Below, in pieces: positions 1 to 64,000 of a stretch of 64,000 nucleotides of DNA (position 1 is the stretch's first letter; every line of letters starts with the position of its first letter). Where the stretch lies: NCBI RefSeq assembly GCF_036227605.1, contig NZ_CP109487.1, positions 8,605,001-8,669,000 on the forward strand. The letters are read 5' to 3'. Position numbers and translations under genes: made by a program. Origin of the DNA: Streptomyces sp. NBC_01439 (GTDB lineage: Bacteria > Actinomycetota > Actinomycetes > Streptomycetales > Streptomycetaceae). The notes under the pieces were generated by a model that saw only the letters and a program-made list of their open reading frames with translations, made no database searches and was not told where the DNA came from.

Positions 1-1069
1 TCCTGTACCCCGGGTCGGACCCCGTCTTGCCCCACAGGACCGAGCCGTCGGGCAGCGGTACGGACATCAGTCCGACGCTGAAGCAGGCCGTACCCCTGCC
101 GGGACCGGTGTTGCAGTTCGCGTCGTTGGCGTACGGCAGCGGCTTGCCGTCGATGCCCTTCGGCACCGTGAACAGCTCCGCGGCCTGGGCCGGGCGCAGC
201 AGTCGGCCGTCGAACAGGCCGGAGATGAAGCGGTCCAGGTCACCCGTGGTGGACGTCATGCTGGCGGGCAGCCCGCCCTGCACGTTGACGTCGACCAGCT
301 CGCCGTTGCCCTTCGGCTGGTAGCCGGGCAGGTAGGGCCGTGGCACGGGCGTGCTGCGGCCCGGCGCGGCGGCCCGGGTCTCCCGCATCTTCAGCGGCTT
401 CAGGATGCGGGCCGTCACCTCGTACTGGTAGGAGTGCCCGGTGATCTCCTCGATGAGCTTGCCCGCGACGCGGTAGCCGAAGGAGTTGTACTCCTGCCGC
501 GTACCGGGGTGGAAGCGCGGGCCGGGTGCCGGCCTGCCTTCCGGGCGGAGCGTCTGCCGGATCACCTCGTCGAAGGTGACGTAGTCGAGGCGCCGATCGA
601 TGTCCTCGTCCGGCGAGGTGGGCGGGGCGCCCTCGAAGTCCTGGGGCAGGCCGCTGGTGTGGTTGAGCAACTGCCGTACGCTGATCGGCTCCTCGAACCG
701 GTCCTCCGGCAGCAGCCCGGGCAGGTAGTGCTGGACGCTCCGGTCCAGGTCGACGCGGCCCTCGGCCGACAGCTGGAGCAGGATCACCGCTTCCATGGGC
801 TTGGATATGCTGCCGATCCGGAAGTGGGCGTCGGGGCTGACGCGCCGACCGGTGACGATGTCCCCGGACGCACCCCGCCAGGTCTGCCCGTTCTTGTGCA
901 CCTCGGCCACCACCCCGGCGGCACCGTCGCCCGGGCGCACGGCGATCGCCTCGCGCAGGGCGGCACGGTCCAGGGGCGCGGGGGGCCCGGCGGTGGCGGC
1001 CTGCGCGGGGGCGACGACTCCGAGCACCAGGGCGGCGGTGGTCAGGGACAGGGCCGGGAAACGGCGCAT
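1..1069 (-). CDS. Secreted serine hydrolase, DD-carboxypeptidase / class C beta-lactamase fold (3' end missing)
   Basis: This gene begins with ATG at 1067-1069 and runs off the left edge, so about 356 codons are visible. The first 25 residues form a signal peptide ending near AQA, so the enzyme is exported. The SxxK catalytic motif is SISK at residues 87-90, a tyrosine motif YNS lies near residues 194-196, and a KTG box (WGKTGS) is visible just before the edge. This is the arrangement of R61-type D-alanyl-D-alanine peptidases and class C beta-lactamases, which form an acyl-enzyme on the serine. The tyrosine motif reads YNS rather than the usual YxN. Action on cell-wall peptides is inferred; an esterase role is also possible. 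Confidence 0.85.
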   Translation of the reverse strand, partial: MRRFPALSLTTAALVLGVVAPAQAATAGPPAPLDRAALREAIAVRPGDGAAGVVAEVHKNGQTWRGASGDIVTGRRVSPDAHFRIGSISKPMEAVILLQLSAEGRVDLDRSVQHYLPGLLPEDRFEEPISVRQLLNHTSGLPQDFEGAPPTSPDEDIDRRLDYVTFDEVIRQTLRPEGRPAPGPRFHPGTRQEYNSFGYRVAGKLIEEITGHSYQYEVTARILKPLKMRETRAAAPGRSTPVPRPYLPGYQPKGNGELVDVNVQGGLPASMTSTTGDLDRFISGLFDGRLLRPAQAAELFTVPKGIDGKPLPYANDANCNTGPGRGTACFSVGLMSVPLPDGSVLWGKTGSDPGYR

Positions 1070-1224
1070 GGGGGGTAACTCCACTCGGAAGGTAATGATC
1101 ATGTCCCGGCGAGTATGTCCGCCGGCCCGTCCGTGTTCGACGGGGATCGCCCCTACGCCGACCCTGAAGCGACCCTGACCCCGCATCAGGGACGCCCGCG
1201 GAGCCCGGACCAGCTCCCGCCCGC

Positions 1225-2079
1225 TCACGGCGCGCCCTCCCCGGCCCGGGCCAGCGCCAGTACGCCCGCACAGATCAGGGTGATGCCCAGCAGCTGGGGG
1301 AGCAGCCACCAGCCCGACCGCAGGTGCTCCTCGTACAGCACCACCCCCAGCGCGATGCTGATGCTCGCGTCGCCGAGGGTCAGCGCGGGCTGCGACGCGA
1401 CCAGCGGGCCGCCCTGCATGGCGTGTTCCAGCAGGAGCAGGGCACAGATGCCGGTCGCCCCGAAGGCGTACGTCTCCCAGGTCGTCAGGAAGGCGACGAA
1501 ACCGTCGTCGTCGAGGACGTGCACCGCGGACTTCATCAGTGCGGCGGTGAGCGCGTAGCAGACGGCGGTGGCCGCACCGAGACAGCCGGCCCTGGCCCGG
1601 CCGGGCGGCAGGCGCAGTCCGGCCACGGCCAGGGCGGCCACGACGACCGCGCACGCCGCCAGGGCCACCACCCAGCGCTCGGGCGGCACGTCGGTCCGGT
1701 TGCCCATGGGCGAGGCGGCCACGAGCGCGACCCCGAGCCCCGCCACCACCCCCGCCACGGCCAGCCACAGCGCCCGCGGCAGCCGCTGCCGCGTCATCAG
1801 CGAGGCGATCAGCAGCGCGAGCGGCAGCTCCAGCACGAACAGCGGCTGTACGAGGGCCAGCGCGCCGGTGGCCAGCGCCAGGGCCTGCCCCGCCCCGGCC
1901 GCGATCACGGCCAGGATGCCGCCGATCCACAACGGACGCCGCAGCAGATCGAGGACCAGGCCGGGGCGGAAGCCGTCGCTCTGCGGCACGGTGAGCGCGG
2001 CGCGCCGCTGGAGCACCGTGGCGAGCGCATTGCTGAAGGCCGCGAACAGCGCGAAGAGGACCGGCAGGACGACGCCCAT
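1225..2079 (-). CDS. EamA/DMT-family membrane transporter
   Basis: The 284-residue product is almost entirely hydrophobic, with about nine to ten membrane segments, starting MGVVLPVLFALFAAFSNA and ending in a short charged tail. The ATG at 2077-2079 is chosen because an AGGA box lies about 7 nt upstream and the first membrane helix starts at once; longer reading frames add an unlikely arginine-rich leader. Length and topology fit the drug/metabolite transporter superfamily (DMT, EamA-like). The substrate cannot be read from the sequence. The gene is monocistronic and lies 155 bp upstream of the serine hydrolase on the same strand. Confidence 0.8.
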   Translation of the reverse strand: MGVVLPVLFALFAAFSNALATVLQRRAALTVPQSDGFRPGLVLDLLRRPLWIGGILAVIAAGAGQALALATGALALVQPLFVLELPLALLIASLMTRQRLPRALWLAVAGVVAGLGVALVAASPMGNRTDVPPERWVVALAACAVVVAALAVAGLRLPPGRARAGCLGAATAVCYALTAALMKSAVHVLDDDGFVAFLTTWETYAFGATGICALLLLEHAMQGGPLVASQPALTLGDASISIALGVVLYEEHLRSGWWLLPQLLGITLICAGVLALARAGEGAP

Positions 2080-2363
2080 GCGCCGATCCTCACGGCGTCC
2101 GCCGCCCCTCCGCGTCACGACACCGGGCCACGGCCGTCCGACCCCGCGCATTCCCCCGTCCGGACCTGCCCGGCAGGACCAGGGCCGGTTCCTTCGGATC
2201 ACCAGCAGGGCTGGAGGGGCGACCTTCAAGGTCTGTAAGCTCGCTCGATTCTGATGGTGCGCCCGTGAGGGGCCGAACGCGGATCCCGGCGGCCGGCAGA
2301 CGCCGGAGAACGGGAGCGGACCACGGGCTGCGAAGCGCTCAAGTAGGCAATCGGAGAAACGAC

Positions 2364-2852
2364 ATGGATCTGCTCCTGGCACCGCCGACCGCCGCCGGGC
2401 CCGTACGCCTCGGAAGTCCGTACGGGAAGGCCGTGGCCGCGGTCCGGCCCTGGGGCGAGCCGCGGGTGGTCGGCCCCACCTCGCGGAGGGCGCGTCGGCT
2501 GATGGGCGACTTCGACGGGGTCGGCTACACGGTCTTCTTCGATGCGGTCGACCGTGTGACGGCCGTGGAACTGTGGTGGCCCGGAGAGGGTCGGCAGTGC
2601 ACCACGCGGGTCCTGCTGGACGGGCACGACGTCTTCACCACCCCGGCCGACACCGTCCTCGCGGAGCTGCGCGAGCGTGGGTGGACCGTGGACGACGAGG
2701 ACCCGGGGAACGTCTTCGTGCCGGGCGTCTCGCTGGGTTTCACCCGCCAGACCTCCCAGGAAGTACCGCGCGACGGGCAGGGCCTGCCCGTCTCCTTCAC
2801 CTCGGTCCTCGTCGCAGGCATGGGCTACTACGACTTCCGCTGCGGGCAGTAG
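2364..2852 (+). CDS. Hypothetical protein, 162 aa
   Basis: I do not recognise a named family. The start is ATG at 2364 with a GGAGAAA ribosome-binding site 4-7 nt upstream. The protein is soluble, with no signal peptide or membrane segment. It alternates glycine-rich turns with short beta-strand-like stretches (for example VGYTVFFDAVDRV and TRVLLDGHDVF), which suggests a small beta-rich fold. It converges on the ATP-grasp pair that ends at 2893, so it is not in their operon. GC-rich third positions throughout support it being a real gene. Confidence 0.7.
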   Translation: MDLLLAPPTAAGPVRLGSPYGKAVAAVRPWGEPRVVGPTSRRARRLMGDFDGVGYTVFFDAVDRVTAVELWWPGEGRQCTTRVLLDGHDVFTTPADTVLAELRERGWTVDDEDPGNVFVPGVSLGFTRQTSQEVPRDGQGLPVSFTSVLVAGMGYYDFRCGQ

Positions 2853-2892
2853 AGAAGACGCGTGGCACGCGGCCGGCAGTCTTCCGTGCGGG

Positions 2893-3714
2893 TCAGGCGA
2901 GATCCGAACGTCTCCCCCGGTGGCGCCCCGCGGCCCGGCGCAGGGCCAGCGCCGCGAGGGCCTCCGGGGCTCCGGCCTGGCCGCGGATGCCGGGGAAGGC
3001 GTTGATGTCCACGATCAGTGGTGTTCCGCCGCCGGTGTCGATGACGTCCACGCCGTAGACGTCCAGCGCGAACACCGCGCCCACCTCGCGCACCAGATCG
3101 GCCCAGCCGGAGGGCAGTTCCGCCAGGGGCAGGGGACGGGTGGGGCCACGGCCGCCGGGGGAGAGCTCGGACCGGCGCAGGGCCGAGAAGACCTGGTCCC
3201 CGATGGCCCACAGCTTGTGGTCCCAGCCGCTGTTGGGCGCGTACTCCTGCACCACGACCGGCTCGTGCGGCCACTCCCGCGCCAACTCCCGCAGGCGTGC
3301 CGCGTCGTCGACGCGGGCCACCAGGTCGCCCCGGCGGCTGTACCGGCTCTTGACCACCACGGGGGCGTCCGGTCGGGCCCCGGCCGCCCACGTCCCGAGG
3401 GAGTCGTGCGTACGGGTCGCGGCGAACGGGAGCCCGGCCCGCAGGGCGAGCTCGGCCATCGCCGTACGGTCCTGGCACAGCGCGGTGGCCGAGACGGAGT
3501 TCACCACGGCCGCTCCCCGCCGTTCCAGGTCGCGCGCGAGACCCAGCGCGTGCGGCGTCCGCGACTTCAGCAGGTACACCTCGGCGAGCGGCAGCGGCAC
3601 GTCCTCGAGGGCGGCCGGATCGAGGGCTTCGACCTCGTGTTCCGGGGCCAGCAGGGCCGTGGTGTCCGCCAGCAGCGGATGCCCGGGTTCCGGGGTGATC
3701 AGGCCGATCTTCAC
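2893..3714 (-). CDS. ATP-grasp ligase, RimK-like (second of a coupled pair)
   Basis: This 273-residue protein has an N-terminal Rossmann-like half (KIGLITPEPGHP), the ATP-grasp lysine strand VVVKSRYS, a hinge VVQEYAPNSGWDHK, and a metal-binding end LIVDINAFPG in which the acidic residue and Asn coordinate Mg. Enzymes of this family join a carboxylate to an amine through an acyl-phosphate. It starts with GTG at 3712-3714, which overlaps the stop of the upstream ATP-grasp gene as GTGA, so the two are translationally coupled. The substrate is unknown. A role in tailoring a peptide or forming a small amide is an inference from the family only. Confidence 0.8.
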   Translation of the reverse strand: MKIGLITPEPGHPLLADTTALLAPEHEVEALDPAALEDVPLPLAEVYLLKSRTPHALGLARDLERRGAAVVNSVSATALCQDRTAMAELALRAGLPFAATRTHDSLGTWAAGARPDAPVVVKSRYSRRGDLVARVDDAARLRELAREWPHEPVVVQEYAPNSGWDHKLWAIGDQVFSALRRSELSPGGRGPTRPLPLAELPSGWADLVREVGAVFALDVYGVDVIDTGGGTPLIVDINAFPGIRGQAGAPEALAALALRRAAGRHRGRRSDLA

Positions 3715-4616
3715 GCGCCGTCGCCCCCCACGGCCGAGATCTGCGCCGGGATCGACAGGGGCAGCGGGTACGGCAGCGCCACGGGCGCCGGCTGCTGCGC
3801 GCAGCCGCCCGCCCGCGCCAGTTCCAGCACCGCCCGGGCCACCCGCGCGGCCGCGTCCGGCACCTGACGGAAGCTCGGGAAGTCGTTCACGTCGACGACC
3901 ACCGGCCCGTCCGGGCCCAGCAGCACGTCCACGCCGTACAGGTCCAGCCCGTAGACCGCCCCCACCTGTGCGGCGATCGCCGCCACCTCGGCCGACAGCG
4001 GTACGCGGCGCTCCCGCACGGAGGGGTCCGGGTGCAGCGGCGAGCACCGCTCGGTCGCGAACAGCTCCCCGCCGACCGCGTACACCTTGATGTCCGTGCC
4101 CGAGTTGGGCACGTACGGCTGGGCGATGAGCAGGCCCTCGCCCGCGAGCACGGGCAGCAGCGACTCCAGCCGCTCCGGCGAGGACACCAGGTGCACGGCC
4201 CGCCCGGAGCTGCCGTCGGCGGGCTTGACGACGAGCGGGTACTCCGCGGCCGGGACCTCCCTGAGCAACTCGGGGCGGGCCACGGCGTACGTCGGCGGCA
4301 GCGGGAGCCCCCGGCCGCGCCCGAGGGCGGCGGCCAGCGCTTTGTCCCGTACGCCCCGGATCGACCGGGCGTCGTTGACGGTGGTCGTACCGGCCGCGGC
4401 GGCCGCCTCGAGCAGCGTCAGACCCGGGCCGCCCGAGACCGTCTTGAGGACCCACGCGTCGTGGGCACCCGCGTCCACCACCTCGGTCATGCGCAGGAGC
4501 GAGCCGCCGGGCCGTACGACGTCCACCCGGTGCCCCCACGCGGTCAGCTGCCGGATCACCTCGTTCGGCATGCCGTCGTGGCGGTAGTGCTCCTCCACCA
4601 GGAAGCAGAGCCTCAT
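3711..4616 (-). CDS. ATP-grasp ligase, RimK-like (first of a coupled pair)
   Basis: This 301-residue protein is a clear paralogue of the gene it precedes. It shares the lysine strand (YPLVVKPADGSSGR), the PNSGTDIK hinge, the DLYGVDV strand and the VVDVNDFPSF metal site. A proline- and alanine-rich tail of about 35 residues follows the fold and is absent from its partner. It starts with ATG at 4614-4616 and is the promoter-proximal gene of a two-gene operon that overlaps by 4 bp. Two different ATP-grasp enzymes made in equal amounts suggests two consecutive or alternative ligations, but no substrate gene is evident next to them. Confidence 0.8.
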   Translation of the reverse strand: MRLCFLVEEHYRHDGMPNEVIRQLTAWGHRVDVVRPGGSLLRMTEVVDAGAHDAWVLKTVSGGPGLTLLEAAAAAGTTTVNDARSIRGVRDKALAAALGRGRGLPLPPTYAVARPELLREVPAAEYPLVVKPADGSSGRAVHLVSSPERLESLLPVLAGEGLLIAQPYVPNSGTDIKVYAVGGELFATERCSPLHPDPSVRERRVPLSAEVAAIAAQVGAVYGLDLYGVDVLLGPDGPVVVDVNDFPSFRQVPDAAARVARAVLELARAGGCAQQPAPVALPYPLPLSIPAQISAVGGDGA

Positions 4617-4761
4617 GGACCTTCCCCATATTCCCCGGACGTCCGCCGATACGTCCGGCGAGTCATGACGTCACAGGATGTCATGGACCGCAATGTGATG
4701 ATCGGTCCGGCTGTGGGCTTCCTTGTTACGCTCCCGCTTCGGCAAGGGGGAGGGACAGGGC

Positions 4762-6177
4762 ATGGGCGATCGGTGGACCGGGCTGCTGCACGGGCTCGTA
4801 GCGAACACGGCCGCACCGGCGGATGTGCTGGTGCGCCTGCTCGGCCACGAAGACGAGTGGGTGCGACGGGCGGTTGCGCGGCGCGCCGTGCTGCCGCAGG
4901 AGGTGGTCGAGGCCGTTCTGGTCCACCCGGACCGCCACGTACGGATCGCCTTCGCCGAGAACGGCAACGCCGCACCCGAACAGCGCGCCCGGCTGGTCGA
5001 AGACCCGAGCCCGGGGGTCCACCTCGCGCTCGCGGTCGGCCCCCTGACCTACCGGCAGCAGGTGGCCCCCCTGCCCGACTGGGCCTACGAGCGGCTGCTG
5101 AACCATCCCAGGGACCTGGTGCGCCGGGAACTGGTCGAGTGGGGCGGGACGCCCGCCCGCGTCCTGGCGGGGCTTGCGGACCACGTGGATCCGATGTTCC
5201 GTCGGGCTGCCTGTCGAGGTGCCTGGCGGGAGCTCCCGGACGCCGCACGGCAGCGTCTCCTCCACGACGACGACCACGAAGTGCGGCGGGAGGCCGCCGA
5301 ACAGGTCTGCCACGAGGACGAGGAACGGACTACTTGGCTGGTCGGGGAACTGGGCGACGACTGGCGGGCGACGGACGTCCTGCGGAACGGCCGGCTCAGC
5401 CGGGAGCTCGCCGAACGCGTGGTCGTCGAGGGGGAACGGCTCCCGGCGATCGCCGGTAACCCGAGCCTTGCGCCCGACCTGGTGGCGCGCCTCGCCGACG
5501 ACCCCGACCCGTGGGTCCGGCTGGCGGTCTCCGCACGCCCCGAGCTCAGTGAGGCCGAGCGCGCCGCCATCGACTACACCGTGGACCCCGAGGCCCGGCT
5601 GGGCACGCTCGACTGGGTGTGGGGGCGGCGCGAGGACGCCGAGTTCCTGCGCCGGTGCGCCCGGTCCGCGCACACCTGGCTGCGCCGCAGCGCCGCGGTC
5701 TGTCCCGGCCTGCCGGCCGATGCCGTCGAACTGCTTGCGGGGGACGAGGACTTCGCCGTACGCCTGCTGCTCGCCGAGTTCCACCCGGAACCGCCCCCCG
5801 AGCTGCTCCTCGACCTCTATCTGAACGGCACCCACCGCGCCGTACTCATGCTCGTCGCCCGGCCGGGCTTCCCCGCCGCCGGGCTCGCCGCCCGCTTCGG
5901 CGCCTCGCCCGATCCGGAACGCCGGCGGCTGGCCCTGCGCGATCCCGGTCTGGAACCGGAACTCCTCGACCGTCTCAGCCGGGACCCCGATACGCGTAAA
6001 GCTGCCGCCCGGCACCCCCGGCTCCCAGTGGCCCGGATCCGCGAACTGCTCGCCGATCCGGACACCGAGGCCGCCGCGGCCGCCAACCCCGCGCTGCCGC
6101 CTGAGGACATGCGCCGGTTGCTGGACCGGGCGGGCGTGCCGGAAATCCCGGTGAATGATCGGACAATCGACTGCTAG
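4762..6177 (+). CDS. Leucine-rich-variant (LRV) helical repeat protein, 471 aa
   Basis: The whole protein is built of about 24-residue helical repeats of the type 'DPsPxVRxAvAxrpdLpxexxxxLa', typical of the LRV/HEAT-like solenoid (PF01816 family). Examples are LLGHEDEWVRRAVARRAVLP near residue 25 and LADDPDPWVRLAVSARPEL near residue 240. Such solenoids are protein-binding scaffolds; no catalytic motif is visible. The cysteines that accompany the founding Azotobacter LRV protein are not apparent at the N-terminus. The ATG at 4762 is preceded by a GGGAGG box. Its TAG stop is also the first half of a -10-like element for the next gene. Confidence 0.8.
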   Translation: MGDRWTGLLHGLVANTAAPADVLVRLLGHEDEWVRRAVARRAVLPQEVVEAVLVHPDRHVRIAFAENGNAAPEQRARLVEDPSPGVHLALAVGPLTYRQQVAPLPDWAYERLLNHPRDLVRRELVEWGGTPARVLAGLADHVDPMFRRAACRGAWRELPDAARQRLLHDDDHEVRREAAEQVCHEDEERTTWLVGELGDDWRATDVLRNGRLSRELAERVVVEGERLPAIAGNPSLAPDLVARLADDPDPWVRLAVSARPELSEAERAAIDYTVDPEARLGTLDWVWGRREDAEFLRRCARSAHTWLRRSAAVCPGLPADAVELLAGDEDFAVRLLLAEFHPEPPPELLLDLYLNGTHRAVLMLVARPGFPAAGLAARFGASPDPERRRLALRDPGLEPELLDRLSRDPDTRKAAARHPRLPVARIRELLADPDTEAAAAANPALPPEDMRRLLDRAGVPEIPVNDRTIDC

Positions 6178-6186
6178 GTTGATCAC
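6175..6186 (+). promoter_or_regulatory. -10 element for a leaderless DUF7873 mRNA
   Basis: TAGGTT at 6175-6180 matches the actinobacterial -10 consensus TANNNT and ends 6 nt before the GTG start at 6187. There is no ribosome-binding site in between. This spacing is the usual signature of leaderless transcripts in Streptomyces. No convincing -35 hexamer is visible 17-18 nt upstream, so this is a motif-based inference. The element overlaps the stop codon of the LRV gene. Confidence 0.5.
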
Positions 6187-6918
6187 GTGCCGAAGCTGAA
6201 TCAGATCATCGCAGTGGAAAAGGGCGTCAAGTCCAAGTCCCTCCAGGAGCTCACCCAGGCTCACCACGACGTCCAGAAGCCCGCCCTGCTGGCCGGAATC
6301 TCCCGGACCTACCAGCCCAAGGACGAGGAGGGCGAGCAGCTGCCGCCCGAGTCCACCCGGGTGCAGGTCAAGGCCGAGGACGTGCTGCGGGCGACGGCGG
6401 GAACCCTGACGCGGCTGTTCGACGTAACGGCGACCAAGGACTGGGCCAACCGCACCGCGGCCGCCGACGTCGTCGTGGACGGGACGGTCCTGCTGGCTCA
6501 AGTGCCCGTGCCGTACCTGCTCTTCCTGGAGAAGCAGCTCACCGACATGCACACCTTCGTGCGGAAGCTGCCGGTACTGGACGCCTCCGAATCCTGGAAC
6601 CTGGACCCGTCCACGGACTCTTGGAAGACGGACGCGGTGCGCACCATTCGCACCAAGAAGGTGCCGCGCAACCACGTGAAGGCCGAGGCCACCGAGAAGC
6701 ACCCGGCCCAGGTCGAGGTGTACTACGAGGACGTGCCGGTCGGGTACTGGACGACCGTGAAGTTCTCCGGTGCGCTGCCCGCCCGGCGGGTCAACGAGCT
6801 GATCGACCGCGTGGAGAAGCTCCAGCAGGCCGTCAAGTTCGCCCGCGAGGAGGCCAACAGCGCCGAGGTCACCGACCAGCGGGTCGGCGACGCGGTGTTC
6901 GGCTACCTGTTCAGGTAG
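6187..6918 (+). CDS. DUF7873-family protein, 243 aa
   Basis: The product is soluble and highly charged, with no signal peptide or membrane helix. It starts PKLNQIIAVEKGVKSK, has a central segment rich in lysine and tyrosine (VEVYYEDVPVGYWTTVKF) and ends in a coiled-coil-like helix before GYLFR. I recognise it as the DUF7873 family; from memory, close relatives occur in actinobacteriophages as well as in Streptomyces. No enzymatic motif is evident. It starts with GTG without a ribosome-binding site. Its transcript would continue straight into the two tRNA-like units at 6974-7225, with no good terminator until 7271, so a role linked to those RNAs is an attractive inference but unproven. Confidence 0.8.
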   Translation: MPKLNQIIAVEKGVKSKSLQELTQAHHDVQKPALLAGISRTYQPKDEEGEQLPPESTRVQVKAEDVLRATAGTLTRLFDVTATKDWANRTAAADVVVDGTVLLAQVPVPYLLFLEKQLTDMHTFVRKLPVLDASESWNLDPSTDSWKTDAVRTIRTKKVPRNHVKAEATEKHPAQVEVYYEDVPVGYWTTVKFSGALPARRVNELIDRVEKLQQAVKFAREEANSAEVTDQRVGDAVFGYLFR

Positions 6919-6929
6919 CCCACAGAACC

Positions 6930-6951
6930 CCTCCCGTATGTCTGCGGGAGG
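6930..6951 (+). other. Hairpin directly after the DUF7873 stop codon
   Basis: CCTCCCG at 6930-6936 pairs perfectly with CGGGAGG at 6945-6951 across an 8-nt loop. It lies 12 nt after the stop codon and 23 nt before the first tRNA-like unit. There is no U-run, so it is more likely a processing or stability element than a terminator. Confidence 0.5.
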
Positions 6952-6973
6952 TGCGCGAGAGCGCAAGCTGAAA

Positions 6974-7078
6974 CTGATGTTGAAGCTGAACGAGGGTGTC
7001 AGTTGGGGGTTCGAATCCCTCCCCCGGCATTGCGAGCCGGGGTGGCCCAAGCTGGTAGAGGCGGCCCTTCAATCTCAG
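6974..7078 (+). tRNA. Circularly permuted tRNA-like gene A (3' half precedes 5' half)
   Basis: The 3' half comes first. It contains an anticodon-stem strand AGGGT (6993-6997), a T-arm GGGGG-TTCGAAT-CCCTC (7005-7021), the 3' acceptor strand CCCCGGC (7022-7028) and discriminator A. After a 6-nt spacer comes the 5' half, with acceptor strand GCCGGGG (7036-7042), TG, D-arm GCC...GGC with the GG of the D-loop (7045-7062) and anticodon-stem strand GCCCT (7064-7068). The acceptor pairs 7/7 and the anticodon stem 5/5 counting one wobble. CTGATGTTGA (6974-6983) and TCAATCTCAG (7069-7078) extend the anticodon stem. They leave a 9-nt bulge whose loop CTGAACG would give anticodon GAA; this reading is tentative. 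CCA is not encoded, and the variable region is 7 nt. Confidence 0.6.
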
Positions 7079-7124
7079 ATTATCGCTCCAGTCTCAGTAT
7101 TCGCCGCCGAACACCGGATCGACC

Positions 7125-7233
7125 GAGCGTGGACGATCATCGATGGATAGGGGTTCAAGTCCCCTCTGCGCCTCTCCTCGTGGCGCGGTAGTTCAAAGGT
7201 AGAACACGTCGATCTAAGAATGATCCGCGACTC
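7125..7233 (+). tRNA. Circularly permuted tRNA-like gene B (3' half precedes 5' half)
   Basis: The 3' half has an anticodon-stem strand CGATG (7141-7145), a T-arm AGGGG-TTCAAGT-CCCCT (7149-7165) and acceptor strand CTGCGCC (7166-7172). After 9 nt (discriminator T plus 8) the 5' half follows, with acceptor GGCGCGG (7182-7188), TA, a textbook D-arm GTTC-AAAGGTA-GAAC (7191-7205), A26 and anticodon-stem strand CGTCG (7207-7211). The acceptor pairs 7/7 with one wobble. GATCAT (7135-7140) and ATGATC (7220-7225) extend the anticodon stem around an 8-nt bulge ATCTAAGA. CGTG/CGCG and GAG/CTC extend it further. The loop could present anticodon CUA, which would read UAG, or AAG if the helix slides by two pairs. 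The variable region is short at about 3-5 nt. Confidence 0.6.
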
Positions 7234-7245
7234 TTAAACGTGCCG

Positions 7246-7301
7246 GTGTGCGCAATTGGGTGGCACACAGGAGCCCGGGAGCTGGATATGCTCCCGGGCT
7301 C
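7246..7301 (+). terminator. Terminator-like hairpins after the tRNA-like pair
   Basis: A first hairpin pairs GTGTGC (7246-7251) with GCACAC (7263-7268). A second pairs GAGCCCGGGAG (7271-7281) with CTCCCGGGCTC (7291-7301), an 11-bp perfect stem with a 9-nt loop. No U-run follows, as is common in Streptomyces. It is the first strong stop signal downstream of the DUF7873 gene and so marks the likely end of its transcript. Confidence 0.65.
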
Positions 7302-7318
7302 CGTCACGTTCCGGCCCG

Positions 7319-7367
7319 CGTTCCGGTCTGACCGTTCCGGTCAGACCGGAACGGTCAGACCGGAACG
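7319..7367 (-). terminator. Perfect 22-bp stem-loop ending the sigma/anti-sigma operon
   Basis: Bases 7319-7340 are the exact reverse complement of 7346-7367, with a 5-nt loop TCAGA. The arms are themselves built of repeated CCGGTCTGAC / GGTCAGACCGG units. The stem covers the last three codons and the stop of the anti-sigma gene. It could block transcription from both sides, since the tRNA-like locus converges on it. Confidence 0.75.
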
Positions 7368-8080
7368 GACACGAACGTCCGGCCCGACTCGTTCTCCACC
7401 AGGATCGCCTTGACGTCCGCCGGGTCCACGGCCGCCGAACCGTCCAGCGCCGCGCCCTTGGCCTCGCCGTTCTCCTGGCTGCCCGTGACCCAGCCGGCGG
7501 CCGTGGTGCGCGTGCCGTTCTTGGAGACCACGACCAGCCGGCACCGCTCGCCCGGCGGTACGCCCGTGACCGCCGCGTGCACCCGCACCCACTTGGTGGC
7601 GGGCGTCATCTGTACGGTCATCCGCGCACCCGTGGCCTTGTCGGTCGCGGAGAGCACCTTGGTCCCGGCAGGCGGTGGGGAAGGGTTGGCCGTGGCCGTC
7701 GGGGACGGCGGCACGGGCAGCGCCTCGGTGTCCAAATCGCCCGTACCCAGCTGGGTACCGGCCCAGAACACGGCGGCCAGCGAAGCGGCGACCGCCAGTC
7801 CCGCGAGGCCCGCGCGCCGCCGCGAATCACCGGCCCGCTCCCCGCGCATCTGCCGCAGGGTGCGCTGGAGCAGCAGGTCACCGCCGTGCGGCGGTCCGTC
7901 GAGGAACGCCTCGTCGGGCACCTCGCCCAGAGCCGCCTCCATCTCGCGCAACGCGGCCACCTCCTCCCGGCACTGCCCGCATCCGCTCGTGTGTTCCTCG
8001 ACCCGGCGGATCTCCTCGGGGTCCAGGACGCCGAGTACGTAGGGGCCGAGCAGTTCCTCCTCGTGCCTCTGCCGGTTCAT
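7355..8080 (-). CDS. Membrane-anchored anti-sigma factor with HxxxCxxC zinc motif
   Basis: This 241-residue protein has an N-terminal cytoplasmic anti-sigma domain carrying HTSGCGQC, the HxxxCxxC zinc-binding signature of ZAS proteins, near residues 30-37. One membrane helix follows (about residues 90-112, AGLAGLAVAASLAAVFWAG), then a proline/threonine linker and an extracytoplasmic domain of about 100 residues. It should hold its partner sigma factor inactive at the membrane until a signal is sensed outside. It starts at 8078-8080 in an ATGA overlap with the sigma gene stop. The extracellular ligand is unknown. Confidence 0.9.
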   Translation of the reverse strand: MNRQRHEEELLGPYVLGVLDPEEIRRVEEHTSGCGQCREEVAALREMEAALGEVPDEAFLDGPPHGGDLLLQRTLRQMRGERAGDSRRRAGLAGLAVAASLAAVFWAGTQLGTGDLDTEALPVPPSPTATANPSPPPAGTKVLSATDKATGARMTVQMTPATKWVRVHAAVTGVPPGERCRLVVVSKNGTRTTAAGWVTGSQENGEAKGAALDGSAAVDPADVKAILVENESGRTFVSVPV

Positions 8081-8688
8081 GCCACCACCTCACGCAGTCC
8101 GGCGGGCTGCTGGGGCGGCCTGCCCGATCGCTTTCCTTCTCTGGAACCGATGTCCCTGAATCCGTCGCTCTTGAAGACGTCGCGCAGCGCCTTGAGGGCG
8201 TAGTGCGAACGAGATTTGACCGTACCCGCCGGGATGCCGAGGCTGTCGGCCGCCTCCGCGACGCTGAGCTGTCGGTAGTACAACTCCTTCAGGACGTCGC
8301 GGTGTTCCGGCGACAGCTGATCGAGGGCCCCCAGGACCGTCATGCTGTCCACCACGGAATCGGCGTGGTCCGCCTCCACCGGGGGAGCGGACGAGGCTCC
8401 CGAAACCTCCGGCGGCCGGGCGGCCTTGGCCCGGTAGCGGTCGGTGATGATGTTGCGGGCCACGGTGAGCAGCCAGCCGCGCACCGAGCCCTTTCCGTTG
8501 ACCAGCACCTCGGAGTGGCGCCAGGCGCGGATCAGCGTTTCCTGTACGACGTCCTCGGCGGCGGCCCGATCTCCGGTCAGCCGGGTGGCGTACGCGAGCA
8601 GGGCGTGGCCGTGCTCCTCGTACACCGACTTGATCAGTGCCTCATCGGTCGAGCCCCGCCGAGTGCGGGGCCACAGTGGTCCGGCCAT
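8077..8688 (-). CDS. ECF-type RNA polymerase sigma factor, 203 aa
   Basis: Region 2 is visible as LLAYATRLTGDRAAAEDVVQ with the helix ETLIRAWRH, and region 4 as LSPEHRDVLKELYYRQLSVA followed by the helix-turn-helix GIPAGTVKSRSHYAL. The ATG at 8686-8688 has GAGAGGGTGAG just upstream and gives a standard ECF length. Longer frames extend into unrelated sequence. It is cotranslated with the anti-sigma factor through a 4-bp overlap. Such pairs usually autoregulate, but I found no obvious self-promoter motif. Confidence 0.92.
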   Translation of the reverse strand: MAGPLWPRTRRGSTDEALIKSVYEEHGHALLAYATRLTGDRAAAEDVVQETLIRAWRHSEVLVNGKGSVRGWLLTVARNIITDRYRAKAARPPEVSGASSAPPVEADHADSVVDSMTVLGALDQLSPEHRDVLKELYYRQLSVAEAADSLGIPAGTVKSRSHYALKALRDVFKSDGFRDIGSREGKRSGRPPQQPAGLREVVA

Positions 8689-8771
8689 CTCACCCTCTCC
8701 GTCTTCCTCGCATATGTGGTGCGGTCGGAACACGCCACCGGGGCGGATTCGGTTCACGTGACCTGCGTCAC

Positions 8772-9770
8772 TCAGGTCCGGCAGGCGCGGCCCTTGTTGA
8801 GGCAGTCCACGACCGCGGCCATCTGCCGGTCGGTCATCGCGTTCACGAACATCGCGTGATCGGTCTTCGGGCTGTGCCGCTGCTCGGGGAAGGAGTCGAG
8901 GGCCACGTTCAGCCCCGGCGGGATCTCGTAGGCGAGGGAGACGCGCAGTTCGGGCACCGGGAAGGTGTCCTTCGGGCAGACGCCGTTCGCAGCGGTGAAG
9001 AGCAAGTGCGAGCGGTGCGTGACGCCGACGGTGTCGAGGCCGTTCCAGCAGCTCGGGAAGACCAGGGTGCGGGTGACGCGCTCGCCCGCGGGACAGCGCG
9101 GGTATCGGGTGGTGGCCCGGTCCGGGGAGCCCGAACATCCCCAGCGGGCCCGGACGTCGGCCTCGGTGTCCGCCGTGTACGCGACGGCGTCACCGGTCAT
9201 CGCGCGCAGGAAGCGCGGCATCGGCACCACCTTGCTCACCGGGTTGCCGCGGAACTCCACCAGGACCGAGGTCTCCGGCACGATCTCGCCGACGTTCCCG
9301 TGCCCCGCCGAATCCTCGTGCGGGCGCGTGCCCGGGCGGTCGGGGCGGCGCAGGACCGGCCAGTAGTACGTGGACCGGTCGCCGCCCGCACAGCTCGTGG
9401 CGGCCGCCTCCAGCGAGGCCTCCGTCGACAGCGCGTTGGTGGAGAGGTTGCCCACGTAGGCGTGCGTGTGATGGGCGCCGCCCAGCAGGCCGGGCGAGAC
9501 CACGAGGTTGTCCTCGTTGTAGTGGCCCTGCTCGTTGCGGCCGCAATCCACCACCATCGATCCGGCCGATCCTTCGGACCCGGCGGCGGGAGCGGCTGCA
9601 GGGAGGCGCGGGACGTCGCCTATGTCCACGTAGTCGGACGCGACCGGCCGCCCGTCCGCCGCCCCGGCGTGCGGACCGGCCGCCCGCGACGCCCCCAGGA
9701 CCGCTGCGATCAGTCCGCCGGCCAGGACCAGGCAGACGGCGAGAGTGAGCAGCCGGTGTTCGTTACCCAT
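8772..9770 (-). CDS. Secreted DUF1996 protein
   Basis: The 332-residue protein starts with a membrane or signal segment (LLTLAVCLVLAGGLIAAVLG). The body has DUF1996 features: a DNLVVSPGLLGGAHHTHAYVG block rich in histidine near residues 87-107, several conserved cysteines, and the FPSCWNGLDTVGVTHRSH block. In fungi and actinobacteria this domain is extracellular and has no established reaction. The ATG at 9768-9770 is preferred over an upstream TTG at 9806 because it starts directly at the signal segment. It ends 83 bp before the ECF sigma gene on the same strand, so cotranscription is possible. Confidence 0.8.
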   Translation of the reverse strand: MGNEHRLLTLAVCLVLAGGLIAAVLGASRAAGPHAGAADGRPVASDYVDIGDVPRLPAAAPAAGSEGSAGSMVVDCGRNEQGHYNEDNLVVSPGLLGGAHHTHAYVGNLSTNALSTEASLEAAATSCAGGDRSTYYWPVLRRPDRPGTRPHEDSAGHGNVGEIVPETSVLVEFRGNPVSKVVPMPRFLRAMTGDAVAYTADTEADVRARWGCSGSPDRATTRYPRCPAGERVTRTLVFPSCWNGLDTVGVTHRSHLLFTAANGVCPKDTFPVPELRVSLAYEIPPGLNVALDSFPEQRHSPKTDHAMFVNAMTDRQMAAVVDCLNKGRACRT

Positions 9771-9903
9771 GCCGGTCACGGTTGCCGGTGGCGCCCCCGC
9801 CGTCAACTGGTCATCCGCATGACGGGCGCGGCGCCGTGATTCGTACGTTCCGTGGGCCGCTCGCCCGCCCGGGAAGGCGAGGCCGATGGTTCACTCGGAC
9901 GGA

Positions 9904-9990
9904 TAGCCTGCCTCCATGAACGAAGGCGAGAGGACCGTGGGCATGGTTGCGGAGTTAGCCGGTGAGGACTGGGGTGCCACGCGCTCCTGA
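9904..9990 (+). CDS. Leaderless 24-aa leader ORF with a TTA codon, in frame with the kinase
   Basis: TAGCCT at 9904-9909 looks like a -10 element and lies 6 nt before an ATG at 9916, the spacing of a leaderless start. The coding part is 9916-9990. It encodes 24 residues beginning MNEGERTVG and ends in TGA at 9988-9990, directly abutting the kinase GTG at 9991 in the same frame. Codon 14 (9955-9957) is TTA, which in Streptomyces needs the developmentally regulated bldA tRNA. It may be a leader peptide coupling the kinase to bldA, or the native N-terminus of the kinase broken by a TGA. Confidence 0.45.
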
Positions 9991-10899
9991 GTGGAGAAGG
10001 GGTTGCCCGCGACGGAACGCATCGAGCAGGTGGTACGGCTGCGCGGAGGCTGGACCTCGCAGATGCGGCGGCTGGACCTCGGCGGCCCGGACGGACGGCG
10101 CTCGCTCGTCCTGCGGTCCTTCGTCACGCCCTTCTACGTCCGGCACGCGGAAGGCCTGCTGACGCGTGAAGCGGCGATCCTGCGCCTGCTCGGCGACACG
10201 GACGTGCCCGCGGCCACGCTGGTGGCGGTGGACGCGACGGCGCAGTACTGCGACCACCCCTCGCTCCTGATGTCCCTGCTGCCGGGAACCGTGCGCCTGG
10301 ACGAACGGAACGCCACCGCGCGCGCCGAACTGCTGGCCCGCCAACTGGTGCGCATCCATCAGCTGCCGGTGGCCGCAGCCCAGCGGCCCCGTACGTATCA
10401 GGCCTGGGCCTCTCCCGAAGGGGTGAGCCCGCCCGCGGACACCCGGCGGCCCGAGCTCTGGCGGCGGGCGGTCGACGTCATCCGCCAGGATCCCCCGGAG
10501 TACCGGGGCCGCTTCCTGCACCGGGACTTCCATCCGGGGAACGTCCTCTTCACCGGCGCGGACGAGGACCTTCGGATCAGCGGCGTCGTGGACTGGGTGG
10601 AGACCTCCTGGGGGCCCGCCGACCTGGACGTGGCGCACTGCTCGACGGCCCTCGCCCTGCTGCACGGGGTCCCCGCGGGGATGGGCTTCGCGGACCGCTA
10701 CGTCGCCGCGGGAGGAACCCTGACCGAGGACCACGCCGCCCACCTTTACTGGCGCCTCCTGGACGCGCTGGGCTTCGCTCCGGACGCGGAGAAGGTCGGC
10801 GTGCCCTGGCGTGAGCTGGGCCGGGTCGACCTGACGGCACGTGTCCTGACGCAGCGACTGGAGGATTACATCCACGCCCTCTTCGAGAGGTATGCCTGA
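9991..10899 (+). CDS. Aminoglycoside phosphotransferase-fold kinase (APH family)
   Basis: The 302-residue protein carries the catalytic-loop motif HRDFHPGN near residues 173-180 and the metal-binding motif GVVDWVE about 20 residues later, typical of small-molecule kinases with the APH/choline-kinase fold. The family phosphorylates hydroxyls on aminoglycosides, choline, homoserine or macrolides; the substrate cannot be told here. The GTG start at 9991 has no convincing ribosome-binding site, which fits translation coupled to the preceding short ORF. It converges on the GyrB-like gene across a shared hairpin. Confidence 0.82.
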   Translation: MEKGLPATERIEQVVRLRGGWTSQMRRLDLGGPDGRRSLVLRSFVTPFYVRHAEGLLTREAAILRLLGDTDVPAATLVAVDATAQYCDHPSLLMSLLPGTVRLDERNATARAELLARQLVRIHQLPVAAAQRPRTYQAWASPEGVSPPADTRRPELWRRAVDVIRQDPPEYRGRFLHRDFHPGNVLFTGADEDLRISGVVDWVETSWGPADLDVAHCSTALALLHGVPAGMGFADRYVAAGGTLTEDHAAHLYWRLLDALGFAPDAEKVGVPWRELGRVDLTARVLTQRLEDYIHALFERYA

Positions 10900-10910
10900 A
10901 TCGTCGCGTT

Positions 10911-10944
10911 GTCCCGGCCTGCCTTCGCCGATGCCGGCCGGGAC
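10911..10944. terminator. Bidirectional terminator hairpin
   Basis: GTCCCGGCC (10911-10919) pairs with GGCCGGGAC (10936-10944) across a 16-nt loop. It lies between the convergent APH-fold kinase and GyrB-like genes and can serve both. Confidence 0.6.
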
Positions 10945-10955
10945 GCGGCGAGCAC

Positions 10956-12122
10956 TCAGTCGAGGGCGTCGGCCCGGAGGATCTCGGTGATGACGGCCTC
11001 CGCCTGCCCCGGGTTCTGCTCCAGCCAGGCGCCGAGGTGCTCCCGCACGGCCTCCCCGACACAGGCGCGTACGGGGCCGTTGCCCAGTTCTCCGCGTGCC
11101 GCGCCGACGAACTCGGGATGGTCCAGCTTGACCGACACGACCGCCGTCAGGCCTTGGCCGATGCGGTCGGCGCCGAGACCGGGGTCCGCCGCCGTCAACA
11201 GCCCCCGCGCCCGCGCGTACGCGTCGAGCGCGGCCGCCGCTCCGTCGCGCAGGCCCACCTCATGGGCGCCGCCGTAGGGAGTGGCCATGCTGTTGGCGAA
11301 GCTGCGGACCCGCTCCTCGCGGGAGCCGCACCACCCCAGGGCCACCTCCATCGTCCCCGCCATCCGCGGGTCCTCCCGCTCGAAGGCGACGACGTCCGTG
11401 CGCAGGTACGCCCCCGACCGCGCCCGGAGGGACGTGACGAAGTCCCGTACGCCGCCCAGGAAACGGAACCGCGCCGCCTGGGGACCACCCGGAGGGCGCT
11501 CATCGGTCAATGAGATGTCCAGGCCCCGGTTGAGGAAGGCCAGCTCCCTGAAGTACTCCGCCAGCACGGCGAACGAGCACTCCGTCGTCTCGAAGAGCGT
11601 GGCGTCGGGCCGGAAGGTGATGGTGGTCCCGCTTCCCGTCGCCGGACCCGCGGCGGTGGGCGGCGCGATGGCGACGCCGCACGCGTACTCCTGGACCCAG
11701 CGGACCCCCTCGCGCCGCACCTCGGCCGTCAGCCGGCTGGACAGGGCGTTGGTGACGGCGGGCCCCAAGCCGACGAGGGCCACGGTCACGGTGCGGCGGT
11801 CAACGGGCCTCGCCCCGGCCGACAGCTCGGTCAGCACGGCTTCGAGGCCGGGGCCGTCGGTGTCCTCGGCCGCCCCGAAGGGGATGCCCGGCCCGTCGTC
11901 GTCGACCCGCACGCCGCCGTCGGCCATCAGGGTCACTCCGACGGAGCTGGCGCGGCCGGCCACGGCCTCGTTCACCGCCCGTTCGGCGACCTCGAAGACC
12001 ATCTGGTGCAGGCCGCGTTCGCCGGTCGAGCCGATGTACATCCCGGGCCGCTTGCGCACGGCTTCGGGCCACTCCAGCACCTTGATGTGGCTGGCGTCGT
12101 ACTTGATCGCTTCGTCACTCAC
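10956..12122 (-). CDS. Truncated GyrB paralogue (GHKL plus transducer domains, no TOPRIM), probably ATPase-dead
   Basis: The 388-residue protein aligns by eye with the first half of DNA gyrase B: AVRKRPGMYIGSTGERGLHQ near residue 21, the DDGPGIP block, a G-loop relic GLGPAVTNALS, and GGAHEVGLRDG in the transducer. It stops before the TOPRIM domain (EGDSAGG), so it cannot cleave DNA. The catalytic Glu remains (E44), but the Mg-binding Asn is Arg at position 48. The transducer QTK motif is replaced by A341-A342-R343. It therefore looks like a non-catalytic gyrase mimic or regulator. Start GTG at 12120-12122 has a GGAGGGGG box. Confidence 0.85.
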   Translation of the reverse strand: MSDEAIKYDASHIKVLEWPEAVRKRPGMYIGSTGERGLHQMVFEVAERAVNEAVAGRASSVGVTLMADGGVRVDDDGPGIPFGAAEDTDGPGLEAVLTELSAGARPVDRRTVTVALVGLGPAVTNALSSRLTAEVRREGVRWVQEYACGVAIAPPTAAGPATGSGTTITFRPDATLFETTECSFAVLAEYFRELAFLNRGLDISLTDERPPGGPQAARFRFLGGVRDFVTSLRARSGAYLRTDVVAFEREDPRMAGTMEVALGWCGSREERVRSFANSMATPYGGAHEVGLRDGAAAALDAYARARGLLTAADPGLGADRIGQGLTAVVSVKLDHPEFVGAARGELGNGPVRACVGEAVREHLGAWLEQNPGQAEAVITEILRADALD

Positions 12123-12351
12123 GAAGTCCCCCTCCGATGGTGTCCGGGTGATGCCACCAGGCTAGGTGAATCGGAGGAAAAGGCCAGGTCAGGGGCAGTG
12201 TGTCGAGCGTGTGGACGGGTGGGTGAGCGGCTGCCCGGAGCCGGGCCTCCCCGGGGTCGCGCACGACGGTGAAATCGCGGCCGCGGGCCCGCCGGGGCCG
12301 CGCACGACCCCGTTTCCGGCGCCCCCGAGGTCCCCGATTCCGGTGCGTGCC

Positions 12352-12744
12352 TCAGCCCGGTGTGAGGCACCGCGTCAGCGCGGCGAGTTCGGGCCAGCAC
12401 GGCCCCGGGCCGATGCGGTCCTGATCGTCGGCGGCAAGCCGAAGGGCACGGGACCAGTCCGGGTGAGTGAGGAAGTAGTCCGTCGTCGTGAACTCCTCGC
12501 CACTGTTGTAGTGCGCGACGATGACGAAGCCGCCGCTCAGCGGCACGGAGAAGACCGGCCAGGCCGACTCGTCCCGGAGCCGCTCCCACATGTCCTGGGC
12601 ATCCCAGGCGTCCACCCCGAAGGCACCCGCCGCGAACCCCTCGCAGAGCTCGGCCAGGTGAGCCGGCCAGAACCCCGGCTCGTCCAGGAGCGGATGACCG
12701 TTCACGACGGGGGACGAGGAATACGGGGGGAGCACCATCACCAT
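12352..12744 (-). CDS. Hypothetical protein, 130 aa
   Basis: I cannot assign a family with certainty. The protein is acidic and aromatic-rich, with WERLRDESAWPVFSVPL followed by GGFVIVAHYNSGEEFTTTDY, a pattern seen in small SUKH-like or immunity-type cytoplasmic proteins of Streptomyces. It has no signal peptide or membrane segment. The start used is ATG at 12742-12744; a second in-frame ATG lies two codons later, and no strong ribosome-binding site separates the choices. It is divergent from the acetyltransferase at 12799, sharing a 54-bp intergenic region. Confidence 0.65.
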   Translation of the reverse strand: MVMVLPPYSSSPVVNGHPLLDEPGFWPAHLAELCEGFAAGAFGVDAWDAQDMWERLRDESAWPVFSVPLSGGFVIVAHYNSGEEFTTTDYFLTHPDWSRALRLAADDQDRIGPGPCWPELAALTRCLTPG

Positions 12745-12798
12745 GTCGCCATTGTGAGCCTTCGGCGCACCCCGGGACGCCGTGCGTACGATCGGCCG

Positions 12799-13341
12799 AT
12801 GATCACTTCCGTCACGCTCGGGGCCGCCGCCACATCGACCGCTCCCGCTCTCCTTCTCAGGCCCTGGTGCGTGGAGGACGTCGCCGCACTGGTCGAGGCC
12901 TCCCCGGATCCCGGGCTGGAGAGCGAGGACGACGGACTGAGGTGGGTGCGGGCCCAGGAGCGGGGCTGGGCGGCAGGGGGCCGGTTCGGATTCGCCGTCC
13001 TGGAGGCGCCCCGGGGCGCGTTGCCGGCGCGGTTGGTGGGCAACGTCGTCCTCAAGGAGGTCGCGCCCGGCAAGGCCTCCGCCGAGGTCGGCTACTGGAC
13101 GGCGGCGGAGGCACGGGGCCGGGGCGTGGCTCCGCGAGCCCTGGAAGCCCTCACCGCCTGGTCCTTGGAGGCCTTTCGGACCGACGGCCTCGAGCGCCTC
13201 GAACTCCTCCACCAGGTGGACAACCCCGCATCCTGCCGCGTCGCCGTCAAATGCGGCTACGCGTACGACAGGACGCTGGTGTCCGCGCCTCCCGCCTACC
13301 CCCTCGACGGCCATCTGCACGTGCGTCGCGCAGCCGCCTGA
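12799..13341 (+). CDS. GNAT-family N-acetyltransferase
   Basis: The 180-residue protein has the GNAT core: LLLRPWCVEDVAALVEA at the N-terminus, a central strand ASAEVGYWTAAEARGRGVAP that includes the acetyl-CoA pyrophosphate loop (R-G-R-G-V-A, about residues 109-116), and the late ASCRVAVKCGY motif. It resembles the RimJ/RimL-like acetyltransferases that modify protein N-termini or antibiotics; the substrate is unknown. Upstream in-frame extension is not coding-like, and the ATG at 12799 gives the usual length. Confidence 0.88.
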   Translation: MITSVTLGAAATSTAPALLLRPWCVEDVAALVEASPDPGLESEDDGLRWVRAQERGWAAGGRFGFAVLEAPRGALPARLVGNVVLKEVAPGKASAEVGYWTAAEARGRGVAPRALEALTAWSLEAFRTDGLERLELLHQVDNPASCRVAVKCGYAYDRTLVSAPPAYPLDGHLHVRRAAA

Positions 13342-13423
13342 AGCGTCACCGGCGCGACGGCCCTCGGGGGTTGTCCGTGGGGCCGCTTGTCCAGCTGCGC
13401 GGCCACCGCGCACAGTGGGGCGT

Positions 13424-14173
13424 ATGACATCAGAGCTGACACCCGCCGAGCTCCTGCACGCATTCGCCCGCACCCGCGCCTCGCTCGACGGCGCCGAGGT
13501 CACCTACTGGTGGACCGGGGACGTCCACTCCTGGGCCCCCGGCGAGCCCTACCGGCGCCTCTTCGGCTTCGAGGGGCTCAACGTCGCGCGCCTCGTGGCG
13601 GACGAGGAGCTCGGCGGCTACCAGCTCCTGTCCAGGGAGGCCGCGTTCTACCTCGACCCCGGGACCCGGGAGATCCTGGAGACCTGGCAGGACAAGCAGG
13701 TGATCCACGTCTGGAACGATCCGGCGAACCAGAAGTGGCGGCCCTTCCCGATCCCCCTGACGGAACTGGGCGACCAGGTCTGCTTCAGCCTGGAGATCCC
13801 GCTGGCCTACCCCTCGCCCCTGCCGGTCGCGCAGTACCCGGCCCACTCGGCCGACGACACCTACCGCGCCCTGGAGCTGTTCCAGTTCTTCGCGCGCGCG
13901 GCCACCCTGACCACCGACGCGGTGAGCGTCCCCGCCACCATGTCGTGGACCCGGATGTCCCCGTGGCTGCCCTGGATGGAACAGGGGCAGCGCCCCGGCG
14001 GCCTCACCTTCCACTGCCGCGGCCGCAAGCTGGACTCGTACGCGCAGGTCCCGGAGCGCACCCGCGCGTACGTCGCCGAGCACCACCCCGAATTCGCCCA
14101 CGCGCCGGAGAAGTGGAGCGAGCCGAACGAGACCAGCTGGACGTACTTCCGCACGCTCTTCCCGCCGCGGTAG
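13424..14173 (+). CDS. DUF1838 family protein, 249 aa
   Basis: The protein matches the DUF1838 pattern: an early YWWTGDVHSWAPGEPYRRLF block, a GYQLLSREAAFYLDPGTREI segment in which the conversion of an enol/ester-like ligand has been suggested only by fold, and a C-terminal RTRAYVAEHHPEFAHAPEKW. It is rich in Trp and Tyr and has no secretion signal, so it is presumed cytoplasmic. ATG at 13424 is used; an upstream GTG at 13415 adds only three residues. No reaction is established for the family. Confidence 0.8.
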   Translation: MTSELTPAELLHAFARTRASLDGAEVTYWWTGDVHSWAPGEPYRRLFGFEGLNVARLVADEELGGYQLLSREAAFYLDPGTREILETWQDKQVIHVWNDPANQKWRPFPIPLTELGDQVCFSLEIPLAYPSPLPVAQYPAHSADDTYRALELFQFFARAATLTTDAVSVPATMSWTRMSPWLPWMEQGQRPGGLTFHCRGRKLDSYAQVPERTRAYVAEHHPEFAHAPEKWSEPNETSWTYFRTLFPPR

Positions 14174-14593
14174 GGCCAGCTCCGGTTCCGTTCCCGGTCT
14201 CGGCCCCGATGGTGCGCGGCGATCGCGCGGACGACGAACATGCCTGGTCAGCGCCCCTACCGAGGGACCCCCGGCGGGATCGGCAGGGGGCGGACAAGGG
14301 TTTTCCCCGTATCGAGTTCATCCCCGTGTTGCCTACTGTCTGCCCACCGGCGATCTTCCCCTGACCCCAAGGCACACACGCCAACCCCACATGGCGTGAA
14401 GGCCGTACCGGTCGGGGGGAGAGCCGGGACCGCCGTTGCCCAGCCCCGCTGTTGCGGCTCGGGCGACGTGGCGCGCGGCGGAGCCGGGGCGAGCTCGACC
14501 AACTCGCTCCCGGTCCCGCGGCCGCCGGAACCTCCCACACTGCACTGACCGGCCGATCCGGCACGCCCGGAAACGGCCCTCGAAGGGGAACAC
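14174..14593. other. 420-bp intergenic region upstream of the subtilisin gene
   Basis: No gene is supported here; the open frames are short and lack coding periodicity. It should hold the subtilisin promoter. I can point only to a less GC-rich stretch near 14305-14340, and I see no convincing hexamers or palindrome. Confidence 0.4.
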
Positions 14594-16399
<1,806 letters not shown>

Positions 16400-16452
16400 T
16401 CAGGAGCCAACTCGGCCTGACGGCCAGATAGTACGGACCAAAGCCAGCCCGC

Positions 16453-16496
16453 GGACCTGCTGATACACCTCGTATCGGCAGGTCCGACGGGTTTTC
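16453..16496 (+). terminator. Rho-independent terminator of the subtilisin gene
   Basis: GGACCTGCTGATAC (16453-16466) pairs with GTATCGGCAGGTCC (16472-16485), 14 bp with one wobble and a 5-nt loop. GACGGGTTTTCCC follows, giving a short U-rich tail. Confidence 0.8.
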
Positions 16497-16612
16497 CCGG
16501 CACGCGGCTGATTTCTGCGTCACAATCCGTGTCCGCCCGCCACTCGACCTCGTATTGTCGCCTCTCACAGGAAGGGCGCCGGAGCTGGGGACCGAGAGGC
16601 TGGTGGCTGTGC

Positions 16613-19381
16613 GTGGTGGCGGCGACGGGGCACGCTGACACAAGTGTCGGACACGGAGAACTGATCAGGGCGGTCGACCGCGCGCTGGCCGCGCACGGCC
16701 GGGCGCTCCTGACCGGACCCGCCGGCGCGGGCAAGACCGAGGTCGTGCGCGCCGTCACGGCCGCGGCCGCATCGCGCCACGAGACCGTGCTGTGCCTCGC
16801 CCCCGAGGCCGCCGACCAATGGATACCCGAGGCGTCCGCCGCCGCCCTCCTCGCCTCCGTGCCCGGCGGCGCCCTGGAACAGCTCTCCGGCCCCCAGCGC
16901 ACCGCCATCGCCCTCCTGCGCCGCGAGGCCGACGCACCCCGGGCCGGCCGCGACCACATAGCCCTGCGCCTCGCCGTGGTCGAAGTGCTGCGCACCCTCG
17001 CCGACCGCGACCCCGTCCTGCTCGTCCTCGACAACGCCCAGTGGCTCGACGCCGAGAGCACCGACCTGCTCCGCTTCGCCCTGCGCCTCACCCCGCCCCG
17101 CGTACGGGTCCTGGTCGCCGAATGCGTCCAGGGCGGAGTCCCGGTGGGCGAACCCCTCTGCGGCCCCGGCGTCCCCGCCATCCGGGTCCCCCCGCTGGGC
17201 GCCGACGAGGTCGCCGAACTCCTCCTCCGCCACGGCCTTCCGGCCCGCCTCGCCGGCCGGATCCACCAGGCCAGCGGAGGCAACCCGCGCCTCGCCCTCG
17301 CCCTCGGCCACTCCCTTGCCGAAGCCGCCGAGGCACGCGACAGCAGTGCCCACCACGCCGACGCCCTACCCGTCTCCGGACAGGCCCGCGAGGTGGCCCG
17401 CCGGCTGCTCGCCGGGGCCCCCGCCCAGGCCCGCCGCACCCTGCTGCTCGCCGCCCTCGCCACCCGCCCCACCATCTCCCTGCTGCGCCGCGCCGGCCGC
17501 CCCGACGCCGAGGCCGAGCTGGCCGAGGCGGAACGGGCCGCGCTGGTCAGGGTCGGCGAGGACGGCTCCGTGGAGTTCACCGCCGGCGCCCTGCCCACCG
17601 CCCTCGCCGCCGACGCCGGCTGGCCCGAACGCGCCGCCGGACACGCGGCCCTGGCCGCCGCCGTCGACGACCCCGTCCAAGCCGTACGCCACCGCGCGCT
17701 GGCCGTGGACACCCCCGACCCGTGGCTCGCCGCGGAGATCACCGAGGCCGCCGCGGCCTGCCGCCGCCGGGGACAGCGCGCCCTCGCCGCCGAACTGGGC
17801 CTGCTCGCCGCCGAACGCACGCCGTCCTCGCTCGCCGGCGAGGAACTGGCCCGCCTGGTCACGGCCGCCGAGGACGCCGGTTGGTCCGGCCGAGCCGACC
17901 TCGCCCGGCGCGCCACCGGAGCCGTTTTGGCCCGCGACGCCTCGCCCGCCGACCGGGTACGGGCCCGGCTCGCCGTGATCGACGCCGCCGGGCAGGCCCT
18001 GGGCGCCCTCGACGAGACCATCGCGTACGCCATGGACGAGGCCGCCGGTGACCCCTCGCTCCAGGCCGCCGTCCAGCTGCGGATCGCCTGGAAGCACAAC
18101 CTCAGCGACGGCGACCCGGTCCGCTCCCGCGACGCGGCGGCTCGCGCCGGGGCGCTCGCCGCACTCGGCGGCGACCAGGTCGCCGAGGCCATGGCCCTGA
18201 CGGTACGGGCCCGCATGGGCCGGATCCTCGGCGACCCGGGAGCCGAGGCGATCCTGGCCGAGGCCCTGGTCCTGCCCGCCCCCGAGGTGCCGCTCGGCAT
18301 GCGCAACGCGCCCCAGTACCTCGCCGTCCGGCACGCCCTCTTCGACGACGGCCTCGACGACGCCCGCCGCCAACTGATGGTCCTGCTGCCCGCGGTCCAG
18401 CGCACCGGATCCGCCGAGGACGTCTTCGAGGTCCTGCGCAGCCTCACCGAGGTCGAACTGCGCAGCGGCCGGTGCGAGGCCGCCTCCGCCCACGCCCGCC
18501 GGGCGCTCGAGCTCACGATCGACGCGGGCCTCTCGCCCGGCCCCGCCTGGTACGTCGCCGCGATGGCCGAGGCCATGGGCGGCAGCTTCGCCCGGGCCGC
18601 CGGCTACGCCCGGCGCGGCATCCAGGCCTCGCAGGAGGAGCAGGACCAGGTCTTCCTCTCCCGCAGCCTGCACGCGCTCGGTCTCGTCGAACTCGCCACG
18701 GGAGAGGCGGCGAAGGCCGTCGCCACCCTGCGCCGGGTCGCCGAGCTGGAGGCCGCCCAGCAGGTGGTGGACCCCTCGATCCTGCGCTGGCACGGGGAGC
18801 TCGCCGAAGCCCTCATCGCCGCCGACGCACCCGAGGAGGCGGCCCGCCTGCTGGCCTCCGTCCGCACGGTCGCCGTCGGGCTCGGCCGGACCGGAGTGGT
18901 CGCGGCCCTCGACCGGGCCCGCGGGCTGTGCCTGTCCGCCCAGGGCGACGCCGACGGGGCCGTCCACCTGCTGGAGGCCACCGCCCAGCGCTTCGACGCC
19001 CTGCGGCTGCCGCTGGAACGCGGCCGTACGCTGCTCGCCCTCGCCCGGGTGGAGCGCCGCAGACGTCGGCGCGCACCGGCCCGCGCGGCGCTCCGGGCCG
19101 CGGCCGAGGTCTTCGACCGGGCCGGGGCCGCCCCCTGGACGGAGCTCGCCAGGGAACCGGCCCCGGGTGACGGCGCCGGTGTGCGGGTACCGGCGGCCGC
19201 GACCCTGACCGAGGCCGAGACCCGGCTCGCGCTGCTGGTCAGCCAGGGCGCCAGCAACCAGGAGGCCGCGGCGAAGCTGTTCCTCAGCGTCAAGACGGTG
19301 GAGGCCCGGCTGACCCGCATCTACCAGAAGCTCGACGTCCGCTCACGGGCCCAGCTGGCCACCGCGCTGCGCGCGCGGTGA
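16613..19381 (+). CDS. Large ATP-binding LuxR-family regulator (LAL type), about 922 aa
   Basis: The N-terminal AAA/STAND ATPase has Walker A GPAGAGKTE about 35 residues in and Walker B VLLVLDNAQW. A long alanine- and arginine-rich TPR-like helical middle follows, and the C-terminus is a LuxR helix-turn-helix (NQEAAAKLFLSVKTVEARLT). LAL proteins are often pathway-specific activators of secondary metabolism or sugar uptake, switched by ligand and ATP. The frame is open from 16529, but the first 28 codons look non-coding. GTG 16613 is my choice, with a GAGAGG box about 13 nt upstream, which is not certain. No cognate cluster is adjacent. Confidence 0.85.
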   Translation: MVAATGHADTSVGHGELIRAVDRALAAHGRALLTGPAGAGKTEVVRAVTAAAASRHETVLCLAPEAADQWIPEASAAALLASVPGGALEQLSGPQRTAIALLRREADAPRAGRDHIALRLAVVEVLRTLADRDPVLLVLDNAQWLDAESTDLLRFALRLTPPRVRVLVAECVQGGVPVGEPLCGPGVPAIRVPPLGADEVAELLLRHGLPARLAGRIHQASGGNPRLALALGHSLAEAAEARDSSAHHADALPVSGQAREVARRLLAGAPAQARRTLLLAALATRPTISLLRRAGRPDAEAELAEAERAALVRVGEDGSVEFTAGALPTALAADAGWPERAAGHAALAAAVDDPVQAVRHRALAVDTPDPWLAAEITEAAAACRRRGQRALAAELGLLAAERTPSSLAGEELARLVTAAEDAGWSGRADLARRATGAVLARDASPADRVRARLAVIDAAGQALGALDETIAYAMDEAAGDPSLQAAVQLRIAWKHNLSDGDPVRSRDAAARAGALAALGGDQVAEAMALTVRARMGRILGDPGAEAILAEALVLPAPEVPLGMRNAPQYLAVRHALFDDGLDDARRQLMVLLPAVQRTGSAEDVFEVLRSLTEVELRSGRCEAASAHARRALELTIDAGLSPGPAWYVAAMAEAMGGSFARAAGYARRGIQASQEEQDQVFLSRSLHALGLVELATGEAAKAVATLRRVAELEAAQQVVDPSILRWHGELAEALIAADAPEEAARLLASVRTVAVGLGRTGVVAALDRARGLCLSAQGDADGAVHLLEATAQRFDALRLPLERGRTLLALARVERRRRRRAPARAALRAAAEVFDRAGAAPWTELAREPAPGDGAGVRVPAAATLTEAETRLALLVSQGASNQEAAAKLFLSVKTVEARLTRIYQKLDVRSRAQLATALRAR

Positions 19382-19399
19382 CCGCCACGGCACCGCTGC

Positions 19400-20314
19400 T
19401 CAGCAGCCGAGGTTGTTCCCGGGGGTCACCCCGAGCAGCTGCGTGAAGCTCTGGTACTTCGAGATGCGGCTCTGGACCTGGGCGGGGTTGCCGCCGTTGC
19501 ACTCCAGGGCGCCGTTGATCGAGCGGATGGTCTCCCCGAAGCCCGCGCCGTTCACCATGGCGGCGTGCGCGGTCATGCTGCCCGGGCCGTTCTGGGTGTT
19601 CCAGTACCAGAGCGCCGTCTTCATGGCGACGGCCGGATCCTGCTCCACGAGGTACGGGTTGGCGAGCAGGTTGATGCCGAGGGCGTCACCGGCGGCCTTG
19701 TAGTTGAAGTTCCAACTGAGCTGGATGGGTCCGCGGCCGTAGTAGGCGGCCTGGCCGGCGGGACAGCCGTACGGCTGGCTCGCGTCGCAGTAGTGGGGGT
19801 AGTTGGCGGTGTTCTGCTCGACGATGTGCACGAGTCCGCCCGTCTCGTGGGACACGTTCGCGAGGAAGGCCGCTGCCTCGCGCCGCTTGGTGGTGTCGTC
19901 ACCGGTCTTGGCGAACCCGGGGTAGGCGGACAGCGCCGCGACCAGGCCGTTGTAGGTGTAGAAGGGGTTCCGGTTCGGGAACATCTGGTTGAACTGGGCC
20001 TCGGAGACCACGAATCCGTTGGGGTTGCCCGGATCGGGGTCCTGGCCCCCGCCGCCGCAGGCGCCCTGGTCCGACCAGACGCCCCACTGGCCGGTGGTGC
20101 CGGGCGTTTCGCCCTGGGTCCACCACTTCGCCTGCCAGTTGTGGCCGCCGTAGGAGGCGTTCATGCCACCCGTGTACACGGCGGAGGAGGTCCAGGCGCC
20201 GGCGCAGGGGGCCGCGGCGACGGCGGGGGAGGAGGGGAGGGCGAGGGCGAGGCCGGCCGTGAGGGCCGAGGCGGCGGCGAGTGCGAGGGCGCGGAGGCGA
20301 AGCGCACGCATCAC
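19400..20314 (-). CDS. Secreted family 19 chitinase with an N-terminal chitin-binding domain
   Basis: The 304-residue precursor has a signal peptide ending near AVAAA, then a CBM5/12-type chitin-binding domain with a Trp/Tyr face (SYGGHNWQAKWWTQGETPG, about residues 54-72) and a Gly-rich linker. The GH19 domain has the catalytic Glu in SHETGG and the downstream YYGRGPIQLSWNFNY signature. It hydrolyses chitin outside the cell with inversion. Start GTG 20312-20314 lies 7 nt after AAGGAG; an ATG follows immediately. The promoter region carries chitinase/DasR-type repeats, so induction by chito-oligosaccharides or GlcNAc is expected. Confidence 0.92.
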   Translation of the reverse strand: MMRALRLRALALAAASALTAGLALALPSSPAVAAAPCAGAWTSSAVYTGGMNASYGGHNWQAKWWTQGETPGTTGQWGVWSDQGACGGGGQDPDPGNPNGFVVSEAQFNQMFPNRNPFYTYNGLVAALSAYPGFAKTGDDTTKRREAAAFLANVSHETGGLVHIVEQNTANYPHYCDASQPYGCPAGQAAYYGRGPIQLSWNFNYKAAGDALGINLLANPYLVEQDPAVAMKTALWYWNTQNGPGSMTAHAAMVNGAGFGETIRSINGALECNGGNPAQVQSRISKYQSFTQLLGVTPGNNLGC

Positions 20315-20376
20315 GTAACTGCTCCTTCAGTGGGGGGACTTGCCGTGGAGGGCAATGGTGCCCACTGAAGCGAAAA

Positions 20377-20404
20377 TGGTCTGAACCTGTCAAGGTCTAG
20401 ACCA
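20377..20404 (-). promoter_or_regulatory. Chitinase-type direct repeat / DasR-like box
   Basis: Read on the chitinase strand, TGGTCTAGACCT (20404-20393) is followed by AGGTTCAGACCA (20388-20377). TTGACA, a possible -35, overlaps the gap between them (20393-20388). The first unit closely matches the core of the DasR responsive element (dre, ACTGGTCTAGACCACT) and the 12-bp repeats known from Streptomyces chitinase promoters. It lies about 65-90 bp upstream of the start codon. Confidence 0.75.
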
Positions 20405-20411
20405 AATGAAA

Positions 20412-20448
20412 CGCGCCGGTGTCACGCGTGACGCGTGACACCGGCGCG
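20412..20448 (-). terminator. Terminator of the rodlin gene
   Basis: CGCGCCGGTGTCACGCG (20412-20428) pairs perfectly with 20432-20448, a 17-bp stem with the 3-nt loop TGA. It sits 12 bp beyond the rodlin stop codon and separates it from the chitinase promoter. Confidence 0.85.
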
Positions 20449-20460
20449 GAATCGAACCGA

Positions 20461-20874
20461 TCAGCTACCCGCGGAGAGGTTGCCGGAGAGGACCGGGATG
20501 TTGCTGGCGATGTGCGAGAGGGCCTCGTCACCCTTGGCCTGGGTGGAGTTCTCGGTGCACTGCTGGTTCTGCGGGCTGGCGAGGACGTTGACGTCCTGGA
20601 CGCCGACATTGGCGAGGACCGCGAGCAGGGACTGGGCGTTGACCTTGGCCGGCAGGCCGACGCAGAGCTTGTTGAGCGAGCCCTGGATGGCGCCGAGCTG
20701 CGGGCTCATCTTGCCGTGGGTCTCCTGGTTGCCGTAGATCTGGGACGAACCGTTGCCGTTGACGGTGTTCACGCCGTTGTCGTTGCCGATCGCCATCGCC
20801 GGGGAGGCGACTGCGGCACCCGCGCCGAGCACGGCGGCGGTGGCGGCTGCGGTGGCCATGAACTTCTTGAGCAT
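20461..20874 (-). CDS. rdl: Rodlin (spore and aerial hypha surface protein)
   Basis: The 137-residue precursor has a signal peptide MLKKFMATAAATAAVLGAGA ending at AMA, then IGNDNGVNTVNGNGSSQIYG, a NKLCVGLPAKVNAQSLLAVL block and a late NQQCTENSTQ, so the mature protein has two cysteines. This is the RdlA/RdlB pattern. Rodlins assemble with chaplins into the hydrophobic rodlet layer on aerial hyphae and spores. S. coelicolor has two adjacent divergent rodlin genes; here I see only one. Expression would be expected in aerial growth, together with the whiE-type cluster elsewhere in the window. Confidence 0.93.
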   Translation of the reverse strand: MLKKFMATAAATAAVLGAGAAVASPAMAIGNDNGVNTVNGNGSSQIYGNQETHGKMSPQLGAIQGSLNKLCVGLPAKVNAQSLLAVLANVGVQDVNVLASPQNQQCTENSTQAKGDEALSHIASNIPVLSGNLSAGS

Positions 20875-20999
20875 GTGGGGATCCTTCTGGTCGCACTGTC
20901 GCGTGTGATGGCTGCCCTCGGCGGGACGTGCTGATCAACTGTTGACGGTGCTCGGGGTTATCCCCACTCACCCGAGTGGCCCAATGCCGGATCGAGCCA

Positions 21000-21024
21000 C
21001 CCCCGGCCGTGACGGCGGGGGCGG
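21000..21024 (-). terminator. Hairpin after the DUF5302 gene
   Basis: A CCCCCG-GCC arm and a GGC-GGGGGC arm pair around GTGAC, with one bulged G. It lies just beyond the DUF5302 stop codon on the transcribed side. The assignment rests on position and stem strength only. Confidence 0.5.
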
Positions 21025-21042
21025 GCTCCTCGGGCTCGAGCG

Positions 21043-21234
21043 TCAGCCGGTCTTGCGGCGGACCTTCTTGTTCTTGCCGCCGGGGCCGCTGCTGGCGCCG
21101 TGGACCTTCGCCCGGCTCTGGTGGGACTGCTGGGACTGGGCGTTCGCAGCGTTGCGCTCCAGGGCCTCCCGGAACTTGCGCTTGGCTGCGTCGGCCGGGG
21201 ACTCGTCCTGCGGGGTGTCGGTTTCGTCAGCCAT
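21043..21234 (-). CDS. DUF5302 small basic protein, 63 aa
   Basis: The protein is MADETDTP... with an acidic N-terminus, a helical KRKFREALERNAANAQSQ segment and a lysine/arginine-rich tail (GPGGKNKKVRRKTG). This matches the DUF5302 proteins common in Streptomyces, which have no known function; the tail suggests nucleic-acid contact, which is inference. ATG at 21232-21234 follows an AGGAGGACAACATG context, a strong ribosome-binding site. Confidence 0.85.
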   Translation of the reverse strand: MADETDTPQDESPADAAKRKFREALERNAANAQSQQSHQSRAKVHGASSGPGGKNKKVRRKTG

Positions 21235-21442
21235 GTTGTCCTCCTGGGGTGATCAAGCGGTTTCAGTCTGTCAGGTGGCGTCCGTGCTGACCAGCGAGTT
21301 CCTCGATGCCCCAAGGGGGGCTTGGGGAGGTCATAAGTTTTGATTATGGGGCTATAAAGAGACACCGGGTGCTGAGTTAGGTTTACCTTCGTTTAGGGTT
21401 CCTTTTGATCCACCTTGCTGTCGCTCGAAGGGAACCCCTGCC

Positions 21443-22804
21443 ATGCCTCGCCCTCTGCGGGTAGCCATCGTCGGTGCCGGCCCCGCCGGTATCTACGCCG
21501 CCGACGCGCTGCTGAAGTCCGAGGCAGCCGTCGAGCCCGGTGTGTCCATCGACATCTTCGAACGGATGCCCGCGCCCTTCGGTCTGATCCGGTACGGCGT
21601 CGCTCCCGACCACCCCCGGATCAAGGGCATCATCACCGCCCTCCACCAGGTTCTCGACAAGCCGCAGGTGCGCCTCTTCGGAAACGTCGACTACCCGAAC
21701 GACATCAGCCTCGACGAGCTGCGGTCCTTCTACGACGCCGTGATCTTCTCCACCGGTGCCACGGCCGACCGCGCGCTGAACATCCCGGGCGTCGACCTCG
21801 ACGGCTCCTACGGCGCCGCCGACTTCGTCTCCTGGTACGACGGCCACCCGGACGTCCCGCGCACCTGGCCGCTGGAGGCCGAGAAGGTCGCCGTGCTCGG
21901 TGTCGGCAACGTCGCCCTCGACGTCGCGCGCATCCTCGCGAAGACGGCCGATGAACTGCTGCCGACCGAGATCCCGGCGAACGTCTACGACGGGCTCAAG
22001 GCGAACAAGGCCCTGGAGGTGCACGTCTTCGGTCGCCGGGGTCCGGCGCAGGCCAAGTTCAGCCCCATGGAGCTCCGGGAGCTGGACCACTCGCCCAACA
22101 TCGAGGTCATCGTCAACCCCGAGGACATCGACTACGACGAGGGCTCCATAGCCACCCGCCGCGGCAACAAGCAGGCCGACATGGTCGCCAAGACCCTGGA
22201 GAACTGGGCGATCCGCGACATCGGCGAGCGCCCGCACAAGCTGTTCCTGCACTTCTTCGAGTCGCCCACCGAGATCCTCGGCGAGGACGGCAAGGTCGTC
22301 GGACTGCGCACCGAGCGCACCGAGCTCGACGGCACCGGCAACGTCAAGGGCACGGGCAACTTCACCGACTGGGACGTCCAGTCCGTCTACCGGGCCGTCG
22401 GCTACCTCTCCGACGAGCTGCCCAAGCTCCCCTGGGACGTCGAGTCCGGCACGGTCCCGGACGAGGGCGGCCGCGTGATCGAAGCCGGTGCCCACCTGCA
22501 GTCGACGTACGTCACCGGATGGATCCGGCGCGGTCCGGTCGGCCTGATCGGCCACACCAAGGGTGACGCGAACGAGACCGTCGCGAACCTGCTCGCCGAC
22601 CACGCGGAGGGCCGCCTGGGCGAGCCGGCCGCCCCGGCCCCGGAGGCCGTCGAAGCCTTCCTCGCCGAGCGCAGCGTCCGCTACACGACGTGGGAGGGCT
22701 GGTACCGGCTGGACGCGGCCGAGAAGGCCCTCGGCGAGCCCCAGGGCCGCGAGCGCGTGAAGATCGTCGAGCGCGAGGACATGCTCAAGGCGAGCGGAGC
22801 GTAG
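21443..22804 (+). CDS. Ferredoxin/adrenodoxin-NADP+ reductase (FAD-dependent)
   Basis: The 453-residue enzyme begins with the FAD Rossmann motif VAIVGAGPAGIYAADALL. It carries FGLIRYGVAPDHPRIKGII, which is diagnostic of adrenodoxin-type reductases such as mycobacterial FprA, and a second dinucleotide motif VAVLGVGNVALDVARIL near residue 152 for NADP(H). Late in the protein, TGWIRRGPVGLIGHTKGDA closes the FAD site. It moves electrons between NADPH and ferredoxins that feed P450s or other redox enzymes. The gene is monocistronic with a terminator hairpin directly downstream. Confidence 0.93.
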   Translation: MPRPLRVAIVGAGPAGIYAADALLKSEAAVEPGVSIDIFERMPAPFGLIRYGVAPDHPRIKGIITALHQVLDKPQVRLFGNVDYPNDISLDELRSFYDAVIFSTGATADRALNIPGVDLDGSYGAADFVSWYDGHPDVPRTWPLEAEKVAVLGVGNVALDVARILAKTADELLPTEIPANVYDGLKANKALEVHVFGRRGPAQAKFSPMELRELDHSPNIEVIVNPEDIDYDEGSIATRRGNKQADMVAKTLENWAIRDIGERPHKLFLHFFESPTEILGEDGKVVGLRTERTELDGTGNVKGTGNFTDWDVQSVYRAVGYLSDELPKLPWDVESGTVPDEGGRVIEAGAHLQSTYVTGWIRRGPVGLIGHTKGDANETVANLLADHAEGRLGEPAAPAPEAVEAFLAERSVRYTTWEGWYRLDAAEKALGEPQGRERVKIVEREDMLKASGA

Positions 22805-22810
22805 TACGAG

Positions 22811-22843
22811 GGGGCCGGAACCCGGACGGGGTCCCGGCCCTCC
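22811..22843 (+). terminator. Terminator after the ferredoxin reductase
   Basis: GGGGCCGGAACCC pairs with GGGGTCCCGGCCCT around a short GGAC loop with one unpaired base. It lies within 10 nt of the stop codon and may also serve the convergent DinB gene. Confidence 0.6.
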
Positions 22844-22900
22844 GCACGTCCCGCGGTGCGAGCGGTCGCGCCGCCGTCCGGCAACGGGACGGGGGCTCCC

Positions 22901-23419
22901 TCAGAGGCCCCGTTCCCGTTCCAGCACGCCCCGTACGAAGGCCGCCTGCCCGGCGTGCTGGAGGTCGTCACCCAACACGCTGACCAGGCGCACCCCGAGG
23001 GTGACCGGAGGATCCCAGCGTTCGTCGACCACCCGGTCCAGGTCGGTGGCGGCGAGCCCGTGCACGAACCGCGCGGTCCGCTCGTGCACCGCGTCGAAGT
23101 ACCCCAGCAGCAGCTCGCCCGAGTCGACCCGCACGGTGTAGACGTCCTGCGGCGAGTGCCCGTATCCGGTCGAACCGGCGGGCAGCGGCAGCGCGAACCG
23201 GTCCGACCAGCCGCCGGAATCCCAGACCTGCTCGGTGCCGGCCGCGTCCGCGATGTGGTCGTCCTGGATCCGGGTCAGGTGCCAGACGAGCCAGGTGACC
23301 GAGTTCGCCGCAGGGTCCACGCGCCCGTTGAGCAGCTCGGGCGGGACCCCTTCCACGACCTCGTGCACGATCTCCCGGATGCGTCCGAATCCGTCGGCGA
23401 TGACGTCCGTAGCCTTCAT
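22901..23419 (-). CDS. DinB-like / mycothiol-dependent family four-helix protein
   Basis: The 172-residue protein has the DinB fold pattern: an N-terminal helix (VIADGFGRIREIVHEVVEGV), WLVWHLTRIQDDH with the first metal-binding His, and LGDDLQHAGQAAFVRG with the second His pair near the C-terminus. DinB/DUF664 proteins of actinobacteria use a divalent metal, and some act as thiol transferases with mycothiol. The ATG at 23417-23419 sits directly before MKATDV. Its substrate is unknown. Confidence 0.82.
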   Translation of the reverse strand: MKATDVIADGFGRIREIVHEVVEGVPPELLNGRVDPAANSVTWLVWHLTRIQDDHIADAAGTEQVWDSGGWSDRFALPLPAGSTGYGHSPQDVYTVRVDSGELLLGYFDAVHERTARFVHGLAATDLDRVVDERWDPPVTLGVRLVSVLGDDLQHAGQAAFVRGVLERERGL

Positions 23420-23517
23420 GCACCCACCATGCGGGGCCCGGAGGCCCGACCCCCGCGAGCGACACGCGGAGGTCGGACCCCCGGGCCGGCGAGTCGGGTC
23501 ACGGGACCTGCGGTCGG

Positions 23518-25047
23518 TCAGCGGGTGGCGTCGACCGTCTCCACCTTCTCGGCCTGCTCGGCCTTCTCCGCCGTCCCGGGCACTGCCGCGCTCCGTCCGG
23601 CGGCCGCCGCCACGGTGCCCTGCCCGCTGCGCAGGCCGACCCAGCTGATCAGCGCGACCAGCGCGAAGGCCACCGCCCCGATCCCGAAGGTGAGGGTGAA
23701 CCCGGACTCGGCGGGCAGCGGGGGGACCCCCGCCGGCAGGTGCTCGATGGTCTTGGAGGCCAGGATCGTGGTGACGACGGCGCTGCCGATCGCACTGCCC
23801 GTGGAGCGGGAGATCGAGTTGATGCCGTTGGCGATGCCGCTCTGGTGGTGCGGGACGCTGGACATGATCACGGCGGGCATGGCGGCGTAGCCGAAGCTGA
23901 CGGCCGCACCGACGACCAGCCCGGCGCCGATCACGGAGAGGCTGTGCTGGTGGTCCAGGACCAGCCAGCCGAAGCCGGCCGCGCCGAGGGCCGCGGCCAG
24001 GGCCAGGGCCGTACGCGGACCCCGGTGGCGCACGATCTGGCCGCCCACGGGCGAGGCGAGCAGCGAGACGATGGCGCCGGGCAGCAGGAACTGTACGGAG
24101 GCCCGCAGGATGGACGCGTCGAAGCCGTAGCCGGTGAGGGCCTCGGGCATCTGGACGAGGTACGAGACGCCCAGGAAGTTGGCGAACATGCCGAAGCCGA
24201 CGAGGACGCCGGCCAGGTTGGCCATGAGCACGGGGCGGTGGACGAACATCTTCATGTCGACGAGCGGCTCGCGCACCTTGCGCTCGACGAGCACCCAGAC
24301 CGCGGCCATGACGGCGGCGCCGGCGAAGCTGCCCAGCGTGCGGGCGGAGCCCCAGCCCCACTCGTGGCCCTGGGAGATCGGCAGCAGGAGCAGCAGCAGC
24401 GCGATGCCGAGGGTGAGCGCGCCGAGGAAGTCGGTGCGCCCGCCGGTCTTGTGGCGGGTCGCGGGAACCAGGAACACCACCGCGAGCAGGGCGAGGAGCG
24501 CGAAGCCGGTCGCCATCCAGAAGGCGTTGCGGTAGTCCGCACCGGAGCCGGAGGTGAGCAGCCCGGTCGCGACGAGCGCGAGCCCGCTGCCGAACGCGAG
24601 GGTGCCGCTGACCAGGGCCATCGCGCCCGGCAGCTTCTGCGGACGGACCTCTTCGCGCAGGACGGACAGGGCCAGCGGGAAGATCGCGGTGGCGGCTCCC
24701 TGGAGCACCCGGCCCAGGATCAACAGCGGCAGCGAGGTCGCCAGTGCGGCGATGACGGAGCCGGCGACCATGACGCCGAGCACGGCGACCAGGGTGGGCT
24801 TCTTGCCGTGCTGGTCACCGAACCGGCCCAGCAGCGGGGTGAAGACGGCGGCCGACAGCAGGGTGGCGGTGGTCACCCAGCTCACGTTCGCCGTGGTGGT
24901 GCCGAGGTCCTGGCGGATGAGGCCGAGGATCGGGACGGGCAGGGTCTGCATCATCGACACGACCATGGCGGCCAGGCTCAGGGCGAAGACGATGACCGTC
25001 TCGTTCCGGTGCCCGGAGGCCGGGGTGGCGGGGGAGGGGGTGCTCAT
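23518..25047 (-). CDS. MFS multidrug transporter, 14-TM DHA2 type
   Basis: The 509-residue protein has many membrane helices. The cytoplasmic loop motif A reads GRFGDQHGKKPTL after helix 2, and a motif C-like SGTLAFGSGLALVATG lies in helix 5; both are typical of drug/proton antiporters. The soluble tail (about 35 residues) is rich in alanine and glutamate. It is divergent from a MarR regulator with 154 bp between them that contains a repeated TCAAGTAA. A drug- or metabolite-inducible efflux pump controlled by that MarR is the likely arrangement. ATG at 25045-25047. Confidence 0.9.
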   Translation of the reverse strand: MSTPSPATPASGHRNETVIVFALSLAAMVVSMMQTLPVPILGLIRQDLGTTTANVSWVTTATLLSAAVFTPLLGRFGDQHGKKPTLVAVLGVMVAGSVIAALATSLPLLILGRVLQGAATAIFPLALSVLREEVRPQKLPGAMALVSGTLAFGSGLALVATGLLTSGSGADYRNAFWMATGFALLALLAVVFLVPATRHKTGGRTDFLGALTLGIALLLLLLPISQGHEWGWGSARTLGSFAGAAVMAAVWVLVERKVREPLVDMKMFVHRPVLMANLAGVLVGFGMFANFLGVSYLVQMPEALTGYGFDASILRASVQFLLPGAIVSLLASPVGGQIVRHRGPRTALALAAALGAAGFGWLVLDHQHSLSVIGAGLVVGAAVSFGYAAMPAVIMSSVPHHQSGIANGINSISRSTGSAIGSAVVTTILASKTIEHLPAGVPPLPAESGFTLTFGIGAVAFALVALISWVGLRSGQGTVAAAAGRSAAVPGTAEKAEQAEKVETVDATR

Positions 25048-25112
25048 GGCTGGGGTGAACCTTCTTCGTGTTTCGGAGCTGAAGAGCTTCGGAACGCAGA
25101 TGTTTGACCTTC

Positions 25113-25162
25113 TCAAGTAACTCGACCGACGGTAGACGTGGATAGTTAAGGTGGTCAAGTAA
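25113..25162. promoter_or_regulatory. Repeated TCAAGTAA boxes between MFS and MarR genes
   Basis: TCAAGTAA occurs at 25113-25120 and again at 25155-25162, 42 bp apart, which is four helical turns. The surrounding DNA is AT-rich for this genome. This is a reasonable candidate site for the divergent MarR regulator to control both promoters. It is a motif inference. Confidence 0.5.
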
Positions 25163-25201
25163 ACAATTGATAATGTGAAGCATCCTGAGTACGCTCCAGG
25201 T

Positions 25202-25642
25202 ATGAGCGACACCGCCACGCAGACCCCCACCAAGCTCCAGCTGCTGGAGCTGCTCGCCGCGATCGGCACCGCCCAATGGCGCGAGTTCGCCGCCGCCGCG
25301 GCCCAGCACGGCCTGACCTCCACCCAGGCCCGGGTCCTCGCCCAGCTCGACGGCCCCGTGCCGATGCGCGGCCTCGCCACCCTGCTGGTGTGCGACGCCT
25401 CCAACGTGACCGGCATCGTCGACCGGCTGGAGGCCCGCGAGCTGGTGCGCCGGGAGCCGGACCCCGCCGACCGGCGCGTCAAGAACGTCGTCGCGACGGA
25501 TGCGGGCCGCGAGGTGATCCGGGTCGTGCGCGAGGAGATGCAGGCCATGCACGGTGCGCTGGACACCCTCGACGAGGCCGAGAGCGCGACGCTCTACGCC
25601 CTGCTGGGCCGCCTGCGCCCCTCGATGGAGAAGGGCGCCTGA
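25202..25642 (+). CDS. MarR-family transcriptional regulator
   Basis: The 146-residue protein has the winged-helix core GLTSTQARVLAQLDGPVPMR, a recognition helix segment (LVCDASNVTGIVDRLEA), and the wing REPDPADRRVKNVVAT with the conserved D-x-R-x-x. It is divergent from the MFS transporter gene and is the probable repressor of that pump and of itself. ATG at 25202. A DUF4180 gene begins 16 bp after it, so the three genes from here may form one transcript. Confidence 0.9.
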   Translation: MSDTATQTPTKLQLLELLAAIGTAQWREFAAAAAQHGLTSTQARVLAQLDGPVPMRGLATLLVCDASNVTGIVDRLEARELVRREPDPADRRVKNVVATDAGREVIRVVREEMQAMHGALDTLDEAESATLYALLGRLRPSMEKGA

Positions 25643-25658
25643 AGTACCCTCGGCCTCC

Positions 25659-26030
25659 ATGAGCACTTTGCAGACGATCAACGATGTGTCCGTGCTGATG
25701 TGCGAGGCGGAGGGCGAGGTCATCGCCGGTGAACGCGAGGCGCTCGACCACATCGGCGACGCCGGCTACCAGGGTGCCCAGTGGGTCGTCATCCCCGCCG
25801 GGCGGTTCGACGACGCGTTCTTCCAGCTGAGCACCCGCGTCGCCGGCGCGATCATCCAGAAGTTCGTCCAGTACCGGGTCGGGATCGTCGTCCTGGGCGA
25901 CATCTCGCGCCACACGGAGGCCAGTCCGGCGCTGCGCGACTTCGTCCGCGAGTGCAACCGCGGGACGCAGACGTGGTTCCTCGCCGATACCGGAGAGCTG
26001 GGCGAGCGGCTGGCCGGGTCGGCGGCGTGA
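25659..26030 (+). CDS. DUF4180 protein, 123 aa
   Basis: The 123-residue protein follows the DUF4180 pattern: an N-terminal NDVSVLMCEAEGEVIAGERE block, WVVIPAGRFDDAFFQLSTRV in the middle and VGIVVLGDISRHTEASPALR. It is small, soluble and of unknown function. ATG at 25659 follows the MarR stop by 16 bp. Its stop codon overlaps the GTG start of the HutD-like gene (GTGA at 26027-26030), so the pair is translationally coupled. Confidence 0.85.
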   Translation: MSTLQTINDVSVLMCEAEGEVIAGEREALDHIGDAGYQGAQWVVIPAGRFDDAFFQLSTRVAGAIIQKFVQYRVGIVVLGDISRHTEASPALRDFVRECNRGTQTWFLADTGELGERLAGSAA

Positions 26031-26632
26031 GCGGAGCCGGCGCGCTGTGCGTCTTGCGGGCGGTCGACCGGACCCCCACCGTCTGGAAGAACGGCGGGGG
26101 AGTCACCCGGGAGATCGCGGCTTGGCCCGAAGGCGCGGACATGGAGGGTTTCGGCTGGCGCGTGAGCCTGGCCGAGGTCGCCGCCGACGGCCCGTTCTCG
26201 GCCTTCCCCGGCATCGGGCGCACCCTGACCCTCGCCGAGGGTGCGGGCATGGACCTCACGGTGGCGGGCGTACGCCGGCTCGTGGACGAGCGGTTCGCGC
26301 CGCAGGACTTTCCCGGGGACGAGCCGACCGACTGCCGGCTGCTCTCCGGCCCCGTCGTGAACTTCAACGTGATGTACCGCAGGGGCGCGGTGGAGGCTCA
26401 GACCGCTGTCGTACGGGGCGCGCTCGCCCTCGCGGTCCCGCCGGGCGGGACGCTGCTGGTGGCCGCGCTGGAGGGGGCGGCGACACTGGAACGGGCCGCT
26501 GACCGCGTGGAGCTGCTCCCGTACGACGCGGCCCTGCTGACGGGGCCGGTCGACTGCCGGGTCCGTACGGGCGGGCGCGCGGCCGTCGTACGGTTCACCC
26601 CGGCCCCGGCCCCGGCCTCCGCCCCCGTCTAG
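26027..26632 (+). CDS. HutD/Ves-family cupin-like protein
   Basis: The 201-residue protein has the HutD/Ves opening TVWKNGGGVTREIAAWPEG and WRVSLAEVAADGPFSAFPG, followed by a duplicated cupin-like beta barrel. Family members are linked genetically to histidine use and cold response, but the biochemical role is unclear. It starts with GTG in a 4-bp overlap with the DUF4180 gene. The stop TAG at 26630-26632 is part of the CTAG target site of a MITE, an unusual boundary. Confidence 0.85.
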   Translation: MSGAGALCVLRAVDRTPTVWKNGGGVTREIAAWPEGADMEGFGWRVSLAEVAADGPFSAFPGIGRTLTLAEGAGMDLTVAGVRRLVDERFAPQDFPGDEPTDCRLLSGPVVNFNVMYRRGAVEAQTAVVRGALALAVPPGGTLLVAALEGAATLERAADRVELLPYDAALLTGPVDCRVRTGGRAAVVRFTPAPAPASAPV

Positions 26633-26793
26633 TGCTGTGACCGGAAAGGTTCACCGGCTCACGACGCCCGGTACGGCGCCTCGCCGCGTTGTCGGACCGC
26701 GCAAGTACGTCCAGTACGAGCCGCTGTCCTCCGCCTTGCGATGCACCGCACCGAACGCCGCGAACCGGCAAACCTTTCCGGCCACAGCACTAG
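26629..26793. mobile_element. MITE-like element with CTAG target duplication
   Basis: The ends are imperfect inverted repeats. CTAGTGCTGTGACCGGAAAG from 26629 matches the reverse complement of the sequence ending at 26793 (CTAGTGCTGTGGCCGGAAAG), with only one mismatch in 20 and further pairing inside (GGTT..CCGG). CTAG is present at both outer edges (26629-26632, 26790-26793) and is probably the target duplication. The 120-bp interior has no sensible ORF. It looks like a non-autonomous miniature inverted-repeat element; I recall similar sequences scattered in Streptomyces genomes. Confidence 0.75.
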
Positions 26794-28652
26794 CGGGTGC
26801 GGGGGCGGGTGCCCAGCTTGATCCACTTTGCGGTGCTGGGGACGCCCTTCGCGTCGAGCAGGAAGAGCATGTAGTACCCGGGCGGGGCATCGGCCGCCCC
26901 CGGCGGTGTGCGGAGCCCGATCGTGGCGCCGCGGACATCGGTGATCCGCAGGTCCAGGTGGCGCTGGCTGGTGTTCACCGAGTGGGTGACGGTCGTCGGA
27001 GCCAGCAGGACGGCCCGCGTGACGTCCTTCGCCGTCGAGCTCGTGACCTGGAAGGCCGTGTCGTGGCCGAGGTCGCCCGCCGGGGCCCGGTCGAGCGCCG
27101 GCCGGGCGCCCCGGTGCAGGTAGGCGGGCTCGTAGAGCTCGATGCTGCCGTCCATCCCGTCCCCGATGTCGGGGTCGTTGGCGATCTGCTGGAGTTCGTC
27201 CCCGGTGACCATGATCCGGCCGTCCGGCAGGACCAGGGCGTTGGAGTGGTAGCCGCGGGGCAGCCGCTGGGCCGGACCCAGCTTCCAGTGGCCGCGCGCG
27301 TCGCGCAGTTCGATCTGGCGGTACTTCAGGTCGGCCTTCGGGTTGAAGGGCCCGTTGCCGTAGTCCCGAGTGTCCAGGGCGCCGTTCACCGTGAGCAGGG
27401 TCCCGTCGGGCAGGATCAGCGTTCCGTCCTGGGTGCGGCCGAAGGCCCTCGGCTCCTCGATGCTCCAGCGGCCGCCGGACAGCCGGTACGTGAGCGGGTC
27501 GCGCGGGTCGCCGCCGAGCACCAGGACGGAGTCCGGGCCCCGGAAGCCGGCCGGCAGCGGCACTGCGGAGCCGTAGCCCCGGAAGTCGGCGGGCCGCCGG
27601 GGCAGGTCGGTGCGGACGTCCTCGACCGGGTCGAACAGCCACTGCTGGTCGGCGTCGCGGCCGAGCCCGTAGATCTTCCCGTCCCGGAGCGAGAAGAGGT
27701 GCGGATAGTCGTTGCGGAAGGGGGCCCGTGACCGGAGCGGCTCGGCGGGGACGTTCGCCGGGATGTCGTACGAACGCCAGGGCACGGGCCGCCCGAGCGC
27801 GGGGAAGCGCTCCACCACCGGAGTGGGCGTGCCCGTACCGCGCTCGGACTGGCCGGACATGATGATCTGTCGGCCGTCCGGCCCGGTCACCACCGAGGGG
27901 TACCAGCGGCCCACGGACATGTCGCGGTTGCGGAACCACTTCTCGGTCCACGGGTCGAACACGAAGGACAACTTGGCGCCGCTGCCGCCCTTCCCACCGA
28001 CGTTTCCGCCGAACACCCCCACCATTCCGTTGGGGAGGTAGGAGTGACCGGCGCAGAAGAACGGCGCCGGGCGCGGGGCGTAGGCGCCGTCGGGCATCAG
28101 CACCACCGGTGGCGGCACGTTCTTGAAGGCATTGGCCCCGGTCCCCCTGGTGGGGTCCCAGAGGTAGGCGCGGCCCGCGTTGGTCCGGCCGACCGTGTTG
28201 GTCGGTCCGGTCTCCTTGGTGGGATCGGCTTCCACACGTTCGAAGGAGAAGAGCAGCACCTTGCCCGTCGGCAGCTGGGCCACGTGGACGCCGAAATCGG
28301 GGGAGGGGAAGAACTGCGTGAACCGGCCGGAGCGGGCCGCCTCGAACTTCGCGTTGCCCTTGCGCTGGGACTCCTCCAGCGAGGCGAGGCTCGACGTGCG
28401 CTTCGACTGCGGATAGCCCTGGTTGCTCTTGGCCGCCTCGCGCAACCGCGCGTGCGCGCGGGCGTGCTCCTCGCCGAGCACCGCGGCCTCGTCGCCCGTG
28501 TGGTGGGTCGCGGTGAAGGCGGGGGCGGCCCCGGCCAGCGCGATGGCGAGGGCAGTGGCGAGGGTGGTGGCGACGGCAGTGGCGCGGGGCAGCGTCGATG
28601 GGGCGGCGGGGCGTGGCCGTGGTGCGCGGGACGGGCGTGGTGCGCGGGACAT
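26790..28652 (-). CDS. Secreted copper radical oxidase (galactose oxidase / GlxA type)
   Basis: The 620-residue precursor has an Arg-rich n-region and a signal or anchor segment (about residues 22-48), then a Kelch beta-propeller and a C-terminal DUF1929 domain. Galactose-oxidase active-site residues are all placeable: Cys200 (FFCAGH) and Tyr251 (GRWYPS) for the Cys-Tyr cofactor, Tyr468-His469 (GYHSNA) and His557 (THSVNT) as copper ligands. Spacing resembles galactose oxidase (228/272/495-496/581). It should oxidise a primary alcohol to an aldehyde with release of peroxide. ATG 28650-28652 has GAGGAG 4 nt upstream. Its stop TAG comes from the MITE-flanking CTAG. Confidence 0.9.
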   Translation of the reverse strand: MSRAPRPSRAPRPRPAAPSTLPRATAVATTLATALAIALAGAAPAFTATHHTGDEAAVLGEEHARAHARLREAAKSNQGYPQSKRTSSLASLEESQRKGNAKFEAARSGRFTQFFPSPDFGVHVAQLPTGKVLLFSFERVEADPTKETGPTNTVGRTNAGRAYLWDPTRGTGANAFKNVPPPVVLMPDGAYAPRPAPFFCAGHSYLPNGMVGVFGGNVGGKGGSGAKLSFVFDPWTEKWFRNRDMSVGRWYPSVVTGPDGRQIIMSGQSERGTGTPTPVVERFPALGRPVPWRSYDIPANVPAEPLRSRAPFRNDYPHLFSLRDGKIYGLGRDADQQWLFDPVEDVRTDLPRRPADFRGYGSAVPLPAGFRGPDSVLVLGGDPRDPLTYRLSGGRWSIEEPRAFGRTQDGTLILPDGTLLTVNGALDTRDYGNGPFNPKADLKYRQIELRDARGHWKLGPAQRLPRGYHSNALVLPDGRIMVTGDELQQIANDPDIGDGMDGSIELYEPAYLHRGARPALDRAPAGDLGHDTAFQVTSSTAKDVTRAVLLAPTTVTHSVNTSQRHLDLRITDVRGATIGLRTPPGAADAPPGYYMLFLLDAKGVPSTAKWIKLGTRPRTR

Positions 28653-28915
28653 GGGACTCCTCACCGCTGGAGGGCCCGGCGCCCCGGCGCCGAGGCCGGC
28701 TCCAGAACCCGCTGGTTGCCTGAAGGACCTCGCTGATATTAGGAAATATCGCAACGAGTGACCGGTTCGACTCGGCACTGCGCGCCACCTGGGGCCATCC
28801 GGCGGAGGGGTTTGAGTAGATTTATCGTTTCTCCGGTGAGAGGCTTCGGCCATCGAGGTGAGACCGCGTGCCCGTCGGCCGGCCGGGGCCGCCGCGGGCC
28901 GCTATCCATGGTGAT

Positions 28916-29578
28916 GTGATCAAGTCCCTCCGCACCGGATTCACCGCAGCCGCCGTGACCGCGACCTTCGTCGCGCTCACCCCCGCCGCCGGGGCCTCCT
29001 CCTCGGCGCTCTCCGCCCCCACCGACCAGGTGACCGTGGACGTTGCCTCCGTGAACGGATCGGGCTGCCGTCCCGGCAGTGCCGCCGTCGCCGTGTCGCC
29101 GGACAACTCCGCCTTCACCGTCACCTACAGCGAATACCTGGCCCAGGCCGGCGGCGGTGTTTCCGCCGTCGAGGGCCGCAAGAACTGCCTCCTATCCCTC
29201 GACGTCCACGTCCCCCAGGGGTACACCTACGCCGTGGCCAAGGTCGACTACCGGGGCTTCGGCAGCCTCGCCCCGGGCGCGGTCGGCACGCAGAAGGCCA
29301 GCTACTACTTCCAGGGCATGAGCCAGACCGCGTACCGGACCCACAAGTTCAACGGCGAGCTCGTCGACAACTGGCAGGCGACCGACACCACGGGCGTCGA
29401 GGCCCTGGTCTTCGCCCCCTGCGGTGAGCAGCGCAACTTCAACATCAACACCGAGCTGCGCGCCGAGGTGGGCACCTCGGACCCGGCGCACACCAGCTTC
29501 ATGGCGCTCGATTCGACGGACGGCAGCATCAACAGCGTGTACCACTTCTCCTGGAAGAAGTGCCCGGCCCGCCGCTGA
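28916..29578 (+). CDS. Secreted DUF4360 protein
   Basis: The 220-residue precursor begins with a signal peptide (about 28 residues, TGFTAAAVTATFVALTPAAG). The body shows the DUF4360 layout: NGSGCRPGSAAVAVSPDNSA near the start of the mature part, KNCLLSLDVHVPQGYTYAV in the middle, a CG pair (APCGEQRNFN), and a short WKKCPARR end. Four conserved cysteines probably form disulphides. The family is extracellular and uncharacterised. GTG at 28916 is chosen because it starts directly on the positively charged signal n-region. Confidence 0.85.
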   Translation: MIKSLRTGFTAAAVTATFVALTPAAGASSSALSAPTDQVTVDVASVNGSGCRPGSAAVAVSPDNSAFTVTYSEYLAQAGGGVSAVEGRKNCLLSLDVHVPQGYTYAVAKVDYRGFGSLAPGAVGTQKASYYFQGMSQTAYRTHKFNGELVDNWQATDTTGVEALVFAPCGEQRNFNINTELRAEVGTSDPAHTSFMALDSTDGSINSVYHFSWKKCPARR

Positions 29579-29601
29579 TCCGGGAGCGCCCGCTCCCCGT
29601 T

Positions 29602-29633
29602 CGTAGGGGTCCGCCGTCCGGCGGGCCCCTACG
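29602..29633. terminator. Bidirectional terminator between DUF4360 and LacI genes
   Basis: CGTAGGGGTCCGCCG pairs with CGGCGGGCCCCTACG around a very short loop, about 14 bp with one wobble. It sits 23 nt after the DUF4360 stop and 37 nt after the LacI stop on the opposite strand. Confidence 0.75.
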
Positions 29634-29670
29634 ACGTGTCCGGCGCCGGTCCGCTGCCGGTCGGTCGGGC

Positions 29671-30729
29671 TCAGGCCGACGCGCGCCGCACCAGCGCCGT
29701 GGCGGTGATCACCGGATCGGGTGCGGCCGGTCGCCCGTCCGGACCGCCGTTCAGGCGGCTCATCAGCAGCCGCGCCATCAGGCGGCCCATGCCCTCGATG
29801 TCCTGGCGTACGGTCGTCAGCGGCGGGTCGGCACTCTCCGCCACCGGTTCGGCGTCGTCGAAGCCGACCAGCGCCACGTTCCCGGGCACCGTCCGGCCGC
29901 TCTCCCGCAGCACGCGCAGGGCGCCGGTCGCCATCAGGTCGTTCCCGGCGAAGACGGCGTCGATACCGGCGTCCCGGTCCAGCAGCTCCGCCATCGCGCG
30001 GGCCCCGCCCGCCGGGGTGAAGTCCCCTTCGGCGAACAGCTCCGGGCCGGCGGCCGCCAGGGCGTCGCGGTAGCCGCTCAGCCGGTCGGCCGCCGAGGTC
30101 TGGTCGAGCGGGCCGGCGATGTGTGCGATCCGCCTCCGGCCCTGCGCCAGCAGATAGCGCACGGCCTCCCGCGCGCCCCCGCGGTTGTCGGCGTCGACGT
30201 AAACCACGCCCTCGCCTTCGCCCTCGCCCTCCCCGGTCCCGGTGGTCCAGCCGGGCCGGCCGCCGTAGACCGTGGGCATGCCGATGCGGCGGGTGATCGC
30301 GGGCAGCGGGTCGTCGGTGTGCAGGGAGAAGGCGAGTGCCCCGTCGACGTGGCCGCCGGCGAGGTAGCGCTCGATCCGCTCGTAGTCGCCGCGGTCCTCG
30401 ACCAGGAGCAGGACGAGCTGCGTGTCGTGCGCGGTCAGCTCCTTGGCGATGCCGCGGACCTGGCGCGAGAAGAAGGGGTCCGAGAAGATCCGGACCTCCG
30501 GCTCGGCGATGATCACCGCGACGGCCCCGGTGCGCCGGGTGACCAGGGTGCGGGCCGCGTGGTTGGGGACGTACCCGAGCACGCGGATCGCCGTGCGCAC
30601 TCGGTCCACCAGATGTGCGCGGACCCCGTCGCCGCCGTTGACCACGCGGGACGCGGTGGCCCGCGACACCCCGGCGTGCGCCGCGACGGCCTCCAGGGTG
30701 GGGCGGCTGTCGGGACGCGGTTCGGTCAC
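29671..30729 (-). CDS. LacI-family transcriptional regulator
   Basis: The 352-residue protein has the LacI helix-turn-helix and hinge (LEAVAAHAGVSRATASRVVN ... RVRTAIRVLGYVPNHAARTL) and a periplasmic-binding-protein-like effector domain ending NDLMATGALRVL and VALVGFDDAEPVAES. A glycine-glutamate tandem (GTGEGEGEGEG) near residue 170 is a low-complexity insertion in the effector domain. No sugar transport operon is adjacent, so the target is unclear. GTG at 30727-30729 follows GGAGGAGCATCC. Confidence 0.9.
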   Translation of the reverse strand: MTEPRPDSRPTLEAVAAHAGVSRATASRVVNGGDGVRAHLVDRVRTAIRVLGYVPNHAARTLVTRRTGAVAVIIAEPEVRIFSDPFFSRQVRGIAKELTAHDTQLVLLLVEDRGDYERIERYLAGGHVDGALAFSLHTDDPLPAITRRIGMPTVYGGRPGWTTGTGEGEGEGEGVVYVDADNRGGAREAVRYLLAQGRRRIAHIAGPLDQTSAADRLSGYRDALAAAGPELFAEGDFTPAGGARAMAELLDRDAGIDAVFAGNDLMATGALRVLRESGRTVPGNVALVGFDDAEPVAESADPPLTTVRQDIEGMGRLMARLLMSRLNGGPDGRPAAPDPVITATALVRRASA

Positions 30730-30818
30730 GGATGCTCCTCCACGGTGCCTGCGGGCGGTGGCTTCGACGGGCAGCAGGGTAACCGGTGATCGCCCCCGGT
30801 CGCTGCCCCGCAGGCGGG

Positions 30819-31247
30819 TTACGGCCGCGTGACGGCCCGCTCCAGCAGGCCCCGTAGGACGCCCTGTTCCTCCGGGGCGAGGCCGGACAGCGGCGAGTCC
30901 ACGGCGAGCAGCGCGAGGAGGCGCTCGCGCAGTGCGATCCCCTCGGCGGTGAGGACGAGCTGCTTCGCGCGGCGGTCGGTGGGGTGCGGATGGCGCCCGA
31001 TCAGGCTCTGCTTCTCCAGCTTGTCGACGACGAAGGTGGTGTTGGAGGGCTCGCAGCTCATGCGTTCGGCGAGCTCCCGCATGGTCATCGGCCCGCTCAT
31101 CTCGCGTAGCGCGGTCGCCTGCGACGCGGTGAGGCCCAGGGCGGAGGCGCGCTCGCGCACGTGCTCGGCGATCCGCTGGGCCAGCCCGTTCACCAGGCCG
31201 CACAGCTGTCGCTCGGCGATGGCCTGCAGCTCCGGGGGCGTCGTCAT
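30819..31247 (-). CDS. MarR-family transcriptional regulator
   Basis: The 142-residue winged-helix protein carries GLTASQATALREMSGPMTMR, the recognition segment CEPSNTTFVVDKLEKQSLI and the wing RHPHPTDRRAKQLVLT. It is transcribed divergently from an MBL-fold hydrolase, with 126 bp between the starts. That gap holds the repeated AACTTGA motif. Control of the hydrolase gene in response to a small lipophilic or aromatic ligand is the usual arrangement. Confidence 0.9.
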   Translation of the reverse strand: MTTPPELQAIAERQLCGLVNGLAQRIAEHVRERASALGLTASQATALREMSGPMTMRELAERMSCEPSNTTFVVDKLEKQSLIGRHPHPTDRRAKQLVLTAEGIALRERLLALLAVDSPLSGLAPEEQGVLRGLLERAVTRP

Positions 31248-31286
31248 GCCCTCACCCTAGCAAGTCCGTGAAGCCGAAATATTTAT

Positions 31287-31308
31287 AACTTGAATGATTC
31301 GAACTTGA
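31287..31308. promoter_or_regulatory. Putative MarR operator, repeated AACTTGA
   Basis: AACTTGA occurs at 31287-31293 and 31302-31308, 15 bp apart, flanking an imperfect palindrome TTGAATGATTCGAA. It is the most AT-rich stretch of this divergent promoter region. The assignment to the adjacent MarR gene is inferred. Confidence 0.55.
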
Positions 31309-31373
31309 TGCTTATGGTGATCGTCGCCGCGGCGGACCGCGGCGACCTGATGGCAACTCACAGGAGATGACCC

Positions 31374-32258
31374 ATGGCCGACATGACGATGGCTCAGGAC
31401 GAGCGACTGCGCCGACCCGCGGGAATCCGCTCGATACGGCTGGGCGACACCACGGTGTCCTACGTGCCGGACGGCGACGTACGGCTCCGGCCCCTGTCGC
31501 TGCTCCAGGACAGCACCGACGAGGTGTGGGCCGCGCATCCGGAGTACCTGGATCCCGCCGGCCACCTGGTGGGGAGCGTCGGCGGACTGCTCGTGGAGCA
31601 CGGCGGCCGCGCCCTGCTGATCGATGCCGGCTTCGGCCCGCAGTCCCACGAGGCGCCGGACGGTCCGCTCGCCACGATCCGGGGCGGCGCGCTCGTGCGG
31701 AGTTTGGCCGAACTCGGTCGCAGCCCCGAGGGCGTGGAGGCGGTCGCCTTCACCCACCTCCACGCGGACCACCTCGGCTGGGCCTGCCACCCCGCGCCCG
31801 GCGGTGACCGGCCGGTGTTCGCCCACGCCGAGTACCTGGTGTCCGAGCCCGAATGGGAGCGGCGCGACCTCCTGGAGGCCCAGGGCATGGCCGAGCAGGT
31901 CGCGGCCCTGGCGCCGCGCGTACGTACGATTACGGACGGTCAGGAAGTCTTTCCCGGCGTGCGGGTACGGATCACCCCCGGCCACACCGTCGGACACGCC
32001 GAGTACGTCATCACCGGCGGCGGCCGCCGTCTGATCGCCTTTGGGGACGCCGTGCACTCGCCCCTCCAGATCGACCACCCCGCATGGTCCTCGGGCTTCG
32101 ACCACGACGGCGCCCTCACCGCCGGCCACCGTCGGCGCCTCGTCGCCGAGCTGGCGGAACCCGGCACCATCGGCTTCGGCGTCCACTTCGCCGACGTGGT
32201 GTTCGGACACGTCGTGCAGGATGGGGACGGCCCGGCCTGGCGCCCCCTGGACGCGTGA
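31374..32258 (+). CDS. MBL-fold metallohydrolase
   Basis: The 294-residue enzyme has the metallo-beta-lactamase-fold zinc motif THLHADHLGW (HxHxDH, about residues 126-135), a later TPGHTVGH His and IAFGDAVHS Asp, and a final His near GFGVHFADV. The general layout matches lactonase/quorum-quenching and similar hydrolases, but the substrate cannot be told. It has no signal peptide. ATG 31374 follows AGGAGATGACCC. It lies divergent from and probably under a MarR repressor. Confidence 0.9.
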   Translation: MADMTMAQDERLRRPAGIRSIRLGDTTVSYVPDGDVRLRPLSLLQDSTDEVWAAHPEYLDPAGHLVGSVGGLLVEHGGRALLIDAGFGPQSHEAPDGPLATIRGGALVRSLAELGRSPEGVEAVAFTHLHADHLGWACHPAPGGDRPVFAHAEYLVSEPEWERRDLLEAQGMAEQVAALAPRVRTITDGQEVFPGVRVRITPGHTVGHAEYVITGGGRRLIAFGDAVHSPLQIDHPAWSSGFDHDGALTAGHRRRLVAELAEPGTIGFGVHFADVVFGHVVQDGDGPAWRPLDA

Positions 32259-32277
32259 CCCGGAGGTCAGGGGCGGG

Positions 32278-33114
32278 TCAGAATTCGGGGACGAAGGGGA
32301 GGTAGTCCGCTTCCGGCCCGGAGGGGATCACCACGTAACTGCTCTCGGGGAGTTCGTTCCACACTCCGGGCAGGTCGCCCAGCGGCTCCGACACCACGAG
32401 GCGCGTCTCGTCCGAAACCTCCCTGAGGTAGGGCACCTCGGGGTGCAGGTGCCGGACGGTCTCGGCCCTGGAACTGTAGAAGAGCGAGCGGGACCTCCCC
32501 TGGCTGGAATAGCGGAAGGCCCACACGTGCGTGCCGTCACTCACCGCCACCGTCATCTGGAGCGGTTCCGACACGCCGTGCTCCTTGCCGAGGCGCTCCA
32601 CGAACCCCGCCATCCTGGCCACCGCACCCGGGGCGTCCTGGTCGAGACCGAAAGTGACCGCCAGGTAGAACATCACCTCGGAATCGGTGGACCCCTCGAT
32701 GGACGGGAAGAGCGCCGGGTCGACGGCCATGCACAGGTCGCGCTGGAGCCGCTGGAAGTCCGCGATCGCGCCGTTGTGCATCCACAGCCAGCGTCCGTGG
32801 CGGAAGGGGTGGCAGTTCGACTGCTGGACGGCCGACCCCGTCGAGGCGCGGACGTGCGCGAAGAACAGCGGCGAGCGGACGTGCGCCGCGAGCTCCTGCA
32901 GGTTGCGGCTGCTCCACGCCGGGCCGACGTCCCGGAAGACCGCCGGGGTGCCGTTGCCGTCCGCGCTATACCAGCCGATGCCGAATCCGTCGCCGTTGGT
33001 CGGTTCGGCGCCCATCTTGGCCCGCAGGCTCTGGTTGATCAGGGAGTGCTCGGGGCGGTAGAGCACGGTGTCGAGGAGCATGGGCGAACCCGAGTAGGCG
33101 AGCCAGCGACACAT
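32278..33114 (-). CDS. Class II glutamine amidotransferase (YafJ/EgtC-like)
   Basis: The enzyme starts MCRWLAYSG, so that after removal of Met the Cys2 is the N-terminal nucleophile. The frame is open three codons further, but starting at ATG 33112-33114 is required to place the Cys. Further Ntn signatures are GDGFGIGWY, FFAHVRASTG and the WLWMHNGAI glutaminase loop (NGAI). It releases ammonia from gamma-glutamyl amides. Related proteins include EgtC of ergothioneine biosynthesis, but no other egt gene is next to it. 278 residues, cytosolic. Confidence 0.9.
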   Translation of the reverse strand: MCRWLAYSGSPMLLDTVLYRPEHSLINQSLRAKMGAEPTNGDGFGIGWYSADGNGTPAVFRDVGPAWSSRNLQELAAHVRSPLFFAHVRASTGSAVQQSNCHPFRHGRWLWMHNGAIADFQRLQRDLCMAVDPALFPSIEGSTDSEVMFYLAVTFGLDQDAPGAVARMAGFVERLGKEHGVSEPLQMTVAVSDGTHVWAFRYSSQGRSRSLFYSSRAETVRHLHPEVPYLREVSDETRLVVSEPLGDLPGVWNELPESSYVVIPSGPEADYLPFVPEF

Positions 33115-33202
33115 GCGCACCATCCCCTTCGCGACCTGCTCTGAGCCTAACCCCGCTGACGTCGGGGTTCTCGCGGGACGGGCCGTCCGCGGCGGCTGCG
33201 GG

Positions 33203-33715
33203 TCAGGAGAAGAGCCAGCGCGTTTGGCTGTAGCCGCCCTTGCCGAAACCGAAGGCGGTGCCCGGGCGGACCGCGAAGACCACCGCTTCGCCCGCGTCGG
33301 GATTCACGAACACGCCGTCCCCCACCTCGAAATGCCATTCGGCGCCGTACTTCGCCTCCCAGGCGGCGGCGAGCCGGCGCAGCCGGTCGGGGTCCTTGAC
33401 CCGGACGGCCTCACCCTCTACGACCAGGTCGAATCCCTCGTGGAGGGTGTTGGTCCCGGTGGTGAGGACGACGTGCGGGTTCCCGCGGAGGTTCTTGGCC
33501 TTGCGCTCCTGGGGCCCGGTACAGAAGTGCAGCGCGCCGTCCGCCCAGACCCCGATCAGCGGGGTGACGTGCGGCCGCGCGTCGGGGCGCACCGTCGTCA
33601 GCCAGTACAGCTCCGCCGCGGCCAGTCGGGTGACGGCCTCCCGCCAGGGCACGGCCCTCGCCCGCTCGTCGCTGTACCGCGCGTCCAGCTCGGCGCGGGG
33701 TTCCTCGTCGGGCAC
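33203..33715 (-). CDS. Pyridoxamine 5'-phosphate oxidase-family flavin-binding protein
   Basis: The 170-residue protein shows the split-barrel pattern of PNPOx-like proteins: LYWLTTVRPDARPHVTPLIG, an ALHFCTGPQERKAKNL strand-turn that contacts the FMN or F420 phosphate, and VVLTTGTNTLHEGFDLVVEG. Many actinobacterial members bind F420 rather than FMN. Start GTG 33713-33715 follows AGGAGGACGACC. No operon partner is evident. Confidence 0.87.
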   Translation of the reverse strand: MPDEEPRAELDARYSDERARAVPWREAVTRLAAAELYWLTTVRPDARPHVTPLIGVWADGALHFCTGPQERKAKNLRGNPHVVLTTGTNTLHEGFDLVVEGEAVRVKDPDRLRRLAAAWEAKYGAEWHFEVGDGVFVNPDAGEAVVFAVRPGTAFGFGKGGYSQTRWLFS

Positions 33716-33837
33716 GGTCGTCCTCCTGGTTCGGCCTCCGACTGCGTTCGCCCACCAGCCTGTCCCGGGGCGTCCCGGCCGTCCACCGGAGGCGGTGCCC
33801 CACCCGGCTCCCGGGCCGAGTCCGCCCGGCGGTCCGG

Positions 33838-33872
33838 GGCGCCGTCCCCGCGGAGTCCGCGGGGACGGCGCC
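33838..33872 (-). terminator. Terminator of the GH16 gene
   Basis: GGCGCCGTCCCCGCGG (33838-33853) pairs perfectly over 16 bp with 33857-33872 across a 3-nt loop. It starts 8 nt beyond the GH16 stop codon. Confidence 0.85.
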
Positions 33873-33880
33873 GCCGCGCA

Positions 33881-35311
33881 TCAATGGCCGAAGTCGAACC
33901 AGTTGACGTTCACGAAGTCGGCGCCCTGGCCACTGGCGAAGGTCAGGTAGACGTCGTGCGCACCGGTGACCGCGGTGATGTTCGCCGGCACCGTGCGCCA
34001 GCTCTGCCAGCCGCCGGTGGACGCGATCGAGAAGCTGCCGATCGGAGCCGAGGCCGGGTCGTCGAGCCGCACCTCGACCAGCCCGCTGACCCCGCCGGCC
34101 GCACCACTGGCCACGCGCCCGTAGAACTGCCTGGCCGGGGTGGAGCCGAAGTCGACGCCCCGGAACAGTGCCCAGTCGCCGTTCCCGATCGCCGCGAGGT
34201 CCTGGCCGCCGCCGCTGTCCGTGGTGTTCTCCTTGAGGACGCCCGACTGGCCGTCGTACGACTCGGCCTGGATCGCCGTGTACGCGTCGCGGTGACCGGG
34301 CGGCGCGGTCGGCGGGGTGGTGGGCGGTGTCGTCGGTGGAGCGGTGGGCGGGGTGGTGCCGCCGGTCGACCGCAGCACGGAGACGTAGTCCACGACCATC
34401 GCGTGTCCGGGCTGGGTGCCCGCGTCGGGGCCGCCGCCGAAGGCGTCCGGGAAGCCGCCGCCCATGGCGACGTTCAGGATGATGAAGTAGCCGTGGTTCG
34501 TGGCGTTGGTCCAGGTCGTCGCGTCGACCTGGTTGGCCCGCACCGTATGGAAGTTGAACTCGTCGACGTAGAAGCGCATCTCCTCGACCGCGGTCGAGCG
34601 GTCCCACTCGACGGCGTACGTGTGGAAGCCGGCCTGGCAACTGGCGCCGGGGCAGGCGCGCTGGCCGCCGATTCCGGAGGTCTCGTTGCAGGGGCCGCCC
34701 GGACTCGTGCCGCAATGCAGGGTGGCCCAGACGTTGTTGAGGCCCTGGACGTTCTCCAGGACGTCGATCTCGCCGATGCCCGGCCAGTTCCACCAGTTGC
34801 CCCGGTAGGGGGCGCCGAGCATCCAGAACGCCGGCCAGTAGCCCTTGGCGGCCGGGCCCGTCACGTTCGGCATCTGGATGCGGGCCTCCGACCGGAGCTT
34901 GCCGCCCGCCGGGGGCTCGAAGTCGGCCCGCCGGGTCTCGACGCGGCCGGACGTCCAGTTGCCGGCGGCGTCCCGGCGCGGGGTGATGCGCAGGTTGCCC
35001 GTGCCGTCGAGGGAGACGTTGGAGGGGTCGGCGGTCATCGTCTCGATCTCGCCGGTTCCGAAGTTGGCGGGTCCGCCGGGGTAGGAGGTGCCGGTGGTGT
35101 ACTGCCAGTCGGCGGTGTTCACCCCGGATCCCGCAGGTCCGTCGAAGTCGTCGAGGAACACCCGGGACCAGCCGGCCGGAGCGGGGGGAGCCGCGGCGTT
35201 CGCGGGCAGGACCACGGCCGCGGCGGCTGCCGCGCCCACGGCGATCGTACTGAGCGCGGCTAAGAGGGCCCGCCGGGCCCCCGGCCGCTTCCTGCCGGAT
35301 ATCTCGTGCAT
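33881..35311 (-). CDS. Secreted GH16 endo-beta-1,3-glucanase with CBM6
   Basis: The 476-residue precursor has a Tat-like or Sec signal (RKRPGARRALLAALSTIAVG, ending AANA), then a GH16 jelly roll with the catalytic GEIDVLE motif: Glu181, Asp183 and Glu186. A Thr-Pro linker (about residues 316-340) follows, then a C-terminal CBM6 beta-sandwich (YTAIQAESYDGQSGV ... NVNWFDFGH). Combination with CBM6 points to laminarin or fungal-wall beta-1,3-glucan. It is monocistronic, with a perfect 16-bp palindrome upstream and a strong terminator downstream. Confidence 0.92.
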   Translation of the reverse strand: MHEISGRKRPGARRALLAALSTIAVGAAAAAAVVLPANAAAPPAPAGWSRVFLDDFDGPAGSGVNTADWQYTTGTSYPGGPANFGTGEIETMTADPSNVSLDGTGNLRITPRRDAAGNWTSGRVETRRADFEPPAGGKLRSEARIQMPNVTGPAAKGYWPAFWMLGAPYRGNWWNWPGIGEIDVLENVQGLNNVWATLHCGTSPGGPCNETSGIGGQRACPGASCQAGFHTYAVEWDRSTAVEEMRFYVDEFNFHTVRANQVDATTWTNATNHGYFIILNVAMGGGFPDAFGGGPDAGTQPGHAMVVDYVSVLRSTGGTTPPTAPPTTPPTTPPTAPPGHRDAYTAIQAESYDGQSGVLKENTTDSGGGQDLAAIGNGDWALFRGVDFGSTPARQFYGRVASGAAGGVSGLVEVRLDDPASAPIGSFSIASTGGWQSWRTVPANITAVTGAHDVYLTFASGQGADFVNVNWFDFGH

Positions 35312-35373
35312 GGCTGCCCTCTCTGAAGCGCGCCGAAGCGCGGTGCGGGGGAAGGGTCAGTGGCTCCGGTGCC

Positions 35374-35389
35374 TTGAGAGCGCTCTCAA
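35374..35389. promoter_or_regulatory. LacI-type palindromic operator upstream of the GH16 gene
   Basis: TTGAGAGCGCTCTCAA is a perfect 16-bp palindrome with the central CG typical of LacI-family operators in Streptomyces (compare the CebR box TGGGAGCGCTCCCA). It lies about 63-78 bp upstream of the GH16 start codon. A beta-glucan-responsive LacI-type repressor is implied; whether it is the LacI gene at 29671-30729 is unknown. Confidence 0.75.
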
Positions 35390-35489
35390 TCCGGCGCCGC
35401 TGGACACTGTCCTCCGCGCCCTCACGCGCCGTCAAGAGATGCAACCGGCACGGCATTCGCCGGCAGGGCGAGTTCAATCAGTGAACGCG

Positions 35490-35528
35490 GGGGGCCCGGT
35501 CGACGGCACGGCCGTCGATCGGGCCCCC
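35490..35528 (-). terminator. Terminator hairpin after the 93-aa ORF
   Basis: GGGGGCCCGGTCGACGGC (35490-35507) pairs with 35511-35528, 18 bp with one G-T wobble and a 3-nt loop. It lies about 52 nt beyond the stop of the gene at 35581. Confidence 0.7.
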
Positions 35529-35580
35529 GGCCGCCGGTCGGCGGGGGGACGCTCACCCGTACGGATCAACTCGCCGTACG

Positions 35581-35862
35581 TCAGACCGGCGGACCGAGCA
35601 CCTCCTCGGCGCCGGGCAGGTCATGGACGCAGGCAGCCGTCCCGGTCAGCGGCAGCAGGCCGGACAGCGGGCACAGCACGGGCATCTCGTGGTCGACCTC
35701 CCACTGCCCGACCGCGTTTCCGGACGACTTCCCGCCCGTGTTGCCGGCCGCTTTGCCTGCCGCCTTGCCGCCCGCGTTCCGGCCCGCGTGGTCCATGGTG
35801 CAGACGGCGTACAGGTTGCCGGCGCAGCCCCGGCACAGCAGCGGCCGGTGGCCGGTCACCAC
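35581..35862 (-). CDS. Hypothetical cysteine-containing protein, 93 aa
   Basis: I do not recognise this protein. The N-terminus carries CRGCAGNLYAVC, a CxxC plus a third cysteine, followed by a Gly/Lys/Ala-rich stretch (GGKAAGKAAGNTGGKSSGNA). A WEVDHEMPVLCPLSG segment and TAACVHDLPG near the end suggest metal or disulphide chemistry. Third codon positions are almost all G or C, and a strong terminator follows, so I take it as real. Start GTG at 35860-35862 lacks a clear ribosome-binding site. Confidence 0.6.
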   Translation of the reverse strand: MVTGHRPLLCRGCAGNLYAVCTMDHAGRNAGGKAAGKAAGNTGGKSSGNAVGQWEVDHEMPVLCPLSGLLPLTGTAACVHDLPGAEEVLGPPV

Positions 35863-36080
35863 GACCGGTCCAAAGTGCCGCGCGCGGCACGCTCTTGTAG
35901 CGTCGGTCGCGACAGGGTTCCAGGTGATCCCACCGGAGCCCGCAGGCCGGTTCGCTCACGCGGAACACGTCCCGTCAGCGCGCCGAGCCACCCGTGTGCC
36001 GCCCGCGCCGGAGCCCGGCCGGTCCGCCCCTCGCGATGGGACCGGGCGCACGCGCAGCCCCCGTGAGAGAGGCCGTGCCG

Positions 36081-36290
36081 ATGCCGAAGGATGTCCCGAT
36101 AGCGAGCCTGCTGCGTGTGGAGCGGGGCGTCGCCGCCCCTGAGGAACTGGCCGCGATCGCGGTCGTCGTCGCGTGTTACGCCGGGCGGGCCTCCGGCGGC
36201 GGCGACGCGGCCGCAGGCGCAGGGCCCGGCCGCCGGCGCACCGCGGTACCGGCATCCGGCTGCTGGGCAGGTTGCTGGGCCTGCCGCTGA
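36081..36290 (+). CDS. Acyl-CoA carboxylase epsilon subunit-like protein, 69 aa
   Basis: ASLLRVERGVAAPEELAAIA near the N-terminus matches the 'xxL-x-V-x-R-G-x-P-T/A-x-EELAA' signature of AccE/PccE epsilon subunits, which activate actinobacterial acetyl/propionyl-CoA carboxylases. The C-terminus is Arg- and Trp-containing but diverges from the usual SxW ending. No carboxylase alpha or beta gene is near. Such genes are found beside type II polyketide clusters, where extra malonyl-CoA is needed, so supply for the adjacent spore-pigment genes is a plausible inference. ATG at 36081. Confidence 0.65.
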   Translation: MPKDVPIASLLRVERGVAAPEELAAIAVVVACYAGRASGGGDAAAGAGPGRRRTAVPASGCWAGCWACR

Positions 36291-36295
36291 ACCGC

Positions 36296-36325
36296 TTCCG
36301 CCGGCCGCACGCACGGCCGGCGGAA
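36296..36325. terminator. Bidirectional terminator at the end of the pigment cluster
   Basis: TTCCGCCGGCCG (36296-36307) pairs perfectly with CGGCCGGCGGAA (36314-36325) across the 6-nt loop CACGCA. It separates the convergent epsilon-subunit and hydroxylase genes. Confidence 0.8.
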
Positions 36326-36340
36326 ACGGGGACGAGGTTC

Positions 36341-37972
36341 TCACGCCCGGCGCAGCACCGTCGTGAGGACCTCGCGCAGCGTCGCAGGGGCATCGGCCAC
36401 GGCTCCCTCCGAGCGCCAGGCCACGAACCCGTCCGGCCGGACGAGCACGGCGCCCTCGGCGCTCATCGCATGGACCTCGGTCCAGTCGGCGCGCCCCTCC
36501 TGGACCAGGTCCACACCCGACCCGGAGCCGATGGTGTAGGCCTCCAGCCGCACCGGCAGTTGTCCGGCCACCTGCTGCGCGGCCGCCTGCCACGGCGTTC
36601 CCGCGCCGCTGAGCAGCACGAAGGAACGCTCGTAGAGGTCCAGGGTGGAGATCCGCTCACCCGACCGGGTCACCCACATGTGCGGGGCCCGGGTCCCGGT
36701 GTCGCCGACCAGGCGCAGCGTCTCCGGGATGACGGGCCGTCCGGGCTCGCCGCCGACGAGCGCGCCCTTCGGGTAGCAGTAGCCCATGGCCGTGGTGAGG
36801 ACCCCGCTGCCCGGCCCGCCGCCCATGGTGGGCGGGGGCGCGTACCCCGGGTGGCTGTGTTCCGCCGACCGGGCCGACGCCCGCTCGCTGGTGGCCCTGG
36901 CCACCGGCAGCCGCTCGGCCTCGTAGGTGTCGAGCAGCTCGATGCCGGCCGAGCCGTCCAGCACCGCGGCGATCTTCCACGCCAGGTTGTGCGCGTCCTG
37001 GATCCCCGTGTTGGAGCCGAACGCCCCCGTGGGGGACATTTCGTGGGCCGCGTCTCCGGCCAGGAACACCCGACCGGACGAATACCGCTGCGCCACCCGT
37101 TCGGCCGCGTGCCACGGGGCCTTGCCGCCGATCCGTACGTCTAGGTCGGGTACGCCGATCGCGTCGCGGATCTGGTCCACGCACCGCTCGTCGGTGAAGT
37201 CCTCCAGGGTTTCGCCCTGGTCCGGGTGCCACGGGGCGTGGAAGACCCACTGCGTCTTGTTGTCCACGGGCAGCAGCGCTCCGTCGGCTCCCGGGCGGAT
37301 CAGGTAGCAGACGATGAACCGCAGGTCGCCCAGCACCTCGACGAGCTTCTCCGAGCGGAACGTGACGCTCACGTTGTGGAACAGTTCCCCGTTACCCGTC
37401 TGGGGGATCCGCAGCTGTTCCCTGACGGGACTGCGCGGCCCGTCCGCGGCGATCAGGAAGTCGGCGCGCACGGTGATGTGCTCGCCCGTCTCCCGGTCCT
37501 TCACCACGGCGTTCACCCCCGTGGCGTCCTGGTCGAAGCTCATCAGCTCGGTGGCGAACCGCACGTCGGCGCCCATGCCCCGGCTCTGTTCGGCCAGTAC
37601 CGGCTCGACGTTGTTCTGGCTGCACAGACACCAGCCGGTCGGGCTGAACCGGGCCAGTGCCCCGGCCGGATCGATCGACTTGACCAGCCAGTTGTGGTCG
37701 CCGTCGGTCAGCGAGCGGGCCTGCAGAATGCCCTGGTTTCCCTCCAGTACGGACGCCGCCCGGCGGATCGCGCGCTCCGCCCCTGCCGTGCGGAACAGCT
37801 CCATCGTCCGGGCGTTGATGCCACGGCCCCGCGGGTGCGCGGAGGTGCCGGAGTGCTTCTCGACCAGCAGGTGCCTCACTCCGTGGCGGCTCAGGAAAAG
37901 CGAGGTGGACAGGCCCACGAGGGAGCCGCCCACGACGAGAACCGGTACGCGAACATCGGCGTTGTCTTCCAT
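36341..37972 (-). CDS. whiE-VIII: FAD-dependent polyketide hydroxylase, whiE ORF VIII type
   Basis: The 543-residue flavoprotein has the Rossmann motif VLVVGGSLVGLSTSLFLSRHG with RGRGINARTMEL. The DG motif is FLIAADGPRSPVREQLRI, and the GD motif is VFLAGDAAHEMSPTGAFGSNTGIQDAHNLAWK. A thioredoxin-like C-terminal domain follows, as in aromatic polyketide hydroxylases (RdmE/PgaE type). Divergent placement next to ORF I is the arrangement of the S. coelicolor whiE spore-pigment locus, where ORF VIII modifies the pigment late. ATG 37970-37972. Confidence 0.9.
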   Translation of the reverse strand: MEDNADVRVPVLVVGGSLVGLSTSLFLSRHGVRHLLVEKHSGTSAHPRGRGINARTMELFRTAGAERAIRRAASVLEGNQGILQARSLTDGDHNWLVKSIDPAGALARFSPTGWCLCSQNNVEPVLAEQSRGMGADVRFATELMSFDQDATGVNAVVKDRETGEHITVRADFLIAADGPRSPVREQLRIPQTGNGELFHNVSVTFRSEKLVEVLGDLRFIVCYLIRPGADGALLPVDNKTQWVFHAPWHPDQGETLEDFTDERCVDQIRDAIGVPDLDVRIGGKAPWHAAERVAQRYSSGRVFLAGDAAHEMSPTGAFGSNTGIQDAHNLAWKIAAVLDGSAGIELLDTYEAERLPVARATSERASARSAEHSHPGYAPPPTMGGGPGSGVLTTAMGYCYPKGALVGGEPGRPVIPETLRLVGDTGTRAPHMWVTRSGERISTLDLYERSFVLLSGAGTPWQAAAQQVAGQLPVRLEAYTIGSGSGVDLVQEGRADWTEVHAMSAEGAVLVRPDGFVAWRSEGAVADAPATLREVLTTVLRRA

Positions 37973-38247
37973 CAGCTGCGGGCTCCTGTTTTCTGTGTGG
38001 GGGAGTGGACTCTTTATGCCCGCGATCGGGGATGAGGCCCAGTTGATTCGCCGGTTGTCACCCGCTTGATCCGGACATGTAGCGGTACGTCCCCACCCGG
38101 ATGACGATGAGCGACAGCGGCTCCCCCTGAGACGCGCCGGCCTGCCGTTCCCCACCGAGGCGGCCGCCGGCCCGGGCGGACGCCACCGGTGACGGACGAG
38201 GGGTCCGTACGCGATGGATCTCCACCCCCTCATGAAGGAGTGAGTAG
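37973..38247. promoter_or_regulatory. Divergent promoter region of the spore-pigment cluster
   Basis: These 275 bp separate ORF VIII from ORF I. In S. coelicolor the two directions have separate sporulation promoters, and the ORF VIII one depends on sigma-F. Here I can see GAAGGAGTGAG just before ORF I as its ribosome-binding site and an AT-richer stretch near 37985-38020. I find no unambiguous sigma-F hexamers. Confidence 0.5.
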
Positions 38248-39345
38248 ATGACAACCACCCTGTCCGAACGGGTGTCGCAGTCAGCCTTCGACGGCTCCAT
38301 GCTCCGGGTCGTCCTGCTGATGGACCTCCACGAGGGGACCCAGCAGCAGTTCTTCGAGGCGTACGAACAGCTCCGCCACGACATCGCGTCGGTTCCGGGC
38401 CACATCAGCGACCAGCTGTGCCAGTCCTTCGAGAACCCCTCCCAATGGCTCATCACCAGCGAGTGGGAAAGCGCCCCGCAGTACCTCGCATGGGTCAACA
38501 GCGACCATCACGCCGAACAGGTGAAGCCGCTCGGCGCGTGCGCCCGCGCCATGCGCCCGCTCAAGTTCACCGTCCTGCGGGAGACCGGCCGCGGCTACGG
38601 CCAGGAGTCCCGCCCGGCCACGGCGCGCCTGCAGCAGACCCCCCGGCTGGGGGCCGGCATCGTGCGCCACGCCCTCACCTTCACCGTCAAGCCGGGAAGC
38701 GAGCGGGACGTCGCCGCCATCCTCTCCAGCTACGCCTCCCCGGCGGCCCGGGTCGACGACCACACCCGCCTGTGCCGCACGTCCCTGTTCATGCACGGCA
38801 ACCGGGTCGTACGGACGGTGGAGGTCCAGGGCGACCTGATGGCGGCCCTGCGGCACGTCTCCGAGCAGCCCGAGGTGCGCGCCGTCGAGGAGGCCATCAA
38901 CCCCTACCTCGAACGGGACCGGAACCTGAACGACCCGGAGTCCGCTCGCATGTTCTTCATGCGTGCGGCGCTCCCGGCGGTCCACCACATCGCCGCACCC
39001 GAACCCGAGTCCGTAGAGGTCCAGCGGCACGCGGTCTTCTATCCGGCCAAGCCCGGCTGCGGCGCCGCGCTCGCCAAGTTCCTGGCCCGCCAGGACGAGG
39101 CGGCCGCACACCACCCGGGGAGCCCCGTTCGGAGCAGCAGCATCTTCCAGCGTGACGACATCGTCGTCCGGCTCATCGACGTCCGCGGCCCGCTCGACGC
39201 CGAGCCCGACACCACCTTCGGAGTCTCGGGACCGCGCAAGGCGGCGGTGCTCGACCGGCTGACGGCCCGGGCCGGCAGGCGGGTTCGGACCGCCGGCCAC
39301 ACCATGAACCTGATCACGGACCGCCGGGCACCCGCGGATTCCTGA
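38248..39345 (+). CDS. whiE-I: SchA/CurD-domain protein, whiE ORF I type
   Basis: The 365-residue protein combines an N-terminal antibiotic-biosynthesis-monooxygenase-like ferredoxin fold ([20 protein letters not shown] ... WLITSEWES) with a SchA/CurD domain ([20 protein letters not shown] and [20 protein letters not shown]). SchA/CurD proteins occur almost only in spore-pigment clusters (whiE, sch, cur); their exact reaction is unsettled. It starts the biosynthetic operon, with ATG 38248 preceded by GAAGGAGTGAG. The pigment is deposited in spores, so expression is expected late in sporulation. Confidence 0.9.
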
Positions 39346-39435
39346 TCCTCCCCGGCCGTCCGGCCCACCCGTTCCACCCCCACGATCCCGACCCATCCGC
39401 ACCCAGGCTCTCCCCACACGCAGGAGGAACCCGCC

Positions 39436-39879
39436 ATGACCCAACAGCGCCCACGCATCGTGGACCTCAGCGAGACGCCCCCCAACCGCCGGCGCGGCGG
39501 AGACCTCAGGGCGGTGCTCACCCCGACCTCCGTGGGTTCCACCAGCGGCTTCATGGGCCTGGCGATCATGGCCCCCGGGGAGTCGATCGCGGAGCACTAC
39601 CACCCGTACTCCGAGGAGTTCGTGTACGTGGTCAGCGGCCGGCTGGAGGTCGACCTCGACGGCGAGGCCCACCCGCTCCGCACCGACCAGGGACTCCTGG
39701 TCCCGCTCAACGTGCGCCACCGCTTCCGCAACGTGGGGGACACCGAGGCCCGCATGGTCTTCCACCTCGGCCCGCTGGCCCCGCGCCCCGAGCTCGGCCA
39801 CGTGGACACCGAGCAGGCCCCGCACCCGGAGAGCACCGCGTGGGAGCAGCCGCCGGACCGTACGGGAGCGGTATCGTGA
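39436..39879 (+). CDS. whiE-II: Cupin protein, whiE ORF II type
   Basis: The 147-residue single-domain cupin shows [20 protein letters not shown], where two His and a Glu bind metal, and a second motif [11 protein letters not shown]. WhiE ORF II proteins of this kind are required in early polyketide handling and are thought to help cyclisation. The ATG is at 39436, preceded by AGGAGGAACCCGCC. Its stop overlaps the KS-alpha start (GTGA, 39876-39879), so the two are translationally coupled. Confidence 0.88.
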
Positions 39880-41147
39880 CCCGCCGGCGGGTGGCCGTCA
39901 CCGGAGTCGGTGTCGTCGCGCCCGGCGGGATCGGCGTCCGCGACTTCTGGGACCTGCTCTCCAACGGCCGTACGGCGACGCGCGGGATCAGCCTCTTCGA
40001 CCCGGCCGGGTTCCGTTCCCGGATAGCCGCCGAGGTCGACTTCGACCCCGCCGCGCACGGCTTCGAACCGGGCGAGGCGGACCGGGCGGACCGCTACATC
40101 CAGTTCGCCCTGGTGGCCGCCCGGGAGGCGGTGAAGGACGCGGGGCTCGACCTCACCACGGACGAGGCCTGGCGGACCGGAGTCTCCCTCGGCACGGCCG
40201 TCGGCGGAACCACCCGGCTGGAGCACGACTACGTGGCCGTCAGCCAGTCCGGCTCCTGGTGGGACGTGGACCACAAGCGGGCCGGCCCGTTCCTGCACCG
40301 GGCGTTCACCCCCGCCACCCTCGCCTCCGCCGTGGCGGAGCAGACGGGTGCGCGGGGCCCGGTCCAGACGGTCTCCACCGGCTGCACCTCGGGACTCGAC
40401 GCCATCGGGTACGCCGTGCACTCGATCGCGGAGGGCCGGATGGACGTGTGCATCGCGGGAGCCTCCGACTCACCCATATCGCCCATCACCGTGGCCTGTT
40501 TCGACGCCATCAAGGCGACCTCGCCGAACAACGACGACCCGGCCCACGCCTCCCGGCCGTTCGACGCCGACCGGGACGGGTTCGTCCTCGGCGAGGGCGG
40601 CGCCGTCCTCGTACTCGAAGAGCTGGAACACGCCCGCGCCCGCGGTGCGACCGTCTACTGCGAGATCGGCGGCTACGCCACCTTCGGCAACGCCCACCAC
40701 ATGACCGGGTTGACCACGGAGGGCCTGGAGATGGCCCGGGCCATCGAAACCGCCCTCGCAGAGGCCGGGGTCGCCGCCGACGAGATCGACTACGTCAACG
40801 CGCACGGCTCCGGCACCAAGCAGAACGACCGTCACGAGACCGCGGCGGTCAAGCGGGTCCTGGGCGACCACGCCTACAAGACGCCGATGACCTCCATCAA
40901 ATCCATGGTGGGGCACTCCCTCGGCGCGATCGGCGCCATCGAACTGGCGGCCTGCGTACTCGCCATGACCCACCAGGTGGTACCGCCGACGGCGAACTAC
41001 GAGACGCCCGACCCCGAGTGCGACCTGGACTACGTACCCCGCGTCGCCCGCGGCCGGAAGCTGCGCAGCGTGCTCTCGGTGGGCAGCGGCTTCGGCGGAT
41101 TCCAGTCCGCCGTGGTCATGACCCGGCCGAAGGAGGAGGTCTCGTGA
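39876..41147 (+). CDS. whiE-III: Beta-ketoacyl synthase KS-alpha, whiE ORF III type
   Basis: The 423-residue enzyme is the condensing subunit of the minimal type II PKS. The nucleophile is Cys170 in [11 protein letters not shown]; the catalytic histidines sit in [11 protein letters not shown] and in [15 protein letters not shown]. With KS-beta it elongates a malonyl-ACP-derived poly-beta-ketone. The GTG start overlaps the ORF II stop. Its own stop overlaps the KS-beta start as GTGA at 41144-41147, which keeps the two subunits equimolar. Confidence 0.95.
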
Positions 41148-42370
41148 CCAGCCGTACGGTCATCACGGGCATCGGAGTCGTCGCGCCCAACGGCGTGGGC
41201 GCCGATGCCTTCTGGAAGGCGACCCAGTCCGGACTCAACGTTCTGGACCGGGTCACCAGGGCGGGCTGCGAGCACCTGCCGTTGCGCGTCGCGGGCGAGG
41301 TCCGGGGCTTCGACCCCGGCGCCATGGTCGAGGACCGCTTCCTCGTCCAGACCGACCGCTTCACCCACCACGCACTCGCCGCCGCCGACCTCGCCCTGGA
41401 GGACGCCCGGCTCGGCCGGGCCGACTACGAGGGCGACCCCTTCTCCGTGGGCGTCGTCACCGCCGCCGGATCCGGCGGCGGCGAGTTCGGCCAGCGCGAG
41501 CTCCAGCACCTCTGGGAGCAGGGGCCGCGCTTCGTGGGCCCGTACCAGTCGATCGCCTGGTTCTACGCGGCGAGCACCGGCCAGATCTCCATCCGGCGCG
41601 GGCTGAAGGGCCCCTGCGGGGTCGTGGCCAGTGACGAGGCGGGCGGACTGGACGCCTTCGCGCACGCCGTCCGCGGGATCCGCCAGGGCAGCCGGGCCAT
41701 GCTGGTCGGGGCGACGGAGGCACCGCTGGCGCCGTACTCCATCGTCTGCCAGCTGGAGTACGAGGGGCTGAGCACGGGGGAGGACCCCGAGCGCGCCTAC
41801 CGCCCGTTCACCGACAAGGCCTGCGGATTCGTCCCCGCCGAGGGCGGCGCGATGTTCGTCGTCGAGGACGAGGCCGAAGCCGGGCGCCGCGGCGCCACCG
41901 TGCGGGCCGTCCTGGCCGGTCACGGCGCGACCTTCAGCGGCACCCGGCGACGGGACACGTCCGGCGAAGGACTCGCCCACGCCATCCGCGGCGCCCTCCG
42001 GGAAGCCGACTGCGCGCCCGAGGAGATCGACGTGGTCTTCGCCGACGCCATCGGGACCCCGGAGGCCGATGCGGCCGAGGCGGCCGCCCTCGCCGACGCA
42101 CTCGGCGCGTACGGACGGAAGGTGCCGGTCACGGCGCCCAAGTCCGGTACCGGCAGGGCGTACTGCGCGGCCCCCGCCCTCGACACCGCGGCCGCGGTCC
42201 TGGCCCTGGAACACGGCATCGTCCCGCCGACCCCGAACGTCTACGACGTGTGCCACGACCTCGACGTCGTGACCGGCAGCGCCCGCGCCGCGGAGCTGCG
42301 CACCGCACTGGTGCTCAGCCGCGGCCGGATGGGGTCCAATTCCGCGCTCGTCGTCCGCAAGGGCCCGTAG
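41144..42370 (+). CDS. whiE-IV: Chain-length factor KS-beta, whiE ORF IV type, with Glu in place of the active-site residue
   Basis: The 408-residue paralogue of KS-alpha lacks the nucleophile. The site corresponding to Cys170 of KS-alpha reads [13 protein letters not shown], so Glu165 occupies it, where most chain-length factors carry Gln (SEQAGGLD). The rest is standard: [12 protein letters not shown] and [12 protein letters not shown] near the C-terminus. KS-beta sets the length of the polyketide in the heterodimer. The GTG start overlaps the KS-alpha stop. Confidence 0.93.
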
Positions 42371-42388
42371 GAAGTGGGGAGCACCGAG

Positions 42389-43124
<736 letters not shown>

Positions 43125-43144
43125 GACGAAAGGCGAGCAACCGG

Positions 43145-43486
43145 ATGAACCAGACGCACCGCGCCCTCATCGTCGCCCGGATGGCGCCGGGATCGGCACC
43201 GGACATCGCCGAACTCTTCACCGGCTCGGACGCGGGTGAACTCCCGCACCTGGTGGGGGTCACGCGCCGCAGCCTGTTCCAGTTCGGCGACGTCTACCTG
43301 CACCTGATCGAGGCGGACCGGCCGCCCGGCCCGGCGATCGCGAAGGTCACCGAGCACCCGGAGTTCCGGCACCTCAGCGAGCGGCTGACCGCCTACATCA
43401 GCCCGCACGACCCGGATACCTGGCGCAGTCCGAAGGACGCCATGGCCCACGAGTTCTACCGCTGGGAGAACCCCGGCGCGAAGTGA
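43145..43486 (+). CDS. whiE-VII: TcmI-family polyketide cyclase, whiE ORF VII type
   Basis: The 113-residue ferredoxin-like protein has the TcmI-type pattern HRALIVARMAPGSAPDIAEL, FQFGDVYLHLIEAD with central Asp/His, and FRHLSERLTAYISPHDPDTW. Such small cyclases close later rings of aromatic polyketides. ATG 43145 lies 20 bp after ORF VI. It is the last gene of the operon; a 14-bp hairpin follows. Confidence 0.92.
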   Translation: MNQTHRALIVARMAPGSAPDIAELFTGSDAGELPHLVGVTRRSLFQFGDVYLHLIEADRPPGPAIAKVTEHPEFRHLSERLTAYISPHDPDTWRSPKDAMAHEFYRWENPGAK

Positions 43487-43499
43487 CCCGCGGCCCGGA

Positions 43500-43531
43500 C
43501 GGGACCCGCACACCGAAGTGTGCGGGTCCCG
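43500..43531 (+). terminator. Terminator of the spore-pigment operon
   Basis: CGGGACCCGCACAC (43500-43513) pairs perfectly with GTGTGCGGGTCCCG (43518-43531) around the stable tetraloop CGAA. It lies 14 nt after the ORF VII stop. Confidence 0.85.
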
Positions 43532-43583
43532 CCGCGTGTGGCCGAACCCGGCAGAGAGCAGGAAGAGAGCAGGAGAAGACGGC

Positions 43584-44291
43584 ATGAACCCGACCGACAG
43601 CGACCACTTCCCGGCGGATCCGGCCCGACCGCACGACGGCGAGCCCGCCCGTTCCTCCCTGCACGTCCTCGTCCTGTCCGGTTCCTCCCGCACCGGATCG
43701 GTCAATGCCCGCCTCGGCTCCCTGGTCGCCGCCCTGGTGTCCCGGGCGGGCGCCACCGCAGGGGCCGCCACCCTCGGCGACTTCCCGATGCCGCCCTACG
43801 ACGGCGATGTGGAGGTCGACGAGGGGCTGCCCGAAGGGGCCCTGGCCCTGTGCGCGCGGATCGAGGCCGCGCAGGCTTTGATCATCGCCTCCCCCGAGTA
43901 CAACGCCTCCGTCCCGGGCGTGCTCAAGAACGCCATCGACTGGGTCTCCCGCTACCGCCCGCAGCCCTTCAAGGACAAGCAGACCCTGCTGGTGTCGGCC
44001 TCGCCCTCGATGGTCGGCGGCAACCGGGGGCTGTGGGCCCTGCGGGTACCGCTGGAGCACCTCGGCGCGCGCGTCTACCCGGACATGTTCAGCCTGGCGG
44101 GCGCCCACCAGGCGTTCACCGAGGACGGCGCCCTCACCGACCCGGGCCTGGGCGAGCGCCTCACCACCACGATCGGCTCCTTCCTCGACCTCGTCGAGGC
44201 CGACACCCGCTACCTGTGCCTCCAGCGCCGCTGGTACGAGTTCCTGGGCGACCGCACCGACGCCCCCGTGACCTCGCGCGCCCAGGACTGA
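43584..44291 (+). CDS. NADPH-dependent FMN reductase
   Basis: The 235-residue flavodoxin-like protein has the FMN phosphate-binding loop LVLSGSSRTGSVNARLGS near residue 29 and the ring-binding SPEYNASVPGVLKNAIDWVS signature. A 25-residue polar N-terminal extension precedes the fold. It could supply reduced flavin to the neighbouring FAD hydroxylase, but it lies beyond the pigment operon terminator. ATG 43584 follows AGGAGAAGACGGC. Confidence 0.9.
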   Translation: MNPTDSDHFPADPARPHDGEPARSSLHVLVLSGSSRTGSVNARLGSLVAALVSRAGATAGAATLGDFPMPPYDGDVEVDEGLPEGALALCARIEAAQALIIASPEYNASVPGVLKNAIDWVSRYRPQPFKDKQTLLVSASPSMVGGNRGLWALRVPLEHLGARVYPDMFSLAGAHQAFTEDGALTDPGLGERLTTTIGSFLDLVEADTRYLCLQRRWYEFLGDRTDAPVTSRAQD

Positions 44292-44357
44292 TCATCACCG
44301 GCCACAGGGGGTGAGCTATGTTGGAGCGCGAGTGACATGAGATAGGGAGGCCCTCGA

Positions 44358-45275
44358 GTGTCATCGGGGCAGCAGGCACGCGCACAAGCGGCTGCGATCA
44401 CACCAGGGGGTCAGTCGTCCGAAGAGGTCCGTCCTCCGGCCGACCGGCTCCTCGCGCTCTTCGACGGACGCCGCCTGTCACCGGGCCAGCGCCGCATCGC
44501 CCAATACTTGATCGACCACCTCACCGAGGCCGCGTTCCTCTCGATCACCGAACTGGCCGAGCGGGTGGGCGTGAGCCAGCCCTCCGTGACCCGGTTCGCC
44601 GCCTCCCTCGGCTTCAGCGGCTACCCCGCCCTGCGCGACGTGCTGCAGCCGATCGCGCTCAGCGCCGTTGCCGGTGCCCCCGACACCCGCGCGCAGATCC
44701 GCCGCAACGAGCTGCAGGAAGCCGTCGACGCCGAGATCGAGAACCTGGAGAACGTGCGCAGGCTGCTCGCCGACACCGACCAGGTGCTGGACATCGGCCG
44801 CGAGCTTGCCGCCTCCGTGCCGCTGACCGTCCTCGGCCTGCGCATTTCGGTCTCGCTCGCGGAGTACTTCGCGTACGCGGCCCGGCGGATCCACCCCGAC
44901 GTGCGCCTGGTGACCCGCGGGGGCAGCGTCGCCTTCGACGCGCTGCTGCAGTCCAGGGCGGCCGGCGGGACCTGGGTGCTGGCCTTCGCCATGCCCCGGC
45001 ACGCCAAGGAGACCTTGGCCGCCATCCGAGCCGCCCGCAGCACGGGTCTGCGTGTGGTCCTGATCACGGACCCCACCCTGGGGCCGCTGGTGGACGAGGC
45101 GGACGTGTCCCTGACCGCGGGCACCGGGTCCCGGCTGGTCTTCGACTCGTACGCGGCGCCAGGAATGCTGTCCGCGGCCCTGTTGCAGGCGATGGCCGAT
45201 GCGGATCCGGAGCGGACGCAGGCCAGACTGGAGGGCTACGAGCACGTGGCCGACCAGCACGGCTTCTTCCTGTAG
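44358..45275 (+). CDS. MurR/RpiR-family transcriptional regulator
   Basis: The 305-residue protein has an N-terminal HTH_6 domain (LSITELAERVGVSQPSVTRF, about residues 56-75, then AASLGFSGYPALRD) and a C-terminal SIS phosphosugar-binding domain (VPLTVLGLRISVSLAEYFAY; RLVTRGGSVAFDALLQ). Family members sense phosphosugars such as MurNAc-6-P and control sugar use. GTG 44358 follows a GGGAGG box. A palindrome of the type bound by RpiR proteins lies 47 bp downstream of its stop, before the next genes. Confidence 0.9.
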   Translation: MSSGQQARAQAAAITPGGQSSEEVRPPADRLLALFDGRRLSPGQRRIAQYLIDHLTEAAFLSITELAERVGVSQPSVTRFAASLGFSGYPALRDVLQPIALSAVAGAPDTRAQIRRNELQEAVDAEIENLENVRRLLADTDQVLDIGRELAASVPLTVLGLRISVSLAEYFAYAARRIHPDVRLVTRGGSVAFDALLQSRAAGGTWVLAFAMPRHAKETLAAIRAARSTGLRVVLITDPTLGPLVDEADVSLTAGTGSRLVFDSYAAPGMLSAALLQAMADADPERTQARLEGYEHVADQHGFFL

Positions 45276-45321
45276 CCCCCACCGGTCTGCATCACCAGGC
45301 GGTATTCAGCCCTCGAGGTGC

Positions 45322-45335
45322 ATGAAATTTTTCAT
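45322..45335. promoter_or_regulatory. RpiR-like palindrome ATGAAATTTTTCAT
   Basis: ATGAAA and TTTCAT flank a 2-bp centre; a TGAAA-N-TTTCA core like this is described for MurR/RpiR operators. It stands in sharply AT-rich DNA, with TATATATG at 45356-45363 following, which may be the -10 of the promoter for the gene at 45412. Control by the RpiR gene just upstream is inferred. Confidence 0.6.
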
Positions 45336-45411
45336 ACGCTTGCTTACTCGACGGTATATATGTTTACTGACGACGGCGCTCCGGATCCACCAGATGCCAA
45401 GGAGGACCCCC

Positions 45412-45621
45412 ATGTCCTCCCGAACGTACTCGCGGTACGACGAACCTCCTCAGGTCGCGACCGCGGGTCGGGTCCAGGCTTTGGATCCCCGCAGAGCGCC
45501 CATGGCGGCCTCGGTCAACCCCTGGGCCGAGGCCGCCCCCCAAGAACGTCTCGATCAGAGTTCGACTCCACTCGGAAGTGACGAGAATGCCTCAGACGGC
45601 CACGTATACCCTCAGCCCTGA
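45412..45621 (+). CDS. Small hypothetical protein, 69 aa
   Basis: The ORF starts at ATG 45412 with one of the strongest ribosome-binding sites in the window (AAGGAGGACCCCC). It encodes a polar, probably disordered protein (MSSRTYSRYDEPP ... NPWAEAAPQERLDQ). No family is recognised. Its last 35 bp overlap the next gene in another frame, so it may act partly as a translational leader. The A+T-rich promoter region with an RpiR-like palindrome lies directly upstream. Confidence 0.5.
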   Translation: MSSRTYSRYDEPPQVATAGRVQALDPRRAPMAASVNPWAEAAPQERLDQSSTPLGSDENASDGHVYPQP

Positions 45622-45973
45622 CTGGCCCATGCAGGTCAAGGCACCCGGGACGCACGACTGGGAGCGCACGGCCACGCGTTGGCTGCGGGATCTGCTCCCG
45701 GCCCGCTACGGCGGCTACCTGACCCTCACCCGCCACCACGCCCTCCTGGCCCGGCACGTCCAGCTCCAGCTGCAGCACGAGATGCGCGCGGTGCGGACGG
45801 CCCTGCAGACCAGCCGGGCCGAGCTGCCCACCATGGGCATCGCCGAGTCGGTCATCGAGAACTCGATCAGGATGTACGCCGTCGAGCTGGAGCAGCTGGG
45901 TCGGCTCGCCCGTGGCGCACGCCTCGTGTCCGACGCGCTCCTCGTCGGCACCCCCGCCCAGCGCCGGCGCTGA
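45587..45973 (+). CDS. Streptomyces-specific helical hypothetical protein, 128 aa
   Basis: The protein MPQTATYTLSPDWPMQ... continues with WERTATRWLRDLLPARYGGY and two long amphipathic helices (VQLQLQHEMRAVRTALQTSR; ENSIRMYAVELEQLGRLARG). I recall close relatives across Streptomyces with no known function. ATG 45587 or the GTG three codons earlier are both possible; GGAAG lies about 9 nt upstream of the ATG. It overlaps the 69-aa ORF and is probably cotranscribed with it. Confidence 0.75.
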   Translation: MPQTATYTLSPDWPMQVKAPGTHDWERTATRWLRDLLPARYGGYLTLTRHHALLARHVQLQLQHEMRAVRTALQTSRAELPTMGIAESVIENSIRMYAVELEQLGRLARGARLVSDALLVGTPAQRRR

Positions 45974-45994
45974 CCCCGCCGGCGCTGACCTTCC

Positions 45995-46378
45995 TCAGGG
46001 CGTCTGTGTCGGCTGCCAGGAGCGGAGCCGGGCGGCCACGTCGAAGACGGTGGCGCGCAGCATGCGGATGTCGGTGATGAGGTCGCGCCACTGCTCGTAG
46101 GTGGCGTCCACCGCCTCGCCACAGGCCTCGATGTACGCGACGGCGACCCCGTAGGCGAAGTATTCGTTGGAGTCGGGGAGCGGTCGGAGCAGCACGATCG
46201 CGTCGAGCAGCGCGGCCGCGCGCCAGTAGGCGTCGGGGTCGTCCACTTCCAGGCTCGGCGTGTTCACCCGGTGCCGGGCCACGGCGGCGACCAGGGCGGA
46301 GTGGTCGGCCACTGCCACGTCCTTGAACAGCGCCTCCTGCCGCTCCAACAGCCAGCGGTGATCGATGTGCAGTTCCAC
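45995..46378 (-). CDS. Fic/Doc-like protein, degenerate
   Basis: The 127-residue protein resembles Streptomyces proteins annotated as the toxin component of Fic/Doc systems: HIDHRWLLERQEALFKDVAV, then ALVAAVARHRVNTPSLEVDD and LLDAIVLLRPLPDSNEYFAY. The catalytic HxFxxGNGR loop of active Fic enzymes is reduced to LRPLPDSNEY, so AMP- or phosphate-transfer is doubtful. No antitoxin gene is adjacent. It starts with GTG at 46376-46378. It could equally be an unrelated helical protein. Confidence 0.65.
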   Translation of the reverse strand: MELHIDHRWLLERQEALFKDVAVADHSALVAAVARHRVNTPSLEVDDPDAYWRAAALLDAIVLLRPLPDSNEYFAYGVAVAYIEACGEAVDATYEQWRDLITDIRMLRATVFDVAARLRSWQPTQTP

Positions 46379-46446
46379 GCCTCCGAGTATCCCCGCCCGG
46401 GGCCCGGTCGTGGGGCTTTTCCAGTCGGGCGGGGATGCGCGCGGGA

Positions 46447-47292
46447 TTACGGCTTGGGCAGCACGCAGCCGGGGCGGTTCAGGTCGATCTTGTTGCCGGG
46501 CGCTATGCAGGGGACGACGATGTACGTCTGCTGCGCGTAGTTAATGCCCTGGCGGACCGTCACGTTGCCGTTCTGGTCGACCTCGCACGGGTTGTTCACC
46601 GTGCAGCGGGCGCCGTCCTCGTTGCCCGTGTTGTTGACGGCGACGACCTTGCCGGTCGCCGTGTCGACCACCGGTGACCCGGAGGTGCCGCCGATCGTGT
46701 TGCAGGCGGAGGTGTAACGGACCGAGTCCTTCCAGGTCCAGTCGCCCTCCTTGAGGCGGTAGGCGAAGCCGTCCACGGCGCAGCTGTAGATCCGCTTCCA
46801 GTAGCCGGAGACCACCTTGATCGCCGAGCCCTGGGCCGGGCGCGCGCCATCGAGGGTGAGCGCGGTGATGCCGTACTGGCTCTGGATCTGGGCGTAGGTC
46901 CGGGTCAGCTGGTAGATCGAGATGTCGGTGTCGGTCATCGTCGCGTACGCGATCTTGCTCGCGCGCAGCGTTCCGACCTTCGAACCCGCCGAGTTGAGCA
47001 GCGAGAACGAGCGGCTGGACGGGCGGTCCTTGACGACCTCGCCGGCCGCCGGGAAACCGGACTCCAGGCAGTGCCCGTTGGACAGGACCAGCGCGAGGTC
47101 GTTCGGCTGGGAGCCGGGTGCGCGGACGACGGACCCGGAACAGTTGCTGAGGGCCACGGTGCCCGCGAAGTCGACCGCGACGGCGGTGGCGGTGGGGGCG
47201 GTGGCGGGTGTGGCGGGCGCGGCCACGGCGGGGGTGACCGCTGCTCCGAGCAGGAGCAGGGAGAGCAGGGCGCCGGTGAGAGGCTTGTTCAT
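46447..47292 (-). CDS. Secreted trypsin-like serine protease
   Basis: The 281-residue precursor has a signal peptide ending AVAA, His74 in SNGHC, a probable Asp121 or Asp123 in MTDTDIS, and Ser205 in GGTSGSPV. Six cysteines in the mature part (for example SNCSGS, YSCAVDG, TSACN) can form disulphides. It belongs to the S1-like extracellular proteases of Streptomyces, with an unusual short catalytic-Asp context. ATG 47290-47292; monocistronic, divergent from the next gene. Confidence 0.85.
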   Translation of the reverse strand: MNKPLTGALLSLLLLGAAVTPAVAAPATPATAPTATAVAVDFAGTVALSNCSGSVVRAPGSQPNDLALVLSNGHCLESGFPAAGEVVKDRPSSRSFSLLNSAGSKVGTLRASKIAYATMTDTDISIYQLTRTYAQIQSQYGITALTLDGARPAQGSAIKVVSGYWKRIYSCAVDGFAYRLKEGDWTWKDSVRYTSACNTIGGTSGSPVVDTATGKVVAVNNTGNEDGARCTVNNPCEVDQNGNVTVRQGINYAQQTYIVVPCIAPGNKIDLNRPGCVLPKP

Positions 47293-47521
47293 GTGGGGGT
47301 TCCCCTCTGCTGACAATGCGACCGAAGATCCTCCGGTTGTCATGCGCATTGTTGGTATCCCGGCTTCAAGTGGCAAGACCGCGTGGCGAGTTGACGCCGG
47401 TGCCGGGAGAGGGGGCCCGGGCGGCACCGAGTGCACATATAACGGACTGCGCACAGGTGTTCCGCACCGGTGGCTTTGCCTCCTACGGTCGGGGCAGCAC
47501 AGTTCCGGACCAGGAGGCAAT

Positions 47522-48028
47522 GTGAAGCGCGAGATCGACATCGACCAGCTGGTGACGGCGATGAAGGCGGTCGACGAGGCGGGGCGGCTCTTCGAGGAGG
47601 CGCGCGCCGTGCACGAGGCGCGCGGCCTCAAGCGGATCAGCGACGACTTCAAAGTGGCGGGCGGCTCCGTCCAGACCCTGCAGGGTGCCGAGGAGATGGC
47701 CCTCGGGGCCCGCAAGTACCTCGCCGAACTCGCGCTGATCGCCGGCTACGCGGCCGCCGGCCTCGACGAGCGCGCGGGAGAGAGACCGGAGACCGCCCGG
47801 GCCGGCTTCCCCGGCATCGCGGGCGGCGGTGCCCGCATGGCCCGCCCGCTGCTCGATCCGACCCTGGAGGGGCTGCGGCTGCTCCTGGCCGTCGACTTCT
47901 TCGAGCCCGCCTTCAAGGCCGCGATCGAGGAGGTCGTGCAGGCCGAGAAGGCCACCTACCCCGACCCCGCCACGTTCCGCATCCCCACGCGCGCCGACCG
48001 CTCCGCCACGGTCGGCCGTACCCCCTGA
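47522..48028 (+). CDS. Helical hypothetical protein, 168 aa
   Basis: I do not recognise a family. The protein is mostly alpha-helical, with charged N-terminal helices (IDQLVTAMKAVDEAGRLFEE ...), a hydrophobic middle (YLAELALIAGYAAAGLDERA) and a further amphipathic stretch GLRLLLAVDFFEPAFKAAIE. There is no signal peptide. The GTG 47522 is preceded by AGGAGG with only 4 nt spacing. High GC at third positions supports a real gene. Confidence 0.7.
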   Translation: MKREIDIDQLVTAMKAVDEAGRLFEEARAVHEARGLKRISDDFKVAGGSVQTLQGAEEMALGARKYLAELALIAGYAAAGLDERAGERPETARAGFPGIAGGGARMARPLLDPTLEGLRLLLAVDFFEPAFKAAIEEVVQAEKATYPDPATFRIPTRADRSATVGRTP

Positions 48029-48064
48029 GGTGCCGGTCCGGCCCGACGGGGCGAGGCTGGGGGT

Positions 48065-48310
48065 ATGCATCATGCACCCGTCGTCGTGCACCGGATCTTC
48101 CCGTCGGGGGGCCGGCAGGTGACCCTGCGGACCTCGCACGGCGAGGAGGCCCTGGGCCTGGCCCGCTCCGACGAGGACGTCATCGAGTTCTTGCGCCGCG
48201 CCGGCATGCCGGACCCCGATGACGTGGTCCTCGGCGGTACCGAACTACTGGACTGGGAGTGGGACACGCCCCACGTGTACGAGGCCGACCCGCCGACCGA
48301 CGACCTCTGA
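48065..48310 (+). CDS. Small hypothetical protein, 81 aa
   Basis: The protein is acidic, with a predicted beta-beta-alpha start (PVVVHRIFPSGGRQVTLRTS), EDVIEFLRRAGMPDPDDVVL, and an aspartate-rich end (TELLDWEWDTPHVYEADPPT). No family is recognised. It starts 37 bp after the preceding gene and could be cotranscribed. Confidence rests on codon bias and on the absence of any better frame. Confidence 0.65.
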   Translation: MHHAPVVVHRIFPSGGRQVTLRTSHGEEALGLARSDEDVIEFLRRAGMPDPDDVVLGGTELLDWEWDTPHVYEADPPTDDL

Positions 48311-48333
48311 GCGGGGCCCGCCGGCCGGTCCGG

Positions 48334-49233
48334 TCAGCCGTGGTGCACGGCCTCCAGGAGGGCCAGATCCTCCTCGGACAGGCGCAGGGCTCCCGCGGCC
48401 ACGTTCGCGTCGAGGTGATCCGGGTCGCCCGTGCCGGGAATGGCCAGAACGTGCTGCCCCCGCCCGAGCGTCCACGCCAGTCGCACCTGCACCGGGCTCG
48501 CGCCGTGCGCCCGGGCGACGGCACGCACCTCCTCGTGCTCGACGCCGCTCGCGCCGGCCTGTCCTGCGGTCCCGGCGATGGAGTAGAAGGGCACGAACGC
48601 GATGCCCTGCTCGCCGCAGGTGCGCACGAACCCGTCGTGCTCGGGCCGCACCCCGATCCCGTACATGTTCTGTACGCAGACCACCGGCGCGATGGCCCGG
48701 GCCTCGGCGAGGTGCTCGGGGGTGACGTTGGAGATGCCGAGGTGGCGAACGAGGCCGGCCTCGCGGAGCTCGGCCAGCGCGCCGAAGCGTTCGGCGATGG
48801 AACCGGTCCCGACGATGCGCAGGTTCACCACGTCGAGGTGGTCACGGCCGAGCTGGCGAAGGTTCTCCTCGACCTGGCCGCGCAGCAGCTCCGGGGTGGC
48901 GTGGCTCCACGCCCCGGAGGGGTCCCGGCCCGGTCCGACCTTGGTGGTGATCACGAGGTCCTCCGGGTAGGGGGCCAGCGCGGCGTTGATCAGTTCGTTG
49001 GCGGAGCGCAGGGGAGAGAAGTAGAACGCGGCGGTGTCGATGTGGTTCACCCCGAGCTCGACCGCCCGGCGCAGCACGGCGATCGCCTGGCCGCGGTCGC
49101 GGGGTACGGCGTCGTCCGCGAACGCCTCGCCGGTCTGCGGCAGGCGCATCGCACCGAAGCCGATCCGGTTGATCTTCAGGTCGCCGAGGTTCCAGGTGCC
49201 CGCCGCGTCCGCGGTCATCGTCTGTGAGGTCAT
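48334..49233 (-). CDS. Aldo/keto reductase
   Basis: The 299-residue TIM-barrel enzyme has the AKR tetrad: Asp and Tyr in HIDTAAFYFS (about residues 65-74), Lys in LVITTKVGPG and a catalytic position read as Asn-Leu-Arg (VVNLRIVG) where His is usual. The NADPH-binding C-terminal part is VLAIPGTGDPDHLDANVAAG. It reduces aldehydes or ketones with NADPH. The missing His is seen in several actinobacterial AKRs. It is divergent from an ArsR-type regulator whose gene starts 65 bp away. Confidence 0.88.
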   Translation of the reverse strand: MTSQTMTADAAGTWNLGDLKINRIGFGAMRLPQTGEAFADDAVPRDRGQAIAVLRRAVELGVNHIDTAAFYFSPLRSANELINAALAPYPEDLVITTKVGPGRDPSGAWSHATPELLRGQVEENLRQLGRDHLDVVNLRIVGTGSIAERFGALAELREAGLVRHLGISNVTPEHLAEARAIAPVVCVQNMYGIGVRPEHDGFVRTCGEQGIAFVPFYSIAGTAGQAGASGVEHEEVRAVARAHGASPVQVRLAWTLGRGQHVLAIPGTGDPDHLDANVAAGALRLSEEDLALLEAVHHG

Positions 49234-49297
49234 GCCCGGATGATCGCCGCCCGGTAGGCTGCCAGGCCATTGATTAAGGCATGACCGAATCCTTGGA

Positions 49298-50329
49298 GTG
49301 GCGGTGCGGGCGGAGCTGGTGTTCTCCGTGAGCGATCTCGCGCAGATGCGGTTCGCCGTCTCGCCGATGTGGGAGGTCGGGCCCAGCTACCGGCTGCTGG
49401 CTTCCGGGGTCACGGCCCCGGTGCACCGGCCCTGGACCGAGCAGGTGCGGCCACGGTTGGCGGCCGCCGGCCTCGACCGGGGCTGGCTGGCCGAACTGAT
49501 CCCGCCCGCGGGGTACGTACCCGACTTCCTCAACCCGGCGCCCACCGGGCCGGCGCCCTCCCTGGCGGAGGAACTGGTCAGGATCCGGGCCACGCCCACC
49601 TCCCGGGTCCGCCAGGACCTCGACCGCCTGCGCCGGGAACGAGGGGGACTCGGCCCGCGCACGCGGACCTTGTACGCCGACCCGCGGGCCCGCCTGGTCC
49701 GGGTCGCGGAAGAGATCGGGACCTACTGGGAGCTGGCCCTGGCGCCCTACTGGGCGCGGATCCGTGCGGTGCTCGACGCCGATGTCTTCCACCGGGCCCG
49801 GCAGGCCGCCGAGCACGGAGCGGGTCGCCTCTTCAACGACCTCCACCCCTCGGTGAGCTGGGGGGACGACGCGCTCCGGCTGTCGCGCCGGCATCGGCCC
49901 CTGTCCCGCGGGACGGCGGGCGCAGGGCTGCTGCTGATCCCCTCGGTCTTCACCGGCCCCGTCCCCTTCACCCGGGTGACGCCCCCGGAACCGCCGCAAC
50001 TCGCCTATCCGGCGCGCGGCACCGGCTCCCTGTGGGAACCCCGGCCCGCCGGCCGGACCGAGGCCCTGGCCGCCGTGCTCGGTCGCTCCCGCACCCGGCT
50101 GCTGATCGAGCTGGAAGCCCCGGCCTCCACCACCGAACTGGCCCGCCGTACCGGGCTCTCGGCCGCCGGAGTGTCCCAGTACCTGACCGCGCTGCGCGCC
50201 GCGGGCCTGGTCAGCGCCCACCGGGCCGGCCGCTCCGTGCTCTATGCCCGCACCGCCGTCGCCGAGGCCCTCCTCGTTGCCTACACTCCAGGCGTGGAGC
50301 GGGGACGATCGCGGGGAGGGGCATCGTGA
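49298..50329 (+). CDS. ArsR-type helix-turn-helix regulator with a large N-terminal domain
   Basis: The 343-residue protein has a C-terminal winged helix (TRLLIELEAPASTTELARRT, then GLSAAGVSQYLTALRAAGLV), and about 250 residues of N-terminal sequence typical of DUF5937-type regulators (FSVSDLAQMRFAVSPMWEVG). In Streptomyces such proteins regulate neighbouring membrane or SRPBCC genes. GTG 49298 or 49304 may be the start; GGAG lies before both. The stop overlaps the next start as GTGA (50326-50329). Confidence 0.85.
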   Translation: MAVRAELVFSVSDLAQMRFAVSPMWEVGPSYRLLASGVTAPVHRPWTEQVRPRLAAAGLDRGWLAELIPPAGYVPDFLNPAPTGPAPSLAEELVRIRATPTSRVRQDLDRLRRERGGLGPRTRTLYADPRARLVRVAEEIGTYWELALAPYWARIRAVLDADVFHRARQAAEHGAGRLFNDLHPSVSWGDDALRLSRRHRPLSRGTAGAGLLLIPSVFTGPVPFTRVTPPEPPQLAYPARGTGSLWEPRPAGRTEALAAVLGRSRTRLLIELEAPASTTELARRTGLSAAGVSQYLTALRAAGLVSAHRAGRSVLYARTAVAEALLVAYTPGVERGRSRGGAS

Positions 50330-50844
50330 GCGAGCGCCGGTGGAGCCTGGAAGAGCACATCGTGGTGGACGCCGCGCCCGCGGACGTCCATCGGGTGGTG
50401 TCCGACCTGCGGAACATGGGGCGTTGGAGCCCCGAATGTCGCCGCGTCTGGGTGCCCCGGCCGCCGGCCCGCTCCGGCAGCCGCTTCGTCGGGCTCAACA
50501 GGAGAGGGCCGTTCGTCTGGTTCACGGTGGGCCGGATCAAGGCCCTGCGCGCACCGGCGCAGACGCCTGACGGATCCGGTGAGTTCACCTTCGACGTCGG
50601 CATCTTCGGTTTGCCGATCGCACGTTGGGGATACCGGTTCGAACCGGAGGGCGAGCGCACGCGCGTCACGGAGACCTGGCAGGACCTGCGCACCGGCCGG
50701 GGCTCCCGGCTGACCGTGCTGCTCGGCACGGTGTTCGCCGGCACCAGTCCGGACCGGCGCATCGCGGTCAACCGTGCCGGGATGCGCACGACCCTGGCCC
50801 GACTCGCGGCCGGCTTCGGCCCGGTCACGCAGCCCCGTCCTTGA
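50326..50844 (+). CDS. SRPBCC-family lipid/polyketide-binding protein
   Basis: The 172-residue protein has the START-like helix-grip pattern: EEHIVVDAAPADVHRVVSDL, WSPECRRVWVPRP, FVWFTVGRIKALRAP and a C-terminal helix. It may bind a hydrophobic ligand. Translational coupling to the ArsR-type gene suggests that the regulator and this protein respond to or handle the same compound. GTG start in the 4-bp overlap. Confidence 0.83.
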   Translation: MSERRWSLEEHIVVDAAPADVHRVVSDLRNMGRWSPECRRVWVPRPPARSGSRFVGLNRRGPFVWFTVGRIKALRAPAQTPDGSGEFTFDVGIFGLPIARWGYRFEPEGERTRVTETWQDLRTGRGSRLTVLLGTVFAGTSPDRRIAVNRAGMRTTLARLAAGFGPVTQPRP

Positions 50845-51153
50845 GAGGCCGATGCCCCTCCTCGCAAGCACGGACGTCTCGTCTCGTTCCGAGGTCCCTC
50901 GGAGATCCCTCGGAGATCCCTCCGGTCGTCGTGCGGCCGACTGCCCCCCCGAGTACTTCCACGGGAGTACCCGGGGTACGGCCGTGCGAGCCGGGACGTG
51001 CGGGACAGTAGGGGTCGATGTGCACATTTCACGCAATCCCCCGTTCCCCGTACGCGGCCGCGCACGCTAGGTAACGTCTGGATCGCAAGCAGTCCGGTGC
51101 CGCCAGAACCGAGCACCGGGCGGAGTTCGTAGAAGGCAAGGGAGCGAATACCG
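50845..51153. other. 309-bp intergenic region with short tandem repeats
   Basis: Near 50902-50930 the unit CCCTCGGAGAT occurs two to three times in tandem. No coding frame is supported. The ribosome-binding site AAGGGAGCG for the next gene lies at its right end. Confidence 0.45.
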
Positions 51154-51528
51154 ATGGCGAACGTTGAGGTCTCTTTGAAGGAGACGATGACCTCGATCGA
51201 GGGTGCGATGGGAGCCGCGTTGGTGGACTACACCAGCGGGATGGCGCTGGGGACCCTCGGCGGTGGCAAGGATCTCGACCTCACGGTCGCCGCCGCGGGC
51301 AACACGGACGTGATCCGGGCCAAGGTCCGCACGATGGAGATGCTGGGCCTGAAGGACGAGATCGAGGACGTCCTGATCACCCTGGGCGGCCAGTACCACC
51401 TGATCCGGCTGCTCAAGGGGCGGGGGCACAGCGGCCTGTTCCTGTACGTCGTGCTGGACAAGTCCCAGTCCAACCTGGCCATGGCCCGTCACCAACTCAA
51501 GCGGGTCGAGGCCGCCCTGGAGCTCTGA
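51154..51528 (+). CDS. Roadblock/LC7-like protein, 124 aa
   Basis: The 124-residue alpha/beta protein (SLKETMTSIEGAMGAALVDY; TSGMALGTLGGGKDLDLTVA; a late HSGLFLYVVLDKSQSNLAMA) has the roadblock/LC7 layout of a helix, beta-hairpin, helix and beta-strands. Bacterial roadblock proteins often pair with small GTPases (the cvn conservons of Streptomyces), but no other conservon gene is adjacent. It may act alone as a dimer. Start ATG 51154. Confidence 0.75.
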   Translation: MANVEVSLKETMTSIEGAMGAALVDYTSGMALGTLGGGKDLDLTVAAAGNTDVIRAKVRTMEMLGLKDEIEDVLITLGGQYHLIRLLKGRGHSGLFLYVVLDKSQSNLAMARHQLKRVEAALEL

Positions 51529-51559
51529 GTCCGGCTTTTTTGCGCCCACGCATGCCCAT

Positions 51560-51581
51560 GAGTTGAAGAATTTTTCAACTC
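51560..51581. promoter_or_regulatory. Palindromic operator upstream of the ArsR gene
   Basis: GAGTTGAA (51560-51567) and TTCAACTC (51574-51581) form a perfect inverted repeat with 6 bp between, much richer in A+T than its surroundings. It lies about 125 bp upstream of the ArsR/SmtB gene. This arrangement is typical of ArsR-type autoregulatory sites. Confidence 0.65.
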
Positions 51582-51703
51582 GGCACATCTGAAACAGGTA
51601 ATCCCCGGGCGTGCGTGGGCCCGTCCGTACGAATGTATGGGTGGTCGGTCGACTGGAATCCCCGAGCCCCCAAGCAAGGTCTGAAGCAACAGCAGGAGCA
51701 CTC

Positions 51704-52075
51704 ATGGGAATGCAGGTACCCCTCTACCAGGCGAAGGCCGAGTTCTTCCGCATGCTCGGACACCCCGTCCGCATCCGCGTCCTGGAGCTCCTGCAGAACG
51801 GCCCCGTACCCGTACGCGACCTCCTTGCCGCGATCGACGTCGAGGCATCGAACCTCTCCCAGCAGTTGGCGGTCCTGCGTCGGTCCGGCATCGTCGTTTC
51901 CATTCGCGACGGAGCGACCGTCAGTTACGCCCTGGCCGGCGGTGACGTGGCCGACCTGCTGCGCGCGGCGCGCCGCATCCTGACCGAGCTCTTGACGGGT
52001 CAGAGCGAACTCCTGGCAGAACTGCAGCAGTTGGGACCGCAGTCGGACCGTGCGGACAAGGTCATCGGCCGCTGA
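51704..52075 (+). CDS. ArsR/SmtB-family transcriptional regulator
   Basis: The 123-residue winged-helix protein has FRMLGHPVRIRVLELLQNGP, RDLLAAIDVEASNLSQQLAV and LRRSGIVVSIRDGATVSYAL. No cysteine-rich metal site (ELCVCDL) is present, so a metal-independent signal is likely. ATG 51704 follows AGGAGCACTC. No transporter gene is directly downstream, so its target may be itself or lie elsewhere. Confidence 0.88.
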   Translation: MGMQVPLYQAKAEFFRMLGHPVRIRVLELLQNGPVPVRDLLAAIDVEASNLSQQLAVLRRSGIVVSIRDGATVSYALAGGDVADLLRAARRILTELLTGQSELLAELQQLGPQSDRADKVIGR

Positions 52076-52225
52076 CCACCCGTACCCACCGGTCCTTGCC
52101 CCGGGGAACTCGCGGTGCCGCCGTGACGGACGGAGGGACGGGCCCCGGAGCATGACCCGCTACCCGGTCGCCGCACGGCTTGATACCCTCCGCGCGCACC
52201 GGGGGAGGCCGAACCAGGGGGAAAC

Positions 52226-53542
52226 GTGGCCGAGTTACTCACCAGTGAAGATCCGGAACGGATAGCGGGGTACTGGCTCGCCGCCCGGCTCGGCGCCGGT
52301 GGCCAAGGGGCGGTGTACGAGGCTTACGGCGAGGCCGGGCAGCGCGTCGCCGTCAAGGTGTTGCGCCCGGAACCCGTCGTCGCCCGCCCCGACTTCGCGG
52401 GCCGGTTCGCCGAGCAGGTGCTGGCCGCGCAGCGCGTGGAGCCCTTCTGTACGGCGCGGGTCCTGGAGAGCGGAACCGACGGCGAACGACCCTACATCGT
52501 CAGCGAGTTCGTCCCCGGCCGGGATCTGCGCAAGGCCGTCCGCGACTCGGGCCCGCTCACCGGCGACGCGCTGGTGCGACTGGCCACCGGGGCCGCCACC
52601 GCCCTGGCCGCCATCCACCGCGCGGGTGTCGTCCACCGCGATCTCAAACCGGACAACGTCCTCCTCGGCCCCGACGGCCCCCGCGTCATCGACTTCGGCA
52701 CCGCCCGCACCGCGGACACGTCGCTCACCGACACCGGACGCCTGATGGGCACGCCGGGCTACATGGCACCCGAGGTGCTCACCGGGCGCCGCGCCGACGG
52801 CGCCGCCGACGTCTTCGCCTGGGGAGCGGTGATGCTGTTCGCGGCCACCGGACGCGATCCCTTCCGCGGCGAGGACATCGGCGAGGTCGTCGTACGGGTC
52901 ACCGAACACCACCCGGACCTCGCCCCCTTGCCGCCCGCGCTGCGCGAGCTGGTGGGCAAGGCACTGGCCAAGGCCCCGGCGGACCGCCCCACCGCCACCG
53001 CGCTCCTGTCGAGGATGCTGGGCGGACCAGCCGACGCGTCCGATGCGGCCCTGCTCGCCGCCGGTCGGGAGAACGCCGGGCGCCTGCGCGACGCCACCGC
53101 CGACACGGCGGAGCCGGCCCTCGGCGCCGCCGCGGAGACCACGTACCGGCGCCTGCCGGACCCGGTCCAGCAGGCCGTACGGGAGATCACGCTCCGCCTG
53201 ATCGTCCCCGGCGCCGCCGTCGACGGCTCCCGGGACACCCTCCGTACCGCCGCCACGGCGGAATGGCTGGACGGCCGCCCGTACGAGGAACGCAGCGCGC
53301 TGCGCCACGCGTTCGGCTCCCTCGCCGGGGCCCGGCTCCTCGTCCTCGAGGACGACACCGCACGCCTCGCCTCCCTCGGCCTGCTGCGCGCCTGGCCGCG
53401 GTTGCGCGACTGGGTGGACGACGACCGCGAAGCCCTGCTCCTGCTGCGCTGGCTCACCGCGGCCGCCGGGCACCGGGACGGGCGGGGCCGGCTGGCCGAG
53501 GACCTCCCGACCGGCAACGCCCCGGAGGCGGCACGCGCCTGA
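52226..53542 (+). CDS. Serine/threonine protein kinase with an nSTAND1-like tail
   Basis: The 438-residue protein has a Hanks-type kinase domain: glycine loop LGAGGQGAVYEA, Lys in VAVKVLRP, catalytic loop VVHRDLKPDNVLLG and DFG in VIDFGTAR. From about residue 310 a region like the end of an nSTAND1 module (LPDPVQQAVREITLRLI; LRDWVDDDREALLLLRWL) follows. The NTPase part and the WD40 repeats of the longer family members are absent. It has no membrane helix. GTG 52226. It may be a natural short form or a truncated relative. Confidence 0.88.
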   Translation: MAELLTSEDPERIAGYWLAARLGAGGQGAVYEAYGEAGQRVAVKVLRPEPVVARPDFAGRFAEQVLAAQRVEPFCTARVLESGTDGERPYIVSEFVPGRDLRKAVRDSGPLTGDALVRLATGAATALAAIHRAGVVHRDLKPDNVLLGPDGPRVIDFGTARTADTSLTDTGRLMGTPGYMAPEVLTGRRADGAADVFAWGAVMLFAATGRDPFRGEDIGEVVVRVTEHHPDLAPLPPALRELVGKALAKAPADRPTATALLSRMLGGPADASDAALLAAGRENAGRLRDATADTAEPALGAAAETTYRRLPDPVQQAVREITLRLIVPGAAVDGSRDTLRTAATAEWLDGRPYEERSALRHAFGSLAGARLLVLEDDTARLASLGLLRAWPRLRDWVDDDREALLLLRWLTAAAGHRDGRGRLAEDLPTGNAPEAARA

Positions 53543-53872
53543 GTGGCCGGGGCGCCGGGCCGGCACCGGGCGAGCCGGCTGGAGGGCGCGTCCCTGGAGA
53601 CGGGCCGCCGGGCGGCCGCAGCGCGCCGGAGGCGTACCCGGCGGCTGCGCGCGGGCGCGGCGGCCCTGCGGGCGGGTCGGCCGGGACCTCACCCGCGCAC
53701 AGGGGGAGCAGAACGTGCCCGATCTGCCCTACCGCTCGGTCTGCTGATGCCCGACACCGAGGAGCTGCGTTCGCTGCGTTCGCTACGGCCGCGTCGGCCG
53801 CCGTGTGCCGCACCGGGCGAGTACAAGGGAGGGCGAACCGCACACCGTCAGCGTTCCGAGACGAGGAGCACG
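53543..53872. other. 330-bp region between kinase and DUF6529 genes
   Basis: The kinase frame stays open across this stretch apart from its one TGA stop, but the translation is Arg/Ala-rich and resembles no protein. I see no gene. The region ends with GAGGAGCACG, the ribosome-binding site of the DUF6529 gene. Confidence 0.4.
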
Positions 53873-54454
53873 ATGACGCACGCCCGGCCCGCTCTGCGCC
53901 GCCCGGAAGGCAGGACCGCTCTCGCACTGGCGTTCGCGGCTGCCGTGGCGGTCTTCCTCGCCGTCTTCCTGTTCGGCCGGGCGAACACGCCGGACTACAC
54001 CGCGACGCTGTTCGGCCAGGCGGACACCGATGCCGTGCGCTTCAAGGCACAGCTCGCCACCGGCGTCCTGGGGCTGGCCGCTGTCCAGCTGCTGCTGGCG
54101 CTGTGGATGTACGGCCGGCTGCCCGGGGTGCGCCGGGTGCCGGGCCCGGTGCCGCTCAGCCACCGGATCGTCGGGGCGCTCCTGTTCGTTCTCACCGTCC
54201 CGATCACGGTGCACTGCATCCAGGCGTACGGCGTCCAGCTGAACGGCTCGCGCGCGGCCGTGCACTCGATCGCGGGCTGCTTCTTCTACGGAGCCTTCGC
54301 CGCGAAGGTCCTGCTGGTACGGAGCCGGCGCCTGCCGGGCTGGGCCCTGCCACTGGCGGGGGGCGCGCTGGTGGTCGTGGTGGTGGTCCTCTGGTACACG
54401 AGTGCGCTGTGGTACTTCAACGGAAACGACGTGCCACTGCTGTCGCTCGGATAA
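53873..54454 (+). CDS. DUF6529 membrane protein, 193 aa
   Basis: The protein has five predicted membrane helices, including TALALAFAAAVAVFLAVFLF (residues 15-34), HRIVGALLFVLTVPITVHCI and LPLAGGALVVVVVVLWYTSA, with an N-terminal cytoplasmic stretch. It matches DUF6529 proteins of Streptomyces, of unknown function; the topology recalls cytochrome b-like membrane proteins, but I see no certain haem ligands. Start ATG 53873, following GAGGAG. Confidence 0.8.
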   Translation: MTHARPALRRPEGRTALALAFAAAVAVFLAVFLFGRANTPDYTATLFGQADTDAVRFKAQLATGVLGLAAVQLLLALWMYGRLPGVRRVPGPVPLSHRIVGALLFVLTVPITVHCIQAYGVQLNGSRAAVHSIAGCFFYGAFAAKVLLVRSRRLPGWALPLAGGALVVVVVVLWYTSALWYFNGNDVPLLSLG

Positions 54455-54466
54455 GGGCGGGGTGGG

Positions 54467-54796
54467 GTGGGCACGGGCCGGAGTACGGCGATCTACGAGT
54501 TCGTCGGTGGGAACGGCGTCCTCGAGTCAGGCCCGGCCGCCGGCGCCGTGTTCGGCACCGTCGCGGAACTGGCCTCCCGGCTCGGCGCGGTCATCTTCAA
54601 CCCGAGCCGCGGCGCAGTCGTGTGCGGGGCGGAAGAACACGCACGCCTTCCGTCAGGGATGTACGACGGTGCCGTCGTCGTCGACACGACGGGTGAGGCC
54701 GTCGAAACCGCTCTCACCGGGCCGCGTCGTTCCTCACACGCCCTCCGCACACGGAAGATCATTACTCTGTACGGGTGCTCTCATACGACGAGTTGA
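54467..54796 (+). CDS. Hypothetical protein, 109 aa
   Basis: This ORF starts at GTG 54467, 13 nt after the DUF6529 stop, and its last 22 nt overlap the following gene. The translation (STAIYEFVGGNGVLESGPAA ...) has a mixed alpha/beta composition and good codon bias, but no family is recognised. It could be spurious, or a remnant of a longer protein. Confidence 0.45.
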   Translation: MGTGRSTAIYEFVGGNGVLESGPAAGAVFGTVAELASRLGAVIFNPSRGAVVCGAEEHARLPSGMYDGAVVVDTTGEAVETALTGPRRSSHALRTRKIITLYGCSHTTS

Positions 54797-56322
54797 CCTC
54801 ACCGGAACGTGAACTCTGGGACGCCTTCCCCGAGGGGCGCCGCGTTGACCTGGGTGCTGGCGCGCCGGAGGACGTCCCCGTCGCCGAGGGCGGGCGGTGG
54901 GGCCCCGAGCGGACGGTTCGGGCCGCCGTGATCGTGGCCCTGCTCCAGGGTGCGCAGACCGTGCAGCCCGGTGGCGTCGCGTGCCTGAGGCTTGCCGGGG
55001 CGCGGATATCCGGGCACGTCAACCTGGCGGGCGCCCAGATCGCCCACACGTTCCGGCTCACGGACTGCTGGTTCGAGGAGGGTGTGGACCTCTCCGGGGC
55101 GTCGACCCGGTCGATCGGGCTCGTGGGCTGCCGGGTGCCGGGCGTGGAGGCCGGCCTCATCCGGGTCGAGGGACGGTTCGACCTGCGGCGTTCGCGCCTG
55201 GTGAGTGGCCCTGCCTCGCCCTTCCACCGCAGGTTCACCGCCTTGTCGCTCATCAACGCCCATGTGAGCGGCGCCGTGAACCTGAGCGAAGCCGAGATCA
55301 CCGCACCCGGGGAATGGGCCGTTTCCGCCGGGGGACTGGTTGCGGAGGGCGGCGTCTACTGCTTGGACGGATTCGTCGCCCACGGCGAGGTCCGTCTCAT
55401 GGGGGCGCAACTGCCGGGCGGGCTGCACATGCGGGGCGCAGTGCTGGAACGCCCGGGTGGGCGCGGGGTGCTGCTCGCTCTGGACAATGCGGTGGCCTCG
55501 ACGCTCGATTTCTCCGACGGGTTCACCGCGAACGGGACCGTGCGGCTGCGAGGGGCCCGGATCTCGGGCGACCTGACCTTCGAGGGGGCCGTGTTGAACG
55601 GGCCGCCAGGCGGCCGGGGCCCGGCCCTGGCCGCCCCGCTGATGCAGGCCGTCGACTTCGACTTCACCCCCGCCCGGCCGCCGTCCGCCATGGTGGACCT
55701 GCGGGGCGCGCAGGTGTCCCACCTCCACGACGGCGACCGGAGCTGGCCGGAGGTGGTGGAGCTGGACGGCTTCGTCTACGGCTCCGTCAAGGCGGGCGGG
55801 GTGGACGAAGCGGGCGAACGGCGGGACTCCGTGGCCCGTCGCGTGACGTGGCTGCGGCGCAGTCCGGGCTACAACCCCCAGCCCTATGAGCAGTTGGCGA
55901 GCTGGTACCGGAAGTCCGGCCACGACGACGACGCCCGCCGCGTGCTCCTGGCCAAGCACCGTCATCGGCGTCGGACCCTGCCCCTGGCCGCGCGCGCGTG
56001 GGGGCACCTGCTGGACGTGACCGTCGGCTACGGGTACCGCCCCTGGTTGGCCGGTGTCTGGCTCCTCGCACTGACCCTGGTGGGCGTCCTGGCCTTCGGT
56101 ACCCACTCTCCCCAACCGGCCAAACGGGACGAAGGCGCCCCGTTCCAGCCCCTCGTCTACACGCTGGACCTCCTGATTCCCATCGGCGGCTTGGGCCAGC
56201 GCACGGCCTGGTACTGGACACAAGGCGGCCTCCAGTGGCTGGCCCACCTGCTGATCGCCCTCGGCTGGGTGCTGACGACGGCCGTCATCGCCGGTGTCAC
56301 CCGCACCCTGCAGAAGAACTAG
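54775..56322 (+). CDS. Pentapeptide-like beta-helix protein with C-terminal membrane segments, 515 aa
   Basis: Residues 60-330 are built of short repeated strands of the type 'LRLAGARISGHVNLAGAQIA' and 'VRLRGARISGDLTFEGAVLN', a right-handed beta-helix akin to pentapeptide-repeat proteins. A charged linker follows, then three membrane helices (WLAGVWLLALTLVGVLAFGT; LLIALGWVLTTAVIAGV). Relatives in Streptomyces are annotated as membrane-associated oxidoreductases, but I see no cofactor motif. GTG 54775. Confidence 0.8.
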   Translation: MLSYDELTSPERELWDAFPEGRRVDLGAGAPEDVPVAEGGRWGPERTVRAAVIVALLQGAQTVQPGGVACLRLAGARISGHVNLAGAQIAHTFRLTDCWFEEGVDLSGASTRSIGLVGCRVPGVEAGLIRVEGRFDLRRSRLVSGPASPFHRRFTALSLINAHVSGAVNLSEAEITAPGEWAVSAGGLVAEGGVYCLDGFVAHGEVRLMGAQLPGGLHMRGAVLERPGGRGVLLALDNAVASTLDFSDGFTANGTVRLRGARISGDLTFEGAVLNGPPGGRGPALAAPLMQAVDFDFTPARPPSAMVDLRGAQVSHLHDGDRSWPEVVELDGFVYGSVKAGGVDEAGERRDSVARRVTWLRRSPGYNPQPYEQLASWYRKSGHDDDARRVLLAKHRHRRRTLPLAARAWGHLLDVTVGYGYRPWLAGVWLLALTLVGVLAFGTHSPQPAKRDEGAPFQPLVYTLDLLIPIGGLGQRTAWYWTQGGLQWLAHLLIALGWVLTTAVIAGVTRTLQKN

Positions 56323-56628
56323 GCCCGTACTCCGCAGGTGACCGAACCGGCTGGTTCGGTGCCTGTTGGGGCCGTGGTTGGTGGGGCGTCGCGAAGTCTT
56401 CCCGGCCCCCGCGGCCACGGACGGTGCGCCCGCGCACGGAAGGAGTGGTCAGCGGCGTGGTGGAAAGGCGTCTGGGCACTGGCCGGAGGCCTGAACGGGC
56501 TGTCCCTGGCGCGCCACGGGCCTCCTGCCCCTCCCTCGGCGTCGGTGGGCGTACGGGGGATGACCAAGTGGCCGCCGGAGGCGCGTACCCTGTGGCAAGC
56601 TCATCTCCCCGGGGGAGAGGAACAACTG

Positions 56629-57000
56629 ATGACCCAATACCAATGCGGATCGTGCTCGTATCAGAGCGACCATCTCGGCGAGGCCCAACAGCACTCGGAC
56701 CAGACGGGCCACGTTTGCGTCGGCAAGGACGGCGCCGCGCCAGCCGCCGGAGGTAGGTTCGGCAAAGCCGGGGTCGTGGTTAAGGCCGGCGCCAGCGTTC
56801 TGGCCGCCACCACCTTCGGGGTCCTCGCCTGGAAGTACAAGAGGCTTCATGAAGAGCACGAGGAGCTCCAGGTGGAGCACCAGGGGCTCCTGTCCATGGC
56901 TGCGGGACTGGTCGTGCAGTTGGCGGAGTCGACGGCGGAGAACGACTACCTGAAGTCGGCCACCGGTGCCTCGAAGACGCTCAAGAGCTACGACCGCTGA
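56629..57000 (+). CDS. Zinc-finger-like protein with a membrane segment and coiled coil, 123 aa
   Basis: The protein starts MTQYQCGSCSYQSDHLGEAQ and continues QHSDQTGH, a C2H2-like arrangement (CxxC ... H...H). A hydrophobic helix (VVVKAGASVLAATTFGVLAW, about residues 48-67) and a charged coiled coil (YKRLHEEHEELQVEHQGLLS) follow. It may be anchored to the membrane with the finger in the cytoplasm. ATG 56629 with GGGGGAGAGG upstream. The end of the gene borders an IS remnant. Confidence 0.7.
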   Translation: MTQYQCGSCSYQSDHLGEAQQHSDQTGHVCVGKDGAAPAAGGRFGKAGVVVKAGASVLAATTFGVLAWKYKRLHEEHEELQVEHQGLLSMAAGLVVQLAESTAENDYLKSATGASKTLKSYDR

Positions 57001-57596
57001 ACAGCGCACCGGGGTGCCGTGGCGGGATCTGCCTGCGCGTTTCGGCAAGTGGAAGACTGTGTGCGAGCACGCAAGAAGCCACCCCGGGTTCCGGGAAGAC
57101 GGACGCCCCGGCAGCACCGCCCCGATGAGGGGCACGGACGCTCCCGGGGCGGGCTGACCTGCAAGATTCATCTGCTAGGTGAGGGGGTTGCCGGCCTCTC
57201 GCCTTCCTCATCACGCCGGGTCAGTGGGGCGACGCGCCGCAGCTCGGTCCCGTGATGGAGCGTGTCCGTGTCGCCCGCCCGGACGGTGGGCGCCCCCGGA
57301 CCCGGCCCGATCATCTCGGCGGAACCGCCGCCACCTGCGCCGACGCCAGGTCAAGCACACCATCCTCGAACCGAAAGAACCAGCGGGCAAACCGGCAGCG
57401 CCGCGGCAACAGGGGCGGCCGGCCCACCGGCTTCGACACGACGATCTACATGCGCAGGAACGAAGTGGAACGCACCATCAACGCGCTCAAGAACTCCCGG
57501 GCTGTCGCGACGAGATACGACAAGAGGGCCTACATCTTTCACGGCACCGTCACCGTCGCAGCCGTTCGGCTCTGGCTCCGGTCCCTATCGGAGTGA
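57001..57596 (+). pseudogene. IS5-family transposase remnant
   Basis: Fragments in different frames read as one transposase: QRTGVPWRDLPARFGKWKTVCE (57003-57068), GGLTCKIHLLGEG (about 57148-57186), then VMERVRVARPDGGRPRTRPD and, at the end, RRNEVERTINALKNSRAVAT and IFHGTVTVAAVRLWLRSL. This last block is the C-terminal DDE domain, whose catalytic Glu is that of NEVERTINALK. A block between the start and the middle fragment is deleted and at least two frameshifts are present. I see no clear terminal repeats. Confidence 0.85.
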
Positions 57597-57611
57597 AGGA
57601 GCTGGCACCCG

Positions 57612-57911
57612 TCACGAGAAGATCGCGTGCACCTGATCGACCGCTTCGGGTCCGTAGCCAACCGCGCCCACGGGGACTGCGCCATTGATCGCCTCGATCA
57701 CACGCCCGGCCCATACCGGCCCGAATCCCCCGCACAGTTCAATCAGTTGCACGCCCTCGCTTACCAGGCGGCGCGCGGCCTCGATGCCCTCCTCGGGCTT
57801 CTCCACCCCGACGAACACACTGCGGCACGTACCCGTGTCCACGATGCTGACATCGCCACCTGCCGCGCTGCCGTCCGCCGTGTAGATGAACCCCCAGTGT
57901 GTGAGCGCCAT
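57612..57911 (-). CDS. DUF6506 protein, 99 aa
   Basis: The protein MALTHWGFIYTADGSAA... carries the conserved VQLIELCGGFGPVWAGRVIE and VGAVGYGPEAVDQVHAIFS blocks of DUF6506, a small alpha/beta family of unknown role. ATG 57909-57911 has AGGAGG 9 nt upstream. It lies between an IS remnant and a degraded kinase gene but itself looks intact. Confidence 0.82.
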   Translation of the reverse strand: MALTHWGFIYTADGSAAGGDVSIVDTGTCRSVFVGVEKPEEGIEAARRLVSEGVQLIELCGGFGPVWAGRVIEAINGAVPVGAVGYGPEAVDQVHAIFS

Positions 57912-58129
57912 ACGTATCGACCTCCTGTGATCGTCAGAGCCACCAGCCAAGCAGAGTCAGGGCGGGAATGGCCTGGAACGAGACAAGCCGTGAGTGATCT
58001 ACGCCGCACTCCGGATGCCCGCACCGTTCGAGCACAGCAACACGGCCCGCTAGCGCATGATCCGCCGGACGGCTCCTGGATCCGTTCTCCGCAGGTCATC
58101 CGTGCGGGAAGGACAACTGATCGCAGCGG
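57912..58129. other. Non-coding stretch between DUF6506 and a kinase remnant
   Basis: These 218 bp hold the DUF6506 ribosome-binding site (AGGAGGTCGATACGT before the ATG) and no supported gene. Its composition is a little lower in GC than the neighbours. Confidence 0.35.
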
Positions 58130-58526
58130 GCCGAAGAACGGGTCGGCCTTCGCCAGGAGCGCGGCGATCACCCGGAAGCCGCCGTCCGGTTGCGGGCAGC
58201 CCTCGACGGTGCCGGCCAGGGGCGAGGCCCGCCCGCATCCTTACGAGGCCGTTGCCGCCGCCCGGCGTGCCGCCCGTGGCCGGGCCGACGTCGTCCACCC
58301 GTGGTTCCACGCCCGGAGGCAGCGCCCTGGCCTCCCCCTCGACCGAGACCTCCACGGTCAGCCCGGCCGCCGCGGCCTGCCCCACGAGCGCGGGGCGGCG
58401 GCCCACCCCGTGCCGATCTGCGTGAAGACGGCCACGAGCAGCGCCGAGCGCCAGGCCGGGCCCCGCCCGGTCCGCTCCACCCACCGCCGCCACGGGGGGA
58501 CCCGGGCGCTCGCGCAGCTCTTCCAT
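58130..58526 (-). pseudogene. Sensor histidine kinase remnant
   Basis: Read on the minus strand, AAAGLTVEVSVEGEARALPP is the typical sequence before the dimerisation/catalytic boundary of NarL-type histidine kinases. GTPGGGNGLV resembles the G2 box of the ATP-binding domain, and GGFRVIAALLAKADP at about 58175-58130 resembles the end of that domain. The N box (HAG..) and the phospho-acceptor helix are missing, and the fragments lie in different frames. It is a decayed gene with internal deletions. Confidence 0.55.
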
Positions 58527-58828
58527 GCAGCCACGCTAGACGGCCCGCGCCGTCACCCGCGTCACCCCGGCGTAGCGTTTCAGGCGTACTCCCCACGTAG
58601 TGCCCGTACCCGGCTTTTCGGACTCGAGGACGACGCCATGACCTGCGGTGAGGGGTGATCGACACTTGCTGGTGAAGGCGGGCGGATCAGGCTAGGTTGC
58701 ACGGAAGCGGAGGCTGTCGTGGACATCCGCCCCCGGCACCCGCCGGTTGCCCCTCTGCCGTAAATTGCCCAACGGTCCGCCGGGAAGGCGGGGCAAAAGG
58801 TACGAGTTGGGGCAGGTGTAGGCAGGAC

Positions 58829-60048
58829 ATGGCACGACGCGGACGTATGGAAGCGGACCGAAGTGCCACCTCCGCCGCGCCCGCGGTGCCGGGCTCCGAG
58901 ATAGCCGCGGCAGCCGACGGCGGGAGCGCGGCCCGGGGCTGGCTCCGACTGGGGCGGGACGGGCGGCTCACCGCCTATGCGAGTTGCGCCGAAGGCCTGG
59001 TGCGCTGTACCGAGTCCGCGCCCGGCTCCGACATCTGGCAGGGCCCCGAACTGTTCCCCGTCGAGGGCTGGGCGGGCCGGTTCACGCTGGCCCAGGACTC
59101 CAACGGGTTCGTCTGGTTCGCAGGCACCCGCTACCGGGAGGGCGCGCCGGGCGGCCGCGAGCTCATCATCGCCACGCAGTACCAGACCGGCCGCCCGCTC
59201 GGCGACTGGCGTGCGGTGGGCAACCCGTTCCCGGAACGCAAGCGGGACCAGGCGCGCGGGCCGGAGCAGCTCCCGGGTCAGGAACAGCCCGAGTCGGGGG
59301 CGGAGTCGGGGGCGCCGCTGCCCCCACCCGGAGACCCGATCGTGCTCCCCGACGGCACCGGCGCGCTCCACATCCTCTCCACCCGCTTCGGCGTGGGAGC
59401 GCGCGGCCGGACCCGGCGCGCCGATGGCGCATGGGGCAATTGGGTCGACTACCAGGGCAAATGGGTGCGCGGGTCGGTCGTCCCGCTGGTGACCGCCCAG
59501 GGGCGGGCGGAGTTCCTGGTCACCTTCCGGGGCGGGGCCTCGTACTGGGGCCAGGACGCGCCGGGAAGTGACTTCAGATGGCTCGGGCGGATGAAGGCCG
59601 ATGCCGTGGAGGGGACGTACAGCTCCTACGAGACGGGTCCCGGCACCGGCACCTACTTCTGGCGCCACCCGGCGGACGGCGGCGTCATCGCCTACCGCCC
59701 CCAGGCTCCCGCCGGACCGGCGCCCGCGCTGATGCCGTTGGGGGCGCGGGCGGCGTCGGCCCGGTGGGTGTCGCCCGGACGCGCATCGGCGGGTACGACT
59801 GCACCGTCCTGCTGCAGCGGGGAGCCGAGGGTTACCCGGAGATCGCCGCCTACCCGACGGAGGGCGAGCAGTACGGCACGTGGTGGGCCCCCGTGGGGGA
59901 CCGGTGCGCGGGGCTGCCGGCCATCTCGGCCGATGCCCGCGGCTCGGTCACGATCGCGATGATCGGCATGGACGGTGGGCTGCTGGTCGCCCGGCAGGAT
60001 CCGACGGACCCCGGCCTCGCCTTCGGCCCGTGGGCCCGCGTGGGGTGA
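58829..60048 (+). pseudogene. Beta-propeller (PLL-like) protein gene with a frameshift
   Basis: From ATG 58829 the frame encodes about 300 residues of repeated propeller-like blades (LRLGRDGRLTAYASCAEGLV; FTLAQDSNGFVWFAGTRYRE; LPDGTGALHILSTRFGVG). Around 59740-59755 the sense switches to another frame, where the sequence continues (GVARTRIGGYDCTVLLQRGA ... ALPAISADARGSVTIAMIG, ending GPWARVG). Loss of a base in the G-rich stretch GTTGGGGGCGCGGGCGG would explain it. A sequencing error is also possible. Relatives are commonly found near teichoic-acid genes. Confidence 0.7.
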
Positions 60049-60396
60049 TCCACCTCACCCGAATCCCCGTCCAGCGGCGAGTGGAGCAATGCTTCCGCGT
60101 CCCGCCCCCCGGGCCTACCAGGAGTTGGCCCGTTTCGCGGGTGCGGGAAGCGGCCGCTCCTTCGCAAACGTGAAGCTTCGGGCGCGTGACGCGCTCATGA
60201 ATACTTGCTCGCCATTAAGTGATTGGCCTACGCTGCGCAGACGCTGTCAAGGTCGTATAAGTGTGCGGTCGGCTGCGGTGGGGCTGGTCGAGTGTTCGGG
60301 GAGCGGCGGGTGACCGGATTCAGGGGCGGGTCTGGCGGTGCGCCCCGGCAACTTCCGGTGCGCCGTGAGAAGTGTGTCTATCGAGGAGCTTTCTGA
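60049..60396. other. 348-bp intergenic region upstream of the glycosyltransferase pseudogene
   Basis: No gene is supported. The right end holds GAGGAGCTTTCTGA directly before GTG 60397. A segment less rich in GC at about 60185-60260 may contain the promoter of the glycosyltransferase gene, but I could not name its hexamers. Confidence 0.4.
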
Positions 60397-63300
60397 GTGG
60401 CAGGTATGCCCCGCCTGAGTGTTGTCGTGCCGTTCATGGACGTTGAGATATACCTCCAGGAATGTCTGGAATCGATAGCCAGGCAGACGTTCTCGGCACT
60501 CGAAGTGATCATGGTCGATGACGGCTCGACCGACTCCTCGACGGCCATAGCCGCCGACTTCGCCCGCCGCGACCCCAGGTTCAAGCTCCTGCGCCAGGAG
60601 TCGATGGGGCCGGGGCATGCCCGTAATGTCGGCATTCGGGCCGCTCATCCGCAGGCCGAATTCCTCGCGTTCGTCGACGGCGACGACGTCATACCCGAGT
60701 ACGCCTACGAGCTGCTCGTGCAGACCCTCTAAGGCTCCGGTTCCGATTTCGTATCGGGCAACGTGCAGATGATGAACTCCACCAAGAGGTGGCAGTCCCC
60801 CCTGCACAAGGCGCCCATGCAGAAGAGCAGGCGCGGCACGCACATCACCAAGCTGCCGGACCTCATCTACGACCGCACCGTGTGGAACAAGGTGTTCCGC
60901 CGGTCCTTCTGGGACTACCACTACATCGCCTTCCCCGAAGGCGTCATGTACGAGGGCTCCTGGGTCAACATGTTCGCCCACTTCCGCGCCGCCAAGGTCG
61001 ACATCCTCACGGACATCGTCTACTTCTGGCGCCGGCGCGAGGGCGGCGCGGCCCCCTCCATCACCCAGCGGCACACCGAGTTCAGCAACCTCCAGGACCG
61101 TGTCTCCGCGGTCCAGTCGGTCAGCCGCTTCCTCGCAGGCCACCGCGCGCGGTCCTACTCGGACCACAAGCGCAAGTACGACCTGGCCTGCCTGAAGTCG
61201 GACCTCATGCTGCACCTGAAGGTGCTGCCGGACGCCGACGAGGAGTACCAGGACGCCTTCATGCAGTGGGCCAACGAGTTCCTGGACGAGGCCGACGCGG
61301 ACATCATCCAGGAGCTTCCCGCCGACGCCCGGGTCAAGTGGCTCCTGGTGCGCGAGGGGCGCCTGAAGGAACTGCTCGACGTCGTCGAGTTCGAGCGCAA
61401 GGGCGGACCCATGCCCGTTCAGCGCCGCTTCCACCGCTACCTCAACTATCCCTACCTCGGCGACCGTTCGATCGGCCTCGACAAGAGCGCCTACCGGCTC
61501 GACAAGGAACTCTCGCTCCACGGCTCGCTGATCCGGGCGGCCTGGGACGACAACGACCACCTGACCCTGGAAGGGTCCGCGTACGTCCGCTTCATCAACG
61601 TGCACAAGCGGCACATGTCGATGAAGGCGATCGCGCTGCGCAACAAGAAGCAGGGCCGCGTGGTCGTCGCCAAGGCGAAGACCACCTACTACCCGCAGGC
61701 CACCGAGTACTCCAACCAGAACCGCTACTGCTACGACTGGTCGGGCTTCCAGGTCAGCTTCGACACCAGCCGCCTCAAGCGCAAGGGCGAGTGGGTCGGG
61801 GGGACCTGGGACGTCGCCGCGGGCGTTCTCAGCCGCGGCCTGTTCCGGTACAAGGGCATAGCCCGGGGCGGCGCCGGCAGCGCCGCCAACCCGCCCTATC
61901 GCTACGTGGACAAGAACGTCCGCGTGGTGCCCCTCTTCCTCCAGGGCAAGCTCAAGCTCCGCGTCGAGACGGTCCGTTGCCGCATCACCCGGCACCGCCT
62001 GGTCGGTGACCACATCGAGCTCGGCGGCGTCTACCTCGGCCCCAAGCTCCCCGAGTGGGCCAAGTTCCGGGTGACCAGCATGAGCGGCGCCGGCCGCCAC
62101 GACTCGTGGGTCAACTTCACGCCCGGCGGCGAGGGTTGGTACCTCTTCGTCACCCGCATCCCCGTCAAGGCGCTCGTCCCCGGACACCGCACCAATTCCT
62201 CGGACGGGGTCCCGGAGACCTGGAACACCGGCGCCAACGGTTGGAAGACCACCTTCCACGTCGAGGGACGCAAGGCGGCCATCTACCCCGTCATGGCGGA
62301 GGACGCCACCGACGGCCACTACCGCATGCCGGCCGGGCTGCAGACCGACGGCGGGGACCGCGAGGTCTTCGTGCACCGCAACGGCTCCGGCTACGTGGTG
62401 CTGTTCGAACGGGACACCCTGCCGCTGGCCAAGTCCGCCACCTGGCGCGAGGACGGCTCACTCGAGGTCGTCGTCGGCTACGCCGCGCAGGACATGCTCA
62501 ACGCCTCCGAGTACGCCATGGCCCACGTGGTCGTACGCTCCCGCGCCCACGGCGCCGAACGCGTCGCCCCGATCACCTGGTACGGCGACGAGTTCCGCTT
62601 CGCCGTCACCCCCGCCGCGATGCGCACGCTGGCCGGCGACATCCCGCTGGCCTCCGGCCGCTGGGACTTCTTCCTGCGCCGCCAGGACCACTCCGCGGTC
62701 GCTCCGGAGGACCGCTCCGGCGACCTCATGATCAAGATGACGCAGGACCTGATCCCCACCCTGCCGCGGGACATGGCCAGCAACGAGCGCCGCTACGAGC
62801 TGCAGTCGGAGGCCTACGACCGGCTCTCGCTGCTGGTCCACTCGGCGATGCCGGACGAGGCCCGCGGCCCCTACCGGCAGAAGCTGATGCGCACCAAGAC
62901 GTATCCGGCGGCCCGCCGCAAGCCCGTGATGCAGGCCGTGCTCTTCGACGCCTTCAAGGGGACCCAGTACTCCGACAGCCCGCGCGCGCTGCACGAGGAG
63001 ATGGTCCGCCGGGGCCTGGACCTCGAGCACCTGTGGGTGGTGCGCGACGACCAGGTGGAGGTTCCCCCACCGCACGACCGGTGCGCATGTGGTCCCCCGA
63101 CTGGTACGAGGCCATGGCCCGGGCGAAGTACGTCGTGGCCAACAACCACATGCCGGACTGGTTCGAGAAGCGCGAGGGACAGGTCGTCGTGCAGACCTGG
63201 CACGGCACCCCGCTCAAGCGCATCGGACACGACATCGAAGCCGTCCACTTCGCGGACAAGCGGTACCTGGAGCGCGTGGAGAAGGAGGTGCAGAACTGGG

Positions 63301-63737
63301 ACATGCTGGTGTCCCCGAACAGCTTCAGCACCCCGATCCTCAAGCGGGCCTTCCAGTTCCCCGGCGAGATGGTCGCCCCCGGCCCGCTCGTGTACTCCTC
63401 CCCGGAACTGATCGGGGCGATCCGCAACATCGACTGCATCCAGCACGGTTACGCCGCCCGCTACCGCTGGTTCCAGCAGGAATTCTGCGACCTCGACGAC
63501 GGCTACGCCTCGGCCAGGCTCGCCGACCGCATCCTGATCGCCGGCGGGGACCTCGACCCCGGCCAGGCGCAGGCCCCCGCGGTCGGAGCCGTCCGCGGCC
63601 GTGCGGCGGGTCCGGCGGGTCCGCGAGCCGCGGCGGGGCAGACGGGTCAGGCAGGTCAGGCAGGTCACTGGAACGGAGGCACCCTCGGTCAGGTGCCGCG
63701 CCAGCCGGCGAGAAGAATGGATTCCGAGCATGTCTAA
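60397..63737 (+). pseudogene. Glycosyltransferase / CDP-glycerol glycerophosphotransferase fusion, three lesions
   Basis: The N-terminus is a GT-A family 2 glycosyltransferase (LSVVVPFMDVEIYLQECLES; VDDGSTDSS; FVDGDDVIPEYAY). In the same frame after TAA 60730-60732 it continues (GSGSDFVSGNVQMMNS ...) through about 750 residues to a TagB/TagF domain. A frameshift lies near 63065 in a C run (CCCCC where six are needed). The next frame reads MWSPDWYEAMARAKYVVANN and QTWHGTPLKRIGHD, then jumps near 63378 from FQFPGEMV to GPLVYSSPELIGAIRN, so most of the catalytic CDP-glycerol domain is deleted. Intact relatives build wall teichoic acids. Confidence 0.85.
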
Positions 63738-64000
63738 GACAGCCCAGAGCACGCGCCGCGTCTTCACCGGCGTGGACGCCTCCGGGGCGGTGCCCATCGA
63801 GTATCGGTTCTCCCACGCACGCAACGGCAACCGCCATCTGGTCGTCGTCTTCGCGAACCGTTACGCGACCAACGAGTACGGCTGGGCCAACGGCAAGCTC
63901 GACCTGCTCCGCTCCAACATCCTGTGGGTCCGCGACCTGTTGGACGGCGCGAACACCTACTACCTGTGCAAGGGGATGGACTTCTCCCTGGAGCAGTCCG
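63730..64000 (+). CDS. Partial gene, protein of unknown function (cut by the right edge)
   Basis: The ATG at 63730 overlaps the last stop of the glycosyltransferase pseudogene by 8 nt (ATGTCTAA), so the two were translationally coupled. About 90 residues are visible: MSKTAQSTRRVFTGVDASGA..., then RHLVVVFANRYATNEYGWAN, an alpha/beta-hydrolase-like beginning, and LDLLRSNILWVRDLLDGANT. I cannot name it. Neighbourhood suggests cell-wall glycopolymer biosynthesis. Confidence 0.6.
   Translation, partial: MSKTAQSTRRVFTGVDASGAVPIEYRFSHARNGNRHLVVVFANRYATNEYGWANGKLDLLRSNILWVRDLLDGANTYYLCKGMDFSLEQS

Follow-up and report, generated by a model that had tools for sequence, protein, structure and literature searches.

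Circularly permuted tRNA genes, in which the 3′ half stands ahead of the 5′ half, are established in red and green algae and in the archaeon Thermofilum, and the genes of two-piece tmRNAs are also permuted, with CCA sometimes encoded. Bacterial Y RNA is a tRNA mimic, and its structure 6CU1 overlays tRNA in circularly permuted order (PMC11472068). In YrlA, the basal stem is reported to bind Rsr/Ro60 and the head PNPase (PMC8394870), and it has been suggested that the tRNA-like domain competitively inhibits an anticodon nuclease (PMC7790460).

Here we describe a locus within a 64,000-nt stretch of Streptomyces sp. NBC_01439 DNA (the window, that is, the whole stretch analysed), in which two permuted tRNA-like units follow a gene of the DUF7873 family. 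The original prediction had read the units as two permuted tRNA genes and knew of no permuted case in bacteria, a statement that the Y RNA structure 6CU1 corrects. As in the algal and Thermofilum genes, the 3′ half lies upstream of the 5′ half and the acceptor stems match; the window RNA differs from them in lacking a conserved anticodon or fixed loop, and one of its heads can be lost. With two-piece tmRNA it shares the permuted tRNA-like domain and a CCA encoded in some members, but it has two heads and no above-threshold tmRNA match. It resembles YrlA in its permuted D/T/acceptor head with a closed acceptor stem, in the basal stem formed by the outer strands (by covariation in unit B; the outer pairs of unit A hardly vary), in adjoining one protein gene and in occurring in phages too. 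Unlike YrlA, it has DUF7873 rather than Ro60 (TROVE) as its neighbour and candidate partner, lies downstream of its gene (the Ro60-linked RNAs at three loci, L166, L033 and L047, lie upstream of theirs), unites two heads in one conserved RNA with other core motifs, and stays below the Rfam gathering score of 69. Instead of two permuted tRNA genes, the locus probably encodes a Ro60-independent, two-headed Y-like RNA forming a ribonucleoprotein with DUF7873. In the literature searched on permuted tRNA in bacteria and phages, DUF7873 and Y RNA, no description of an RNA–DUF7873 cassette was found, and none of the papers covered mentions DUF7873.

Architecture of the locus

The product of the gene at 6187-6918 matches PF25283 with an E-value of 1.3e-120 (402 bits against a curated cut-off of 27), and the RNA, about 300 nt in size and with two tRNA-like heads, lies just downstream. 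The elements of the locus are as follows.

6187..6918, + strand: DUF7873 gene (PF25283), 243 aa, GTG start; putative protein partner of the RNA by synteny
6930..6951, + strand: short hairpin (CCTCCCG..CGGGAGG) in the gap between gene and RNA core; its arms co-change in alignment A5, judged by eye
6965..6989, + strand: upstream strand of the conserved core, carrying CTGA blocks (AAGCTGAAACTGA..CTGA); entropy about 0 at three CTGA blocks
6990..7029, + strand: unit A 3′ half, with anticodon-side strand, T-arm 7005-7021, acceptor 3′ strand CCCCGGC 7022-7028 and discriminator A 7029
7030..7035, + strand: acceptor loop of unit A, following the discriminator; other members have N-CCA at this place, the window does not
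7036..7068, + strand: unit A 5′ half, with acceptor 5′ strand GCCGGGG 7036-7042, D-arm 7045-7062 and anticodon-side strand
7069..7110, + strand: conserved middle core (TCTCAGATTATCGCTCCAGTCTCAG..), low entropy
7111..7138, + strand: unit B basal stem 5′ strand, with ACACCGG, internal loop ATCGACC and GAGCGTGGA
7139..7173, + strand: unit B 3′ half, with stem strand 7141-7145, T-arm 7149-7165, acceptor 3′ strand CTGCGCC 7166-7172 and discriminator T 7173
7174..7181, + strand: unit B acceptor loop
7182..7211, + strand: unit B 5′ half, with acceptor 5′ strand GGCGCGG 7182-7188, D-arm 7191-7205 and stem strand 7207-7211
7212..7249, + strand: loop at the anticodon place, variable by entropy, followed by the basal strand, which carries conserved CTTAAACG and CCGGTGT
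7270..7302, + strand: 13-bp hairpin with loop TGGATAT; candidate RNA 3′ end

Two tRNA-like units in tandem, each with its 3′ half first (7005-7211), are thus present as originally predicted, with T-arms and D-arms in both and with both acceptor stems paired 7/7 where the prediction had placed them. Its further statement that no acceptor strands match in a linear reading held in part: the linear alternative is worse than the permuted one, yet it is not empty, with 5/7 pairs in the window. When the 5′ strand of unit A was read with the 3′ strand of unit B in the 89 two-unit loci described below, 7/7 pairs formed in one locus, 6 in two, 5 in 51, 4 in 12, 3 in 22 and 2 in one. ARAGORN and Rfam at gathering threshold reported nothing at 6974-7233, and neither a promoter-like nor a terminator-like site emerged from a simple scan. 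The hairpin at 7270-7302 is probably the 3′ end of the RNA.

Directly upstream, an LRV/HEAT-repeat gene (4723-6177, + strand) ends 9 nt ahead of the DUF7873 gene on the same strand, and in a plasmid locus (L032) a different gene takes its place. A palindrome cluster (gaccgttccggtcagaccggaacggtc and partners) is located at about 7315-7370, just 3′ of the RNA. Elsewhere in the window, the 91-nt tRNA-Pro(cgg) called by ARAGORN at 15676-15766 (− strand) was unconfirmed by Rfam at gathering threshold and is probably false.

Permuted units across DUF7873 loci

We compiled 123 loci from 80 named genome contigs, 29 viral contigs, 10 of 73 phage records, the window, and L032, L033 and L034; most were gathered via DUF7873 regardless of the RNA, the last three were found via the RNA's own DNA, and with near-identical phages among them the loci amount to 120 distinct regions. 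A strict detector, which demanded a 7/7 acceptor, a TTC T-loop and a D-arm no more than 700 nt downstream of DUF7873, identified at least one permuted unit in 118 of the 123 loci and two in 89. The same detector gave 6 raw matches in 1,375,040 nt of other sequence from these loci and none in 2460 Markov-shuffled regions (0/2460); the permuted units are not a product of chance. A covariance model of the permuted units (R1) recovered units at the expected place in four of the five loci missed by the detector (L046, L154, L160 and L162), bringing the combined count to 122/123. In the remaining locus (L066), R1 found no unit near DUF7873 and only weak matches about 2 kb off.

Among the 207 units, N-CCA is encoded in 62 (45/87 A-type and 17/120 B-type), U occupies position −1 in 117, and the acceptor loop is only 4 nt long in 3. 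In Pseudanabaena phage PA-SR01 (L070:4735-5339), the first T-arm is 604 nt from DUF7873, compared with 123 nt in the related phage Pam2; the extra distance of about 480 nt suggests an insertion between gene and RNA.

Folding, covariation and conserved sequence

Folded alone, unit B adopts a permuted cloverleaf on its basal stem, with identical MFE and centroid structures (z −2.32; 4/200 shuffles as good); unit A alone gives no permuted cloverleaf by energy (z −0.66; 47/200 shuffles as good). The covariation of acceptor and anticodon-side stems across loci, named in the original prediction as a check, was found in two alignments. Alignment A4 comprises 43 units with distinct acceptor stems, preselected for 7/7 acceptors and hence 100 per cent paired there by construction; it contains 182 double-changed cells, compared with 51 in shuffled and at most 54 in slid controls. 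Alignment A5 comprises the window and 49 of the 80 genome-contig loci, its rows coming from a protein search with no RNA preselection. In A5, 97.5 per cent of 3026 cells are paired, 24 pairs have double changes, and the 231 double-changed cells compare with 67.4 in shuffled and 11-37 in slid controls. The double changes fall in both T-arms, both acceptors and, within unit B, the D-arm, the anticodon-side stem and the two basal helices; the D-arm of unit A shows no variation in A5. Of the basal helices of unit B, 7111-7117/7243-7249 has double changes in 2/7 pairs with 96.7 per cent of cells paired, and 7125-7133/7224-7233 has them in 6/9 pairs with 92.1 per cent of cells paired.

The original prediction had extended each split anticodon stem by a further helix that left a bulge. 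For unit B a further helix does exist (7125-7133 with 7224-7233), covariation-backed and 9 bp long with one bulged base, but the proposed 8-nt bulge does not hold: the 9-bp helix lies beyond an interior region of 12 + 7 nt, partly paired in the MFE structure. For unit A the outer pairs hardly vary, and covariation does not settle the extension of its anticodon stem. Likewise, the middle core (7069-7110) probably pairs in part with 6968-6989, and because the CTGA/TCAG pairs are nearly invariant, covariation does not prove this pairing. A protein-coding reading of the CTGA blocks and their 6-nt periodicity was rejected by eye, since differences are not third-codon-biased and inter-block spacing is not divisible by three in every locus.

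Sequence motifs of the core recur among relatives. The loose pattern AAR[CT]TNA occurs in 82/82 Streptomycetaceae and 35/41 other loci (shuffled fractions 0.09 and 0.40), and [CT]TTAAA[CT]G in 53/82 and 13/41, respectively (0.00 and 0.03). GGATA is found in a hairpin loop in 51/123 loci, compared with 43/1230 shuffles and 29/805 other stretches, and the same GGATAT-type loop appears in actinophages (L034, L062 and L063) and in a cyanophage contig (L161).

The bases at the anticodon place behave differently from the core. Among 91 Streptomycetaceae rows (deduplicated loci with both units detected, head-loss loci being left out), entropy reaches 1.63 bits at 7214 and 1.65 bits at 7216 of unit B, which stand where tRNA positions 34 and 36 would be, and 1.49-1.69 bits at 6990-6992 of unit A, compared with a whole-RNA mean of 0.53 bits, a 90th percentile of 1.32 bits and almost fixed core blocks. 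In 90/91 rows, the bases corresponding to 35 and 37 are fixed as T (7215) and A (7217); the anticodon-place loops are often without U33 (T at 7213 in 56/90 rows) and vary in length among relatives. The head of unit A is missing in 5 of the 50 aligned loci (L086, L099, L102, L127 and L150), which have a short stretch in its stead and retain the core and unit B.

Linkage with DUF7873

Of 295 same-genus genomes, 142 have DUF7873, and all of these also match the RNA (135 by BLAST and 7 by R1); by these tests the two occur together in 142 of the 144 genomes having either. The RNA match starts 57-218 nt after DUF7873 in the 20 genomes whose positions were compared. Four genomes have a BLAST match to the RNA only: in G261 and G289 units are present with no DUF7873 in the stretch examined, and in G133 and G142 there is no unit. 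Ro60 is present in 147 of the 295 genomes and is not significantly associated with DUF7873 (both 78, DUF7873 only 64, Ro60 only 69, neither 84; Fisher p 0.10).

DUF7873 was also found in 73 phage records. Among 22 viral records with DUF7873, TROVE was present in three and no TROVE/Ro60 match was found in 19, some of which may be fragments. A whole-record R1 scan of 17 viral records (E ≤ 1e-8) gave matches in 15, the top match lying just downstream of DUF7873 in 14 of these 15; R1 scores highest at two sites beside Ro60 in Rhizobium phage W09, where the DUF7873 unit ranks third. G688, the 618-kb viral contig of L051, has five more R1 matches of 42.6-57.1 bits far from its DUF7873 (30431, 42568, 349201, 366873 and 375769), which may be tandem tRNAs or more permuted units. 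Among 14 control genomes, Deinobacterium chartae was the sole carrier of DUF7873 and also of TROVE. Gordonia phage Phendrix (L062:2072-2600) has a tmRNA gene of 89 bits in the same tRNA cluster. Two loci (L182 and L184) have a cobalamin riboswitch that follows the permuted unit at a distance of about 150-180 nt.

For the DUF7873 family, 7999 clustered proteins were scored, of which 7553 reached E ≤ 0.001. A confident AF2 model built from an alignment of 68 relatives (pLDDT 92.1, pTM 0.76) combines long helices with a long beta hairpin, and N88, H172, Q175, A219, R220, A223 and N224 are invariant in that alignment. No match at E ≤ 0.001 was found among solved (PDB) and viral structures; the best BFVD row, with E 4.0e-3 and TMq 0.45, was a protein of a crAss-like phage, the TolC rows had an rmsd of 10 Å or more, and Ro60 was not among the matches listed. 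PHROGs and a PDB sequence search returned nothing informative, and none of three DUF7873 proteins compared with PADLOC gave a match at E ≤ 1. DUF7873 may bind the RNA, and as its fold has no solved-structure match at E ≤ 0.001, the case for RNA binding is made by synteny and linkage.

Relation to Ro60-associated Y RNAs

Against the window, the Rfam YrlA model (RF02553) scores 34.2 bits at 6979-7095 and 31.3 bits at 7127-7233, end to end. The two RNAs next to Ro60 in this genome reach 40.6 and 39.5 bits, likewise below the gathering score. The junction of two ordinary tandem tRNAs reaches 29.4 bits (L053:4934-5049). Such sub-threshold scores, together with that of the tRNA junction, argue for a shared architecture and do not show descent from Y RNA; the likeness may be convergent. 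In an R1 scan of the genome, the window units ranked top (68.9 and 65.6 bits), followed by a tandem tRNA-Asn junction (50.5 bits) and by two units at 3.12 Mb (46.2 and 34.1 bits) without ARAGORN genes. The last two lie just upstream of a TROVE/Ro60 gene (L166, about 3120098-3121497) and are ordinary Y RNAs, missed by ARAGORN and below the Rfam threshold. This is the one TROVE match found in the genome; the window RNA adjoins DUF7873 instead. The core blocks of the DUF7873 RNA were not found in three Ro60-type regions checked, except for five loose-pattern matches. In L047 and in Nonomuraea (L033), the DUF7873/RNA pair and Ro60 with its YrlA-like RNAs lie within about 6 kb.

Proposed ribonucleoprotein and alternative explanations

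Building on the observed topology, covariation, conservation and DUF7873 linkage, we propose a two-part cassette, which would comprise DUF7873 and a structural RNA of about 300 nt directly 3′ of it. Each head represents the acceptor/T/D half of a tRNA with a loop closing the acceptor end, and the anticodon stem of each head would continue into a basal stem, giving the circularly permuted gene order. By analogy with bacterial Y RNA, the RNA would act as a scaffold and would not be spliced into tRNAs. Contact with DUF7873 would be made by the conserved basal stems and internal loops (CTGA blocks, TTATCGCTC and ATCGACC/CTTAAACG). The heads, for their part, would dock enzymes of the host that bind tRNA, or compete for them, in the way reported for the YrlA head and PNPase. 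On the one hand, the near-universal presence of permuted units downstream of DUF7873 (118/123 loci, 122 with R1), the covariation, the sub-threshold YrlA matches and the DUF7873 linkage count for a Y-like RNA, and the loss of the A head in 5/50 loci with core and unit B kept, together with the lack of a conserved anticodon, counts for a scaffold. On the other hand, G261 and G289, with units and no DUF7873, and phage W09, with its best R1 matches beside Ro60, count against a Y-like ribonucleoprotein of DUF7873. A pure scaffold also leaves the fixed bases 7215 and 7217 unexplained, and N-CCA in 62/207 units; the N-CCA is the main unexplained point and speaks for an RNA that descends from a tRNA or is processed like one.

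Alternatively, the heads could be counter-defence decoys that occupy or inhibit tRNA-attacking nucleases or other enzymes, with DUF7873 stabilising the RNA so that phage translation is protected, and with the Streptomyces copy domesticated. The cassette does stand among tRNA genes in four viewed phage records, and the YrlA tRNA-like domain has been suggested to inhibit an anticodon nuclease competitively (PMC7790460), but the heads offer no intact anticodon loop as a target and the DUF7873 proteins tried had no PADLOC match, and we regard such a role as unlikely.

Another candidate is a widespread, unrecognised ribonucleoprotein whose acceptor loops would be opened by RNase P and 3′ processing, so that DUF7873 would hold an RNA in several pieces, one or two of its tRNA-like ends being aminoacylated. 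We think such a two-headed tmRNA-like machine, shared by phages and Streptomyces, distinctly improbable. A tmRNA-like RNA as such, its acceptor loops opened by RNase P and 3′ processing into several pieces with one or two chargeable CCA ends, is very unlikely: N-CCA is correctly placed in 45/87 A-type units and two-piece tmRNA genes are permuted too, but just 17/120 B-type units encode N-CCA, the window has none, its best Rfam tmRNA score is 7.7 bits against a gathering score of 47, and ARAGORN finds no tmRNA in it. We give equally little credence to a further Y RNA serving the genome's Ro60 in trans, with DUF7873 as an unrelated neighbour. The genome does have a Ro60 with its own Y RNAs, and in L033 and L047 Ro60 lies a few kb from the cassette, but across the genus DUF7873 keeps company with the RNA in nearly every genome having either and shows no significant association with Ro60 (p 0.10), and most DUF7873 viral records (19/22, some possibly fragments) gave no TROVE match.

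If these were working permuted tRNA genes, as originally predicted, the precursor would be cut at the anticodon-side bulges, its ends would be joined, and RNase P and tRNase Z would set the tRNAs free, as in red and green algae. The 7/7 permuted acceptor stems with canonical T and D arms, N-CCA in some units, U at −1 in 117/207, the fixed T and A at 7215 and 7217 and the annotated RNA ligase gene of Arthrobacter phage Racecar are all in keeping with this. However, no conserved anticodon in a 7-nt loop would result from joining: most bases of the putative anticodons rank with the least conserved positions in the RNA, the region is less conserved than the core blocks, and its loops vary in length. 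The A head is moreover dispensable and acceptor loops can be as short as 4 nt, and the idea of functional tRNA genes therefore found no support and is extremely unlikely. Tandem ordinary tRNAs, on which R1 false positives do occur elsewhere in the window's genome (L165 and L168), were rejected because ARAGORN calls no gene at the locus and no partner halves were seen by eye up- or downstream.

Implications for annotation and for the DUF7873 family

Permuted heads can be mistaken for tRNAs, which calls for caution with tRNA finders: ARAGORN called a tRNA-Ser on one such head (L043) and a tRNA-Pro on a Y RNA head (L047). In Klebsiella phage FBKp24 (L071:5018-5097), an annotated suppressor tRNA (TTA) overlaps the 3′ half of a permuted unit and is likely a misannotation. 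Permuted units are more widespread than the window alone could reveal. A permuted Y RNA head was already known; what is new is the candidate partner gene, DUF7873 instead of Ro60. DUF7873, a family without known function, thereby gains a candidate RNA partner that accompanies it in nearly all loci tested. The finding also suggests that Y RNA-type scaffolds mimicking tRNA can occur independently of Ro60.
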